A stretch of 64,000 nt of DNA from assembly GCA_002049455.2 (NCBI GenBank), contig KV918944.1, forward strand, positions 62,001 to 126,000. The letters are read 5' to 3'. The position numbers were made by a program, and so were the translations under genes. How positions within the stretch are numbered: position 1 is the first letter of the stretch; each line of letters starts with the position of its first letter. The notes beneath the pieces were generated by a model, which was given only the letters and a program-made list of their open reading frames with translations, searched no databases and was not told the DNA's origin. Positions 1 to 64,000 of the stretch are shown in pieces. The stretch comes from Porphyra umbilicalis (Eukaryota; Rhodophyta; Bangiophyceae; Bangiales; Bangiaceae).

Positions 1-149
1 CCCGCCGGCGCCACCACCCCCATTCGTGCCGCCGACGGGGCCGCCGACGGCCGCCACCGACGCGCCGGCGGCGGCGCCATCAAGCGCGTCCCCGCCACCC
101 CCACCGTCACCCCCGCCACCACCCCCGCTGCCGCCGCCACCCCCATCAC

Positions 150-151
<2 letters not shown>

Positions 152-201
<50 letters not shown>
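152..201. repeat. (CCG)n trinucleotide repeat
   Basis: About 16 to 17 uninterrupted CCG units, encoding a poly-Pro run if read on the plus strand. Confidence 0.9.
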
Positions 202-203
<2 letters not shown>

Positions 204-587
204 CGCCGCCACCCCCGCCCGGCGGGGGCACCGCGTCGCCCCCCCCCCCCCGCTCAGGTGCACCCCCGCGGCGGCAGCCACCGCCCGCAACTCGTCCCGC
301 CGCCGCTTGCGTCGCGCCCGATCCCGCGCGTTGCGGCGCGACGGGGCCGCCACGGGCGGAGACGGCGGGGGGGGGGGCGGACCGCCACTCGCACCCGCCG
401 CCGCTGGCGACGCCGCCGTCGCTGGTGCCGCCGCCGCCGGCAGGGGGGCTGGACGCTGCGGCGGCGCCGCCGCCGCACCGGGTGGTGGCGGGGCGGCAGC
501 GGCGGCGGCGGCGACGGCAGCGACGGTGGCGACGGCGGCTGGTGGTGCGGCGCGCCGCGCGTCGCCGCCGGCATGGCCGCCGCTGCT

Positions 588-648
588 GCTGCCGCCGCTC
601 GTGCTACTACGCTCGCTGCCGCTGCTGCTACCGCTACTGCTGCTGCTG

Positions 649-683
<35 letters not shown>

Positions 684-703
684 GCTACTGTCCTCGTCGC
701 TGC
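588..703. repeat. CTG/CAG-rich repeat, pure core 652-681
   Basis: Imperfect GCT/CTG triplets with occasional CTA and CCG. The core at 652-681 is ten pure CTG units. It encodes poly-Leu, poly-Ala or poly-Cys in the three plus frames, so ORFs across it are not informative. Confidence 0.85.
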
Positions 704-1256
704 TGCTGTTGTCCCTGCCGCTCCCGCCGCCACCGCCAGGCGGGGCGCCCTCACGGGCACGCGGCGGCAGGACCCCCCCCCCCCCCGCCGGCGTTTCGCG
801 CCGACGGGCACCACCGCGTCGGCCTCGCCACGCGTGGCGGTCACCTCATCCCCATCGCGCAGCAGCGCCGCCGGCGCGGTGGGCGGCAGCGCGGCGCCGG
901 CCAAGGAGAGGGCGACGACGGGCGGGTCGGGGGGGCGGCGGTGCCGCCCGCGGGGCGGCCGGGGGAAAAGGGCGGACGCGACCGACGATGCCACGTCGGC
1001 GACGGTGGTCGCCGAGGGGGGGAGGAGGTGCCATGACGCGTGGGGCGGGTGGGGGTGCCGCACGACGATGCGGGGGGGGGGGAGGGGACAGGGGGAGGGG
1101 GCGCCATTGGGGGGGTGACCCAAGCAGAGATGCCAGGCGAGAGGGGGGGGGCACCGATGCCAGGCAAAAGAGGGGCACGCAGAGAGATGCCAGGCAGGGG
1201 AGGCAGGCAAGCGGGGGGAGCGAGGGCCGAGCAAGCGCAGCGACTGAGGGACGTGG

Positions 1257-1312
1257 CACCGTGGGCGTATGCCCGCAGCACCAGCACCGTGGGCGTATGC
1301 CCGCAGCACCAG
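1257..1312. repeat. Perfect 28-bp tandem duplication
   Basis: Two identical 28-bp units, 1257-1284 and 1285-1312, each starting CACCGTGGGCGTATG. This is a recent slippage-type duplication. The rest of 1313-2865 shows no recognisable gene. Confidence 0.95.
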
Positions 1313-2865
1313 ACACGGCGCGCGGATCAAGGACGCGCCGCCCACCACAAATCGCGTTGCGGTTCACGACCGAGGCGAATCCGCGCGGCTTGGGGTCGCG
1401 TCGCAGTACATAGGCGCGGGCGTGGCACAGCAGCTGGGCGCGGCACGGCGGGCGCACGTGTGTCCGCGTGTGCGTGGCGTCGAGTGGACATCCGAATGGT
1501 TCTTTTTCCCGCTTGTTGCCGCGCACAGGTGCTTGCGGATTGGCGGCGGTCAACGGGCGGGGTTTAGCAACGGGTTTCTCTTGGAACAGTGGCAACGTCC
1601 CGCGACCTACCCTGCCGCCGCGCAGGGAGTTCTCGTCGGCAACCTGCCGCGTGTGTGTTGGCCTGCCGCGCCTTTTCGCCGTACCGCCAACCCCGTGTCG
1701 CGGCGGGAGTGCCGCAGTCGCCGTCTCGTGTCGGCCGCCCGCGTGCCGCGAATAACGGCGCGCCCGGCGCCGCCTCGGCGTGCGCACGTCGATTTCCAAG
1801 CAAGTGCTATGTGCTCGTGTGTGAAACGGCTACGGGGCATTGACCTGGCCGTTTCAATACCGAACACCGTCATTGTCGTTGGATGCTTGGAAAGAAGAAT
1901 GGAGAACCGCGGCCAGCAGCTCCGGACGATCAGCAAGGCACGCACCCAAGGTGGCACGCGCCACCGCCAGCACGAGACCCACATCCCCATACGGACGTGG
2001 CCGTCAATCCACTACTCGTCCAAAAGGCACATGCGGTGGCGGGCAAGTCGCCCACGCACTGGCGCACGGCGCGGTGCCACACGACACCCGTGCCGCCATC
2101 CGCCATGCGCCTCCGAGCGCAATCCTTGACGACGGCCCCGACCCAGCGTTGGTCGTCCCCGTCTCGACACTCGACCTAACCTTTACAGCGCCCCCACGGG
2201 ACGCAGTGTGTGGCCAACCCGCCGGCAGAGAAAGAAAAACCGCCCACACAAAAGCCACACACAGCCGCCGATCAACGGCCAAAAGGGAAGGAAAGAAGGT
2301 TTGGGCGGCGTCCCGGCAAGACGGCCGCCACAACAGCAGCATAAAAAAAGAAAATAAAGAACACTCCTCCACAGATCCACAAGCGGCGATGCCACGCACA
2401 CGCACAGCGCACACGGTGGGCGACCGTCATGCGCGCAATCAACGGGAGCAGCCGCCCACGGTGCGCGAGCAGGCAGCCGGGAGTGTGGCAAGGGAGCGAG
2501 CGAGCAAGCAAGTGAGCAAGCAAGCAAGCGTGTGGAGATGCGGGCGTATACAGAGGCCGCGACGCCACACACGAACACAACCCATTGGCACCAAAGGTAG
2601 AGGGCGGCCGAGCCGTCCAGTGTGCGGGTGTGGGGCATGCTGCCCAAGCGCCACGCAGCGATGGGTGCGAGCGACATCCGCTCGTGGCAGACGATGGGGC
2701 CATGAAGACTCACGCACACCCTCCAACACGGTAGGCAGCGATCACCCGCCGCAGACTCAAGATGCAGCTCGTCCTCTAACCCTGCACCATCCACCACACG
2801 CCTCCTCCACTACGCCACAGCGCAATCGTCCACACAAGCACGATGCGATGGCGTCGTGGGCCATC

Positions 2866-4599
2866 TCATCTGCTGCGGGCGCCGTCACGCAGCCGCCACA
2901 TCGGCAGCAGCACCGCCCCACAGGCGGCCGTCGCCGCTAGGAGGACGCCAAAGAAGGCCGGCCAGCCAGCAGACTTGATCACAAGCGTCAGCGGCCACCC
3001 GGCAAAAGCGGCCCCTGTGTAGCTAATGACGCCAAGGAAGCCGAGGGCGGTGGCGGTGGCTTTACCGCCACTGACCTCCGCACCAATGAGCCCAATGAGC
3101 ACTTGCGGTCCATTGACGCAAAAGCCCAGTGCAGCGAGCGCCGAGGCGGCGGCAAGCATGCTGCCGGGAGGGCACAGGGCGGCACCGACAAGCGCCATGA
3201 TGAGTGCGCCAAGGTAGACTAGGGTGACGGCCGCACGGCGACCGCCGGCCGCATCCGACGCGACGCCCGAGCTAAATGCACCGGCCACGCCGCTCAGTTC
3301 CAGGGTCGACAGCAGTACTGCCGCCTTGGCGGCATCAAACTGCTTGACTTCCACGAGCGCAAAAGGGAGCCACGTCTTGAGCGCCTGGCGCACAAAGTAG
3401 AGGAGGAACGAAGCGGCCGCGAGGATCCAGATGGAGCGGCTGGTAATCACGCGCTCCACGGTCTCGCGCCACGCCGGGCGGGGGACCTCCCCATTGTCAC
3501 CCGTTGTCGCACGACCGGCACCGCCATCCACCGCTCGCGCCTTCGGGCGCGGCGGCTCCACCGACGGCTGTGGCCACGAGACGGACCACCCCGCCTCACC
3601 AGGGGTGTCACGCATCAGCGGCAGCGTCAGCATTGCGAGCGTTACGGCAATCATCCCCGGCACCAGCAGACCGGCGCGCCACCCAAGGCTGCCGGCGCTC
3701 AGCATGCCGCACAGCAGGGGCGCGACAAAGGCACCAAAGTTGGCCGACGTCGACCACAGGGCCCACCACACGCCGCGCTCCTCCGTTGGGTACCAGCTGG
3801 TCAGCAGCCGGGCGCAAGCACCAGACCCCGCCCCCTGAACAAGCCCATTAATGGCATACATGATGCAAAGCGACGGCACAGAGCGGCAAAAAGCCAGCGC
3901 CACGTTGGACAGCCCTGCACAGAGCAACCCGAATGCGAGCGTCGCTCGGGGCGACTGGCGGTCCGCCACAATGCCTGTCACCAGCCGGCTGCCGCCGTAC
4001 GCAAACGGAAAGACCGACGAGACGGCACCAATCTGGGCCAGCGACAGTCCCAACTCCGCCCGCATCGCCGGCGCCACAAAAGTAAAGTTGGACCGCAGCA
4101 GCACGTAGACCGCGTACGAGATGCCAATGCACAGGAACACGCGCAGTCGGGTTCGCCGAAAGCGGCGCTGATCAGCCGGCGACGCCGTCGCAAGGCGGAT
4201 GCGGGCCGGCCCGGTCTCTTCAGCATCATCAAAGGTGCCACCCACATCAAACGGCACCGCCGCTGCACTCGATACAATAGGGGTCGAGGTCGCCTGCGTT
4301 GATGGCACCTGGTTCGTAAACGCCGAGCTGTTGTTGGTCAAGACGCAGTCAACACCAGACCGCCGAGACGGCGCCTGGCCCGGGACCAGCCCCCGAGTGG
4401 CAGCACGCAGGGGCGAACCCAGCCGCCTGCGCACGAAGCTGGAGGCGCGGAGGGGAAAGCGCGCAGCTGCACGGAGAGGACGAGGGGTCGCAGTGGTGGT
4501 CGTGGACGCAGCACAAATGAGGCCACCAGCCCGCACGCCAGCAAAGCTGGCGTGCACCGCGAACGCAGGCGGGGACTTCAACTTGGTCGCCATGGCCAT
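2866..4599 (-). CDS. Plastid-targeted sugar-phosphate/phosphate antiporter (MFS, OPA family)
   Basis: The 577-residue protein fits a transporter that exchanges an organophosphate such as glycerol-3-phosphate or a hexose phosphate for inorganic phosphate. Residues 1-150 are basic and rich in Ser, Thr and Ala with few acidic residues before about 80, like a plastid transit peptide. Residues 151-570 form the 12-helix MFS core. The loop-2 motif GSRLVTGIVADRQSPR (203-218), TSWYPTEERG (267-276), RQALKTWLP (404-412) and GPQVLIGLIGAE (497-508) followed by a Gly/Ala-rich helix and FAGWPL (532-537) match the GlpT/UhpT/UhpC branch. A hydrophilic loop (336-385) separates the two halves, as usual. There is no intron. 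The ATG at 4597-4599 is chosen because it gives the full leader; a second ATG is two codons in. The exact substrate cannot be read from sequence, and mitochondrial targeting is possible. Confidence 0.85.
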   Translation of the reverse strand: MAMATKLKSPPAFAVHASFAGVRAGGLICAASTTTTATPRPLRAAARFPLRASSFVRRRLGSPLRAATRGLVPGQAPSRRSGVDCVLTNNSSAFTNQVPSTQATSTPIVSSAAAVPFDVGGTFDDAEETGPARIRLATASPADQRRFRRTRLRVFLCIGISYAVYVLLRSNFTFVAPAMRAELGLSLAQIGAVSSVFPFAYGGSRLVTGIVADRQSPRATLAFGLLCAGLSNVALAFCRSVPSLCIMYAINGLVQGAGSGACARLLTSWYPTEERGVWWALWSTSANFGAFVAPLLCGMLSAGSLGWRAGLLVPGMIAVTLAMLTLPLMRDTPGEAGWSVSWPQPSVEPPRPKARAVDGGAGRATTGDNGEVPRPAWRETVERVITSRSIWILAAASFLLYFVRQALKTWLPFALVEVKQFDAAKAAVLLSTLELSGVAGAFSSGVASDAAGGRRAAVTLVYLGALIMALVGAALCPPGSMLAAASALAALGFCVNGPQVLIGLIGAEVSGGKATATALGFLGVISYTGAAFAGWPLTLVIKSAGWPAFFGVLLAATAACGAVLLPMWRLRDGARSR

Positions 4600-6525
4600 C
4601 GAATGTACAAGAGCTGAGGGAGGAGGAGTACCGTCGTGGGGATCTCAAAGCTGGCCAACTCGGACAGGCGACACGGGCGAGAGCAGGAAAATCGAAGTCG
4701 ACAGAGCGGGAAAGAGACGGGAGGAGGGGGTGGAGGGAGTGATGGAAGTGAGTCACTGCGAGACAGGCGGTCCCCGCAGCGGTCAAGTACGGCACGCCGA
4801 AGGCGGTGGGGCCACGGCGGGAGTGGCGGTGGGGGCTGCCGGCTCAGCTGTGAGCCGTAGAATGCATGCGGTCACAATCGCGCGGAGGGGGGAGGGGATA
4901 CTCCTGGTGGCCGTTCAGCGGCCTTCTCATCAGCACGCGGAGGGTCTCTCCCGGGGGTGCCTGTCGCAATGCGCGATGGCTGGTCCGGAAGACCGCTCTG
5001 GAGATGGCCTCGGGGAGGGCCCCAGGATCGGCCTAGATGCACTAATCCGAAAACGGAACACTTGGCCCCAGCCTTTGGCCAAACATCCTATGCTTCCAGC
5101 ACCTCCAGCCCCCTCCAATCGGGTCCGAGAGGGGGGGGGACAGGGCTGTGATCCCGGGCCCGCTCCCCATCGAGGAAGGTTAGGGCGCGGACCAACGCTT
5201 CTTCATTGGCACAGCAATGCGCCTGGTCGCGTTCGCAGGCGGCGCAGCGGCAGGGTTGGAGTCACGGAACACCGTGGGACAAGTTGGCGGCGGCGGCCAT
5301 TGTCTGAATCTTATGGTCCTCCCAGGTCGTCTACGGTGGTCTTCGCATCTCTGGGGCGCCCAGCAGTCCATTAGAGGGGGGCGGCGGTTTGCGTCCCGGT
5401 CCGCTAAAACCCAAAGAACGACGGTGAGGCTGCACGATGGTCGCCGGCGGAGGCTACGACGCGGCCAGGTGGCGTCTGCCACCGCCGTCGACCGTCCCAC
5501 GGGCCTCTCCCAGGCCCTGGATCCGCACGGGTGCGGCCAGACAGGAGGAAGGCCAGCCAGAGAGGAGGAAGGTGGGGGGCAGCTTTTTTTGCAACCACTG
5601 ACGGTCCCCGCCCCCCAGTGCACAAGGGGGCAACTGAACGCGCTGCCGGCTCTCCCAGACGTCACAGCCTTCCAGGTCCACAGCGCGTTGATGAAATCTC
5701 GTGTCAGGTTCCAAGGTATCTGCAACAAGGCCGAACCGTATTGCTGCTCGACCCCTTTGCGTTCAGAGAGAGATCGAAAATGAGTACATAACTCCTCTTT
5801 GCCCAATCTTTAAGGAGAAGTTCACATCCTTCGAGACATATGTTGCGAGACTCGCCGCAATGATCCCTCGGAGGTCTCGGGGAAGAAGTGGAGCAAGACC
5901 CTGACGGAGGAAAGGATGTGACACCGGCCAGCATTGAGGATACATGCCAAAGATGCATTGAAAGACACGGTCGCTTTATTGTTGCTCGGCGCGGGCACGG
6001 GTGGCAGAGCAGACACGAAATCGATAAGAAAGCCACGGTGTGCTACAGAGTCACGCAGACATGTAGCTAACTGCACACAGCCGCAAACTCTGACAGAGCT
6101 ACAGGCCACCGGACAACAGCAAGCTCACCATGTCAGCGACTCGCGGACACCACGCATGCATGTGCGTATGACACAAGTTACTCGACTTCGATGTCAGCAA
6201 CACCCATTGGTTTGCAAAGAAACAGAAGCCAAGAAAGAGGAAGCCATCGCACATATGCATGGTAAGGATACATGGGGGACGGGCGAGCGAACACGAAAAA
6301 GAAGTACGTGGTCAGTTCATCCAACCCATCCACCACCCACCCACCGCGCGCGTCACACTATCCACACTGCGCCAGTGTGGATCCCCACCCAATCGCCACC
6401 ACCACTAGTCCAGCGACTGCAAACGTCGTCCGGCCCGTCGTAGAGTGACTCCCCCCCGCCCCCGTGCGAGCTGGAGAGAATGCGTGGGATGGAGGGGATG
6501 CAGATAAGAATACGACAGGAACGAG

Positions 6526-6674
6526 GGCGGTCGGCAGGAGGGTGGGCGGGGCGATCGAACAGAGGGTGGCCGGGGCTTCCGGCCAGGAGGGTGGGTGGGG
6601 CGGTCGACCAGAGGGTGGGCGGGGCGGTCCGCCAGGAGGGTGGGCCGAGCGGTCGGCCAGGAGAGCGAGCGGGG
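6526..6674. repeat. G-rich minisatellite, 24-25 bp unit, about 6 copies
   Basis: Degenerate tandem units of the form GGGCGGGGCGGTCGGCCAG followed by AGGGT. Sequence differences between units show the array is not newly expanded. Confidence 0.8.
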
Positions 6675-8010
6675 ATGTTGGCAGCACTTGTGCACTTGGG
6701 CGGCAGCCAGGAGCGGGGCTGGGGGCAGCATGGCAGTCACCTGCACACATGCCGAGGGCGCGCATTGGCGCCGCCCAGCACTTCGAATTATTACTAATCG
6801 CCCCGCTATCCCCAAGCACAAGGCTTGACGTTTTCCAGCCCGCTGGTTGGCTGCCCGGTTGACCGGGGGCGCATCCTGGGTCCCCATTGGTAGCAGACTA
6901 TCATGCCAACAGGTACTGAACAAAGTCTGGCTGACACAAGCTACGACGGTGAGGCGTCCGAGCAGAGGTCTCCATGTGCCCGCAAGAATGCATACTGTGT
7001 ACGCCAAGTCTGCCTTGAACTGGGTGTGAAGGGTGCCGTTTGATCGCGCAAGGAGGACCTGCCCCATGACCCTGCCAGAGCTCTGCACGGCAATGCCAGC
7101 AGCCGTCCCACTCTAGCGACACCGTTTGCGCCCCCATCCTCCCCGACCCCCTCGGCATGTATGTGCAGCCCCCCTCGCCCCCCCCCCCCTGCCAGCAGGA
7201 GAAAGGAGTGGGAGAGGACAGGAAAGGAGGCAAGCACAAGTGTCCGTGGTTGGGCGGTGCCCGCAGCTATTGGGAGTAGACGAGTACGCACATGGGTAGG
7301 GGTGACCAGGTGGGTGGGGTAAGAAGGTCTCTGGGGGTGTCAGAAAGCCTTCTCAGACAGAGCCTTTTAGAGATCGACACAGCGACATTTGCGAGGATGG
7401 TGTCACGAGGTTTGCTGCATGGAAAAACATTTCTCTCACGACCTCTCACGGTTCGCATATATTTTAAGTTCTCCGTGACCCAATTTGACAACGTGCTGTG
7501 TCCCCCGATGGAAGGTCAGCATCACCGTACTGCAAGAATTGAAATTGTGTTGGCCGTCGTCACCTGCCCTAGAAAGGACGATGCAGGTGGTTCTGAGCGT
7601 GCCACGACTCCCGAGAGCGACGCGCTAGTGCCACAATTGCTTGTGCGGGAGGGCCAAAGGTGCATTCTTGGTTCTGTGTCAACGGCAGTTCGTTCTGGTG
7701 CAAACGCCAGGGACACGCGGATGTAGGAGTGCTCTTGTGTCGTCGAGTGTTCATGTTTGTCAAGTCTCAGCATTTAACTTTTCTGAGTCCTTCCAGGAAC
7801 TAGTGCAGAAACTAGAAGGAGCTAATGACCACAGGTGCTACTCTACCTGATTGCAAATACCTCAACTATGCCCACTGAAAATGTTCAATGTACGTCTCTT
7901 CATATAGCGCGTCCCATAAGATCGATCAGATTTAAGAAACCTCACAGCTAGACAGTGACCCCCCCCCCCATTGCCTCGAAACACGGTTTCCCCCCCAAAC
8001 ACATAGATCA

Positions 8011-8066
8011 CGGGAAACTGTGAATCGTCCTCTGAGATCTCGGGAAACTTTGAATCGTCCTCTGGG
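8011..8066. repeat. 30-bp tandem duplication
   Basis: 8011-8040 and 8041-8066 share CGGGAAACT.TGAATCGTCC with one mismatch in the core. No coding context. Confidence 0.85.
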
Positions 8067-8549
8067 CCACCAAGATCGATCCAGATGCCGCCCTGGCGCG
8101 TGCAACGAAATCCGCCCTCAGAGGCTGGGATCGGTGTCGACATAATGATATCACCCCCCTCCACGGCCTTGAGAGGGCGATTCGTGCCGGGGGCGGGTGT
8201 CGACCATCGAATGCAGGCTGCGTTGGACTTCGACAGTGAACTGGTTTAACCATGTGTTACAGTGGATATTGACTGCAATACCAGCTTCCACACAGAAGCG
8301 GTCCGCCTCGCTGCGGCTGTTCGCTTCCTGGTGGCCCGTGGCGCACTCCTCGCCTTCCCAGCAACGCGCATTGCAGGCTGCTGTCTCTCGTACTTCGTAT
8401 TCTGGCAAGGTAGGCGAGTGGCTTCCACCAGGGTGTTGTTCTAACAGATTGTAGCGTGGAGCACGCCCGCCCCGTTCGACGCAGACTCTTCGCCGCCGCT
8501 GCTCCCGCCGTTCGCCCCGTGCTCCGTTCTCCCCGCGTCGCCTAACTCC

Positions 8550-9305
8550 ATGTCCACTGCCGCCTTTGGTCTCCCTGTCGGTCGCCCGATGCTCGCCACC
8601 GCCCGCCTGCTGCGCCCTGCCCTCGCGTCGGCCGCCCGCAGGCGCCCCGCCGGGGGGTGGGCGGCGACCATGTCGGGGGCCGCGGACGCCCCGTCTGTGA
8701 CGCCTTCTTGTGTTCCCTGTGAAGGCATTGGATGTATGTGACCGGTGTGACTTCTGTTGGGGCTTTTGCCGACGGCGGTTGACGTCCCTTTATTTGAGAA
8801 ACGTTTTTCCAAACGGATAGGAAGCGCTTGGATGCGTGCTGCAAGCACGGACTGACGCAAGCATCTGGCGAGTCGTTGCCTCGGCCTTGTTTGCATGCTT
8901 GTCGCCGTTCTCTGGCTCGGTTTGCACCGTCCAATTCCCTCTGCCTGGCTTCCCCCCCCTTGTCCCGCAGCGGCCATGGATCCCAAGGACGTCCGTGCCG
9001 CCGCCGCCGCCCGGATCCCCACCTGGACGGTCGCCCCCGACGGGCGTTCCCTGTCCCGCACCCACACCACCACCTCCTTCACGGCCGGTATGGATTGGTT
9101 CAATGCCATTGCGGTCGTGGCCGAGGCGGAGGGGCACCACCCAGACCTGTCGTTGCGCGATTGGAACACCGCCGAGGTGCGGTTGAGCACCCACGCGCTC
9201 AATCCACCGGGCGTGTCGGAGAACGACTTTATCGTTGCGGAGCGCATCGAGGCGTTGCCCGTCCAGCTCAAGGCCCCGCGCCAGGCCAAGCAGTCGGCGC
9301 AGTGA
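8550..9305 (+). CDS. Pterin-4a-carbinolamine dehydratase, organelle-targeted, two exons (8550-8733, 8971-9305)
   Basis: The enzyme dehydrates 4a-hydroxytetrahydrobiopterin and so recycles pterin cofactor. Exon 2 carries the family core: LSRTHTTTSFTAGMDWF, then EAEGHHPDLSL with the catalytic His pair, WNTAEVRLSTHA, and the C-terminal SENDFIVAERIE. Exon 1 ends in CVPCEG, the Cys-x2-Cys stretch I associate with plant-type homologues, preceded by an Arg/Ala/Leu/Ser-rich leader without acidic residues up to about residue 45, which looks like a mitochondrial or plastid presequence. The intron (8734-8970, 237 nt) has donor GTATGT and a C/T-rich tract ending CAG. Exon lengths 184 and 335 give phase 1 and a 172-residue product. 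Without exon 1 the protein would lack its N-terminal strand. The family is certain; the exact 5' end is inferred. Confidence 0.85.
8734..8970 (+). other. Spliceosomal intron of the dehydratase gene
   Basis: The donor is GTATGT directly after GGAT. The acceptor is preceded by CCTGGCTTCCCCCCCCTTGT and ends CCGCAG. The phase (1) joins CVPCEGIG to the Ser/Ala-Met-Asp start of exon 2 without a stop. Other GT sites nearby (GTGAAG at 8719) would also keep frame but fit the donor consensus less well. Confidence 0.75.
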
Positions 9306-9715
9306 GAGGGAGCCTTGAACGGACCTGTATGTGCTTGTCTCATCGGTTCACTGCGAGCCTTGCGAGGTGGAGTAGCGGGTCCGTCTGTTTCGCGGCGGGG
9401 TGGCTGCGGGAGGTGTGCCTCTACGCGCTCTGCGAGTGGTTGTCGTACGTAGTGCTGGTGCGGCCCCGTGTAATGCATGGCTCTGTGGGACTGGTCGTGT
9501 GGTGAGCCGTCTCTTCCTGCAAGGATTAGTGTTCCTTCTCTTCCCATTGTCTTGTTTGTGTCTTGCCCCCGAGCAAAACGTAAAGTAACACGCGGCAGCA
9601 GACCATGCCATCAATGTCCAAAGTAATCTTTTCTTGTTGATTGCCGTCCCGATCACATAGGGAGCACACACTGAGGAAAAGAGAGGCAACCGACGCCCCC
9701 AACAGAGACCCCCCC
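9306..9715. other. Short convergent intergenic region
   Basis: About 410 bases between the stop codons of the dehydratase (plus) and the Ser/Pro-rich frame (minus). It is AT-richer than its neighbours and probably holds both 3' ends. No canonical AATAAA signal is seen. Confidence 0.5.
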
Positions 9716-12700
9716 TTACCGGCGGTGGAGCTTGGACCGCACCGTCGTTAGCGCCCGCGCCCACGCCCCAGTGCCACTGCTCCCACCCGTCGCCGCTCGC
9801 GGGAGCCCGCCCTGCAGCGGGCGGAGGAGGCCCCGGGAGCTACCAGGGCCGTCCCGACGCAGCGGCTGCTGCAGCGGGCCCGTTGCAGATGGCACGTCGT
9901 ACGACGGGGACCGGAAGACTGGCAAGACACTGCCGACGGAGACGGAAGACAGTGGCGGCGCCAGCAGGGGCGACGGCGGCGGTGGCAACGGGGGCGGCGG
10001 CGGCGGCGGCCCCGTCGAGTGGCCAACAACGTCGGCAGGCGCCATTGTCGGCGACACGTGGCCGTCAATGGGGTCGTACGCCCGCAGACGCACCGGCCGC
10101 CGCACACACTCCCCCCCGGCGACGCTGATGCGGCGGCCCAAGAGGGACACGGCGGGCACGTCGACGGGCAACACGGCCGCCGTCGACCGGTCGGCGGCGG
10201 CCATGGCCACCGAGATGTCACTGGTACTCACCGACGCCCCAGCGGCCGCCGCGTACGCCGACAGCCGGTCGTGGTCCATGGACGCGCTCATGTCGAGTGC
10301 CGCCGACAATGGCGCCAGCGAGGACGACGAGGAGGTGTGGCCAAGCGGCAGCCGCCGCGGGCGCGCGCCCCTCGACCGCACCTGCTCCTCGGCATCTCGG
10401 TGCATCGACGCCCACGGGCGGAAGGGCAGCATCCCGCTGCTGTGGTGGGTGGCCAGGGACCGCCCCCGGGAGCGGCGGGCGGGCAGCGCGGCGGCTGCCC
10501 GAAGGGCGGCCGCCGACGACGCCGACGTCTTCGGGGTCACCACCGACGAGACGCTCGACGGGGCGCGCGCACGTTTGGCGCCCGCCCCGCGGTCGGCCGC
10601 TGGCGGCTCGTCACCACCGCCGCCGGCGGTGCTCTCGCCCAGCGGCAGCCGTCGCGTACGCCAACGGTGCAAGGACAGCGGACGGCGGCGGGCGGTGCGC
10701 GTCGACGGCCCAGCGGTGACCGCCTGCGGGGAGAGCAACGACGGGCTTTCCTGCTCCAGCAGCGCCCCGCTGTCGCCCGCCGACGACCCCGAAGGGGTGC
10801 CAAACAGGGCCCCCACCGGCAGCGGCGACGGCGGGCGGAGTGCCGGCACCGTCGGCGGGGATGGGGGCACGACCGGCGCGGGCATGCGGCGGTCTGCAAG
10901 CTCCCGCGCACCCCGTTGGCGCGTCGACGTCGGCCGCCGCCGGCGCACGCGCAGCGGGGACGACGCCGCCGACGCCGCCGACGGCGAGGGCGACGGCGAC
11001 AGTGAGGGCGACGGCGACGCCCCCGGCGGCGGCGTCGTGTCGCCCGACGAGACGGAGCGGCGGCGCGACGGCAAGCTCAGCGGCGACGGCAGCGACGTGA
11101 CGGGCGTCGGCGACGGGCACACGGCGGCGGGGGACGACGGGGAGCGTGCCGGCCCCGCGACCGGGCTGACGCCCCCGTCGCCCACCCAGCTCCGCGGGCG
11201 CCGCTGCGGGGACGCCCCCCGGCTGGACGCCGCCGACCCCCCGTCGGCGCCGTCGGCGCGCTCGACGCGCCACTTGCGGCGGCGCACGCGCGCGCGGTCG
11301 CCAACCGCCGACGGCGGCCCGCCGGCCGCGCCCGCCCCCGAGGAGCGGGGAGTGGAATCCCCCCCCCAAAAAAAGCCCGCCGACCCGAGGCTGTCCCCGA
11401 CCCCCGCCTCGGGCGACGGGGGCGCGGCGGGAAAGCCGTCGCCCACCGGCAGCGGGGACACGGCCGGGGAGGGCCCCTCGGGGGGCGTCAACGACTCCAT
11501 CCGCACGTGCGCCGACGGGGGCACGGGGCGGGCCGCCCCGCCGCCGCCGCCGCCACCGCCGCCGCCGCCGCGGTGCCACCGCAAGTGCCGCGCAAACGGC
11601 ACCGACGGGAGGGAGGGGAAGAGGCCCACCGCGGGGGGGGGGGTCGGCACACCCGCCGCTGACGATGACGACGACGATGCAGCGGCGGCGGCGGCGGTGG
11701 CGGTGGTGGCAGCGGAAGCGGCCGGCGGCGCCACGGCAATGGCGACGGGCTCGACCGGCCGCGCCGCCACCGGCCGCACGGCGATTGGGCGGAGGACGCC
11801 CGGCGGCGGCGGGTAGAAGGGCTTGCCGCCGGGCGCGCCGCCGGGGGGGGGGGGGGGGCGGAACCGCCGGATCCCAAACGACGGGTCGACGCCCCCACCG
11901 CGGCCCGCGGGGGGCGACAGCGGCGACGGCAGCGGCAGCGGCGACCGCGACGGCACCGAAGCGCAGGTGGCGTGTGGGGAAGCCGCCCAGCCGCCGCCGT
12001 CGGCCGTGGGGGTGCTAACCCCCCCCCCCACCACCCCCCCCGTCGGCGCGTCGGGCCGCCCCAGAGAACCCGGCCGGCAGCCGCCGTCCCGGTCGGCGGG
12101 TCCGTCCCCCCCCCCCCCCCAAGCGCCGCCGCCGTCAACACAAACGGCGGGAGCGTTAGGACCATCTCCCCCTCCTCCTCCCCCACCACCGACGAGGCGA
12201 CCGACGAGGAGTTGAGCGTCGCGAGCGACGCTGACGAGGGCGACGTCCCGACGCCCCCGCCGACCGCCGGTGCCAGCGGCGGCGGCGGCGGCGGCAGCAG
12301 TGGCGCGACGGGCGGTTCGGCGGGCGACCGCGGGCGCGGGCGCATGCCGCTGTTGGAGAAGCGCCGCACCAACGACGAGGTGGCCGCCGGCGGCCGCCGC
12401 ACGCACACCCGATCCGTCGAGGGGGGGGGGCGCCCGGCGGGCGTCGCCAACAGCGCCGACGCCGAGTGCGTGCGCCGGTGCGTCGGGCGGCGGAGGGGGG
12501 CGGCGCCGACCGCCGCTGCGGCCGCGGCGGCGGCGGCGGGGGGGGGGGGTGGAGGGGAGGGGGGGCTTGGTGTGGGCGACCGGCGAGCAGCGGGAGCGGC
12601 GCAAAGCGGTCGGCGTGCGCCGACGGTTGCGTCGGCTGGGCGGGGGGGGGCGGTGGGGGGGTGGGGGCGCCTCTGGCGTCGACTTTGGGCTCGCCTCAGC

Positions 12701-13324
12701 GGCCGGCGGCGGCGGCGGCGGCGGGGGCGGCGACGGCGGCGGCGGCGGCGACGGCGTCGGCCGGTCGGCCGACGCGCCGCTATCCGCCGCCGCCGCCGCC
12801 CCTGCCGCCGCCGCCGCCGCCCACTGCGCCGGCAGCGGGGGCGGCTTGAAGAGCGGCGTCGAAGTCGTCCGCAGCCCCGCCACGTGCGGCAGCCGCAAGA
12901 AGGATGGCTCCTTGGGGCGCCGCCGGAACGGGCGCAGCGCCGGGTAGCGGCGGAGCGGGGAGAAGCGGGCGGCGGGGCCCGCCGCGGGCGGCGCCGGCGG
13001 CGACGCCCCGGCGGCGCGCGTGTCGGCCGCGTCCCCATCCGAAGACGGGGGCGGCGGCGTCGTTGCCGCCGCGTCAATGACGGTGGCGGCCGTGTCCCAC
13101 GGCGCCGCCTCGACGGGCGGCAGCGGCGACCGCGGCGGCCGAGCGGCCGACGGTGCCGCCCGGGCGGCGGCGGCGGGGCTCCTCATGGGCGCCCCGCGGG
13201 CGCCCGCGCCGTCGTCGACGGGCGGCCGCGTCGCGTCGTCGGCGTCGTCGTCGTCGGCCCCATCTCTGGCGGCGGCGACGAGGGGCCGAAAATCCGCCAC
13301 CGTCGTTGCCCACCCGCGCTCCAT
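9716..13324 (-). CDS. Ser/Pro/Ala-rich intrinsically disordered protein of unknown function
   Basis: A frame of 1202 codons starts at the ATG at 13322-13324 (MERGWATTVADF); the frame stays open to 13699, so the start is a guess. There is no known domain. The C-terminal third (about 9716-10900) looks most like true coding sequence: Ser clusters, basic patches such as KRARAPSS and RRRKWRVER, and non-repetitive stretches such as CVRRPVRLRAYDPIDGHV. The middle (11500-13100) is crossed by C/G runs of up to about 15 bases. Between about 12130 and 12430 another minus frame is richer in Ser/Thr and acidic residues (RRFSNSGM, EEEGEMVL), so the real reading may change frame at these runs, either by sequence error or by splicing. 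Basic and Ser-rich makeup suggests a nuclear or RNA-linked role, which is only a guess. Confidence 0.4.
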   Translation of the reverse strand: MERGWATTVADFRPLVAAARDGADDDDADDATRPPVDDGAGARGAPMRSPAAAARAAPSAARPPRSPLPPVEAAPWDTAATVIDAAATTPPPPSSDGDAADTRAAGASPPAPPAAGPAARFSPLRRYPALRPFRRRPKEPSFLRLPHVAGLRTTSTPLFKPPPLPAQWAAAAAAGAAAAADSGASADRPTPSPPPPPSPPPPPPPPPAAEASPKSTPEAPPPPHRPPPPSRRNRRRTPTALRRSRCSPVAHTKPPLPSTPPPRRRRRGRSGGRRRPPPPPDAPAHALGVGAVGDARRAPPPLDGSGVRAAAAGGHLVVGAALLQQRHAPAPAVARRTARRATAAAAAAAAGTGGRRGRRDVALVSVARDAQLLVGRLVGGGGGGGGDGPNAPAVCVDGGGAWGGGGDGPADRDGGCRPGSLGRPDAPTGGVVGGGVSTPTADGGGWAASPHATCASVPSRSPLPLPSPLSPPAGRGGGVDPSFGIRRFRPPPPPGGAPGGKPFYPPPPGVLRPIAVRPVAARPVEPVAIAVAPPAASAATTATAAAAAASSSSSSAAGVPTPPPAVGLFPSLPSVPFARHLRWHRGGGGGGGGGGGAARPVPPSAHVRMESLTPPEGPSPAVSPLPVGDGFPAAPPSPEAGVGDSLGSAGFFWGGDSTPRSSGAGAAGGPPSAVGDRARVRRRKWRVERADGADGGSAASSRGASPQRRPRSWVGDGGVSPVAGPARSPSSPAAVCPSPTPVTSLPSPLSLPSRRRSVSSGDTTPPPGASPSPSLSPSPSPSAASAASSPLRVRRRRPTSTRQRGARELADRRMPAPVVPPSPPTVPALRPPSPLPVGALFGTPSGSSAGDSGALLEQESPSLLSPQAVTAGPSTRTARRRPLSLHRWRTRRLPLGESTAGGGGDEPPAADRGAGAKRARAPSSVSSVVTPKTSASSAAALRAAAALPARRSRGRSLATHHSSGMLPFRPWASMHRDAEEQVRSRGARPRRLPLGHTSSSSSLAPLSAALDMSASMDHDRLSAYAAAAGASVSTSDISVAMAAADRSTAAVLPVDVPAVSLLGRRISVAGGECVRRPVRLRAYDPIDGHVSPTMAPADVVGHSTGPPPPPPPLPPPPSPLLAPPLSSVSVGSVLPVFRSPSYDVPSATGPLQQPLRRDGPGSSRGLLRPLQGGLPRAATGGSSGTGAWARALTTVRSKLHRR

Positions 13325-15480
13325 AGACGTGGCGATGGGGCGGAGGGGGGGGGAGGGTCTGGGGGGGCGCCGTCGGCACCCGCTGGGGGAGTCCGCATCG
13401 TTTACCGCGCGGCCGGACGCCCGCGGGCGCGAGACGCCGCCACGAGCAGCGCGTTTCAGGGGGCGCGCACCCGCGCGGGGCCGTGTCCCGCGCGTGACGT
13501 GCAGCGCCGCGGGGGCGGGTGCGGGACAACCGGCGGCGGCGGGGTGGCACCCGACGCGCCCGACGCGCCCGCCGCGGACGAGGCGGCGCCACGACCCGGC
13601 CGGCGGACGGACGCCCGACGTCACGCGCCCCTCACCTCGCGTACGTAGGGGGAAACAGCCGCGGTGCTTGCGCTCCCGCAGGCGCCAGCGCACACACACG
13701 CCTCGTTTGGTGTCGTCCAGCCTAGAACCCCGTGCGGCCGATTGGGCGCGCGCGCCCCCCCCCCCTGTCGATCAGACCGTCAGCGTGCGCTGGGCCCCAC
13801 AGCGGCGCGCGCGGGGAGGTGCCCCTGTGCCCCTTCCGGGCACCTCTCTGGCCGGTGTCCCAGAAGAGATGCATTTTCTAGCCCGCCACCAGCCTCCACC
13901 CGGTCCGTGTCGTTGGCGTGCCAGTCCATCACCCCCGGTGGCCCGCCGGGCCCGTCCCAGTGCTAGGCGGCTCGGGCGGTGGTTGTCTGCCCCCATTTTA
14001 TGCTGTTGCTGACCGGGGGGCGGCGTCCTGGCGGTGACGGCGGCGGCGACGTGTGTCAAGCCAATCGGGAGCCACCGCGGATACTGGCGCGTCGGCGTCG
14101 CCTCGGGCGGGGGCGCGGGTCACCCGGCCTGCGCCTCCACCGGCCGGCCGCTGGGTGGCGGGCGCGGCGGGACAGCCCGGCTGTGACGCGTGTTCCGGGA
14201 TTGGTGACCCGCGTCTGACTCGCGCGCGCGGCGGTGCGAGCATCGCCCGTCCGTCGCCCGCGGGCGTCCCGACCGACGGGTTCGCTCGGCCAGCGCTCAG
14301 CGAAAAGGACGGGGAGTCAGTCACGCGCGAAAAGCCCGTGGCGGACGACGTGAGGAGGACCGGGGGGCCGGGAGAGCCAAACCGCGCGGCCTGGCGTCGC
14401 GTGTGCAAACCGCTTGACGACGCCGATCCTGCCGATAATCCGGCGGGGCGCCTCCCGACCGGTCCAGTCGCTGGCTGGGGCTGGTCTGACGGGGGGGCCC
14501 CCCACGAGGTTTGCACACCTGACCTTGAAGCTGCTTGCACGAGCACGACGTCGGACCGACGGTGCGAGCTGCGCCTACGTGATTGACGTTGGCCCGCCGG
14601 CGCCCGCGCCGACCAACGAATTGCAGTGATGCGGCCGGCGCAGGCGGCGCGCTGGCGCCTGCCAAGGGTCGGGCCCGCCCCACGCCCCCGCACTCTCCGC
14701 CCAGACAAGCGCGGCGATGGGGACCCCAGCAGTGCATCCGCAGGTGACGTGGCTCTTTGCACGACCGCAGGTGTCAACTGTCGCACCTTATCGATGCCTG
14801 GTGGTGCGGAAGGTACGGTACGGCTTGACCGCACCGCCCCTCGTCGGTTGCGTCACTCCGTCGAGCGCGGCACCCTGGCGTCCTCCCAGCGCGCAGCGGC
14901 GGGAAACGTCACGAGGGTGCACGAGGTGGGGGGGTCACCAGAGCGGGCTCACGCAACGCCGCACTGGCTGTGGCGGCCGCGCGATGAGGCGATCAACGTG
15001 ACGGCGCTGGTGAGCGTTTATGCAGGGCAGAAGAACAAGTGCGTGGCAGCTGGACCGTAGTTTGCCGCCAATGCAGGCCGCGGGACTTGCTGTCAGAGTC
15101 AGTCGCGCATCTCGATGAGGTACGCATGAGGACACCACGTCCCACGGCCTGCTGGCAAGAGCAATGGGCGGGGTCAGGACGCTGTCGTGCATGCCCTGGC
15201 CGAGCCGACATCATGCCATGGGATGAAAACACGGGCTTCCCTCGTCCTGTTGTGCGGGTAAAGTACTCTATCTGGCGTGTCTGGGTTAGGTGCGCCCAGT
15301 GGCTTTGGTGTTCGACACTGATGCCAGCTCTGAGGCAAGGGGAGCGGGAAAAAAAAAGACCAAAGAAGACAACAGTATGCTGCATATCGTGCGACACCAG
15401 CTGTGCACGGCTTGGTAGCACACGCCGCCCCTTAGCGAATGAGCTGCCTGACGAAAATGACGGCGATGGCCAACATTGTT
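13325..15480. other. GC-rich stretch without assignable gene
   Basis: Several overlapping frames of 60-280 codons exist on both strands, which is expected at this GC content. None shows a domain, a compositional change or a believable start context. It may hold the promoter and 5' leader of the disordered-protein frame. Confidence 0.4.
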
Positions 15481-15481
15481 A

Positions 15482-16226
15482 GAGCATTGCCAACAACTCA
15501 GGCTATCGCTATCGGCTATTCCATTCTAGAACCAAGTCCGCGTCCTTAGACAGCCACATGTACGTCAGCGGTTGGCTGCTGTGCTGTCATGAGCCTAAGT
15601 ACCTGCAGGTTTCCTTACACCAGGCCTTGTCTGGGCCCGATCAAGACGATATTTTCTGCCAGGACTTGATTCACTGCAGCGGCAGATGACAACTGTGGTG
15701 AGCAGCCGTATCAACCATAACGAAGGCGCAGAGAACGCTCGTCGGCAGACGGACAAAGAAACAGGTCAAAATGTGCAGCGCTTGATGACGACCACGCCTA
15801 GAAGGACGTCACTGTATCCTAGGACCATTGCCATGCACGACAGCTCTTGCGGACGTTCCCACCACCTCTGCCCAGAAGAAACTGGCAGTCAATCTTGCAG
15901 ACGTGGCGCACACGTTGCAGCCACGTGCTACTATTTGCTGTGAAACGGGTCGTTGATCCATCACATGGGCCAATCAGAGGCCCCCGTGAGATAGCCTCGG
16001 CTATCCTAAAAGCTATTCCGACTCGAAATAGAAAAGCGATAGCCGCACAGCTATTCTTGGTCAGCGGAAGCCAGAATCAAGTAGGTAGTTCGATTTCCAT
16101 GGCCCGAACAAAAAATGGGCTTTTTCGTCTAAAAAGTGGTGTTACATCGGACTTCAGGTGCTTAATGGGACACGTTGTGCAACGTGGCTTGAATATGGGG
16201 ACAGCATCTCATTGTTGAAAATGCTC
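15482..16226. mobile_element. Non-autonomous inverted-repeat element, PIF/Harbinger-like
   Basis: The left end reads GAGCATTGCCAACAA and the right end, complemented, GAGCATTTTCAACAA, flanked by TTA (15479-15481) and TAA (16227-16229). A 3-bp TWA target and a GAGCAT... terminus are typical of Harbinger-type MITEs in plants. Imperfect inner inverted repeats (GGCTATCGCTATC near 15501 against AGCGATAGCC near 16033) strengthen the case. No transposase is encoded in the 745 bp. The family is inferred. Confidence 0.6.
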
Positions 16227-16228
16227 TA

Positions 16229-16910
16229 AGAGCATTGTTTTACGGACACTATGGTGCGTGTCCCAAAAATGAGGCATGCGCGTTCTCTGAAGGACTGACA
16301 CATCACTGCACGGGGGCAGGCGGCGTGGGGTACGAGAAAATTCTCGACTGGCCTCCATGGAAAGAGCCTCTCCCGACGCGTGCTTGGCTGACAACTCCTT
16401 AATACCCGCCTGTGGGCCCTGTTCTGTGGACCTCTCAGATAGCCCCGATCTTGGAGCCAGTCTTTTTCAGGTTGCTGGGGTTAAAGGTTTGCAACGCCAA
16501 AGCTCATGTGCTAACTGGAGCTTCGATGAGGGGTGTCCCAAATCCTGTTTTCCTCACAGGGGGCTACATGGGGGTCTTTTTCACGATTTTATTGGTAAGG
16601 TGGTGCCCTTTTCTTCGTGCAGAAATTGTCAGCACATGCCTGCTCTAGTATCTGTGCATTTGATTGGGCTGCGCGATTGTCACCTGTCGAAGTTACAAGG
16701 AATGACACTTTCCCCCATGACACGTCAGGATGTGCCGCCTCTGCTAACACTGTCAGGGGCTGTTCTGGAAGCACAGTGGGACCGAGTGGGTCACATTACA
16801 TTATCGGACCGTTGCAGAAGGCCAGTGGGCCGAGAAAAAAAGAAAAAACCGCGATGTCTCATTTTTGGGACACGCACCATACTGTCGACATGGCAATAAC
16901 CGTCATCGTG
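16229..16910. mobile_element. Eroded second inverted-repeat element
   Basis: It directly abuts the previous element. 16247-16275 (TATGGTGCGTGTCCCAAAAA, then TGAGGCAT) is repeated in inverse near 16855-16890. The extreme left end again begins GAGCATTG after TAA, but the right end is degraded. It carries no protein. Confidence 0.45.
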
Positions 16911-19900
16911 GACCGCCACGAGGTGCCGCCCCACCGACATTGGGCGCCCGTGGGCGTCCCGCCGCCCACAGGCGGCAGGCTGTTGCCACACTCACCGCCG
17001 CACCCGCTGCCACGCCCACCGACGCGGCCGCATCACACCGTCCCCGCCGCTAGGCCCGGTGCGGCAGGCGTCGCCGAGCTCTCACCCCCCCAGGAAGAGA
17101 CCGCCAACAGGGGGGGGGCGCGGGGCCAGAAGGGGGGACTTTCCTGTCGTCCAGGTCGGCTGCCGCCACCGGCACCGCCGGGGTGATCATGGCGACACCA
17201 GTCGGCGAAGAGGGGGGGGGGTCTTGCTTGCCACGCCGTGGGGTTTGCGGCCTGGCCACACGGCAGAGACCAGGAGAGAGGGGAAGGCGGTCCTAGAGGA
17301 GTCACCGTCGACAGCAACGTAGAAAGAGAGCGGGGAGGCAAGGGGGTGGGGGAGTGAGGGGGGCCCGTGGGGCAGCCAAGACCAAACTAGCCACACGCGC
17401 TCCCAGAAGAGTAGGGGTTACGAGGGACAGCGAGCGTCGGGCGATGCCCCCCGTCGTGGGCAAGCTGCCAGCCGGGGCGCCGAGGGTGACAGCGGCGGCA
17501 CGACAGGCTGGGGGGTGCTTTCCCCTTGGCGATCCGGTGTTGTGCAAGTCCGCGGGGCGGCAGAGACCATCCTTGGGCCGAACGAGCAGCTGAAGACGTC
17601 GGGGCAGTGGCGCAGCACCCCACACTCGGTCCCGGCACGCTTGAGCAGCGGCACCCCCTCCGTCATGACCGTTGCCCTCGCGTCCCCAACGGCCTGGCCG
17701 ACCGTTTGGCACCCGCCCCACAGCGTCTGTTGGTGCATGGCCCCCCTCTTCACGGCCTTGACAGCGCCCCACCCGTCGAGGGTGTGGCCAACCACGGGGG
17801 CGTCGGGCTCCCCCTCGGCCGGCGCCGCCGGCGCGCCGCCGACATGGACGCGCCACACCAACGCCCCCCCCCCCCAGACGGCCCCGCCACCACCGACGCG
17901 GGCGCCTCCTTCAACGCGCGGGCGTCACTGTGGGGCGGCACCCCCACCCCGACTGCCGCGCGCTGCGGCGTGCCCGGCCGCTGGTGCAGCGCGTCGATTG
18001 GGTCGACGCGCCCGACAATTGAGGCAGTCCCCCTCGCCTTGCGCACCCGCCATACCGTCGAGTACGCGAAGGTGACGGTGCGGCCGCAACGCTAGCGGCA
18101 GGCGCACGGGTGCGTCGAGCGGCGGCGGCGGAGCAACCGCCGTCGCCACACCGCTGGGCGCCCCCTGCGGCGGGGCGGTCCACGCTCCCCCCCCGCGCCG
18201 CCCTCCGCCCGCCCCGCCGCCGTCGCCTCGCCGCCACGCGCAGCGCGCGCGTCTGCCGCAGTGGCCCCGCGCCACGGCGCCGACGGCGGCGGCGGCGGCA
18301 GCGTCCGCCACCCGCCGGGCCGCTGCCGGCAGCCGGCCGACCCGACGAGGCGCGCTGGCCGCGGCAGCCGCCACCGACGGCCATGTGGGCTGTGGGGTGG
18401 CCACACCGCCGCGGCTGCTCCAGGCACGGGCACCAGCCGCTTCCCCGCCATGGGCACCAGCACCGCTGCCGACCCGCGGCAGGCGACTCTGCACACACAC
18501 ACTTCCTTCTCCATCGCCTCCCTGCGAGAACAGATGTAGGATAAACCGGGATCAACGGCACGGACACAGACCCGCTGGGCCGCGAACGGATCCGGGATAA
18601 AACCCGGATCCATTGCACTTCGATTGGCTCATTAAAGAGGGCGCAAGCGCAACGAACAGCCTCGGCAAGTATGCAAAGAGACAACCCACTGAGAGAGGCC
18701 GCATATTGAATAAGACAAGTACTGTCATGGTCTGCCACAACACGGCACAGGCCCACCAGATGACACACGCCTTCTCCGTCTTCTTCCTCACTGAATACAA
18801 AGCTTGGCAGTGGCCGCCGTCCCCACAGCAGCCACTGCCGTCACTAAAAAGCAGCGGGGCAGCCGCGCCATCGCGCGCAAACAGCCGGCAACAACACCAC
18901 TGCCGCGTACTCGCGGCGTAGGTGCCGACTGCGCATACGCAGGGCGCACCAACGGGTCGACAGCGGGCGGAGTCGACGCGCCACCCCTCCCGTTTCCACG
19001 TGATACCACCCGCGTGGCAATCCAGAAAAGCCCCTTACTCCCTACATCGGCGCGGCGACGAGCAGCAGCGCCGACCGCGACGCCGCTCCCCGAGCGACCC
19101 GCCGTTGTCGACGCACGCTTGCGCCTGCGACGGTGGCGGCCCGCCGCTGCTGTCCATCCCCGCTCCCCCCCCCCCCCGCCGACGAAACTGAGCGGCGGGG
19201 TGACGACGACCCCAAACTTGACTGCGTACAGCAACCCCCCCGACGCCGTCCTCCCCGCCACTCGGTGCCCGTCGGGCGACACGTGCACCGCGTCGGCATA
19301 GCCGGCGGCGGTGGCGGCGCTGTGAACCCTAACTGGTGTTGGATCAATTAGGCAGTTTGAGAGATTGTGGGAGCCACAATACTTTTATGAACACCCCCTG
19401 AAGGGGCACTGAGCCCCGCTTTTCACCACAATTTTTGTGATAGCATGTTGCACCGCCCATTGACTGGCAAGCTTTACACTGCCAGGCGCTCCTCCATGTC
19501 AAGAAAAACAACCTTTGCTCACCCCGTTGGCGTCCCTCTCGGCGACGGGCTGGGGCACCCACTGTGCCAACCCCCCACCACCTCAACCGCCGACGTCGCC
19601 GCCACCGCCTTCGGACAAGAGGGGGTTGAGCCGCCGCAGAGCGCGCAGGGTGGTGGCGGGGTTGGGTCGGGGCAGCCGCCCAGTCCGCCGCCGACGGCGG
19701 CGCCACCGCCGGCCGAGAGGGGGGATGTCGACCGCCGCCGCCGCGCGTCGCCGGCGGTCGCCGCCCCCGGCGAGGCGGTCGTGGCCGGCGCTGATGCCAG
19801 CGCCGTCGGGTCACCGCCGCGAGTGGCGGTGGCGGCGGGGGTGGCCGCCGCCGTGCCCGCAGAGGCCGGAGCGACCGCCGCCCCCGCCGCTCCGTCCGCG

Positions 19901-20648
19901 GCGACGGCACTCTGATTGTTCCGCCGGTGCTCAGGCCGTCGCCGGCAGAGCGTCCTTCGCGACCGCCGCCGCTGGCGTCGGCCGCCGCCGCCGCCGACCG
20001 CCGCCAGCGTCGACAGCCGCCGCCGCCGCCGCCGCCACAGCTCCACCCCTGCCGCGGTGGTGGTGCGACCACCCGCGCCCACTGGCGACGCCGCAGCGGG
20101 GACGGTTGGTGCCGCGAGGAGGGGGTGGCGCAGCCACCGCTTGCCGCACCGACGGCGGGCGAACGCGCCACGACGGCAACACCAGGTGTTCGCGCCCACA
20201 CGCCATCCCGCACGCGCGGAGACGGCAGCAACGCCACGCTCGCCGAAGTGGCCATCGTTTCCATCAGTCGGCTTCGTCGCCTCGGCCGCGGCGGCGGCGG
20301 CCGCCGCCGCCACCGTGTCGCGCCCACACCTTGGCGAACGTCGGCGGTAGAAAGGCAGGGCCGAGCCCAACCCATCCCCTCTTCACAGTCTGACCGCCCC
20401 GGACAACCCTGACGGTGTAACATGTACCCTTGAGTCTCTGTCGTGCTACCGCAGACACGTTACACAAGCGCACCAAAGAATTTGAAAGAGCGTCGGCAAT
20501 CTTTGAATGTCTCCAGACAGGTGATGGCAGACGACAGGCGGTTTTAGCCATTCTGACTAGTACAGCCGAGTGCCTCGGCTGGACAATCGTGCTCACGGCC
20601 AGCCGACAGCCTTGCTGTGATCCGGGTCATCACAGCATTTCTTCCAAT
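16911..20648. other. GC-rich stretch, no assignable gene
   Basis: It contains C/G runs and Ala/Pro/Arg-coding low-complexity blocks (17.8-18.5 kb and 19.5-20.4 kb) on both strands, with a more balanced island at 18.55-18.8 kb. No recognised domain. Confidence 0.4.
18588..18611. repeat. Perfect hairpin, 9-bp arms, 6-nt loop
   Basis: GGATCCGGG (18588-18596) and CCCGGATCC (18603-18611) flank ATAAAA. It lies in an AT-richer island; function unknown. Confidence 0.8.
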
Positions 20649-20652
20649 CTAG

Positions 20653-20948
20653 TTGCTATCCTACCGCAAAATGGCATCAATTGATGCCCGGTGGTGCATC
20701 AAATGATGCACCCTCTCACACTGCCAGACAACGACGGCTCGACCCCCCTTTTTCTGGCGTCTGGAGCACCCCCCGTTCGTAACCGTAGCACAATGGCTCC
20801 GAATTCCCCCCAGAGTAACAAAGCATCTCTGAGTCCGTTTCTGTTGTCAAAAGGAGCGTGCGAGGCCGAGAAGTACGAAAAAGATGGTGCCATAAAGTGC
20901 ATCAAATGATGCCCAGGGCATCAAATGATGCACTCGGTAGAATAGACA
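20653..20948. mobile_element. piggyBac-like MITE "Z" (296 bp)
   Basis: The right terminus, complemented, is TGTCTATTCTACC and the left is a diverged TTGCTATCCTACC. CTAG stands on both sides (20649-20652 and 20949-20952). Next to both ends are GCATCAAATGATGC-type palindromes. Its right part (about 20790-20935, inverted) matches the 5' non-coding arm of the element at 37.1 kb, so it is an internally deleted relative of a coding piggyBac-like element. Confidence 0.75.
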
Positions 20949-20952
20949 CTAG

Positions 20953-21202
20953 TGTCTATTCCCCTGAGGGGATCATTTGATCCTCTGAGGATCATCTGAT
21001 CCTCATATGAGGCACCTCAAAAAAGAACCTTTCTGACGTCCGTTCTGTTTTTTTCCGACACAGGCGAACGCAGCGTGCCCGTCTTACCCGTCGGACTGTT
21101 CAAGGGCACCTGAGGGTACCAAAACGTGCACGGCAAGGAAGAAAGATTCCTTTTTTTCGCGTAAGTAGGATCAATTGATCCCCAAGATCAGGGGAATAGA
21201 CA
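20953..21202. mobile_element. piggyBac-like MITE "M1" (250 bp)
   Basis: Both ends read TGTCTATTCCCCTGA inward, flanked by CTAG at 20949-20952 and 21203-21206. Subterminal palindromes GGATCATTTGATCC and GATCAATTGATC lie near the ends. No coding capacity. The CCCCTGA variation after TGTCTATTC sets it apart from the neighbours with CTACC. Confidence 0.8.
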
Positions 21203-21206
21203 CTAG

Positions 21207-24200
21207 TGTCTATTCTACCAACGACCTCATTTGATCCCTTTGACCTCATTTAATTCCCTTTTTCAGCAGCTGTTTTCACGTACTTTTCGTTGTCTGCGGT
21301 CGATTTCGACGGTAGAAATGAGATCAGCGCAGTCTGTTTGCCCTTGAGAGAACTGGAGTGCATCCTACGTTGACCAATGATTGCCCGAGGCGCCTTTTTT
21401 GGCGAGACCCTCACGCCACTCCAGACATGCAGTAGAGCACCACAGATGGCTCGATAATGCCGCTCTCGGCTCGCGTTGAGCCTCGTCGTCACAGTGCGTG
21501 CATGGATACGCCCCCCAGAACACGACAAGGCCCCCCCCCCCTCTCCTTCTCCCCCCCCACCCTCCTTCCGGCTTGGAGCTCCTCTCTGCCACTCAATGGC
21601 CATCCGTCTGATGGCGACGCCCCTCGATCCATCCTCTGTCGCTGCATCTGTCGTCGGCGCTGACTCGTTGGCTCCGTCCACCATGGCTACTGCCTCCCCG
21701 CCAGACTCCCCCGCCCCTCTCGCTGCCGCTGCTGCCGCGGCCGCGGCCCTGACCCCCTCTGCTGGGCCGCGGTCCAAGAAGCAGGCCAAGACCGTTGATC
21801 CTCGACTGGTTGTTGGCGCCGTCGTCCATACAAAGGCGGTCAACGTGACGAGCCTGGCGGAGCTCAGGCGCTTCCGCGGCTCGTTGGCAAAGACATGGAT
21901 AATCAACGGCTCGGTGATTGAGTTCCTACGTGGCAAAAGTAAGGGCGGGCGCAACAAGACGGAGCTGCGGGTGAGGTACTGCTGGCGAGGCAAGGTCTAC
22001 ATTAAGGTGCAGTCGTTGGCCAGCGTTTACGCCGGTCCGGGTCCTACCAGCGACGCTTTGCCAGAGACGCGGGTCGATGTGGGCGGGTCGGCGGTGACCG
22101 AGGCGTCTCAGCCTCGGACTCTTGGGTCCGGCGTTCCCGTGAGCAGCGCCCCCCCCCCCCGTTCCTCTCCCACACTACCCACAATGGCCACCTCGGTGAC
22201 TGCGACGCCGGTCGGCTCTCCACCAATGGCAACTGCCCACGGCCTCACCTGGGCGGCGGGATATGTCCAAGAGCCGGTAGGGGGCCCGGTGCCCCACCAA
22301 GCCTGGTCTGTCCACACCCCAGCGGGGGAGGTGATCTACGAATGCGGGGACGTACTCTGTCCTGGGCTGATGCGGAGGCCTTACGATTACTTCTTGGCCA
22401 TGTTCCCGATGGACCAGCTGGTGCGGATGGTTCAGCTGACCACCACCAAGCTGACCGCCCGCGGGATGGCGCCAACCTCCGCAGGGGAGGTCCTGAAGTT
22501 CCTCGGCGTGTGCGTCTTGGCCACTCGTTACGAGTTTGCCTTGCGCGCCGACCTGTGGGCAACCACAGCCCGCAGCAAGTACATGCTCGCACCCGCGTTT
22601 GGCGAGCGCACGGGAATGTCTCGCCGCCGTTTTGACGCGTTATGGTAGTGCTTGACGTTCAGCTTGCAGGTGGACGACGCCAATGACTCCGACGCAAGCC
22701 GCTGGCAGCTGGTCACCGACTTTGTGACCTCCATCAATGCCCACCGCGCCTCCCGCGTGACTCCGAGTGATCTACACTGTGTCGACGAGTCCATGTGCAA
22801 ATGGTACGGACGAGGAGGTCATTGGATCCAACGGGGACTTCCAATGTATGTCGCAATTGATCGCAAAAACGAAAATGGGTGCGAAATACAAAATGCGGCT
22901 TGCGGACGGAGCGGAATTATGCTGAACCTGAGCGTGGTGACTACAGCCGAGCACCGGCAAGGAACCGCGGATAGCGAGGACGACGACCTCCCGCACGGCA
23001 CGGTCGTGCTGAAGAAGCTCGTGGCACCCTGGGCCGGTACCAGGCGGGTCGTGTGCGCGGACTCATTCTTCGCAAGCGTGACGACCGTGCAAAAGCTCCG
23101 GGCCATGGGCCTGCGGTTTATTGGGGTTGTCAAAACGGCAACGCGGGTCTATCCCACGGGTACTCTGTCGAAGCTTCCGCTGGAGGACCGCGGAGAGCAC
23201 GCGGCGTACGTCCACAAAACTGTGGATGGCGTCGTGGACCTAATGGCTGTGCTATGGGTCGACCGCCAGCGCCGGTACTTTATATCATCTACGTCCAGCA
23301 CTCTGCCTGGTGCGCCCTATGAGCGCGTCCGGTGGCGCCAAGAAGGCGACCGCGCCGAGCGAGTGGTACTCACCATCGCCCAGCCGCAGGTGGTCGAGAC
23401 CTATTACAAGAGCTGTACTCAAATTGACCGGGACAATCGCTGCCGCCAAGGTGACTTGCGGCTGGAACACAAGCTAGTTACCCACGATTGGTCGATGCGG
23501 TTGAACCTGTCGCTGCTTGGTATGTGTATTGTCGACGCCTGGATGCTCTACTCGGGTGCCCGCGGCGGCGCTGCGGAGCTCACCCAGAAGCAGATTTACG
23601 AGGACCTTGCCGCAGAGCTCATTGACAACACCTACGACAGCGTGGGGCTTCTAGCTCGTGGCGCCCCTGATGGAGCAGGAGATGCGGTCGTCTTCCCACC
23701 AATGCGGTATGGCTTGGGCATCCATCTGACGCCGACGCTCAAGCGACGCGCCGGGGCGTCGGCCAACGAGGCCGACCAGTGTGCGCAGCGGCGATGCCGT
23801 GCCTGCAAGAAGGGGCGATCCACTCTTGTGTGCTCTGCTTGTCGTGATGGCAAGCATGTGGACGTGTATTGTTGTGGACCAAAGACGAGTCGGTTGAGCT
23901 GGGATCAGCACTTAAGGGAGGCGCACGATTTGGATGTTTAAGTGATTTTGGATTGTTTGTGTGGGTACCCGAGTGAAAACATACTTGACCTTAACACTTC
24001 ATTTCGATGATGTGCAGTCAGCGCCATTGCCTATAGAAGCGCTGCAGGCGACGCCGGCATGCACAAGTGAGGCAGTCGCGCCGGCTTCGGTGGCAGTGAT
24101 AAATGAATGGACAGGCGCTACAGCGTGGTCGTGCGACCGCTCCTCCCTTGGAGGTGGTGGGGCCGGTCGCGCGAGTGGCGCCGCATGGCGGCGCTCGAAG

Positions 24201-24685
24201 GGGGCAAGGCCTGTTGTCAGGTTTCCCCTTTTGTGCGCGGAGAGCGGCGGTGGCGGGTGCACAAGGAGCACACGAAAAGGGACGAAACCTGCGCGCTGGG
24301 GGTGCCGGCAGACGTAGTCAAATCTGCAAAGCGAAATAATATACCGCCCGCTGTAGCGGCGGCGCCCACGCGCGCGGTCAGCGCTGCGCGACTACAGATC
24401 TGGCGTCACGCCGCTGCCGCCTCGCGGGGCAGCGGACGCCAGCTTCTGGACCAACATTCCTGCAGCTCTTTCCAGGGGATATGAGCTCAGTCCATCTTCT
24501 TTGCGATCCGTAGGAACGGGGGTTCTTCAGACGTGCGTTGTAGCGAGGGGAGGCACCTGTACGTGTTCGTAGGTCGGAAAACAGCCGATTTCCCACTCAG
24601 ATGGGTCAAAAACGCCGATTCCGGGAGGACCTCATTTGATCCCCTGCCGGACCTCATTTGATCCCTTTTTCTGGTAGAATACACA
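21207..24685 (+). mobile_element. piggyBac-like element "A" with nonsense-broken transposase (3.48 kb)
   Basis: The left terminus is TGTCTATTCTACC and the right, complemented, TGTGTATTCTACC. CTAG flanks both sides (21203-21206, 24686-24689). Inside both ends lie copies of CCTCATTTGATCCC in opposite orientation. The 5' arm (about 21260-21370) is homologous to that of the element at 37.1 kb. It carries one transposase reading frame with a single stop. Confidence 0.85.
21476..23941 (+). pseudogene. piggyBac-like transposase, one in-frame TAG (element A)
   Basis: The protein is full length apart from TAG at 22646-22648; the same frame continues to 23941. The ATG at 21683 sits in the CCACCATGG context and is the most likely start; 21476 and 21596 are upstream in-frame ATGs. 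After an Ala/Pro-rich leader comes a roughly 90-residue accessory module (from VDPRLVVGAVVHTKAVNV), then the catalytic domain with Asp in CVDESMCKWYG, CADSFFASV and TQIDRDNRCRQ, then the DWSMRLNLSLLGMC helix, and a C-terminal Cys/His cluster (CRACKKG, CSAC, C...H). The stop replaces the Ser codon present at the matching place in element B2, so one substitution may have silenced it. Confidence 0.85.
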
Positions 24686-24689
24686 CTAG

Positions 24690-26312
24690 TGTCTACAGGG
24701 CATTCTCGTTATAACGTCCACGGATACAAGAGACTTATGCTAAACAAAACCGAAGTTGGCGTAGATCATATGCGCGCTGGGTGCCGAATTGAGGCGCCAG
24801 ATGCTGTTCGAAAGCCATGGCTTCTGGAGCGGACCGCCTCTGGCAGTTCCAAATTTGGTGGTGCGGGGCCTGGTGGTGTGGGACAGTTCGGCTCCATATC
24901 AGACAATGTGAGGACGGAGTGAGCCGATAGGTAACGGTCTCAGGATTCTGACCGAGAAAAGGCGCTGGGGCAGTGGGGGACGTTGCCAGATAATTAATTA
25001 TGATCGTGGCAACGCCCTTCACGGTCCAATCGCACGCGACAAGACTGAACGGCAGCCTCGAATGCCGAGCCGCCCCAGCATAGTTCGAAGACTTCAAATC
25101 TCTTCAGCGAATCGGATACAAGCGACTGAAACTTCAATCTGGCAGATTTATGTGAAGCAGGGTGGACGTTACAACGAGAATGCACTGTATTCTACCTCGA
25201 AAGAGGATCAAGGGATCCTCTCGTGAGGATCATTTGATCCTCTTCCAGAATCGTCGATTCCAGGCCATCTGAGTAGGAAACGGGCTATCTGGTCCCTACA
25301 GAATCACTGCCATGCGTTTCTCGTCGATACCAGTGCGCTGGGCCACAACGGCCCCGGTACAGTATGAAGAAGGCAGTGACTCTGTTATGTTTCTTTGAAA
25401 GAGGGATTCCCCTACGTACGGTACGACAACTGGCGGCTGGGCCGAAGATAGACCCGCCCGCCGCTCACTTTTGCCCGTGCTCAGGAACGCGTTGCGTCGA
25501 CTGCTGCTGCCGGGGCTCCGCGCCGGCGACCGACAGGGCGCCGACGCGGGCCGCCGCTGCGCGCACCGCCCCCGACGAAGCGGTGAGGCGGCGACGAAGG
25601 GACCAAAATTTCTCGTGCGCACACGCGCGGCGACTGAGCGGGAGGGGGCTGGTGGGGGCGCCCTACTGGCGCAGGGCGGACGGCGCACTGGCCCCTGTAC
25701 AGCGAGTAGTGTAGCTACGGTTGACGCGGCCGGTGGGGGGGGGGGGGGCAGGAAAGCGGCCGGGTGGGCGGGGGGGGGGGGGGGTGGTACAGGACTCGAC
25801 GGCGCTGGGGGGGTGACGCAGGGGGGGGGGCACCGCCAGACACATGCGGGGCAGCGGCAACCGTGCGCTTGCGACGCACCATGGTGGCAGCGAACGGGGC
25901 AGCGAGAGGGAGGGAAAGTCGAAAGGGGGGGGGGGCGGTCTCGGTGAGAGACCAGGCGACCGCACGGCCGTCTGCGGCAGACGGCTCCAGGAGCGTTGAT
26001 GGGGGCGAGGGGGGGCCGCTGGGCGGGCAACAGGCATCCGGTGTGTGAGCTGAGAGCGGTGTGTCGGTGGACGCCGTACGGAACGGGGGCGTGGTGGGAA
26101 TGCGCTTGTCGCGCGCCAAAGAAAGTGCCACAGGTCGAGTTTCTCTCCTTTTCGGATGCACCGAAGTTCTTCCCTGCGTATCCAGACCGCTCTGAGTTTG
26201 TTTTTGGGGTCAGAAAATATGCCAGACGCTGGGAAGCACTCGAAAACGCGTGCCGAAATAGAGGATCAAATGATCCTAAAAGCATCAAATGATGCTGTTG
26301 GTAGAATAGACA
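24690..26312 (-). mobile_element. piggyBac-like element "B1", internally deleted and inverted relative of B2
   Basis: It is bounded by CTAG at 24686-24689 and 26313-26316. The right terminus, complemented, is TGTCTATTCTACC. The left terminus is TGTC plus TA plus TTCTACC, split by a mariner-type insertion. In reverse orientation its ends match the ends of B2: about 25720-26312 against 26366-26960, and about 25190-25449 against 30240-30503. The transposase core is missing, so it is a deletion derivative mobilised in trans, if at all. Without the insertion it is about 1.13 kb. Confidence 0.8.
24696..25187. mobile_element. Tc1/mariner-type non-autonomous element (492 bp) inside a piggyBac terminus
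   Basis: The ends read CAGGGCATTCTCGTTATAAC and, complemented, CAGTGCATTCTCGTTGTAAC, both continuing GTCCAC, flanked by TA at 24694-24695 and 25188-25189. A CAGT start and TA duplication are hallmarks of Tc1/mariner. Removing it rebuilds the terminus TGTCTATTCTACC directly behind CTAG, which proves the order of events. No transposase is recognised inside. Confidence 0.85.
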
Positions 26313-26316
26313 CTAG

Positions 26317-26361
26317 TGTCTATTCTACCAGCAGCATATATATTCCGCGGTAGAATAGACA
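26317..26361. mobile_element. 45-bp minimal piggyBac-like element
   Basis: It consists of TGTCTATTCTACC, a 19-bp AT-rich centre, and the inverse terminus, flanked by CTAG at 26313-26316 and 26362-26365. It is either an extreme deletion derivative or the remains of an excision. Confidence 0.7.
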
Positions 26362-26365
26362 CTAG

Positions 26366-29300
26366 TGTCTATTCTTCCAACAGCATCATTTGATCTTTTA
26401 GGATCATTTGATCTTCTTGTTCGGTACGCGTTTTCGAGTGCTTCCCAGCGTCTGGCGTCTTTTCTGACACCAGAAACGAACTCAGGTCTGATAACGCTTG
26501 GAATAACTTCGGTGCATCCGAAAAGGAGAGAACCTCGACCTGTGGCACTTTCTTCGGCGCGCGACAAGCGCATTCCCACCACGCCCCGGTTCCGTACGGC
26601 GTCCACCGACACACCGCTCTCAGCTCACACACCGGATGCCTGTTGCCCGCCCAGCGGCCCCCCCTCGCCCCCATCAACGCTCCTGGAGCCGTCTGCCGCA
26701 GACGGCCGTGCGGTCGCCTGGTCTCTCACCGAGACCGCCCCCCCCCCCTTTCGACTTTCCCTCCCTCTCGCTGCCCCGTTCGCTGCCACCATGGTGCGTC
26801 GCAAGCGCACGGTTGCCGCTGCCCCGCATGTGTCTGGCGGTGCCCCCCCCCCTGCGTCATCCCCCCAGCGCCGTCGAGTCCTGTACCGCCCCCCCCCCCC
26901 CGCCCGCCCCCCAGGCCGACTTTGTGCCCCCCCTCCCCACCTGCTTTCCCCCCCTCCCCCCCTTCCGCGCCCAAGACGGGCAAGGCTGTTGATGCCCGCC
27001 TGGTCGTGGGTGCGACGGTCCACACCAAGGCCGTGCACATCATTAACCTGGCTGAGCTGAGCCGCTTCCGCGGTGCTTTGACCAGGACCTTCTACCTGGA
27101 CGGAGCCGTGCTGCAGGTGGTCCGCAGCAAGGGTAATGGCGGGCGAAATAAGACGGAGCTGCGCACGTCGTGGGTTTGGCGCGGGCGCACGGTCGAGAAG
27201 CTGCTGGGGTTGGCCAGCGCACGGGCGGGGCCGGCCCCTTCCCATGAGCTACTGGCTGACCAATCAGCTGTCGAGCTGGGTACCCCGGTGACCCAGGCGT
27301 CTGCGCCTGGTGGCCAGACCGTCGGCAACGCCTGTGCCCCCCTCCCCCCGCCCGCCGCAGGTGGTCAAGCCCTACCCCCCCCCCCACCCCGCGCGGGAAG
27401 GCTTCCCCTCACCCCCCCACGGGCATGACAGGTACTACTCTCCCGCAAGGGGCTGGTAGTGCCTCCCCCCCCCCCGCCGCCCCGTGACACCGGCTGTCGC
27501 CACCGCCCACGGGCTGACGTGGACGCCACACGCTGTCAGTGAGCCCGTCGGAGGTCCCGTATCTCGACAGATATGGTCGGTACAGTCGCCCGGCGGGGGG
27601 GTTATCCAGGAGGGGGGGGATTTGCTGGGTCCTGGGCAGATGCGTCGGCCCTACGACTACTTTTGGGCTATGGTTCCCATGGATCAGCTAACGCGGATGG
27701 TGCATCTGACCTCCTCGAAGCTCGAGGCCCGCGGCATGCAGCCCACCGACGGGGGGGAGGTCCTCAAGTGGGTTGGCGTGACGCTGTTGGCCACCCGCTA
27801 CGAGTTCGGCGCGCGCGCAGATTTGTGGGCGACGCCGGCTCGCAGCAAGTATACGCTTGCCCCCGCCTTCGGCGAGCGCACAGGCATGTCGCGACGCCGC
27901 TTTGATGCCCTGTGGTCTTGCATGACCTTCAGCCATCAGACTGGCGGGGCGGACGACGCCTCCAAGAAGCGTCGGTGGCAACTCATCAACGATTTTATCG
28001 TCTCCATCAACGATCACCGGGCTTCCCGCGTGTCGCCGAGCGACTTAATTTGCGTCGATGAGTTCATGTGCAAATGGTATCGTCAAGGGAGTCATTGGAT
28101 TCTCCGAGGCCTGCCGATGTACGTAGCAATTGATCGCAAGCCCGAGAACGGTTGTCAAATCCAAAATGCGGCATACGGACGGAGCGGAATTTTGTTGCGG
28201 CTGAGCGTCGTCACAACGGCGGATCACCGCCACGAGGAGGCTACGGGCGAAGAGGACAACTTTCCACACGGCACTGCCGTGTTCAAGTAGTTGGTAGCCC
28301 CATGGGCTGGCAGCAAGCGGGTTGTGTGCGCTGATTCGCACTTTGCGAGCGTGACGGCCACGCAACAGCTCCTGAGCATGGGCCTTCGGTTCATCGGCGT
28401 GATGAAGACGGGGAAAAAGGGGTTTCCTTCTGGGCGCGTTGTCCGTGCTACCGCTGGAGGAGCGGGGGGAGCACGTTTCGTACGTCCACGCCACGGCGGA
28501 CGGGGTCACCGATGTGATGGCCGTCCTGTGGGTGAACCGGGAGCGGCGTTACTTCATCTCCTCCGCGTTAACCACCCTACCTGGGATGCCATACGATCGC
28601 GTGCGGTGGCGGCAGGTAGGGGACGACGCTGAGCGCGTGGTGCTCACTGTCGCGCAGCCGCAGGTCGTCGAGACCTACTACCCATGCCGAGCCCAGATCG
28701 ACCGTCACAACCAATGTCTGCAAGACGACATCCAGCTGGAGCACAAGCTGATCGCAAACGAGTGGTCGATGCGTGTGAAACTCTCCCCTTTGGGTATTTG
28801 CGTCGTTGATGCCTGGGTGTTGTACTCGGGGGCGCACGGGACGGCGGCAGAGCTCACGCAAAACCAGTTCTACGAGGACCTGGCAGCGGAGCTAATCGAC
28901 AAAACGTTCAACACTGCGGGGCTCCGGGTTCGTGGTGCCCCGGCTGTGGATTCCGCTGACCGTGGGGTGCCGCCCCTGAGCTTCGGCGTTGGCATCCACC
29001 TGAACCCCACGTTAAAGCGGCGTACGGGGGAGTCCGCGCATGACGGTGACCAGCGCGCGCAGCGCACGTTCCGGGGCTGCAAGCGCGGCAGGACGTCGTA
29101 TGTCTGCGCGGGTTGCCGCGAGACCAAGGGCGGCGAGGTGTCTTTTTGTGGTCCCAAGACGGGTCGGCCATGCTTTGACCAGCACATGCGTGAAGTGCAC
29201 CATCTGGACATTTAGGCCATGGAATACATTTCTCTACTTGTCGACACGTGTTTCAGCATGTAAACTACTGCTAAATATCAGGTTCAACTGCACTGGACTG

Positions 29301-30503
29301 CGGAGGCTTATGTCCTGCAGGTTGCGTCCGCTGCTCCAGCTGTGGCGGTGGACGCGTTGCCGGGCTCGGTGTGCCGGTTCATTACACACGAGGCGTATTC
29401 ATACACAGCAAACAGACGGGCTGCGGCGCGTCCGAGCTGGCCGCCGCCACAGCTGTCGTCGCCGATGACGCCGGCCAGGCCGCCGCCGCGTCACTGTCGG
29501 GTGGCGACAGCGGCAACAGCCGGGGGCCGCTCCGCAGTTGCGCCACAGTCGTAAGAGGAACCTGACAGAGCACACCACTGGGCACCTCTGCCGGCGGCGG
29601 TAGCCCGACTGCTCGTCGCCCGCCGCCCCTCTCGCGCCTGTGGCCACCGGCCGCGGCAGCCCTAGCTTCACTACTCGCTTCCAGTGCGCTGTCCGCCCTG
29701 CGCCCGTATGGCGCCCTCACTAGCCCCCCCCCGCCCTGTCGCCGAAGCGCACTGCCGCTGCGTGTGCCCCCCCGCCAGTCGGTGGCGTTTTCTTCGCCGT
29801 CATCGCCTGGGCTGCCGCTGTGGTCGGCGGTACGCGTGCCGCCGCCCTCGACGCTGCCAACAGCACCGTCCCCCCGAGGCAGCGCCGCCTGCAGTGAGCG
29901 CGCCTTTCCGCCGCCGCCGCCGCCGCCACCGACGGACGACGGCGTCGGCGCCGCGGACGCCGTCAACGATGACGGCGCGTCCGCGCCGGACAGGGCGGCC
30001 AGATGGGGTGCCTCCACGACCGCGCGCCAAGTGACGGGCGTCTCGCCGGGCGGCGGCGACGGCGGCGGCGGCGGCGGCGGCCGCTGGGCGGCCGCCTTTG
30101 GCGGCGGTGGCGACGCGACCGACCGCGACGGGCCGGGTGTGCTCGGCGGGGCGGGGGTGGGGCCGCCACCCGGGGCACCGGTGTCGCGCGCCGTCGGCGC
30201 GCCGCTGCGAGAGGACCTCGACTGGCGGGGGGGTCTGACTTCGGCCCAGCCGCCAGTTGTCGTACCGTACGTAGGGGAATCCCTCTTTCAAAGAAACATA
30301 ACAGAGTCCCTGCCTTCTTCATTGAGTAGCGGGGCCGTTGTGGCCCAGCGCACTCGTATCGACGAGAAACGCATGGCAGTGATTCTGTAGCGACCAGATC
30401 GCCCGTTTTCCGACTCAGATGGCCTGTAATCGACAATTCTGGGAGAGGATCAAATGATCCTCAAGAGAGGACCATTTCATCCTCTTTTGAGGTAGAATAG
30501 ACA
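26366..30503 (+). mobile_element. piggyBac-like element "B2" with decayed transposase (4.14 kb)
   Basis: The left terminus is TGTCTATTCTTCC and the right, complemented, TGTCTATTCTACC. It is flanked by CTAG (26362-26365) and a CTAA variant (30504-30507). GATCAAATGATCC palindromes sit just inside both ends. Its 3' non-coding part (29.2-30.2 kb) is GC-rich and partly retained in B1. Confidence 0.8.
26789..29215 (+). pseudogene. piggyBac-like transposase, multiply broken (element B2)
   Basis: The ATG at 26789 lies in CCACCATGG, as in element A. The accessory module (VDARLVVGATVHTKAV) is in a second frame ending at a TGA at 27426-27428. The catalytic part resumes at about 27484 in another frame, meets TAG at 28288-28290 (a Lys codon in element A), and shifts frame again near 28425-28440. 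Catalytic Asp-containing motifs remain (CVDEFMCKWYR, CADSHFASV, AQIDRHNQC), as do the terminal Cys cluster and HMREVHHLDI. The first two frame changes fall in long C-runs and could be sequencing errors; the TAG cannot. Confidence 0.85.
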
Positions 30504-30507
30504 CTAA

Positions 30508-33245
30508 TGTCTCTTCTACCTTGAGGTGAGGATCAATTGATCCTCAATCGAGCATCAAATGATCCGATCCAACGATCGACGATTCCACCACTCATTTGTA
30601 TGCTTTTTGGACTCACAGCGACCTACAAACTTCTTCGCTGCGCTGCACGAGCGTTTCGTTGGCACAAACTGGGCTGGCTCTTGATGGTCGTTCAGCGAGT
30701 GACCAGAGGTTGCTCCTTCCACAAATAGCTCTGCTGACTCGAGATCCTGCAATCCCAGCAGCGATGCTCAAACACCACCCCTTCAGGCGTCCGCGTGCCA
30801 TCTGGCTGCGGTTGCACCCCCCAATCACCCGCATCCTTCCCCTAGGTCCTTCGTACCTGGCGCCCGGCTTAACACGGGCCCGGTCCACCCTCCACGCGCC
30901 CGCGCGCCCCACCCCCTCCCCTAGTTGTTCACACTCTCATCTGATGTGCCGCACGCATGCGCTCTGCAAAGCACAAGCGGGTCGAACGGGCACCGCAAAA
31001 AAACACCTCACCCACACCAGGCGTGTCCTTGCAGGTAGAGCACACGAGAGTCGTCCGCGCACCACATACCCGACACTCACTTTGCACTAAGTGACCCGAT
31101 GACGCGTGGCGCCTCTTGGCAGTGGGTGTTAAGTGAGTGCCCACCCCGTACGCTGGACCCGAGGCTGCCTGCTCCGCTCCGTCCACGACCGCCCTCGTAC
31201 GTGTGCCAGTAGCATCGAGAGTGTTGCCAATCATCTCAATCATCTCAGATGCTAGCAGCGCGTAGAAGTTGGCCTGCAGAAGGGAGGCCGCCGGCCCTCT
31301 CGCCCCACGATGGAGCAGCCACGCGTCAGCGATGCAAATTCCCAACAGGGAAATGTTCACCCGCATAGACCAGTCGTGCGTGCCCAGCTTCCGCTCCAGG
31401 CGTAGGTCCTCCTGCCGGCAGCGATTATGGCGGTCAATCTGGGAGCAGCACCCGTAGTAGAGCTGTGCAACCTCCGGCTGCCGCACCGTCAACGCCACGC
31501 GATGTGCCCCTGTCCCGTCCTCCATCTCCCTCCACCGTAAACGCTCATAGGAGGTGCCAGGCTGACAGCTGCCAGCCGTTGGCACAAAGTAACGCCTCTC
31601 CCTTTCTACCCACACGAGAGCCAACATGTCGGGGCGACCAGTAGCGTCGAGATGAACCATCGAGAGGTGATCACCTCTGGCGCCCAGCTCTCGAGCGTCT
31701 AGGCTGGCCAATGGAAAGCGGCGGTGAGCAGTCTTAACCACGCCGGTGAAGCGCAGGCCCGCCTCGTTGAGGGCCAATGCGGTGGCTAAGCTTGCAAAGT
31801 ACGAATCCGCACAGACGATGCGGTCCGTCCCGGCCCACGGTCGCACCAGCCGCATAAGTACAGCCGTGCCGTGGGATCCAGCAAGCTCTTCCGCAGTAAG
31901 ATTGGATTGTTGGTCGGCGGCGGTGGTGACAATGCGCAGCTGCAGCGTCAAGCCGCTGCGGCCACACACAGCGTCTTGAATTTCACACTCGTTCTCCGGT
32001 TTGCGATCGATGGCGACGTAAATTGGGAGCCCGCGGGAAGTCCAGTGGCCACCTTGCCCGTACCATCGAGAGATGGATTCGTCAACGCAGATGGTGTCTC
32101 CCGGTGTGACCCAGGATGACCGATGGGTGTTGATGGACGAGACAAAGTGGTTGACTCGCGCCCAGCGCAGCTGCTCAGACCCCCCGCTGGCCGCCGGTGG
32201 CTCGTCCGGGGCTTGACTAAATGTGAGCAGCGACCACAAAAGATCAAAGCGCCGTCGTGGCATACCCGTTCGACTCCCAAAAGCAGGGGCTGGCAGGTGT
32301 TTGGTTCGTGCGGTGGTCCACCACAGCTCGGCTCGTGACCCAAATTCAAACCGCGTGGACAGGAGGAGCACACCAAAAAATTTGACCAGCTCCCCAGGAG
32401 ACGTGGGCAGTACGCCGGCCTGAACCAACTTGGCTGAAGTGAGACGCACCATCCTTGCGAGCTGGTCTTGTGGAAAGACAGCAAAGAAATAGTCCAGCGG
32501 CGTGCGCGACCGCCCGAAGCCAACTGCGTCTCCCCCTTCCGCAATAATCTCGTCCCCGAGCGTGCGCACCGACCACGCCCGTCGCGCAACAGGACCCCCA
32601 ATAGGCTGCAAGACGTCCGCATCGTGCCATTCGAAGCCGTGCACAACAACAGGGGGACAAGGCCAGATGAGAACCAGTGGCACCCCCTGGACACGCGACA
32701 TGCGGAGATCCCTCTTGAACTGGGCGCACACCGCAGGCGGCACAGTCATGATCGGGGGAGGGAGGGGTGAGAGAAAAACGTACGTGTCATCACCACTGGC
32801 GGTACAGATGCGCGCCAGACGGGGGGTGGAGCCCCACGGAGCTATTCGAGCAATGCCGACCTAGTGAAAAAGCGCGCGCTGCTCAGGAAAGGAAAAAGCG
32901 CGGGTGCACGGGTCTCATCCTGAGGGTGGCCGTCCGCAGACAGCCGCGGACACGGACAGACGCCGTGAGCTGAGCCACTTCGTTCGGGTCCGCGCGCATC
33001 AGGGACTTTCCTGGGGATGACACCAGGCGGCTCGGGCTGCTGGAAGCAGTCACAGAAATGCACACAGTGTTCTAACTACATGCAGTTTAAGGACGCCCTC
33101 TGGCCCCAAAGGTACATAGACAGCGCTGAGTCCGTTCCCAAGGTCAAAGAAGTGGTGGGACCTCTCAGACTGCCGCAACAACGAGGTAAAAACGAGGTTC
33201 AAATGATCCTGAAAGGATCATTTGATCCTCAAGGTAGAATATACA
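30508..33245 (-). mobile_element. piggyBac-like element "C", structurally complete (2.74 kb)
   Basis: The left terminus is TGTCTCTTCTACCTTGAGG and the right, complemented, TGTATATTCTACCTTGAGG. It is flanked by CTAA (30504-30507, shared with B2) and CTAG (33246-33249). Subterminal palindromes lie inside each end: GGATCAATTGATCC on the left and GGATCAAATGATCC on the right. It encodes one uninterrupted transposase and is the best candidate for an active member of the array. Confidence 0.85.
30929..32749 (-). CDS. Intact piggyBac-like DDD transposase (element C)
   Basis: The protein has 606 residues with an ATG start. It would cut and rejoin the ends of element C and perhaps of its non-autonomous relatives. 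The N-terminal piggyBac domain runs from about 33 to 210 (GGPVARRAWS, TPLDYFFAVFP, FGSRTGMPRRRFD). The catalytic core has Asp223 (CVDESISRWYG), Asp315 (CADSYFAS) and Asp439 (SQIDRHNRCRQ), followed by DWSMRVNISLLGICIADAW (459-477). The C-terminal zinc-binding cluster uses Cys559, 562, 570, 573, 585 and probably His602. It lacks the DPRLVVGAV accessory module of the A/B2 type, and 32.75-33.2 kb shows no replacement exon. The overall pattern resembles oomycete and algal PGBD4-like transposases. Confidence 0.9.
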   Translation of the reverse strand: MTVPPAVCAQFKRDLRMSRVQGVPLVLIWPCPPVVVHGFEWHDADVLQPIGGPVARRAWSVRTLGDEIIAEGGDAVGFGRSRTPLDYFFAVFPQDQLARMVRLTSAKLVQAGVLPTSPGELVKFFGVLLLSTRFEFGSRAELWWTTARTKHLPAPAFGSRTGMPRRRFDLLWSLLTFSQAPDEPPAASGGSEQLRWARVNHFVSSINTHRSSWVTPGDTICVDESISRWYGQGGHWTSRGLPIYVAIDRKPENECEIQDAVCGRSGLTLQLRIVTTAADQQSNLTAEELAGSHGTAVLMRLVRPWAGTDRIVCADSYFASLATALALNEAGLRFTGVVKTAHRRFPLASLDARELGARGDHLSMVHLDATGRPDMLALVWVERERRYFVPTAGSCQPGTSYERLRWREMEDGTGAHRVALTVRQPEVAQLYYGCCSQIDRHNRCRQEDLRLERKLGTHDWSMRVNISLLGICIADAWLLHRGARGPAASLLQANFYALLASEMIEMIGNTLDATGTRTRAVVDGAEQAASGPAYGVGTHLTPTAKRRHASSGHLVQSECRVCGARTTLVCSTCKDTPGVGEVFFCGARSTRLCFAERMRAAHQMRV

Positions 33246-33249
33246 CTAG

Positions 33250-34844
33250 CGCTATTCACTCTTTATTGCCATGGCGTCCCGTCGTCGCTGTTTAATACGC
33301 TTCATGTTTAGTTCTTTTCCCGACATATCCTTGACCACTGCTGGCACAAAACTGCAAGCTGCCGCTGCGCCAGCTGCTCCCCCACCGTTTCCTGCGCGGG
33401 GGGAATGTCGCTATCTCTCGTCTCGGCGTCGTCGCCCTCGCCCTCGCCGTCGCCCGCCACCGTGCCAGCTTCCCCAGCTCCTGCCGCCGGCGAGCCCCTC
33501 CGCAGCCTCCACGAGCGACGATTCCCCAGCGCGCGCGACAGCAAGGAGCACGCCCCTCAGCCCGACTCACACACCGCCAGCCGTGACTCGCGCTCCTCGA
33601 TAAACTCAACCGCGCGCCGCAGCTTGGCCCCCTCGTGCGCACAAGACGGCGCCTGCCGGCCGAGGATATGCTTGAATGAAAAGGTTACGGCCATCTTGAT
33701 ACGCATCTTGTCGCCCTTGTCGATGCCCAGCCCGCGCCCATCGTCGCCATCCTCACAAAAGATGCTAATCTTCGCAACTGTTGGCTTGGGGGGGGGCACC
33801 GGCCTATCACCAACGAGGAAGAGGCCGAATTGCCCGTGGGTGCGAAGACGGGAACTGGGGCCACTCTTACGGCCAGAGGCACCGCGTCGACAGCTCGTGG
33901 GGGGGGGGGGGAGGGGGGAAGGCAGACGACCCAAAATTTGCAGGCGGGGGGTGGCCAGCGGCCGCAGGCAGACCGTTCGTCGACGCCGACAGGGGCGGGG
34001 GAGCGGGTGCCGCGTCGGCAACATCGCCAACAGGCGGGGAAGGAACACCGGCCGAGCCCCTCCCAATGGCGGCAGCCGCCTGTGCCGCGGCGGCCAAAGC
34101 ACGACAATCTGAAACACCACCCAAGAAAAAAACAGGCACGAGAGACCCAGTAAAAGGTGAGGCAATGTACCGAAGGACGCAGCACATGACCCAGCAAAAA
34201 CATACAGCAAGAGGGACGTTACTGCGCGCACGCGCACACCAAAACACGTTCAGGCGCCGTCCAACCATACCCATGCGATCCCTGGTACCCGTGGCCTGGT
34301 CTATGCGCGACCGGTGGTGTGGAGGCATGGTGGGCGGTGGAGGGGCGGTGGGTGTGCCGTACGCTCCTCAACAGGTAGTCGCCGTACAACAGCGTGGGAA
34401 CGAACAGTGCCGTGGTTCAAGGATGGTGCGACGGCGACAACGGCGAGTGTCTCGTCCGCGAGAGAAGAGGGTGGTACGGAAAATGGATTACAATATACAT
34501 TGCAACACAAGGCTCATGCATTTCGTATCTCAATTGAACATCTCGAGCTTGCACTCTGTAAAGGCCGGCTCTGCGCCCCGCTCTGGCACAAGGGCAGCCC
34601 CTCCCCTACCCCACGGCTCCCGTTCTTGCCTCTTCTCGCCCCTGCTTCGAATGGTTGCGGTTTTTCTTCTGCTACAGGGGTGCGGGGGGGGAAGTGCTCG
34701 ACCGAGAGACAAGAAAAATGTTGTTTACTCAGTGCTAAGCACTTCCCTGCTGTGCAAAACAATGTGCCTCCCTCTCACAAACAAATTGCCCACGACAGCG
34801 TCAATGGCCATCGCATTCACGTAGCGCATCCCGCCTTCCGAACT
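33250..34844. other. Mixed region with a degenerate minus-strand reading frame
   Basis: After the CTAG closing element C comes CGCTATTCACTC, perhaps a damaged terminus of another element. On the minus strand about 33790 to 33308 reads as protein-like sequence (KMRIKMAVTFSFKHILGRQ, then RRAVEFIEERESRLAV), stops at 33557-33559 and continues in the same frame to 33308. I do not recognise it. The rest is G-rich tracts and short frames. Confidence 0.35.
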
Positions 34845-35621
34845 CTAAAAGAACTCGGTCCCGCGCCGCTTCTCTGGAAGCCCCGAGACTCTGTCGCGGT
34901 CCGCTGATGCCTTCACGCTCTCAATGTACGCAAACGACATGGATGCGTCGTCAATCAGGACGACCGCGAAGTGGTGCTCAACTCCGTAGAGGTTGGTCGG
35001 AGTGAGGACCTCTCCCTGGCCTCGCCACCCGGCTTGTCTCACGTGTGAGCGCACGCGGACGAGGCGGTCTCGCCGGCGGTGTGCCGCCTTCTCCGAAGGT
35101 GACGTAGTGCCGCCGTTCGGAGGAAAGTACTTCTTGGCATACATGATCTCAGGTACTTTGGACGCACCTTCCAACGCCAGAACTGCCTGCATTCTTGACA
35201 GCTCTTCGCCAGTCGGACGACCCTCCTTCGACAGCGAAAATGTGCCGACGGGATCTTGTTTTTCGCTTCGTATCCGTTTTCCCCTCGCCGCCGCCCAAGC
35301 CGCCCGCACACGCGCCTCGGAAAAACTTGTAACTAGCTCGGCAGAGTACTTGTATGAGACGGCCGCCGTGAGAGCAGCGTATGGAAACCGCCGAGACCGA
35401 ATCAGGCGAGACAACGTGCCAAGAAGGCGCTCCGCAGGAAACTGCCAGAAGGACCAGGAAGGGCCACAGGAGCGAAGGTTGGCTGTCACATCAAGTAGCG
35501 CAACGATGGTCGGCCGGCAAACTCGAAGCCGCTCCTCCTTCCCAGCGTACACCTGCGTGTAGGAAGCCTGGCAAAATCGTTTGATAAGCTTGTTCGCCGG
35601 GCGCAGCTCGACTTTCGTCAC
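34845..35621 (-). pseudogene. C-terminal fragment of a CACTA/Plavaka-like transposase (DUF4218-type)
   Basis: The 258 codons have no ATG at the upstream end (GTG), so the gene is 5'-truncated. The segment LRSCGPSWSFWQFPAERLLG, followed by TLSRLIRSRRFPYAAL, matches the pattern G-P-x-W-x-FPxER-x2-G-x4-I-x-S-R-x-P in the region that follows the catalytic domain in Tnp2/Plavaka-type CACTA transposases. The following basic, Glu-rich part also fits. The catalytic domain is absent up to the piggyBac terminus at 35.7 kb. Confidence 0.6.
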
Positions 35622-35701
35622 GGAACCCGGCTTGAAAGTTCGGCGTCCGGCATGGCTAGGTCCCCAAGCTATGGGGCGAGTTTTTTCATTAGATTACCCA
35701 G

Positions 35702-37087
35702 TGTCTATTCTACCATCTGGATCATATGGGGCGCTTTATTTCAGAACTCTGATCTTATAAGGCTTGACAAGTTTGCGAAATGAGACAAACACCTTATGCT
35801 CTTTGACGTGCTCTTTCTGATGGTTCTCCTCGCGATCTCCATGCTTCTGTGCTTGTCGCGTAGCGCTTGTATCTGTCCATGAACAAATGTCAGGTACGTT
35901 CGACCAGGACGGAGAGCCTTGCACGAAGTCGCTCTCTCAGGGGCAGTCCACACGGAGTGTTAAGCTACTTCTAAACCAAGCGGCCCTAGAGGCCTCGACC
36001 TTTGAATGCGTCTAGCTCCGATCGGCACTGCACAACAAAATTGAGAATTCTAAAGTAAAGCGCCACATATGGTCCTAAACGGATCAGTTGATCCTGCTTT
36101 TGGCTGACCTGTGCTGAGAAAATCGCTCAGCGCAACCCGGTTCCGATGGCAGAAATGGGATCAGCGTTGCCCGTTCAGTCTTGGGCGAGCGGCTGGAACT
36201 CTTGGTCAATTTTCCTCGGGGAGCAAGGGTGCTTCAAAGTTTTCCTTGCCCAGGAGGTCCATGGCGGGGGGAGGAGGCCGTCCCCTGGCAGGCTTTGGGC
36301 TATTCTTTGCCCCACAGAGAAAAGAAGTATCTGGGGAAAGCCCCTGGAGGAGGCAGCACGCCCGCGCCAGCCCAGTTCCCGCCACTACCCCGCCTTTCAG
36401 AACGGTCGTGACCAGCGCCTCCGAGAATGCACATGTGGGCAAACAAGGGGGGCGAATCGCAGTGCCGGGAGCACCAAACTGTACGAAGATCGTCGAAGGG
36501 TCAGAGAGAAACAAATGCGAGGGTATCGGATGGGCAGAGAAAAGTTGGGCGGGGGGGGGGCAGGGGACACAGTGGGGTCAGAGGGGTCCCACATCAGATG
36601 TTTTTGGACTTCTCATAACGCCCACTGCTGGAAGTGCTCTCGCTTCTATGGGTGCCAACATCCTCTGAAGAGTGTCCGCATAGGCTTTCATTGTCTTCGA
36701 CATCCGCATCTGAAGCAAAGACTGGCAGAAAGAGTCGTCGTGGAGTGCGACTGAGCGGTCTTGCACGACGACTTCGCTATTCACAGGTATTTTGGAGGGC
36801 GGGGAAGGGAGATGGTCGACGCCGGGCGAGCCCAGAACTGGCTTTCTTGGTGCGTAAAGAGCGTAGCCTCTTCGTACCAGCCAGGCTGAGGTGGTTGCCC
36901 CCCCACCAAGCTTGGGCTGATGCTTTAAATCTGTATGGTCTCAAGCGGAAGCGCAACTAAGCTACGCACCAGATCAACCATTCTCTTATGAAGAAACGCT
37001 GGAATTAGAGAGTTTTGGCATGTAACTCGGCGGTCACTTTGGCGGTCTTTCGTCGCGCTCATGCGCCTTAATGCGTGGAATCGACCT
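35702..37087. mobile_element. Decayed piggyBac-like element "D" (1.39 kb)
   Basis: The left terminus is a perfect TGTCTATTCTACC preceded by CCAG, a one-base variant of CTAG. The right end is a degraded GTGGAATCGACC before TTAG (37088-37091). At about 36080-36200 it carries a copy of the piggyBac 5' arm (GGATCAGTTGATCC, then GGCAGAAATGGGATCAGCG), so it may be two fused remnants. No transposase is seen. Confidence 0.55.
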
Positions 37088-37091
37088 TTAG

Positions 37092-38090
37092 TGTCTATTC
37101 TACTGTTCGCATCATTTGATGCGATTTGCATCAAATGATGCGGTTTTTTGGTACCGTTTTTCGCGTAGCTCTCGACCTCAAACAACGATTCTGACAACAG
37201 AAATGGACTCAGCAGGGTCTGTTTAGTCTTGAGGGAACTCGAGTGCATCCTGCGTTGAGAAAAAGTAGGGTCTTTGCGCGAGTTTCTGCGCTCCCATAGC
37301 GCACTTCCGCCATGCAGCAGGCGCCGACACAACCGGCGCACGGGTCCACCATGGCAAGAATGGGCGACCAGCAGCCCCACGCGAGGGCGATGAAATGTTC
37401 CCAGCTCTCCGAGAGTGGGGGGGGGCGGTTGAGCCGACCCCTCCGCCTCCCCACGATTACTTTGCCGCCTGGCTCCCCGCCGCCCCGCTTCTCGCGCCTC
37501 TCTTCCCCAACCCCGCCGCCCCTCCCGCTTGTTTTACGCGCTATTTTTACGTCGCCGCGTCTCTATCAACGCTCCGCGTGACCTGGCCACCTCGCATCGC
37601 CACCCCACCCCCGCAACGCCAACCGCCCCACGTCCACACACCTGCGTACGTGCCCCCTACCCCCCCCTCCGCCCTACCTGCTCCCACACCATTTCGTCCT
37701 CCGTACCTCCCCCCCTCCCCATTCCCACCGCTCCCTTTTAGTCGTTAATCATGCAAAGAGGGACCGAGGCAGGCCGGGGGGGTGCCTCAAGTCTTTCCCT
37801 GGCCGTCGCGGCCACTGCCGCCGCCGCCTTGCGCCCCTCTGCACTCGCCTCGGGCGGCTGGTCGGGAACGCAACAGCTCGCTTCGATCTTCCCCGCGCGG
37901 AGCATCACCAAGAAGGCCGCAGCCGCTGACCCCCGCCTGGTGGTGGGGGCGGTAGTGCAAACCAAGGCTCTGAACGTCATCAACTACATGGAGGTGTCCC
38001 GCTTCAAGGGGGCGCTGGCAAAGGTCGTGTCCGTGGACGGCAAGGTTCTCGAGGTGGTGCACGGGAGAAGCAAGGGGCCTCTGAGACCTC
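37092..38090 (+). mobile_element. Truncated piggyBac-like element "E" (5' part only)
   Basis: The left terminus TGTCTATTCTACTG follows TTAG. Two palindromes follow (GCATCATTTGATGC, GCATCAAATGATGC), then a 5' arm nearly matching element A (GAGTGCATCCT.CGTTGA). Homology stops at about 38,085 in the accessory module; the catalytic part and right end are gone. Confidence 0.75.
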
Positions 38091-38161
38091 CACTCCTGAA
38101 GCGACGACAAGCAACTTCGAGTTCACCGTCGTCATGTTGGAAAGGACTATTGCGAAGGTAG
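37751..38161 (+). pseudogene. N-terminal remnant of a piggyBac-like transposase (element E)
   Basis: From the ATG, an Ala/Ser-rich leader leads into DPRLVVGAVVQTKALNV and SRFKGALAKV, the accessory module seen in A and B2. After EVVHGRSKG the similarity ends abruptly; the remaining codons to 38161 are unrelated downstream sequence. Confidence 0.8.
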
Positions 38162-38191
38162 CAGCAGTGCGCATCTCCGTCATGAGCACCT

Positions 38192-40342
38192 CTAGGAATT
38201 GCTCCTGTGACCCGGAGAAGAAGCGGAGACTGAACCAACGGTGAGACAGACATGGTCAAAAACGGACGTGAGTAAACAGAACGTGACACGAACAAGACAA
38301 ACAATGATGATGCCGTGCTTCGACACTTCGATGTGGACCGCTAGTCGCGAGCGACTCGCCCAAAGCAAGCTCATGAGCAGACCGAAGGTGATCGAACTTA
38401 TCTTGATCTCGGTCATAAGGGCAAGTGAATCCTTTGCACCATCTTGGCCGCCCGCCGCAGCGTTACTGCTGCTCGAAATGTGTGTAGCCAGACCCCGAAC
38501 AGCTTGTTCGAGTTCCTCCAGGCGCCCAAAAATGATGCCAGCGCGGGATACGCGCCCTTCTGTGGCCGCTGAATGTCCATCCATGTGCGGAAGGGTTGAC
38601 GCGGCTTGGAAGTTGACGATCACCACCTCTGCACGGAGGCGTGTCACCTCCCGGCGCACCGAGGAGAGCCCGTTGCGTCCGGCGTCTAGCACATCACGCA
38701 GCTTCACGCCAGACTGCTGTACACGGGCGCCAGCATCAGCAGAATCGTGGGGCGCCACAGCGGCGGCCGCTCGGGCTGTGCCCGAATTGTTGGCGCGGCG
38801 CCGCGTCCCAGATGATGGCCGAGTACGAATGGGTGGCGACGTCGGCGTGGCCATGGGGGCCAGTGACGCGGGCGTGGTAACGTACGCCATCACGAGTTGA
38901 TCATGGTCCATCTCGTCACTGCTTTCACCTTCGAGGGTGGCAGAAGCCGGCGGCTGGGAGGCAAAAGCAGAAGGCTGCCACGAAGAAGCAGCGGTCATGG
39001 CCGCAGTGCCCGGCGAGTGGCTCGGGTCCACGCCCACGGGTGTGTTGCCACGGTCGGCGGCCGGTTCAATCGGCGCCGGGCCGTCATCGGACGCCTGCGC
39101 GGCAGCGAATGCAGCGTGCGTTCCCGGAAACCATAATGCAGCCATGAAAATGCGCGGGTTGGCCCCGCGGGTAGCCAACTGCTTCGCCAGCTCATCCGAC
39201 TCGGTGGCCACGGCGGCGCAACAGGCACTATCGTCCTTGTCCTTGTTCGGGTCCGCGCATACGGTGCCACTGCTCTCGGAATCCCCGCCGTTGTCGCGAA
39301 CCTCCTCTCCACCGTCCATGTGGGCATCACCGTCACCGGAGACGCCGCCCACGACAATATCACCTCGAGGGCACGCTCCGATTCTGGCCGACCCCGGCTC
39401 CTCTCTCGAACCCGGCGCACTCGAACCCTATTACCAACTCGACCCAGATGGCGACGGCGGGGACGGCGGGCCAGCGATAATGCGCGGTGCGGCCGACATG
39501 ACTGCCGCCTTGCGCACGGACGCCTGCAACGGATGGCGCGGATTGTCCCACTTGGAACACGTTCGCCCACGCTGGACGCGGAGAGTGGCCGACGCACCAG
39601 GCCCATGCACAGTTTTCCCGTGACGCGCTGACAGACGCGGGCGTGGCTCGACCGGCTCGTCGAAGAAGAGCTCATGCGGCGCCAGAGGCCCCACCGGCGC
39701 ACCAACACTCGGGCTCGACGGCACACGACGGAAGGCCTCCACTGCGGATACCTCCGCCGATGTCGCAACCGCACCAGGCGCTTCGTGCGAGATGGCCACG
39801 CCGGACGACGTCGCAGCTGCCCCGGTAGCTACCTCTTCCTCTTCCTTGACCTCCATCTTCTGCTCTTGCAAGACCTTGCCGAGCTCCCGGTCCAACATGA
39901 GCTGCGGGTACGACCGGCGTGGCGCTGACGGGCTGGCCTCAGTGGAAGGCACAGGCACAGTCCAAGTCAGCGGGTCGTCGACGTCGATGATATCCCTCGT
40001 GCCCACGGCGTGAGCCGCCGCCTGATCGGAGGACGAATGGGGCGGCGGGTGTGACGGCAGGACGACAACGTCGATGACACCGACCTCATCAGTTGGCTTC
40101 GTTGACGACTTGCTCACGCTCCCACCGTCGATCGGCACAGGCGGCGCCATGATGACAGGGGGCGTACACGACGAGGGAAACACGAAGAAGACAACGTCCG
40201 GGCAGGTGAAAAAGCGCGCGGGGTTGGCAACTACGGCGAAGAGGTGCAGGGGTGGCCAGTGATGGCGAAGACCGGGGGTGAGCGGGGAGGCAAACGGCCA
40301 GATGGACCGGAGGCACGGGATCGGCACGCTCTTAAGAGACAT
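38192..40342 (-). CDS. Hypothetical acidic protein with coiled coil and C-terminal membrane segment
   Basis: Two open stretches in one frame, 40342-39431 and about 39427-38192, are separated by consecutive TAA and TAG codons. A roughly 70-nt intron starting GTCGAG near 39443 and ending CCAG near 39373 would bridge them in phase, but the donor is weak, so it may be a pseudogene. The start is the ATG at 40342 or, more likely, 40150 (MAPPVPIDGG). The first part is rich in Ser/Pro/Val with an acidic run (EVKEEEE). The second has low-complexity acidic sequence, a heptad-like stretch (RREVTRLRAEV, LEELEQAVRGLATHI) and two hydrophobic segments near the end (ITFGLLMSLLWA, GIIIVCLVRVTFCLL). No family is recognised; a transposon accessory ORF cannot be excluded. 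Confidence 0.4.
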
Positions 40343-42638
40343 CTGGTCCGCTGCACGGCACCTCGCTGGTCCGCTGCACGGCGCCTCGCGCGGCTACGCC
40401 CTGGGCGTGGTCTGCCGCGGCAGGTGCCCCGCCACTGCAGACGCTGGCACCCACCACCGGTCACTACGGCCGCTACCGCAGGGTGAGTCGTCTGCTGTGC
40501 TACGAAAGAGTCAGACGGGACTACCACCAAGCAGGACAGGCACCGAGCTAGGAAGTTGGTGAAGCGCAAACCAGGAGACGGCGCTGCTGTGAGTGTTAAT
40601 GGCATCCGCAAGCGCACACAGCCCGTCTACGTGCAAAGGACACCGGCAGTCGCATGACGATGCCGATAGGTAGTCAGGAGCCTGCGGTGCGCGTCACACA
40701 ACAAGCCCATGCACAGGACCCACCCACCACCCACCGCCCTTGTCAGAAAGACGCCGTGATGCAATACGCGCCTATTGGGCACGCCCACTGTCATGCGCTC
40801 CGTGACTCCGCCTGTGCCAAAGACCCTCGACGAAGCCCCTTCTCCCGATCACGGACCCTCTCACTCCCTCATCCACCAACGTAAGCAAACAGGACCGCGG
40901 CGCCTACGTCCTACCGTGACGCTCAGGTGCCATCTTCATGCTGGTTCCGACGCCGCTCGGCACCGAGCCGCCCTCAGAGTGCTCCCGCGGCGCCGCCATG
41001 TACACGAGATGCTCGTCCAGGGCGATATAGGTTACGGCCCGGAGGCCCGGACCAGCGACCGGCGGTGGGCCAGGCCCGATTCAGAGCCACTTGCGGCCCC
41101 CGTGCCACGGCAGTACCCAGCACGCCAGTCATCCGGTAGAGGTACAGGGGTGAGCGGGGGGGGAGGACAGGAAAGTGGGGGGCGCTCGTTGATGGCCGGC
41201 GGGCCAGGGAACACACGAAGCTCTGGATAAGCCCACACGGGGCAAAGGTTGCAGAGGCAGAAGCGGGGCCATTCCCGCGAGGCGTAGGAAAGGGGGAGGG
41301 GGCACATTCACACCGGCGGAGAGGAGGGGGGGGGGAAGGCACAGCTCGTGGTGGGAGAGGTTACCGTGGCACCCGTCGACCCGCCACGACGACGGCCGGG
41401 TGCGCGTGGGTCGCGACACAGCGCCCTGAAGATTTGTCGACACGAGCTTTGAACATGTACTCCGGCAAGAAAGATCGCCGCGTGCCTTCCCAGTGGGCAC
41501 GCCCTCCCGGTGCGCAGACCCTCCCGGTGGGCACACTCTCCCGGTAGCACCTGACGAGCAAGCCCAAGCGACCTATCTCGTCTGAATTCCGCCCTCCCAC
41601 TGCGCGAGCTTTGCGTGGGCGCCAGTAGTGTTGCCGTGCCTGGCTTGCCTGTCGCTACGGCACGGGCGCCAGGCGTTGCGGGCGGCACGTTGTGTGTCGC
41701 TGCCTTGCCCGCGCTTTGCGCGGGCGCCGGCCGTGTCGCTGCTCCCGGCTTGCCTGTGGCTATGGCACAGGCGCCGGGTGCGGTGGGCGGCGCGTTGTGT
41801 GTTGCTGGCTTTCCCGCGCTTTGCGCGGGCGCCGGCCGTTTAGCCATGCCTGGCTTACCTGGGCGGCGCCCGCCGCCACCACCGCCGCCGCGAGTGCGCC
41901 AATGCCCCTCGGGGCGGCAGCGTTAGCGTCTTCCCTTTGGGGGGGGGGGGGAGGGCCCGGCTGGGCGGTGCCGCGCACCACATCCGCCTCGTCGGTGGCG
42001 CTCTCCGACGCCTCCTTGAGCGGCCGCGGCCACGTGTCGCGCGTCAGTGACAGGGCGGATGGAGACCGCGGTGGCGGCGGCGGCGCTGGTGGTGTTGGTG
42101 ATCGTGGCGTCGGGGGGGAGCCAGCGGTGGCGGGGTTCCCCGCCGACGGCGCCTTGTAACCTCCTCGGCGTCGTCGCTGGACTTTGGGGCGGTGGCCAAG
42201 GCGATTGCCGCCGGGCGCCCGCCCGGCCTCGGCGGCACGGCGGGAGCGTCGGCGGGGGCGGGCGTGGGCGGCGATGGTGGCGGCGGCGGCGGGTGGACTT
42301 TGTCGTCGGGCGGCAGCGGCGGCAGCGCCATCGACGCAGCCGCCAGTCGGTGACAGCTGCCGGTGCGTGCGGTGACAGCAGTGGCGGCGCGTGGTCGCGG
42401 GCGGGGGCATGCGATGGGGAGCGGTCGCGCTGCCGTAGCGTGTGGACGTGGCAGCGGTTGCGGAGGCGCGGCGGCGGCGGCGGGCACGTCCACCTTTCTC
42501 CGGCTCCCCCGCGACCGTGTCGGTCGAGCTCGTTCCCTCTGCTGCCGTGGACGAGGCGGCGGTGACCACCGCCGCCCCCGCCTGGGCCGCCGCAACGGCG
42601 CTGCTGCATAGCGGCCAGCGTGCGCCGTGCCGGCTGGT
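40343..42638. other. GC-rich stretch, tandem repeats, no assignable gene
   Basis: 40.34-41.3 kb has short frames without domains. 41.46-41.87 kb holds tandem repeats. 41.9-42.6 kb is Ala/Arg/Gly low complexity with G-runs on both strands. Confidence 0.4.
41617..41866. repeat. 105-bp tandem repeat, about 2.4 copies
   Basis: The units 41617-41721, 41722-41826 and a partial unit from 41827 share GGGCGCC at the start and GCGCTTTGCGC at the end. The unit is a multiple of three, so open frames on both strands show a 35-residue repeat. Upstream (41486-41548) a shorter CTCCCGGTGGGCAC motif is repeated three to four times. Confidence 0.85.
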
Positions 42639-42639
42639 A

Positions 42640-42792
42640 GACTGACGCGCCACCCTACAAATCTACTACCGACACCTTTGTCGCCGAAGCGGGGAAGGCG
42701 GTCGGCCGCCAGACCGCCGCGGACTATGGCGACGACTTGACGGTGACTGTCAAGCGGGTGGCTGAGCTGGCGGCGGGGGGTTTTAGGGGAAT
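42640..42792 (+). pseudogene. Left part of a reading frame interrupted by the gypsy element
   Basis: After a TAG the frame reads TDTFVAEAGKAVGRQTAADY and continues open through TVKRVAELAAGG to the LTR border. It continues in register at 51921, beyond the retrotransposon. I do not recognise the protein. Confidence 0.5.
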
Positions 42793-43185
42793 TGTGGTAT
42801 TAATAACGTTAGTTCAATTACCAGTGTACTGAGACCGACAGTAGCCAAGCAATAAAGCGAGTTCTATCGCCGTCGCGGCGAGGAAGAAGACATTTTGTTG
42901 AAGGGCATCCGATGGGGAGCCGGGTGGTGCCCACGACGGCGACCCCGGACCCACGGTGGTTTAATACAAGCAACGGCACTGGTCGATCGACCATCCGATC
43001 AATCGATCGTAATGAGTGCCGGCAGACAGATAAGACAGGCAAGCAAACAAACAATAAAAAATAAACAATGCGGAAGTAACCCCCCAAAGGGCGTGCCACA
43101 AGCCGAGTCACACAAATCCGTGGATTCAACCAGTCAAGGGGGCTACTCGTGGCTAATTGCCAATTGCGAGCAGAGATATGCTACA
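42793..43185 (-). repeat. 3' LTR of the gypsy element (393 bp)
   Basis: On the minus strand it begins TGTAGCATATCTC and ends AATACCACA, so the TG...CA rule holds. It matches 51528-51920 along its whole length. Confidence 0.95.
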
Positions 43186-45193
43186 TACCTCCAGCACGAG
43201 ATTCGAACCGTCCCGGTGAGATCCGAGAATGGTGGAACCCGATTGGGCAATCGCGGACTCTTACGGGCCCGCGCGGGCGTAACTGCGCGGGCGGCGGGAG
43301 TCGCGAAGGGGCGCGCCGCTCAGTCCCGATTGGGGGGAGGTGGCGGTTCGCCGGCGTCGGCCGCGACCGTCCGATCACGCACGCGCGTGCGTGCGTGGCG
43401 GGCAGGTTGATCTGCGGGTCAGCTCGACGCTTACGCGTAGGCGTGCCGGCGCGGGCGGTTCCACGCGTGTGGGTACGTTGGTGCGGGGGCGGGCGCGGGT
43501 GCCAGGGTTAAGACCCATGTTCGCGGCGGCGCGTCGAGCAGCACGTGCTGGGGTCACCATCGTCGGTGCCGTGTGGCGCCAGCTTCGTCGGGGTTTGACT
43601 ACCCCGGCGAGAAGGCGAAAGCCGGGACGCGGGTTTGTGTTGCCGAGGGGGGAGGGGGGGGGGGGGGGGGGGTGCGTACCCTGCGGCCGGTTACCACCGT
43701 GTCTTGTGCAGGTCTCCGTTTGTCGGCACGGGGCAATCCCGTGCCATCGTGCTCGCGCACAGGTTGAGGCCTAACGGCAAAGCTTGAGTTGGGGCGCTCT
43801 ACCGCGAGGTGGCCAACCGCGAGGTTAAGGACCTGGCGAGAGTGGGGGGGGGGGGGGGGGGGGAGCGGGGCGGCCGGGGGCGACGTGCCCGGCGGCGGCG
43901 GCGGCGCAAGGGCGGCAAGGGCGGCAAGGGCGGCAAGGGCGGCAAGGGCGACAAGGCACAAGGGCGGCAAGGCACAGGGGCGGCAAGGGCAGCAAGGAAC
44001 AAGGGCGGCAAGGCGCAGGGGCGGCAAGGTCGGCAACGCGGGCGGCACACTTGGCGGCTAAGCGCGGCGGCGGCACTGGTGGTGAGGCCGGCGGCCCGGG
44101 CGGTCGGCCTTGCGGCGCGGGTGATTTGCCGCGGGCGTCGAGTGCCGGCAACGCGGGCAAGGGCGGCAACGGCCGGCGGCGCGGGCGATTCGCCTTGCGG
44201 CGCGGGTGATTCGCCTTGCGGCGCGGGCGGTTTGCCTTGCGGCGCGGGCAAAGGCGGCAACGGCCGGCGACGCGGGCGATTCGCCTTGCAGCGCGGGCGT
44301 CGAGGGCCGGCAACGCGGGCAAGGGCGGCAACGGCCGGCGGCGCGGGCGGTTTGCCTGCCGGCGCTGGTGATTCGCCTTGCGGCGCGGGCAGTTTCTGCC
44401 TTGCGGCGCGGTTGAAAACAGCCGGTGGCGCGGGCGATTCGCCTTGCGGCGCGGGAAAGGGCGGCAACGGCCGGCGACGCGGGCGCTTCGCCTTGCGGCG
44501 CGGGAAAGGGCGGCAACGGCCGGCGACGCGGGCGCTTCGCCTTGCGGCGCGGGAAAGGGCGGCAACGGCCGGCGACGCGGGCGATTCGCCTTGCGGCGCG
44601 GGCGTCGAGGGCCGGCAGCGCGGGCAAGGGCGGCATCGGCCGGCGACGTGGGCGATTCGCCTTGCGGCGCGGGCGTCGAGGGCCGGCAGCGCGGGCAAGG
44701 GCGGCATCGGCCAGCGACGCGGGCGGTTCGCCTGGCGGCACGGGCGATTTGCCTTGCGGCGCAGGCAAGGGCGGCATCGGCCAGCGACGCGGGCGGTTCG
44801 CCTGGCGACGCGGGCGATTCGCCTTGCGGCGTGGGCAAGGGCGGCAACGGCCGGCGACGCGGGCAGTTTGCCTTGCGGCTACGTACGGAGGCGGTAAGGG
44901 TGTACACCCAGGTACCAGCATGATTGACCCCGCAGCGATGGCGGTGGACGGCGGCAACGCCAACGGCGAGGCGCACGTGGCTTACGCCGGTGCGGGTGAC
45001 GGACCCGATGTCGATCGGTCCACCGACCCGGAGATGTATGTCAGCCTCAGCCTCGCGGCTCGTTCTACGCGCACGTTCGCCCGACCGAGGTGGTCGATGG
45101 GATCCCGGTCATTGCTGACCAGAGTCTGTACGACAGTTGCGTCCGCAACCGCGCTCGCGCGCACACTCAGCGTATCTACTTCGCAGTTTCCTG
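43186..45193. repeat. GC-rich insert with 49-bp minisatellite inside the retrotransposon 3' region
   Basis: Between pol and the 3' LTR lies about 2 kb unlike the rest of the element. It has G-runs near 43.65 and 43.84 kb, a GGCGGCAA-type short repeat at about 43905-44035, and a minisatellite (about 44130-44890) with a basic unit of about 49 bp containing CGGCGACGCGGGCGATTCGC and CTTGCGGCGCGGG. Because 49 is not divisible by three, each frame rotates through the same three peptides (RFALRRG, IRLAAR, DSPCGAG), so long ORFs here are artefacts. Confidence 0.8.
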
Positions 45194-45913
45194 TCAGTCA
45201 TCATAGCGATGTAGGAAGTGGCAGGCTAGCATGGCCCATGGTGTGGGATTTGCATCCCTTGCATCTGCTGATAAAAGCACTTCGTACCCGAAACATGCGC
45301 GTATGGCGGTAGCGTACCAACTGGTGTTGGTCCATTGTGGTATTACCACGGTTGCCTCCTCGGTGGTTGTTACCAAGCGTCGAAGGACTGAGTCCAAGTG
45401 TTGCACCGGGGGTACCAGAAACCCGTTGGGGAGCACTGGTCCAGGGGGATCGCTCCCGATTAGTGTCGCCTGTGCGGATTTCGGCCACACATATGTGTAC
45501 GGGCCGTAAACACGGTTCAGCCGAGAGAAATGCCGCAAGGCAAGTTGGGAATCATACGCAAAGTTGCGCGTCATGGACGGCAGAGTGGACTTGAGCCACG
45601 CAACAGGAATTACTTCCTTAAGTGCAACGTCTGTACTTGACTCTGTCCACGCGACGTCGGCATGGATAACTCCGTCACCGGTAACATGGACATGTTGGAT
45701 AGTGGGTATCCACGTGGAGTCCATGACGATGTTGGCCACGGTTGTGAGCCCGGCCTGTCGGCGACTTCGTCGCGTTGGCGTTTGCCACTCGTACCCCGGT
45801 ACATGCTTCTTCTTCTGTCGAAGGAAGCGCACCACCAGGTTGCGGGGGAGGTTCTCCAGGGGTTCCCAGGTGTCGTCCTTCGACCCATAGTCGAAACAGC
45901 GCACCTTAGCGCT
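45194..45913 (-). pseudogene. Pol C-terminal part: rest of the chromodomain plus unusual tail (gypsy)
   Basis: It is in the same frame as the upstream pol segment but behind a TAG at 45914-45916. It opens with the second half of a chromodomain (DYGSKDDTWEPLENLP, then VVRFLRQKK), followed by a basic linker and about 150 residues unknown in ordinary chromoviruses. Near the end SRLNRVYGPYT, then VIPQWTNTSWYATAIRA, recalls the segment beside RNase H in DIRS-like and some other retroelements, where W-P-x2-P-W-type motifs occur. That similarity is by pattern only. Confidence 0.6.
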
Positions 45914-48412
45914 CTAGCTGTCACCCGTCTGGCGTAAGCCTAGGAATTTGTCAATCACATACTCATCGGCAGTTGCCGGGGGTGACTTGCGTTGGTCTAG
46001 ACCATCTTGCAGGGGGTATGGAACCGTGTCCGTCGTCGTTGGACGAGGAGCTGGGGTGACATGGTCACTGCTGACGCGTTTCTCCTCGCCGTCAATGTCA
46101 ATGACAAACGTGGAGGCGTCCGCGTCTGCGTCAATGACCACGAAGGGTCCAATGGCTTTGCTTTGCAGCTTGTTTTGCCGATCGTGGTTGGTCGTGTATA
46201 CGTAGTCGTCGATCTTGACGTCCGCATTGCGGGTTGCGACCCGATGGTCGAAGTTACGTTTGTAACGTTCTTGCGTCTTACGCAAGGCCTCGACCACGAT
46301 GGGGATCTGCTTGCGCAGGCGGGCCATGAACTCGCGTTTGCGAGCTAGGGGTGACCCATCCTTGAGCGTTCCCCTATTGGTAAGCGGAGTGCCCGGGGGC
46401 AAGTTGCGAACCGTGAGGTTGGGGATCCGCCTTGGGATAACGAGCTCAAATGGGGCGATGCCCGTCGACCGATGTGGTTGGCTATTATACGCCATGGTGA
46501 TTACTGGGAGTAGCTCATCCCATCGTGATGGGTCGTCGGCGACGTAGTTTCGCAGCTGAGTAGCCATGGTACGGTTGTACCGTTCGACTTGCCCATTGGT
46601 TTGGGGATGATACGCCGTGGTGCGAACCGGTTCAATGCCAAGCATTTTCATCACAGCGATGAAGAAGTTCGACATGAACTGGGGCCCTTGGTCCGATAGG
46701 ATCCGGTCCGGTGGCCCGTAGGCTGACACCCACGCGTCGATGATGGCTGACGCCACGGACATGGCCGTGATTCGCCGCAAGGCGACGCACTTGGTGAGCT
46801 TGGCGAAGCGGTCGGTGATAACCAAGATGAAGCGGTTGCCCTTCTTGGAGGCCGGGATGGGCCCAAAGATGTCAACGGATAGCTCCGTGAGAGGCTCGGT
46901 AGCCTGGAACAGGGTCAAGGGCGTGGTGTGTCGCCGCAAGGCGAGGCGGTTTTGCGCACAGGTTGTGCATTTGGTGATGGTCGAATGAATATCCGTCACC
47001 ATTGAAGGCCAGTAGTATGCCTTACGCATTGTGTAGTACATCCGGTTCATACCAGGATGGGCGGCCACGGTTGCGTGGTGGTCGAGGGTCAACACGCGTT
47101 CGCGTAGAGACTTTGGAATAACCAATTGTTTTCCGTAAGGCGCACGGCGGTACAGAGCGTGATGCTCATCGCGGAAGAAGGCCTTGGCCGTTCCGCGCTC
47201 CACGCGAGTGGACATCTCGACGCAGAAGTCGTCTGTTTGTTGTGCTTCGACAACATCGTCGAACTTCACCGGTTCCGGTGTGTCGGTACCCGTGTACCTC
47301 CCCGTTCTTAAGCCGTTGGCCGTCTCGGCCAATGCCAGACAAGGTATATCATCATGGATATCTTCTGGCGGAGCCACCGTAGAGGCGCGCGACAGGAAGT
47401 CGGGCAAGTGGTGCGATGCACCTGGTTTATAAACCATATCGAATGTGTATTCGGAAAGGCGAAGTCGCCATCGCATCAAGCGTCCGCTTGAGTCGGTCGT
47501 GCTGTAGATCCAGCTAAGTGCTTGGTGATCCGTTCGGATGAGGAACCGTTGTCCGTCGAGGAAGTGCCTCAACTTGAGGACAGCCCACACGACGCCGAGG
47601 CATTCTCGCTCCGTGGTGGAGTAGTTTTGCTCTGCAGCAGTGAGTCCTCGGCTCCAATACCCGACAGGGTGAAGCAGCTCGCCCGGCTCCTCTTGGAGGA
47701 GGGTACAAGTAACTTGGTCGGCGCATGCGTCCACGTCAACGACGAGCTTCCGATTGGTCTTCGGCAAGGCAAGTACCGGTGGGCACAACAGTGCGTTGCG
47801 AAGGTCCTCGAAGGCGGCGATAGCCACGTCCGTCGGTGGTCGTAAATCCGGTGGGATCTCGGCCCTAGTCAGGGCGTTCAGGGGCTTTGCTCGTTTGGCA
47901 AAGTCTTTGACAAACCGTCGATAGACGTTGCACATGCCCAAGAAGCTTTTCAGCTGGGTCTTTGTGGTTGGGAACTTGGCATGCTTCAGAGCATCCACGT
48001 TCTTGTTGTGCACGTGCAGTTGCCCGGGGCGGACAATGTGTCCTAGGTACTCGACCTCATCGGAGAACCACGTGCACTTTTCCAAGTTGAGGGTGACCCC
48101 GGCTTCTCGGAGACGGTGAACAACCGTGTCAATGTCTTTGACGTGTTGTTCCGCGTTTGCGGAGAAAATGATGACATCGTCTAAGTAGACAAGGCATATC
48201 TGCCACTTTAAACCCGAGAGGATAATATCCAATGCGCGCTGGAAGGTAGCGGGCGCGTTTGTCAAGCCGAACGGCATGGATAACCAGTGGTATATACCAC
48301 AGTGCGTCGTGAACGCCGTCTTCTCTTGGTCGTCTTTGCGTAAGGGTACTTGCCAGTACCCCGCGGTGCAGTCGAGAGACGTGAACACCTGGGCATCTCC
48401 CAAGGAGTCGAG
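45914..48412 (-). pseudogene. Pol middle part: RT, RNase H, integrase (gypsy)
   Basis: It continues in frame from the upstream part after TGA at 48413-48415. RT blocks: FTSLDCTAGYWQVPL, MPFGLTNAPATFQ and the catalytic YLDDVIIFS. RNase H: VDVDACADQVTCTLLQ, ECLGVVWAV and RTDHQALSW. Integrase: the HHCC zinc finger (HHATVAAHPG with C-x2-C in KCTTCAQNR), then the catalytic Asp in SVDIFGPIP, Asp in LSDQGPQFMS and Glu in GQVERYNRT, followed by a GPF-like region. All catalytic residues remain; the damage is only in the two stop codons at its borders. Confidence 0.92.
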
Positions 48413-49662
48413 TCAGTCCTCCATCCGAGGCAAGGGATAAGCGTCCTTCTTGGTGATGTTGTTTAACCGACGATAGTCGACACAAAATCGGGCTTTGCCG
48501 TTCTTCTTTGGTACAATTACCACGGGGCTTGCCCAAGCACTATGGCTAGGGGCAATGACGTTGAGCTTCAACATCTTGTTGATCTGATCAGCGATGATCT
48601 GCCGTTTGAACGGCCCGGTTCGGTAGGGTTGGGCCCGTATGGGCAGAGCGTCGGGAGGAGTGACGATGGCGTGCTCCGTAGCACGGATGACGCCAAGGGT
48701 TCCATCCCACATAGACGAATGCGTCTTTAGCATGTCTCGAATCTGCTTGTGCAGGTACTCGGGTGCCTCACTGAGGTCGAGGTCCTCGAGTGGGTCACGA
48801 CTTGCGTCGTCCGATGAGTTATCAGTTCCACCCTTTGGGGTGTTGTCGTCCAAGACGGCGAAAAGCATCGGCCCTTGGTAGGGTTCGGCAAACCCCAAGG
48901 TAGAGTTCTTGCGAACAATGACTTGGTCCTTGCCGAAGTTGCATAACTTGACCAGGAAGGGTTCGTCCGGTTTGACGATGGCGATGCCGCGGGCGACTGC
49001 CATGGACTTGTGTCGGCACAACCGAATGTTCGGTGTGATGGTAACCATACCAGGCGTGTCGCACGTGGCCATGATCCACTCCTCCTTGTGTCCGTTGACA
49101 CGCACCTGTTTGCAGGCTCGAACCCGAGCGGGTTTATCTTTCCAGTGGCGGTCCCACGCGCTGTCGTTAAGACAAGCTAAGATCGGCGTTGGCCGAGGTT
49201 GCTCTTCCGTGCATCGCACGTGCTCTTGCCAGACGATCTTGCGCAAGCGCGGCAGAATGCCCTCAATGTTTTGTTCAATGAACTCGGTGCCAAGAATGCA
49301 CGGGACTGACAAGTTGTCGGCAACGAGGAATCGGTCAAATAGACGCACACCTCCGGTGTCTACATACAGATGTATGGCATACTTCGTCACAAGACGATTG
49401 TTGTTTGCATCTCGGATGCGCGGAAGCGTAGTCAACTCTTCGGCGTAAGCCATCCAGTTCGAAGGGAGAACACTAGTTCGCACTATGTTCACCCCGGCGC
49501 CCGTGTCTAAGACATGGCGGCAACTTCGCATTACGCGCAGGCATGGGCCTAACGTGGCTGCGATCTCATAGTGCCGAAGGGCACGACGTAAGAGTCTTGT
49601 CACCGTACGCTTTCGCGTTCCGCCGGGCAACCCCAAGTTGGGCACCCGGCCTAGAAGTTTTT
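48413..49662 (-). pseudogene. Pol N-terminal part: aspartic protease and RT fingers (gypsy)
   Basis: The frame is -1 relative to gag and overlaps the gag end; it has no ATG, so it is made by frameshift. Protease: HVLDTGAGVNIVR with the catalytic D-T-G, and CILGTEFIE as flap partner. After a linker the RT begins with RTGPFKRQIIADQI, SAWASPVVIVPKKNGKARFC and VDYRRLNNITKKDAYPLPR. It ends at TGA (48413-48415) four codons after that motif, where related elements have a sense codon. Confidence 0.88.
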
Positions 49663-49665
49663 CGA
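49651..49665 (-). other. Possible -1 ribosomal frameshift site at the gag/pol overlap
   Basis: The minus strand reads TCG AAA AAC TTC TAG in the gag frame. Slipping one base back on the A-run gives the pol frame (GAA AAA CTT CTA). It resembles but does not equal a canonical A AAA AAC heptamer, and the stop follows within two codons. A downstream RNA structure was not assessed. Confidence 0.4.
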
Positions 49666-51297
49666 GTCGTCCACGGCGTCGGCCGGATGCTCGACTTCGT
49701 CTTCCTCGACGTTACCGTCGGCAAGGGCATGAACACCGATAGGCAGTTGCCGACGCTCGCGACGGCGATAAGGCTCGGCACACTGTGCGGCGAAGTGCCC
49801 CGGCTTGTTACAGTTGTAACAGATGTCAGCCCGATTGGCTTGAGGGACGGCGGCCCGAGGGGGCGGCGGGGTGCGAACCGGTGTGAACGGTCGTTCCGTC
49901 GTCGTCCGCTGGTCTTGTGTCGCGTAAACGACTTTGATCGCCGTTGGGCGGGTCATCTTGAGTTGCAAACGCAACTTGTTCGTACCTTCCCAATACATCT
50001 GGGCGGTGGCGACCGTCTCAGACAGGGTTCGGTCGGGGAACTGGTCGTTCAGTACCCGTACGTGCGCTTGCACAAGGTCCGAAAGACCAGTGATGAAGAC
50101 GTCCTTAACGTCTTGGATGTCGAACAAACCGTTCAGGAGGTCGCATTGCGTTTCCAGGCGATGACCAAAGGCCGTGGGCGCCTCGTTGTCTTGTTGCTTC
50201 ATCGTAATGATGTCTTGATAGGCGTTAGCCATAGTTGCGTGTGTCGCATACTTCGAAAGAAGCCAGTTGACGGCATCTCCGTAGGTACGGATGGCGTAAC
50301 GCATACGTCCGAGGGTGCTGTTTAGCGCGCCGGAGAAGGCCATCTTGGCGTTGCCGGCTAGTCGAAAGACCATAAGCGGGAGGGCTTGACCGTGCGTCAG
50401 CCCAGCCGCGTCGCACGCGCGGCGAAAGGTCGTCAAGAACGTGAAGATGCCCAACGGCAGGGCTCCCGTGAATGGCTGTTGCCCATGGAACGCTCCGTCC
50501 AAACGTTTGTTGAGACGGTGCGACCGCTGTGCCTCTTTAGGCGTATACGTCAGTTGACGGCGGATCAGGAAGTACGTCCTGTAGTCCAGGAGTGTCTTGA
50601 AGCGGCTATTAGCCGGGCGGATCACCTTGATCCTATCGGCTTTTTCAAGCCGCTCCTTCCGTTTGGTGGGGGGCGCGGGGCGCTTGCGCGCGGCCGCGTC
50701 CGACTCGCTCGAGCTGTCGCTCGGCGAGGACCCACTTGGGGGCGACGGCGGGTTTGGGGGCCCGTGGCCATCGTCCGAAGAGGACGTGTCCGTCGCGTTG
50801 GGGTTGTCGTCGTCTGACGACGTCGGGCTTGACCCAGAAGCGGAATCGTCGTAAGATGAGGAAAGCGCGGCGTTAGCCGGAGCGTCCTTGCGGACGGACT
50901 TGTCCTTAATCGCCTTGCTCGTCTTCTTGACGTCCTTGGTCTTGTCGCCCGACTGGCGGCGAGACTTAGCCACACGGCGTTCCTCCTCATGGGAGTCGAC
51001 CTTGCGCAGGGCCTTGACGTCGTCGACCAACTTGTCATTGGCTCGCGCCAGAGACTCGTTAGTCTGTTCTTGGGCCGTTAGGCGTCGCTGAAGTGCTTCA
51101 ACGGCCGCCTTCAGGCTCTCCACCACCTGCATCTGCCCAGAGGCGGCTTGATCCGCAGGGATGGGAGGAGTTGGAGCACCGTCCGTTGGGGCGTCGGAGG
51201 CGGCAGGAGTGCCCTGTCCCCCGCCCGGCGGCCGGTAGCCAGCTGGCAACTTGCCGTCTCTGGCTCGCCGAGTGCCGCCGGTACCACCAGTAGACAT
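49651..51297 (-). CDS. Gag polyprotein (gypsy)
   Basis: The product of 548 residues from the ATG at 51297 is uninterrupted. It starts with a Gly/Pro/Thr-rich region, a coiled coil (about 53-97, VVESLKAAVEALQRRLTAQ), and a Lys/Ser/Asp-rich linker. The capsid-like domain (about 215-440) includes FRLAGNAKMAFSGAL and ITMKQQDNEAPTAFGHRLE. A CCHC zinc knuckle, CYNCNKPGHFAAQC, lies at about 492-505 and binds RNA. The stop TAG is at 49651-49653. Confidence 0.9.
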   Translation of the reverse strand: MSTGGTGGTRRARDGKLPAGYRPPGGGQGTPAASDAPTDGAPTPPIPADQAASGQMQVVESLKAAVEALQRRLTAQEQTNESLARANDKLVDDVKALRKVDSHEEERRVAKSRRQSGDKTKDVKKTSKAIKDKSVRKDAPANAALSSSYDDSASGSSPTSSDDDNPNATDTSSSDDGHGPPNPPSPPSGSSPSDSSSESDAAARKRPAPPTKRKERLEKADRIKVIRPANSRFKTLLDYRTYFLIRRQLTYTPKEAQRSHRLNKRLDGAFHGQQPFTGALPLGIFTFLTTFRRACDAAGLTHGQALPLMVFRLAGNAKMAFSGALNSTLGRMRYAIRTYGDAVNWLLSKYATHATMANAYQDIITMKQQDNEAPTAFGHRLETQCDLLNGLFDIQDVKDVFITGLSDLVQAHVRVLNDQFPDRTLSETVATAQMYWEGTNKLRLQLKMTRPTAIKVVYATQDQRTTTERPFTPVRTPPPPRAAVPQANRADICYNCNKPGHFAAQCAEPYRRRERRQLPIGVHALADGNVEEDEVEHPADAVDDSKNF

Positions 51298-51507
51298 ACT
51301 GGGACCTGAACAAAGTGTTCCGTCTTGGCTTACGCCCTGCGCGCCAACGTCGGAGATCTCAACCGTGATGCCCCCGGCACCACGCCCACAAGTCGATGGC
51401 TAACGCCCCGCGCGCCAAGCGACCGTATCGACACCGTCACAATGCCACGAGGCAGCGAGAAAGTTCTCGGGGACACCGTGCCGCGAGGCACGATGAAGGC
51501 GAGGGTA

Positions 51508-51525
51508 TCCCCTGCTGCTCCACCA
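51508..51525 (-). other. Putative primer-binding site
   Basis: Two bases after the 5' LTR end the minus strand reads TGGTGGAGCAGCAGGGGA. A TGG start complementary to a tRNA CCA end, placed next to the LTR, is what a PBS requires. Which tRNA pairs was not determined. Confidence 0.5.
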
Positions 51526-51527
51526 AA

Positions 51528-51920
51528 TGTGGTATTAATAACGTTAGTTCAATTACCAGTGTACTGAGACCGACCGTAGCCAAGCAATAAAGCGAGTTCT
51601 ATCGCCGTCGCGGCGCAGAAGAAGACCTCTTGTTGAATGGCATCCGATGGGGAGCCGGGTGGTGCCCACGACGGCGACCCTGGACCCACGGTGGTTTAAT
51701 ACAAGCAACGGCACTGGTCGATCGACCATCCGATCAATCGATCGTAATGAGTGCCGGCAGACAGATAAGACAGGCAAGCAAACAAACAATAAAAAATAAA
51801 CAATGCGGAAGTAACCCCCCAAAGGGCGTGCCACAAGCCGAGTCACACAAATCCGTGGATTCAGCCAGTCAAGGGGGCTACTCGTGGCTAATTGCCAATT
51901 GGAAGCAGAGATATGCTACA
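51528..51920 (-). repeat. 5' LTR of the gypsy element (393 bp)
   Basis: It is the same length as the 3' LTR with about ten substitutions and no indel by hand comparison. It would contain the Pol II promoter of the element. Confidence 0.95.
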
Positions 51921-52235
51921 GGGATTGAGGACTTCGGCCGCGTGGCCATCGACCGCGGCCGCGAGCCGGCGCTCCTCGTGCCAACCTACACCCCGCACCG
52001 TGGGGCGGTGGAATGAATTACGCAAAGTGTGTTGGCAATGCCGGAGCACCATTTCGGCTTCCGTGTCTGGTGCACCGAGAACCAGATAATTTCGCAACAC
52101 CGACGCGACCTCAGCGCCAAGCCGATTGTCGCTCCGCCTCTGGTTGGGAGGATGGGCCTGGACGTGCGTGCAGTGCGCTCTCCTCCGAGGGCAAGGAACC
52201 GGGTCTGGCTGCATGCAGGCTGCGAGCCTCTGTGA
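51921..52235 (+). pseudogene. Right part of the reading frame interrupted by the gypsy element
   Basis: In register with 42640-42792 after removal of the element and one target copy, it reads DFGRVAIDRGREPALLVPTY to a TGA at 52014-52016. The same frame then continues with protein-like sequence (ITQSVLAMPEHHFGFRVWC, SAKPIVAPPLVGRMG). Family unknown; it may itself be an older mobile-element gene. Confidence 0.45.
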
Positions 52236-53187
52236 CATGCTGACTGCCTCACTCTGTCAGTCGGACTGGTGCTTGTGGTTGGCTGCGCTCTTTCCGTACT
52301 GTTCCCGACAGCGCTCTGGCCGCCACCGAAGCCACCGCTGGTGTCGGCGCACTACCGACGACTCTTGGCTGCTGCTAGTACGACTGTCCCGTCATCCCTA
52401 CCACCGCTCTGCATGCTCGCTCAAAAACGAGTACCTTTTCCGCCTCTTGCGTTATCCTCCTCCATTGAACCCAGTACGTTACTCTTCTTCTGCTCCCCGT
52501 CTATGTCGCCACGTCTGCCAATGTGGGCTCTGTGGTGGTCGCCGACCAAATCCGGCAGTAGACCGAGTGTACTGTGGTGGGTGGTGAGCGGGTGGTGAGG
52601 AACGTCTAGAGTCTCTCTATTCACGGCTTCTTACTCAACTCTGAGAACAATCCTCGCCAGCTCCGTCACAGTGTTTCCCCCATTTTGCGCGTCTCGCGTC
52701 TCTTGGCGTACTGTGCGATGTCTGTGTAGACATGCAGCAAGATGATCCCCCCCCCCTTGTCGTGGAACCGGTGACTCCTGGCTTTGCTTGTTCTGCCCGC
52801 GCGTATTCGTCTCGCACACAACGCGCATGCACCACAATAGCGTTCGCCACCCAAGTCGGAATCGACTGGTCCCGCCGGCCAACTTGGTCGAACTCCACGA
52901 GTGTCCGGCCGCCACAGATCGGGCCCGAGCCGTCTTCCACACGAGTCGCACGCCGCCACCGTCGCGGCCTCCTCCTAGTGCCGTCGGTGACGGAGGGTAA
53001 CCTCCGCCGTCGGCGCCCACTCCCTTGGCCGTACCTGAATTTGACGGACAGCAACTTCTGCTGGGCGGGCTGGGCGTGGTGCACGTGCCAGACGACGCGT
53101 ACGTATGGGAGTCGCTCGCGGCGCAACGCCGGCGCAACGTGTTCCACACGTCGGCGGCCGCGCGCATACGGACCTACTACGAGTAAA

Positions 53188-56174
53188 CTCCTGAGGCGGG
53201 CAAGACGCGGCGACTCGTCCACTCCTTCGTCGGGCAGCGTCCGTCGGTACTCAACACGCCAGCACTCCAAGAGACTCTCAAGGTTGCCCTGAGTGCGGGG
53301 GGGGCGGGCCTGTCTCAAGTCGACCAGATTTCGTACTTGTCTGTGCTCCTTTTGGCCCAGCAAGGCGGTCGTGCGCAGCGTCGTCGCGGACCTCGCGGCG
53401 CTCCAAGACCGAGACATCGGCACCTACCGCGAGAAGATGCAGTCCACGATCCGCACCCCGCTTCTCCCATTGATGGCTCTGACGACGGAAGCTCTGGTGA
53501 GGATGACGGAGAGATTGCGCGCTCGTTTAAAAACCAAAATTCGTTCGTGGCCGCAGTGCGAGGCGAGCAGCGGAGGGTCCTGTCAAAGCTGTGCTGGGAG
53601 CAGACGCCTTTGGACGTGGAGGGCGCCACCTATCTGGTGTACTGGCGTGACCTCTTACAAACCGCCCTTGAGCTGCTCAAGAACGCTGGCAATGTCCAGC
53701 TGTGGGCCGGGGAGCTGAGCGTGGGATCGGACGGCTCCCGCATGCGTTCCGAGATAATGTACAGCGCCTTGTTCGTCTCCGAGGAGGCGACGGTCCGTCG
53801 GCGGCACGGGCCGCTCTGCTTTGTGCTGGGCGTGCAACTGTTTGTCGACGAGGCCTTCGTGTCTTGGTCAGGCGCACACTACATATATCCCATTCGGGTA
53901 CGCGTCGTCAATGTCCCAGACCGGATTGTGCAGTGGGCTACCGTGGGCTTCATCCCGCACGTGGGAAAGCCCGTTGCTCGCACGGCGGCCGCCCGGCGAC
54001 GGGCGAGTGACAGCCGCAACGCCGTCTTGCAGCATTGCATCGCCATCCTCCTGCGCAACTTTGTGGTCGCGAGCCGAACAGGTGTCTCGGTACAGTTTCC
54101 GGGCCAGCAGACGCTAACTGCCGTGCCTCGCGTTGTCGGTCTCGTTGCTGATCAGCTCAGCGAGCGCTCGGTGCTCTGCCTCATGGGCAACGCATGCGAG
54201 TTCTCTTGCTCTCATTGTATGGTCCGGCGGGGCGTTGCCGGTGGTTGGGGTGTATTGGGTGCGCCTGCGAAAAACGTGACGGCTCTCCTTGATGCGCAGC
54301 TGGACGCGACTATCACCCGCAATGGTGACCCGCGACCGTCCCTTCGCAAGCAGTTGGGTACTGAGCACGCTGCGTTTGCATTTGTGCCAGCTCTTGGTGC
54401 AGTGTGGGGTCTTGCACCCGACAACAACCCGCTGCTTGAAATCGTCTCGTTCGTCGTCCTCCATGTTTGGAAGCTCGGCATCGTGCGCATGATTGCCCAG
54501 CGATTCCCGTATTTTTTGCAGATCGCTTGTGCGGGAAGCGACGCTCGTCTCAGGCCTTTCCCGGACACTTTGGAGGCGTTGAACTTGCGCGCCTGGGAGA
54601 TGGGGCACCTCTGCGTGCCGGCTCCAACGCCACCTGGGTACGTTAGTGTTCACTTCACTGCATAGCGGTCATTTCCATTTGTGGTGCTGAAGGCGTTGCT
54701 CGGCTCGGCGGTATCTTCGAGTCACCTGTCGCACTCCAAGCGACACGACTGACGGGCTAGCCTCTTGGTGCATTGATGTTTGCTACTCCATTCGGGCTGA
54801 TACTGCCTGTGTGATAGATATTTTGTCCCCCCAACTGACAAGCAGTTACAGATGACTGGGCGACAGTGGCGCTATGCTCTGTCCATGATGCCGCATATTG
54901 TGGCGGGCGTCTGCGGGCCCGCCGAAGTTGTACCTGTACGGCGCCCAGACGCAGAGCCTGCGGTGGCTGTCGCAGAAGATGGACGGTCTTCCGGTGACTT
55001 AGACGAGCTCGATGGCGGCCATGACCTGGGCGGTTCAGGGCTTGAGTCCGCCGTCGAGGTCCTTCCCGCGCCCCAGGTGCCCGACGTCTTCTCTTCGGTG
55101 AATTACCGGCTACTGTATGTCACACTTCCACTGCACAGGGTAGTGCTCGACGTGTAATTTCGTATGGCGCTGCTCGATGGGCGGCTGATGGGTGATAATG
55201 TCGCGGAGACGACGCGCATGTCTGAGAAGCAGATGCAATCCCTGGCGAAGGAGGCGCGGCAGTTCGTCGTCGAGTACGTCGACCTTCTCTTTGGACCGGC
55301 ACACACCACTAAGGTGCACCGCTTTGCCAATCACTTGCTTGCGGCGCTGCTTAGAAACGGCAACCTTTGGGAGTGTGACACGAGCGAAAACGAGGCCCTG
55401 CACGGACCCTGCAAGAAGATGTACGCTCGCACCAACAAACGCGGACCTTCTATCGTATTGCAGATGATGCGTGCGGCCGAGAATCAGGCGGAGGTGCTGC
55501 GTGAGCTGAGATTGCTAAAAGACGAGGACGAAGACGGCGGCGGCGGAGTCAACCATCTGCTGCTCCTGTCAGAAGACATCATCGATGGCGTCGACGTCGG
55601 GACGGCGCCGACTTTGTCATTGTCCAGGTCCAGTCGCGGACTTCAGACGAGCGTTGCGGAAGCGGAACAACTTCCAGGCATGGCTCTGCTGGGGTTGCTG
55701 CTCGGCAATGCCTCCGACTGTTCTTTAGTCGTGTCTTCCTCCTTCACATTCCACTGTTCGTTCGAGTGGGGTGCGTCTTCGGAGGTTCAGACGGCATGCG
55801 CTACCGACTTGTACTTGGGCAAGCCGCGCTATGACCATATCTGGTACGCTCGCGAGAACGACCGGCGTCAGCTTGGGTGGGTGCGACTAGTGGTGCGCAA
55901 GGTCGGCGGGGCTGTTGACGACTTCGCAGGCGTGCGACGGTTGGTGGAGGTGCCTTCGATATCTGGGTGCTCCCTGTCGTCGGCGGGCTGTAAGAGGATG
56001 GAGTGGCTATTCGAAGGTTTGAATGCTGCCTGGCCGGCTTTGGTTCGTGTTCCGTTGACCAGCGTACTGCGTGTCGAGCACGTGGTGCCTGAATTTGCGG
56101 ACCTGAGCGACCGGCGCGGCTTGCGCGCCGTACCGTCAAACACCCACGACACGGCCGCAGAGCGCCACGCGTAG
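53188..56174 (+). pseudogene. CACTA/Plavaka-like transposase, one intron, one in-frame TAA
   Basis: The catalytic part lies in 53188-54641. VQLFVDEAFVSWSGAHYIYP followed by VRVVNVPDRI and VGFIPHV matches the pattern of Plavaka/Tnp2-type DDE domains, with CEFSCSHCMVRRG as the later Cys/His segment. An intron 54642-54851 (donor GTTAGT, acceptor TTACAG, phase 0) joins it to TGRQWRYALSMMPHIVAGV. The frame meets TAA at 55155-55157 but continues in register from 55164 (ATG) with ARQFVVEYVDLLFGPAHTTK, CDTSENEALHGPCKKMY and a 200-residue tail to 56174. The start lies after a stop at 53185, and earlier exons may exist (53.0-53.19 kb is protein-like). No terminal repeats were found. The superfamily assignment is by motif pattern. 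Confidence 0.6.
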
Positions 56175-57199
56175 CGCTTCTTTACGAACCACTTCTTCCT
56201 TTTCACGTCGCGCGTGCTCAACCCGGGCAGTTACCTTGTAACCGACGGCGCGGTGGGGTGGCGGGGCGGTGGGCGGTGCGGCGGTGGAAGCGGGGGTGGT
56301 GGGGCGGCCGTGGCGCGGTGGGGTGGTTGTGGGGGGAGGCGGTGGAGCAATGGGCTGATGGGGTGGTGGGGGAGGGGGCGGTGGGACAGTGGGGCGGTGG
56401 GATGGTGCGTCGGAGTCGTCACCAAGGGAGGACAGCGGCGGGGGCTGGCTGGAGATGGCTCCAGAGACGGGCTGTGAGATGGAAAAGCGGGCTAGTTTGG
56501 AGCAGCCAGCACCGGATGGTTCCGTAGCGACCAAACGAGAAACAGAAAAACCGCCGGTGTGAGAAACGCTGCCGGTGAGACGATGGCATGCTGACGCCAA
56601 GGCAGAACACGTTTATAAGCCGCGTCCAACGTCGTGCGCCCCGTATCACAAGAAGAGATGCAAGTGACGCCTGAGGCATGGCGATGTCGATCAGTTTTCT
56701 ATCTTGGGTTGGCTGTTCACGCCAACCTGTGCGATGGAGCAGAGGAATATCTCTCGGTCTCGCCGCGCGTGGTCAGGGCAATCGCACTCAGCAGTGCGAC
56801 CCTCAAGGCAGTCCCTTCTCGTAAATAGTCGTTTTTTTTGCATGGGAATGCTCGCAAAAAGCTGGTCCCTCCTGCTGGCAGTCCCGCATTAGAGATGCCA
56901 AGTCGCGATATGTGCTATCGCGTAGCATATCAGTGCCGTAGGACGTGCTTAACCGGCGGCAGTGAGCCTGGGTCCTCGAGGCATCCTTTCACATGCACAG
57001 TCCCCCCGCACGACAGGCCAACAGCGACACCGAACAGAATGACGTGCTGTTCGGGCTTGGTTGCCCGAACAAGCGGCCCAACAGATGGGCGTTTGTTTGG
57101 CAGTTACCCATCAGGCTAATCTGTTCGGCGTTTCGTTGGGCTGCCGCCTGCACCGCCGATCGTCGGCCGTGCCGTCCTCTTGGTGCTGCTCATGCAGCG
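56175..57199. other. Non-coding region downstream of the transposase
   Basis: 56.23-56.45 kb is a G-rich, GGGGTGGGCGG-like low-complexity tract. 56.5-57.2 kb is balanced in composition with short frames only. Confidence 0.5.
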
Positions 57200-57652
57200 C
57201 AGCGGGCCCAGAACTGTCGTCAAAAGCATGTCTGTTTTTGCCTGTTTGGAGCCTCTTGGAGGCCCGTGTTCCTGTTTGAAGAAACAGATTTCCTGTGCGA
57301 AAAACAGATCGACCCCCCTTTACAGGCTTTCAGAGGCCATCCCATGCGAGGTCCTTGCATATTTGTGTTTGCGAGAACAGGAATCGTTCCTCACTCCACA
57401 CCTTGCGCCTGCTAGCATGGCCATAGATGCTTCTCCGCCTCTCTCTATTTCTGGAAGGGTGAAGTGTATACGTCTTATGCTGCGTCTCTCTTTTTACGAG
57501 TGGAGATGCATCTATCCCGGCGAACAGATGATTTTGGCGCCCTTTCTGGAAAAAAACAGCCTTGACAGAGCCCCAGGGCGATTTGCAGATAGTCTGTTCG
57601 TCCCAAAACACACAAAAGCAGACGTGCTCTTGACGACAGTTTTGGGCCCGTT
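57200..57652. repeat. Inverted repeat pair of about 48 bp, 356-bp spacer
   Basis: 57200-57247 and 57604-57652 are inverse copies around GGGCCCA.AACTGTCGTCAA, continuing .AGCA.GTCTG.TTTTG. Two converging short frames (AAQRAQNCRQKHVCFC and PAQRAQNCRQEHVCFC) come from the arms. It is probably a small non-autonomous element; the ends are not resolved. Confidence 0.55.
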
Positions 57653-58132
57653 GTGCAGGGCATCGCGCCCATCGGCACCCTTGCACTCGATCCGTCGAGT
57701 CGGTCGTACTTGATCCGGTTCGTACTTAACCGTACGCGGCACGCGTTGCCCCAAAGTATCCTTGGTCCGACAACACAGATTTTCATGAGCTCCTAGGTCC
57801 GGTGACCTGGCAAGCGTCATCATGACGGGTGATCCCGCGTCCATCCCGCACCGTGTCAATCGGGTGGCCTCCCACAAGTCGAGCTGACAGCTAAGGCCAT
57901 GCATACATACACTATCACGAGGGACGCCCGCCAGCCAACGCTGCGCGGCGCCCAGCACGGCCAGCACACCGACGTGGACCACCGCGGCTCCTGGCACCCA
58001 ATCAGTCGCTTAATTTGCGGTCTGTGGGCAGGGGGCCACTCGCGCGGGACCCCTGATGACGTGATGAGCGCAGCGGGCCCACTCTCTCGTCCTCAAATCT
58101 GCGCCACCGCATCGTCTTCGCTGCTGTCAAAG

Positions 58133-58514
58133 TAGGGTTGCTCAGAACGCCCAGGGCGTCGTTAAGGGCGTCATTAAGGGCGTCACCAGGGCGTCATTTG
58201 GGCGTCGTGCGCCCCTAACGCCCCAACTCAAAAGGGCGTCAGGAAGGCGTCGCGAAGAGAAAGACTTCCGGGGGTCTACAAGATTCAGCAGGTGGCGGCT
58301 GTGCACCTTGGTTGGGGACAGGCACCCAGTCTTGAAACAGAAAATGACATATGAGTGCACAGTATGGGTGCCACTTTGATATTATGATGAATACGGAGGG
58401 TGCTACTTGGGGCGTCGTTGGGGCGTTTTGACTGCCTAATGGGACGTCAGTAAGGCGTCTTATCCGTCGCGCGCCCCTGACGCCCCCCAAATAGGGGCGT
58501 CGTGTGCAACCTTA
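58133..58514. mobile_element. hAT-type non-autonomous element (382 bp) with 8-bp target duplication
   Basis: TGTCAAAG stands at 58125-58132 and again at 58515-58522. The termini are TAGGGTTGC and, complemented, TAAGGTTGC. Near both ends GGGCGTC is repeated many times in both orientations, like subterminal transposase-binding motifs of hAT elements. The right arm of the duplication (62333-62350) keeps the unoccupied site with one TGTCAAAG. No protein is encoded. Confidence 0.9.
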
Positions 58515-58732
58515 TGTCAAAGCCACCATCGAGGGCTTGGCCACGTTTTCCTTGCTGTCATGTCGGCGAGGCGAATCAGCATGCTCTGCAGAGCCGTGGG
58601 GCAAGGCAGCAGCTGCTGCCTTGCCCCACCGCGCCCGCTGCTTCCTCGCCAGAGGCGCGGGCTGCGTGGCGCGGCACACGCAGTACGCGCTGCGGGGGCC
58701 AGCAAAGGTCGGGCCCTCCGCAACCATGCCGC

Positions 58733-58739
58733 TATAAAG
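58733..58739 (+). promoter_or_regulatory. TATA box of secreted-protein gene copy 1
   Basis: TATAAAG lies about 170 bases before the ATG, within a block conserved in both arms. The hAT-type element ends about 220 bases upstream of it. Confidence 0.65.
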
Positions 58740-58909
58740 TTGCTCCCCGAGCCGCGTCCACAAACAGCTACTCCTCTTCTCATTCACAACCACACCGCCC
58801 ACCAGTGGCCCACACGCCCTCGCCTCCCCTCGCTTCCCGCCCGCTCACCCACCTGTCACAGCAAACACCCCACACCCCACCCAACCTCCCGACCCCCACC
58901 CCCACCACC

Positions 58910-59671
58910 ATGGGCTTCCTCACCCGCGCCGTGGTGCTCGCTGGCGCCGCCGCCGCCGCTGCGACCGTTGCGGTCGCCGCTGACGAGCCCCGCGTCCACG
59001 CCCGCGCCTTCCACGCCAGCGGCGCCGCGGCCAGCGACATCAAGGGCACCTTTGACAAGTTCTCCGCCGCCCTCGGCGACGACAACGGGTCGGGCCCGCC
59101 CGCCCACGACGGCCGCCGGTCCATCAACTGGGACGCCGACGGGGTGCCGTTTGACATGCCTGGCGACTTTTTCAACACGGCCGTCCCCCGCGGCGCCGTC
59201 TTCCACGCCAAGGACGGGGAGTTCCGCGTGTCCAACCCCCCCCCCGTGCAGCACATTAACGACAACCGGTTCACGTCGCTCAACAAGAAGCTGGCGGTGC
59301 AGCTCAAGCCGTTTTCGGCGCCGCGCCTGTTCACGCCCCTCCGCGACAATGTCGTCGACGTGCGCTTTGAGGTGCCCGGCAAGCGGGGCACCAAGGCCAC
59401 GTCGGCGGGCTTTGGGGCGGTGCTCCTCGACGTTGACCAAAAGCACGTCACCAGCCTGGCCTACTATGACGTGCACGGGAAGCAGCTGGCCAAGGTGGCG
59501 GCGCCGGCCAAGGCGGGGGGGCTGAGCTTTGTGGGGCTGATCTTTGACCGCCCGGTGGTGGCGCGCGTGCGGATGGTGCTGGGCAACGCCAAGGTGACGG
59601 ACCACGACGACGGGCACCGCGACGTGGTCGTTGCCGACGACTTTGTGTATGGCGAGCCGGTGCGCGCGTGA
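58910..59671 (+). CDS. Secreted protein of unknown function, copy 1
   Basis: The 253 residues start at an ATG in CACCACCATGGG. Residues 1-23 are a signal peptide (MGFLTRAVVLAG, Ala-rich core, cleavage after VAVAA). The mature part is a single beta-rich domain. WDADGVPFDMPGDFFNTAVPRG, cited here as two pieces WDADGVPFDMPG and DFFNTAVPRG, precedes FEVPGKRGTKATSAGFGAVL, DVDQKHVTSLAYYDVHGKQL, LSFVGLIFDRP and a final VVVADDFVYGEP. This order (GFGAV-x2-DVD ... ADDFxYGEP) recalls uncharacterised secreted bacterial proteins, which would fit acquisition from bacteria; I know no assigned function. No Cys residue and no membrane anchor are seen. Intronless, with a TATA box about 170 bases upstream. Confidence 0.85.
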   Translation: MGFLTRAVVLAGAAAAAATVAVAADEPRVHARAFHASGAAASDIKGTFDKFSAALGDDNGSGPPAHDGRRSINWDADGVPFDMPGDFFNTAVPRGAVFHAKDGEFRVSNPPPVQHINDNRFTSLNKKLAVQLKPFSAPRLFTPLRDNVVDVRFEVPGKRGTKATSAGFGAVLLDVDQKHVTSLAYYDVHGKQLAKVAAPAKAGGLSFVGLIFDRPVVARVRMVLGNAKVTDHDDGHRDVVVADDFVYGEPVRA

Positions 59672-60121
59672 GGAGGGGTTGCAGGCCGAGGGGGGTGGCG
59701 CCAAGGTGCTGAGGCACCCGCGCTGACCGGAGCCTCCCAGTGGTGGTCGCTGCCGCGGGGTACCCGTACCCCGACGAGCAGCGGTGGGACCGCTGCATTT
59801 TATTGATTTCGTTGATATTACTTCTTTTAATGGTTAAACTTCGCGGCCGCCTGGCTGTCGTTGCTCTTTCTGAAACGAAACGCTCCTCTGACAAATCCGG
59901 AGTTGTCCACTCCGCTTCCGCTGTCGGCCGCCGCGGACCGCCCCGGTCGCCGCCGCCGCCCCCCGTGCACGTCGTGACGACCCCGACCCGGCCATCCGCG
60001 CGGCAGAAATGGCGCGCCAGCTGGCGGCCACACCACCAGCGGCGCTTTCCCGCTGCCCCAACTCGCCCCCGGCACTCGCCGACGAGGCGCGAGTCCCAGC
60101 AGCCACCCGCACCATCGAGCG

Positions 60122-60740
60122 GCGCCGCCGCCGCAGCGGCGACGCCACCATTCAGCCGCATGCGGCAAACGCGGGCCACGTCGTCACCGCGCGCAGTGGC
60201 GGCGGGGGCCCAATTCTTGGCGGGCACACTACGACCGCCGCGGCCACCCCCATGGCCGCTGCCGCGCTGCCAAGCGGGGGAGCCCACCAGGCGGTCGCGG
60301 TCGTTGCTGCACCGTGAAGGCACGTCACGGTGGCGGTTTGGGGGGTGTGAGGCACCCCCCCGCACTGCAGGAGGAAGGCGCGATTGGGGGATGCAGGCGG
60401 CGGGGGGGTGCGGGGGGTGAGGAGGGCACCATCCCGGGCGCTGCCGCCGTTAGTGTTGCTGCCGCCGCCGCCGTCGCCACCACCGCCACCGCCACCGCCG
60501 CCGCCGCCGTTGCTGCCTGCCAGTACCCAAAGGAGGCGGCGGGGGGCGGCAGTGGTCGCGGCGGCCGCGGCCGCTGCGGCAGCAACCACACGGCCGGTCG
60601 CGGGCGTGCGGGGTCTGAAAGAAGCGCCGCCGTCGGGCCTTCGTGCGGGCGACGTCGTGGACTGTGGCGGCGGCAGTGCAGAGGCCCTCGGGTTTTGATG
60701 GGCGACACCGTTCACGCGCCCGAGGAGGTGGATGGATGAG
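60122..60740. other. Centre of the inverted duplication
   Basis: The 619 bases are unique to the centre, GC-rich, with GCC/CCG triplet runs. No gene is seen. Its unpaired state shows that the duplication is not a perfect hairpin. Confidence 0.7.
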
Positions 60741-61190
60741 CGCTCGATGCCGTGGGTAGCTGCTGGGGCTCGTGCCTCGTCGGCGAGTGCCGGGGGCGAG
60801 TTGGGGCAGCGGGCAAGCGCCGCCGGTGGTGTGGCCGCCAGCTGACGCGCCATTACTGCCGCGCGGCTGGCCGGGTCGGGGTTGTCACGACGTGCACGGG
60901 GGGCGGCGGCGGCGACTGGGGCGGTCCGCGGCGGCCGACAGCGGAAGCGGAGTGGACAACGATGGATTTGTCAGAGGAGCGTTTCGTTTCAGAAAGAGCA
61001 ACGACAGCCAGGCGGCCGCGAAGTTTAACCATTAAAAGAAGTAGTATCAACGAAATCAATAAAATGCAGCGGTCCCACCGCTGCTCGTCGGGGTACGGGT
61101 ACCCCGCGGCAGCGACCACCACTGAGAGGCTCTGGTCAGCGCGGGTGCCTCAGCACCTTGGCGCCACCCCCCTCGGCCTGCAACCCCTCC

Positions 61191-61952
61191 TCACGCGCGC
61201 ACCGGCTCGCCATACACAAAGTCGTCGGCAACGACCACGTCGCGGTGCCCGTCGTCGTGGTCCGTCACCTTGGCGTTGCCCAGCACCATCCGCACGCGCG
61301 CCACCACCGGGCGGTCAAAGATCAGCCCCACAAAGCTCAGCCCCCCCGCCTTGGCCGGCGCCGCCACCTTGGCCAGCTGCTTCCCGTGCACGTCATAGTA
61401 GGCCAGGCTGGTGACGTGCTTTTGGTCAACGTCGAGGAGCACCGCCCCAAAGCCCGCCGACGTGGCCTTGGTGCCCCGCTTGCCGGGCACCTCAAAGCGC
61501 ACGTCGACGACATTGTCGCGGAGGGGCGTGAACAGGCGCGGCGCCGAAAACGGCTTGAGCTGCACCGCCAGCTTCTTGTTGAGCGACGTGAACCGGTTGT
61601 CGTCAATGTGCTGCACGGGGGGGGGGTTGGACACGCGGAACTCCCCGTCCTTGGCGTGGAAGACGGCGCCGCGGGGGACGGCCGTGTTGAAAAAGTCGCC
61701 AGGCATGTCAAACGGCACCCCGTCGGCGTCCCAGTTGATGGACCGGCGGCCGTCGTGGGCGGGCGGGCCCGACCCGTTGTCGTCGCCAAGGGCGGCGGAG
61801 AACTTGTCAAAGGTGCCCTTGATGTCGCTGGCCGCGGCGCCGCTGGCGTGGAAGGCGCGGGCGTGGACGCGGGGCTCGTCAGCGGCGACCGCAACGGTCG
61901 CAGCGGCGGCGGCGGCGCCAGCGAGCACCACGGCGCGGGTGAGGAAGCCCAT
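61191..61952 (-). CDS. Secreted protein of unknown function, copy 2
   Basis: It is the same length (253 residues), signal peptide and domain as copy 1. The only amino-acid difference I find is Asp for Asn in VQHI(N/D)DNRF; other differences are silent (for example in the LGDDNG region). Start and Kozak context are identical, and the stop is at 61191-61193. Since both copies keep promoter and frame, both could be expressed. Confidence 0.85.
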   Translation of the reverse strand: MGFLTRAVVLAGAAAAAATVAVAADEPRVHARAFHASGAAASDIKGTFDKFSAALGDDNGSGPPAHDGRRSINWDADGVPFDMPGDFFNTAVPRGAVFHAKDGEFRVSNPPPVQHIDDNRFTSLNKKLAVQLKPFSAPRLFTPLRDNVVDVRFEVPGKRGTKATSAGFGAVLLDVDQKHVTSLAYYDVHGKQLAKVAAPAKAGGLSFVGLIFDRPVVARVRMVLGNAKVTDHDDGHRDVVVADDFVYGEPVRA

Positions 61953-62122
61953 GGTGGTGGGGGTGGGGGTCGGGAGGTTGGGTGGGGTGTGGGGTGTTTG
62001 CTGTGACAGGTGGGTGGGTGGGCGGGAAGCGAGGGGAGGCGAGGGCGTGTGGGGCACTGGTGGGCGGTGTGGCTGTGAATGAGAAGAGGAGTAGCTGTTT
62101 GTGGACGCGGCTCGGGGAGCGA

Positions 62123-62129
62123 CTTTATA
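62123..62129 (-). promoter_or_regulatory. TATA box of secreted-protein gene copy 2
   Basis: CTTTATA on the plus strand is TATAAAG on the minus strand, at the same distance from the ATG as in copy 1. Confidence 0.65.
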
Positions 62130-62672
62130 GCGGCATGGTGGCGGAGGGCCCGACCTTTGCTGGCCCCCGCAGCGCGTACTGCGTGTGCCGCGCCACGCAG
62201 CCCGCGCCTCTGGCGAGGAAGCAGCGGGCGCGGTGGGGCAAGGCAGCAGCTGCTGTCTTGTCCCACGGCTCTGCAGAGCATGCTGATCCGCCTCGCCGAC
62301 CTGACAGCAATCAAAACGCTGCCGAGCCCTCTCAATGGTGGCTTTGACAGCAACGAAGACGATGCGGTGGCACAGATTTGAGGACGAGGGAGTTGGCCCG
62401 CCGCGCTCATCACGTCATCAGGTGCCCCGCGCGAGTAGCCCCCTCCCCACAGACCGCAAATCAAGCGACTGATTGGGTGTCAGGAGCCGCGGCGTCGGTG
62501 TGCTGGCCGTGCTGGGCGCCGCGCAGCGTTGGCTGGCGGGCGTCCCTCGTGATGGTGTATGTACGTATGGCCTCAGCTGTCAGCTCGACTGGTGGGAGGC
62601 CACCAGACTGACGCGGTACGGGATGGACGCGGCATCGCCCGTCACGATGACGCGCGCCAGGTCACCGGGTCC

Positions 62673-64000
62673 AGTAGCTCACGGACAGGCGGTCATGTCG
62701 CGGTGCTATGTACTCTCTTTGCGTCTGCTGACGCGCCGTTGGTGCACGCCGCCCCACGCCTCTGTGCGCAGACTGGGTGGCGTGCGTCAGGCTTTTCCCA
62801 CCGCCAACCGCTGTTGTGGCGCCGCCTGTCTTCGATAACTGCATTTGGCCGCAGACCAGCTGCGGCCCATTGTGCCGCCAGGTGCGCTGGCAGCAGGTCA
62901 GCTTGATCTTTGTTTCCCCTACCTTGCTGGAGACCCCAACGGTTCTGCCATTGCCGCCTCAGAAAAGAGGACAGCGACGCGCTAGACAAGTAGTCAACCA
63001 TGTGCCATTCCAGGAAGAAGGTTGGCGCGTTTGGGTTTTTGACGAGAGGGAGAGAGGTGGAAAGACATATCATCGTTGACGCTCGGCAAGGGGCTGAGAC
63101 AAAGGGGAGCTGTTTTGTGAAGCGGTTTTGGAAGCACGGCCCATCAAGGAGCAGGCGCAACGGTCAACCTTTCCCGAGCCCAAGTCATGTCCTTTGGCGT
63201 ACTTGGATCACGCCCCCACATGCTCCCGACAGACACAGCAGAAGGTCTCCTTTGTGGTGAGCGCCATGGGCAGGCACTCCGCACGCAAAGTTCGCCTTGT
63301 CAGGGTGAGGGGTCATAGCGAGACTCGCCGCCCCGGGTCAGGCCAAAGACCAGGCAGCTCCCTCGGTCGTGCGTCCCATCCATTGGCTTTGGCAGCTCGT
63401 TGTCGACAGACGACGAGCACTGTTGGCTCCGCAGGCGGCAGCTGGATGAACGGCAGGACGGAGGGTTCCGTGAGCAGCGTCTGCAGCGACGGGTTTGGCA
63501 GGTGGGCACCCCCCCCCCCCCCACACCGCCCTGATGGTGATCAATCAATCTGTTAAAGGCGCGCGCGAGCAGCAGCGCACGGAGAAGCGCTTGGTCCCGC
63601 GGCGCGCCACGCGTGTTGGTCCAGAGGGGTCTCTGCCTCTTGCCCTTTGTCAGCGGGTGCTGCGACGCGGTCTGTCGACCTCATCGGCCGGTCCACGCTG
63701 GGGCGACCAACGCACACCGCACAGCCACAAACAGCCGCTGTGGAAAGCGGGCGCCCCCGACGGGATGGCCGCGCGTCGACGCGCAGACCAGCTGCCGCGG
63801 CCCCCTCGCAACCGCATCCCGCGCTGGGGGCGCCGCCCGCGTCCACGGCCGTTCAGTGGGCCGCCTCCGCCGCGGCGCCGCGTCTCCACCCTGCAGGGGC
63901 GGGCGCCCGCCCCGCTTGCGCCCCCTTGCCACTCGCCACCCTTGCCGACGCCCCCCAGCCACGCACCGTGGGCTCGTGCTGTCTGGCATGAACCCCTCGC
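62673..64000. other. No recognisable gene
   Basis: Frames of 60-150 codons without domain occur on both strands. The last 400 bases are GC-rich Ala/Pro/Arg low complexity, and a C-run lies at 63510-63522. Confidence 0.45.

What the first reader, a model, noticed from the sequence alone, without database searches (positions are those of the whole stretch)
20649..33249. Head-to-tail array of seven piggyBac-like elements sharing single CTAG target sites
Elements Z, M1, A, B1, a 45-bp minimal copy, B2 and C abut exactly, with one CTAG (once CTAA) between neighbours, at 20649, 20949, 21203, 24686, 26313, 26362, 30504 and 33246. Termini are TGTCTATTCTACC or close variants. Known piggyBac elements use TTAA, so a piggyBac-type transposase with a CTAG target looks unusual. 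The junction of two ends (GGTAGAATAGACA, CTAG, TGTCTATTCTACC) is itself a 30-bp perfect palindrome, which suggests that new copies prefer to insert into the CTAG at existing ends, building arrays.
Basis: partly seen in the sequence, partly recalled or inferred. Interest (0 to 1): 0.92.

Follow-up and report, generated by a model that had tools for sequence, protein, structure and literature searches.

The report
CTAG-targeting piggyBac-like transposon array
A red alga's genome carries a family of piggyBac-like jumping genes that insert at the four-letter site CTAG instead of the usual TTAA, and several of them sit end to end sharing one site between neighbours, more often than chance would place them.

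Summary

CTAG is the duplicated host target: 310 of 389 perfect ends follow CTAG, none of 108 sampled ends TTAA. Empty relatives at three insertions read one CTAG; two others differ. Six of seven piggyBac residues named as touching TTAA or hairpin differ here.

Abutting copies exceed chance eight- to tenfold: 16-19 places against about 2.

Two-nt joints and reverse-complement arms bounded by CTAG suggest joining of excised ends through CTAG overhangs; tethered insertion is about as likely. CTAG use outside this genome is untested.

The parts
20649..20652 (.). left outer CTAG of the array
20653..20948 (.). element Z, 296-bp MITE; 91% identical to copies in L070, L069, L043; left TIR degenerate
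20949..20952 (.). shared CTAG Z/M1
20953..21202 (.). element M1, 250-bp MITE with TGTCTATTCCCCT termini
21203..21206 (.). shared CTAG M1/A
21207..24685 (+). element A, 3479 bp, transposase-bearing
21476..22648 (+). A transposase ORF, N-terminal part (N-terminal domain at 21773-22081), ends at an in-frame TAG
22652..23941 (+). A transposase ORF, C-terminal part, same frame; DDE_Tnp_1_7 E 1e-25
24686..24689 (.). shared CTAG A/B1
24690..26312 (-). element B1, 1623 bp, internally deleted copy of the B2 family, inverted relative to B2
24696..25187 (.). nested 492-bp element in B1's left TIR, TA duplication, CAG...CTG ends (mariner-like by termini, recalled)
26313..26316 (.). shared CTAG B1/45-bp copy
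26317..26361 (.). 45-bp minimal copy: two 13-bp TIRs and 19 bp between
26362..26365 (.). shared CTAG 45-bp copy/B2
26366..30503 (+). element B2, 4138 bp, broken transposase; 92% identical to L032 over 4158 columns
27484..28290 (+). B2 transposase fragment, DDE_Tnp_1_7 E 3.9e-14
28439..29215 (+). B2 transposase fragment, DDE_Tnp_1_7 E 8.8e-05
30504..30507 (.). shared CTAA B2/C
30508..33245 (-). element C, 2738 bp; 96.6% and 97.3% identical to L010 in two blocks
30929..32749 (-). C transposase, 606 aa, DDD at D223, D315, D439, Cys-rich C terminus; N-terminal domain not found
33246..33249 (.). right outer CTAG of the array

Best explanation
This is a transposon family with a piggyBac-type DDD transposase that uses CTAG where known piggyBac uses TTAA. 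SHOWN: piggyBac fold and catalytic triad; 13-bp TGTCTATTC... termini; subterminal TCAWWTGA palindromes; insertion at CTAG with 4-bp duplication; an eight- to tenfold excess of abutting copies, involving different families. INFERRED: as in piggyBac, the excised end passes through a hairpin and opens to a 4-nt 5' overhang, here 5'-CTAG. Since CTAG is self-complementary, ends of two excised elements, or of one element and the break left by another, can anneal and be joined, giving X-CTAG-Y with one shared CTAG. The chain still has two usable outer ends, so it can integrate and later move as one unit. Repeated rounds at one locus would build an array like the one here. On this view arrays come from joining of cohesive ends, not from preference for a palindromic target.
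Confidence: 0.4

Rival explanations
1. Tethered insertion: transposase bound to the ends of a resident element captures a second transpososome and directs it to the nearest CTAG, which is often the resident's own flank. Arrays grow by successive insertion.
For: Joints are exact with one CTAG in 9 places with perfect 9-mers. Ends carry dense TCAWWTGA palindromes, 15.1 per kb against 0.05 per kb inside, a plausible transposase binding array. Copies in the array differ in age. A conserved N-terminal SH3-like barrel could be a tether. The 1415-bp composite looks like insertion of one element at a CTAG inside or beside another, then use of the outer ends. Two more ends lie within 4 kb of the array.
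Against: Tethering should also enrich near but non-abutting insertions, given about 1 CTAG per kb; the smallest such gap in the sample of 63 elements is 7.0 kb. It does not account for 2-nt spacers or for arms bounded by CTAG.
Confidence: 0.38
2. Palindrome preference: the junction palindrome around CTAG is the preferred target sequence.
For: Junctions form a 30-bp perfect palindrome. TG after CTAG is not avoided at solo sites (6 against 5.9).
Against: 89 solo ends: T after CTAG is 11% against 24% background, TGT 0 against 2.4 (TGTC set aside beforehand). A first self-insertion would meet only a half-palindrome.
Confidence: 0.08
3. Chance plus limited open chromatin: insertions fall at random in a small permissive part of the genome, so contacts arise by accident.
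For: With 600 elements and half the sites open, 8 contacts are expected.
Against: With about 372 elements and 87,000 sites about 2 are expected. Regional crowding would give many near misses; the sample of 63 elements shows none under 7 kb, though the window has two ends within 4 kb of the array.
Confidence: 0.11
4. Tandem duplication or assembly artefact rather than transposition.
For: Some insertions occur twice in the assembly, e.g. L003 and L050 share flanks in inverted order.
Against: Neighbours in the array are different families except B1 and B2; the joints read at other contigs join different pairs.
Confidence: 0.03

Closest known systems
piggyBac (Trichoplusia ni; PDB 6x67/6x68; PMC7351741, passages and sections 11-12 read)
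   Different: Target CTAG, not TTAA. By hhalign PB R275, Y283, K290, V414, L416 and N440 correspond to Y230, A246, N253, R386, F388 and Y432; only Y439 (Y431) is kept. The omega loop is 8 residues longer. Flank-contacting R372 and R376 stay basic (K339, R343). TIR starts TGTC.
piggyBat (Myotis; PDB 9c0f)
   Same: Best sequence-profile match in the PDB, E 8.5e-14.
   Different: Keeps Y-N at the place of Y431-Y432 and the R, Y and K at the omega-loop positions; TTAA-targeting (recalled).
SaTar MULE multimers of guayule and rice (PMC5907723, passages and section 17 read)
   Same: Non-nested linear arrays of unrelated uninterrupted elements; about 30% of gSaTar copies directly linked.
   Different: Mu-like elements targeted to microsatellites, often without duplication; not a shared 4-bp target.
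Tourist/PIF MITE multimers in maize and rice (recalled, not read)
   Same: Self-insertion into neighbouring target sites builds multimers.
   Different: PIF/Harbinger transposase and TWA target.

Membership tests
piggyBac transposase superfamily | DDE_Tnp_1_7 domain above the curated cut-off | tested here: met
   130.1 bits against 22.4
piggyBac transposase superfamily | DDD catalytic triad | tested here: met
   D223, D315, D439 align to D268, D346, D447; D315 and D439 invariant, D223 at least 90% in 45 sequences
piggyBac transposase superfamily | piggyBac fold | tested here: met
piggyBac transposase superfamily | C-terminal Cys-rich domain | tested here: met
   C559, C562, C570, C573, C585, C593 at least 90% conserved; zinc binding not tested
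classical piggyBac element | TTAA target and duplication | tested here: not met
   0 of 108 sampled distinct ends follow TTAA, 84 follow CTAG; 310 of 389 genome-wide exact ends follow CTAG
classical piggyBac element | 4-bp duplication absent from the empty site | tested here: met
   3 of 5 insertions with empty relatives read one CTAG at the joint; one has CCAG, one has CTAGTTAA; relatives are other copies of repeats, not alleles
classical piggyBac element | seamless excision | not testable with these tools
   empty relatives may never have been filled
classical piggyBac element | hairpin intermediate with 4-nt flank loop | tested here: inconclusive
   arm-bearing ends suggest hairpins but with a 2-nt loop
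SaTar-type arrays | microsatellite targeting | tested here: not met
   sampled solo targets are CTAG in varied sequence

The most novel reading that the evidence does not exclude
A whole clade of piggyBac-like transposases, found here in a red alga and with relatives at 43-49% identity that include a diatom protein (Fragilaria), has changed target specificity from TTAA to CTAG by remodelling the omega loop and the residues that read the melted tetranucleotide. Its excised ends carry self-complementary CTAG overhangs and are joined end to end by the host. This produces arrays and hairpin-footprint (P-nucleotide-like) joints, and, with composite elements that move as units, a route by which new elements are assembled.
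Probability: 0.27. Interest if true: 0.85.

Novelty: new variant of a known kind. Interest (0 to 1): 0.7.

Why it matters
TTAA specificity is treated as a near-fixed property of piggyBac and follows from how the transposase holds a melted tetranucleotide. A natural family that uses CTAG, keeping the central TA and swapping the outer T/A pair for C/G, gives a ready comparison for asking which residues set the target, with direct use for engineered transposases. The arrays, composites and hairpin-like joints give genomic evidence bearing on how cut transposon ends are joined in vivo and how compound elements arise.

Tried and rejected
Rejected: palindrome as preferred target (with the limits stated). 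Rejected: CTAG as part of the terminus (and CTGG on both sides of L045). Considered: a second, TTAA-type piggyBac family in the same genome; all 61 PF13843 places lie on contigs already listed among the 75 matches to C (compared by eye), so none was found.

One search shows an element end on one side only of its internal CTAG, so I moved it to composite mobilisation and lowered end joining from 0.45 to 0.40, raised tethered insertion from 0.35 to 0.38, palindrome from 0.07 to 0.08 (TG is at expectation), chance from 0.10 to 0.11 (near ends in the window), and lowered the novel case from 0.30 to 0.27 and interest from 0.72 to 0.70.

Led nowhere: target sites in distant relatives. IMG/VR gave one locus (L088, 45% identity) without convincing TIRs; its best candidate had a TTGC repeat. 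GTDB contigs gave one 3.4-kb contig labelled Rhodobacteraceae MAG (L099, 57% identity, no matching ends; probably algal contamination, my inference). So CTAG use outside this genome is untested.

Literature (library of open-access papers): searches for piggyBac with CTAG, with microalga or red alga and TSD, with diatom and TTAA, with noncanonical sites, with Porphyra and with superfamily and red algae, read as listings. None of the listed titles and abstract starts describes a CTAG-targeting piggyBac. Of the nine papers with both words I checked passages in two; there CTAG is a figure label and a stop-codon context. Repbase and subscription journals were not searchable. Passages read: PMC2806351, PMC12732532 (which says piggyBac occurs in red algae and that a few beetle elements deviate from TTAA). 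The listing led to PMC5907723; to PMC7351741.

Selections: one search's sample of 108 ends is not random, since deliberately fetched ends without CTAG; the unbiased figure is 310 of 389. The 50 complete elements required flanks within one mismatch of CTAG, so the 39/10/1 split leans towards CTAG. One search set aside 21 ends facing GACA as junctions; both ends of one insertion count separately. The joined-flank search used 26 insertions; 40 of 1593 candidates were scored. I fetched 9 of the matches, covering the 5 sites that had joint-spanning matches. The gap analysis used the first 100 of 486 exact ends, contigs C1-C38. The end count (up to 1 mismatch in 13) and the junction count (up to 2 in 18) use different tolerances. 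One search was a script that failed and was rerun.
Full report
OBSERVATION. Between them lie seven elements of 296, 250, 3479, 1623, 45, 4138 and 2738 bp. The 13-mer terminus is far above chance in the window (12 against 0.29, up to 2 mismatches) and in the genome (389 exact, reversed control 1). The array is not head-to-tail: A and B2 read on +, C on -, and B1 is a deletion derivative of the B2 family in inverted orientation, 94.3% and 92.0% identical over its two ends. B1's left terminus is split by a 492-bp element with a TA duplication (24696-25187).

HOST. The genome is 83.8 Mb in 665 contigs. A contig encodes a red-type rbcL that differs at 4 of 488 residues from a Bangia atropurpurea protein (P0123) and at 4 from an unnamed one (P0122); the other named 97-99% matches are mostly Pyropia, Porphyra and Bangia. 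I call it a Bangiaceae red alga; the species is not settled.

TARGET. 310 of 389 exact ends are preceded by CTAG. In 108 distinct sampled ends, a set enriched on purpose for ends without CTAG, the flank is CTAG 84 times, TTAG 7, CACT 4, CCAG 3, GTAG 3, CTAA 2 and five others once each; never TTAA. Elements with TACC, CCCCC and CCCCT termini all show CTAG. Of 23 complete elements over 2.5 kb, 20 have CTAG on both sides and 3 have CTAG on one and CTAA on the other; two of those three share the B2/C joint (flanks pre-selected within one mismatch of CTAG). Flanks of 26 insertions, joined with one tetramer and searched in the genome, found empty relatives at five sites. These relatives are other copies of repeats, not alleles. 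At L050, L053 and L049 they read flank-CTAG-flank. At L026, inside a retroelement-like reading frame, two empty copies read CCAG where the filled site has CTAG on both sides. At L022 the one empty copy reads CTAGTTAA. So CTAG is host DNA duplicated on insertion, with minor variants. In the 10 of 50 elements with unequal flanks the odd tetramer differs at its outermost base in 7. This would follow if the element's CTAG overhang is annealed to a variant target and the mismatch is repaired on one side; that is inference.

WHY CTAG. In T. ni piggyBac the target is melted; T0 is hydrogen-bonded to A3, Y283 stacks on A3, N440 reads A-2 of the hairpin, and V414, L416 and Y439 hold T-3 (PMC7351741, passages and sections 11-12). 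CTAG keeps the central TA and swaps the outer T/A for C/G, which could still pair. By hhalign (probability 99.6%) PB R275, Y283, K290, V414, L416, Y439 and N440 correspond to Y230, A246, N253, R386, F388, Y431 and Y432 of C: one of seven is kept, and F388 is still hydrophobic. Y230, A246, R386, F388, Y431 and Y432 are at least 90% conserved in the 45 sequences, and the omega loop has 8 extra residues. piggyBat keeps R275, Y283, K290, Y439 and N440. Flank contacts R372 and R376 remain basic (K339, R343). The mapping rests on sequence profiles at about 19% identity, the loop is poorly predicted (pLDDT under 50 at 228-253), and it should be read as approximate.

ARRAYS. The pattern of two ends facing each other over 4 bp (up to 2 mismatches in 18) occurs at 19 places (11 exact, 5 with one mismatch, 3 with two); 5 are in the window and 14 elsewhere on 13 contigs; the control gave 0. 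I read those 14 (L089-L092, L094-L097, L014, L059-L062, L043): they join different pairs of ends; in three (L061, L062, L043) at least one side is too degenerate to be sure of a second element. The genome holds 486 exact CTAG-TGTCTATTC ends and 774 with up to one mismatch, control 30, hence about 372 elements. CTAG density outside element ends is 1.04 per kb, about 87,000 sites. Random insertion then gives 1.9 contacts for 400 elements, with 9 or more in 1 of 3000 simulations. For perfect ends with CTAG alone, 9 contacts compare with 0.68 expected for 243 elements. In 63 elements on C1-C38, counted from exact ends only, one pair abuts and the next smallest gap is 7.0 kb. Against this, the window has two ends with variant flanks 2.5 and 3.8 kb beyond the array.

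WHAT MAKES THE ARRAYS. Solo insertions follow CTAG with A or G in 72% and then G in 48%; T, which every element end presents, is at 11% against 24% in background CTAG sites (89 ends, 754 contexts), while TG is at expectation, 6 against 5.9. So the local preference does not favour element ends and may slightly disfavour them; the junction palindrome is not the explanation on these data. Two observations point to joining of cut ends. First, spacers of 0-8 nt between TAGACA and TGTCTATTC occur only at 2 nt (12 places), 4 nt (12) and 8 nt (1); the control gave 0. Second, of ten ends with TAGACA-CT-TGTCTATTC, nine carry 6-21 nt of their own terminus reversed, bounded on the outside by CTAG (in three the measured arm runs 1-3 bases into the CTAG), and two of them, 1.04 kb apart on C404, look like the two ends of one element; the tenth (L102) is a joint of two different elements. 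This is what an off-centre opened hairpin would leave if joined at a CTAG break, except that the loop is 2 nt and not 4. One place (C305) has the loop in the other orientation.

COMPOSITE. A 1415-bp family holds, after its first 350 bp or so, a CTAG followed by an inner element of about 1055 bp; it is present as five copies (L044, L045, L046, L052, L058), 93-97% identical to L044 in alignment. The bases before the inner CTAG are not an element end, so this is not an end-to-end joint. It fits one element inserted at a CTAG in or beside another, with the outer ends then used as a unit: arrays and nests can become new elements.

JUDGEMENT. I favour end joining of excised elements through self-complementary CTAG overhangs (0.40) narrowly over tethered insertion (0.38). 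Both keep the demonstrated facts; only experiments or population data can separate them.

ENDS. TCAWWTGA occurs at 15.1 per kb in the 120 bp inside each TIR and 0.05 per kb in interiors (127 against 4 sites, elements of 700 bp or more), a candidate transposase binding site.

LIMITS. No DNA of relatives with clear ends outside this genome could be reached. Copy counts use exact or near-exact termini and miss older copies. Whether CTAG-targeting piggyBac is already in Repbase or in closed-access papers could not be checked; the open-access searches are listed under Tried and rejected.

Noticed in passing
L005, L063, L068, L100, L101, L103, L104, L105, L106: Nine ends of the form CTAG, reversed copy of the element's own terminal 6-21 nt, CT, element: P-nucleotide-like joints suggesting hairpin-ended intermediates. 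L010 has a similar end with CTGG and a mutated terminus.
   Followed up: partly
L044, L045, L046, L052, L058: 1415-bp composite with an internal CTAG-TGTCTGTTGTACG element end, five copies 93-97% identical to L044; L045 has CTGG on both outer sides.
   Followed up: partly
window 24696-25187 and L062 near 4910: A CAG...CTG element with TA duplication sits in B1's TIR at TGTC-TA-TTC; L062 has TGTCTA-CTG-TATTCTACC, which looks like the excision footprint of the same kind of element at the same TIR position.
   Followed up: no
window 35702 and 37092; remnant ORF 37751-38161: Two more element ends with flanks CCAG and TTAG right of the array; the second is followed by an ORF resembling the transposase N-terminal domain.
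   Followed up: no
L022 against L087: The empty relative reads CTAGTTAA where the filled site has CTAG on both sides; origin of the extra TTAA unknown.
   Followed up: no
L026 against L083, L084: Empty copies of a retroelement-like pol segment read CCAG, the filled copy CTAG on both sides: target polymorphism or conversion by the element's own overhang.
   Followed up: no
G000 C305:15505, C198:78157, C63:239060: Unread variants of facing ends: AG spacer, GT spacer and an 8-nt spacer ending in CTAG.
   Followed up: no
L099: A 3.4-kb contig in a Rhodobacteraceae MAG encodes a 57% identical transposase next to a low-complexity GC-rich stretch; probably eukaryotic contamination.
   Followed up: partly
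L027:1033-1341 and relatives (alignment A2): Conserved N-terminal SH3-like barrel of the transposases with weak Tudor and KOW matches; no Pfam match there in five proteins scanned.
   Followed up: partly
L003 and L050: The same insertion with the same near flanks in inverted order on two contigs; the flank has many empty relatives, so it lies in a repeat.
   Followed up: partly
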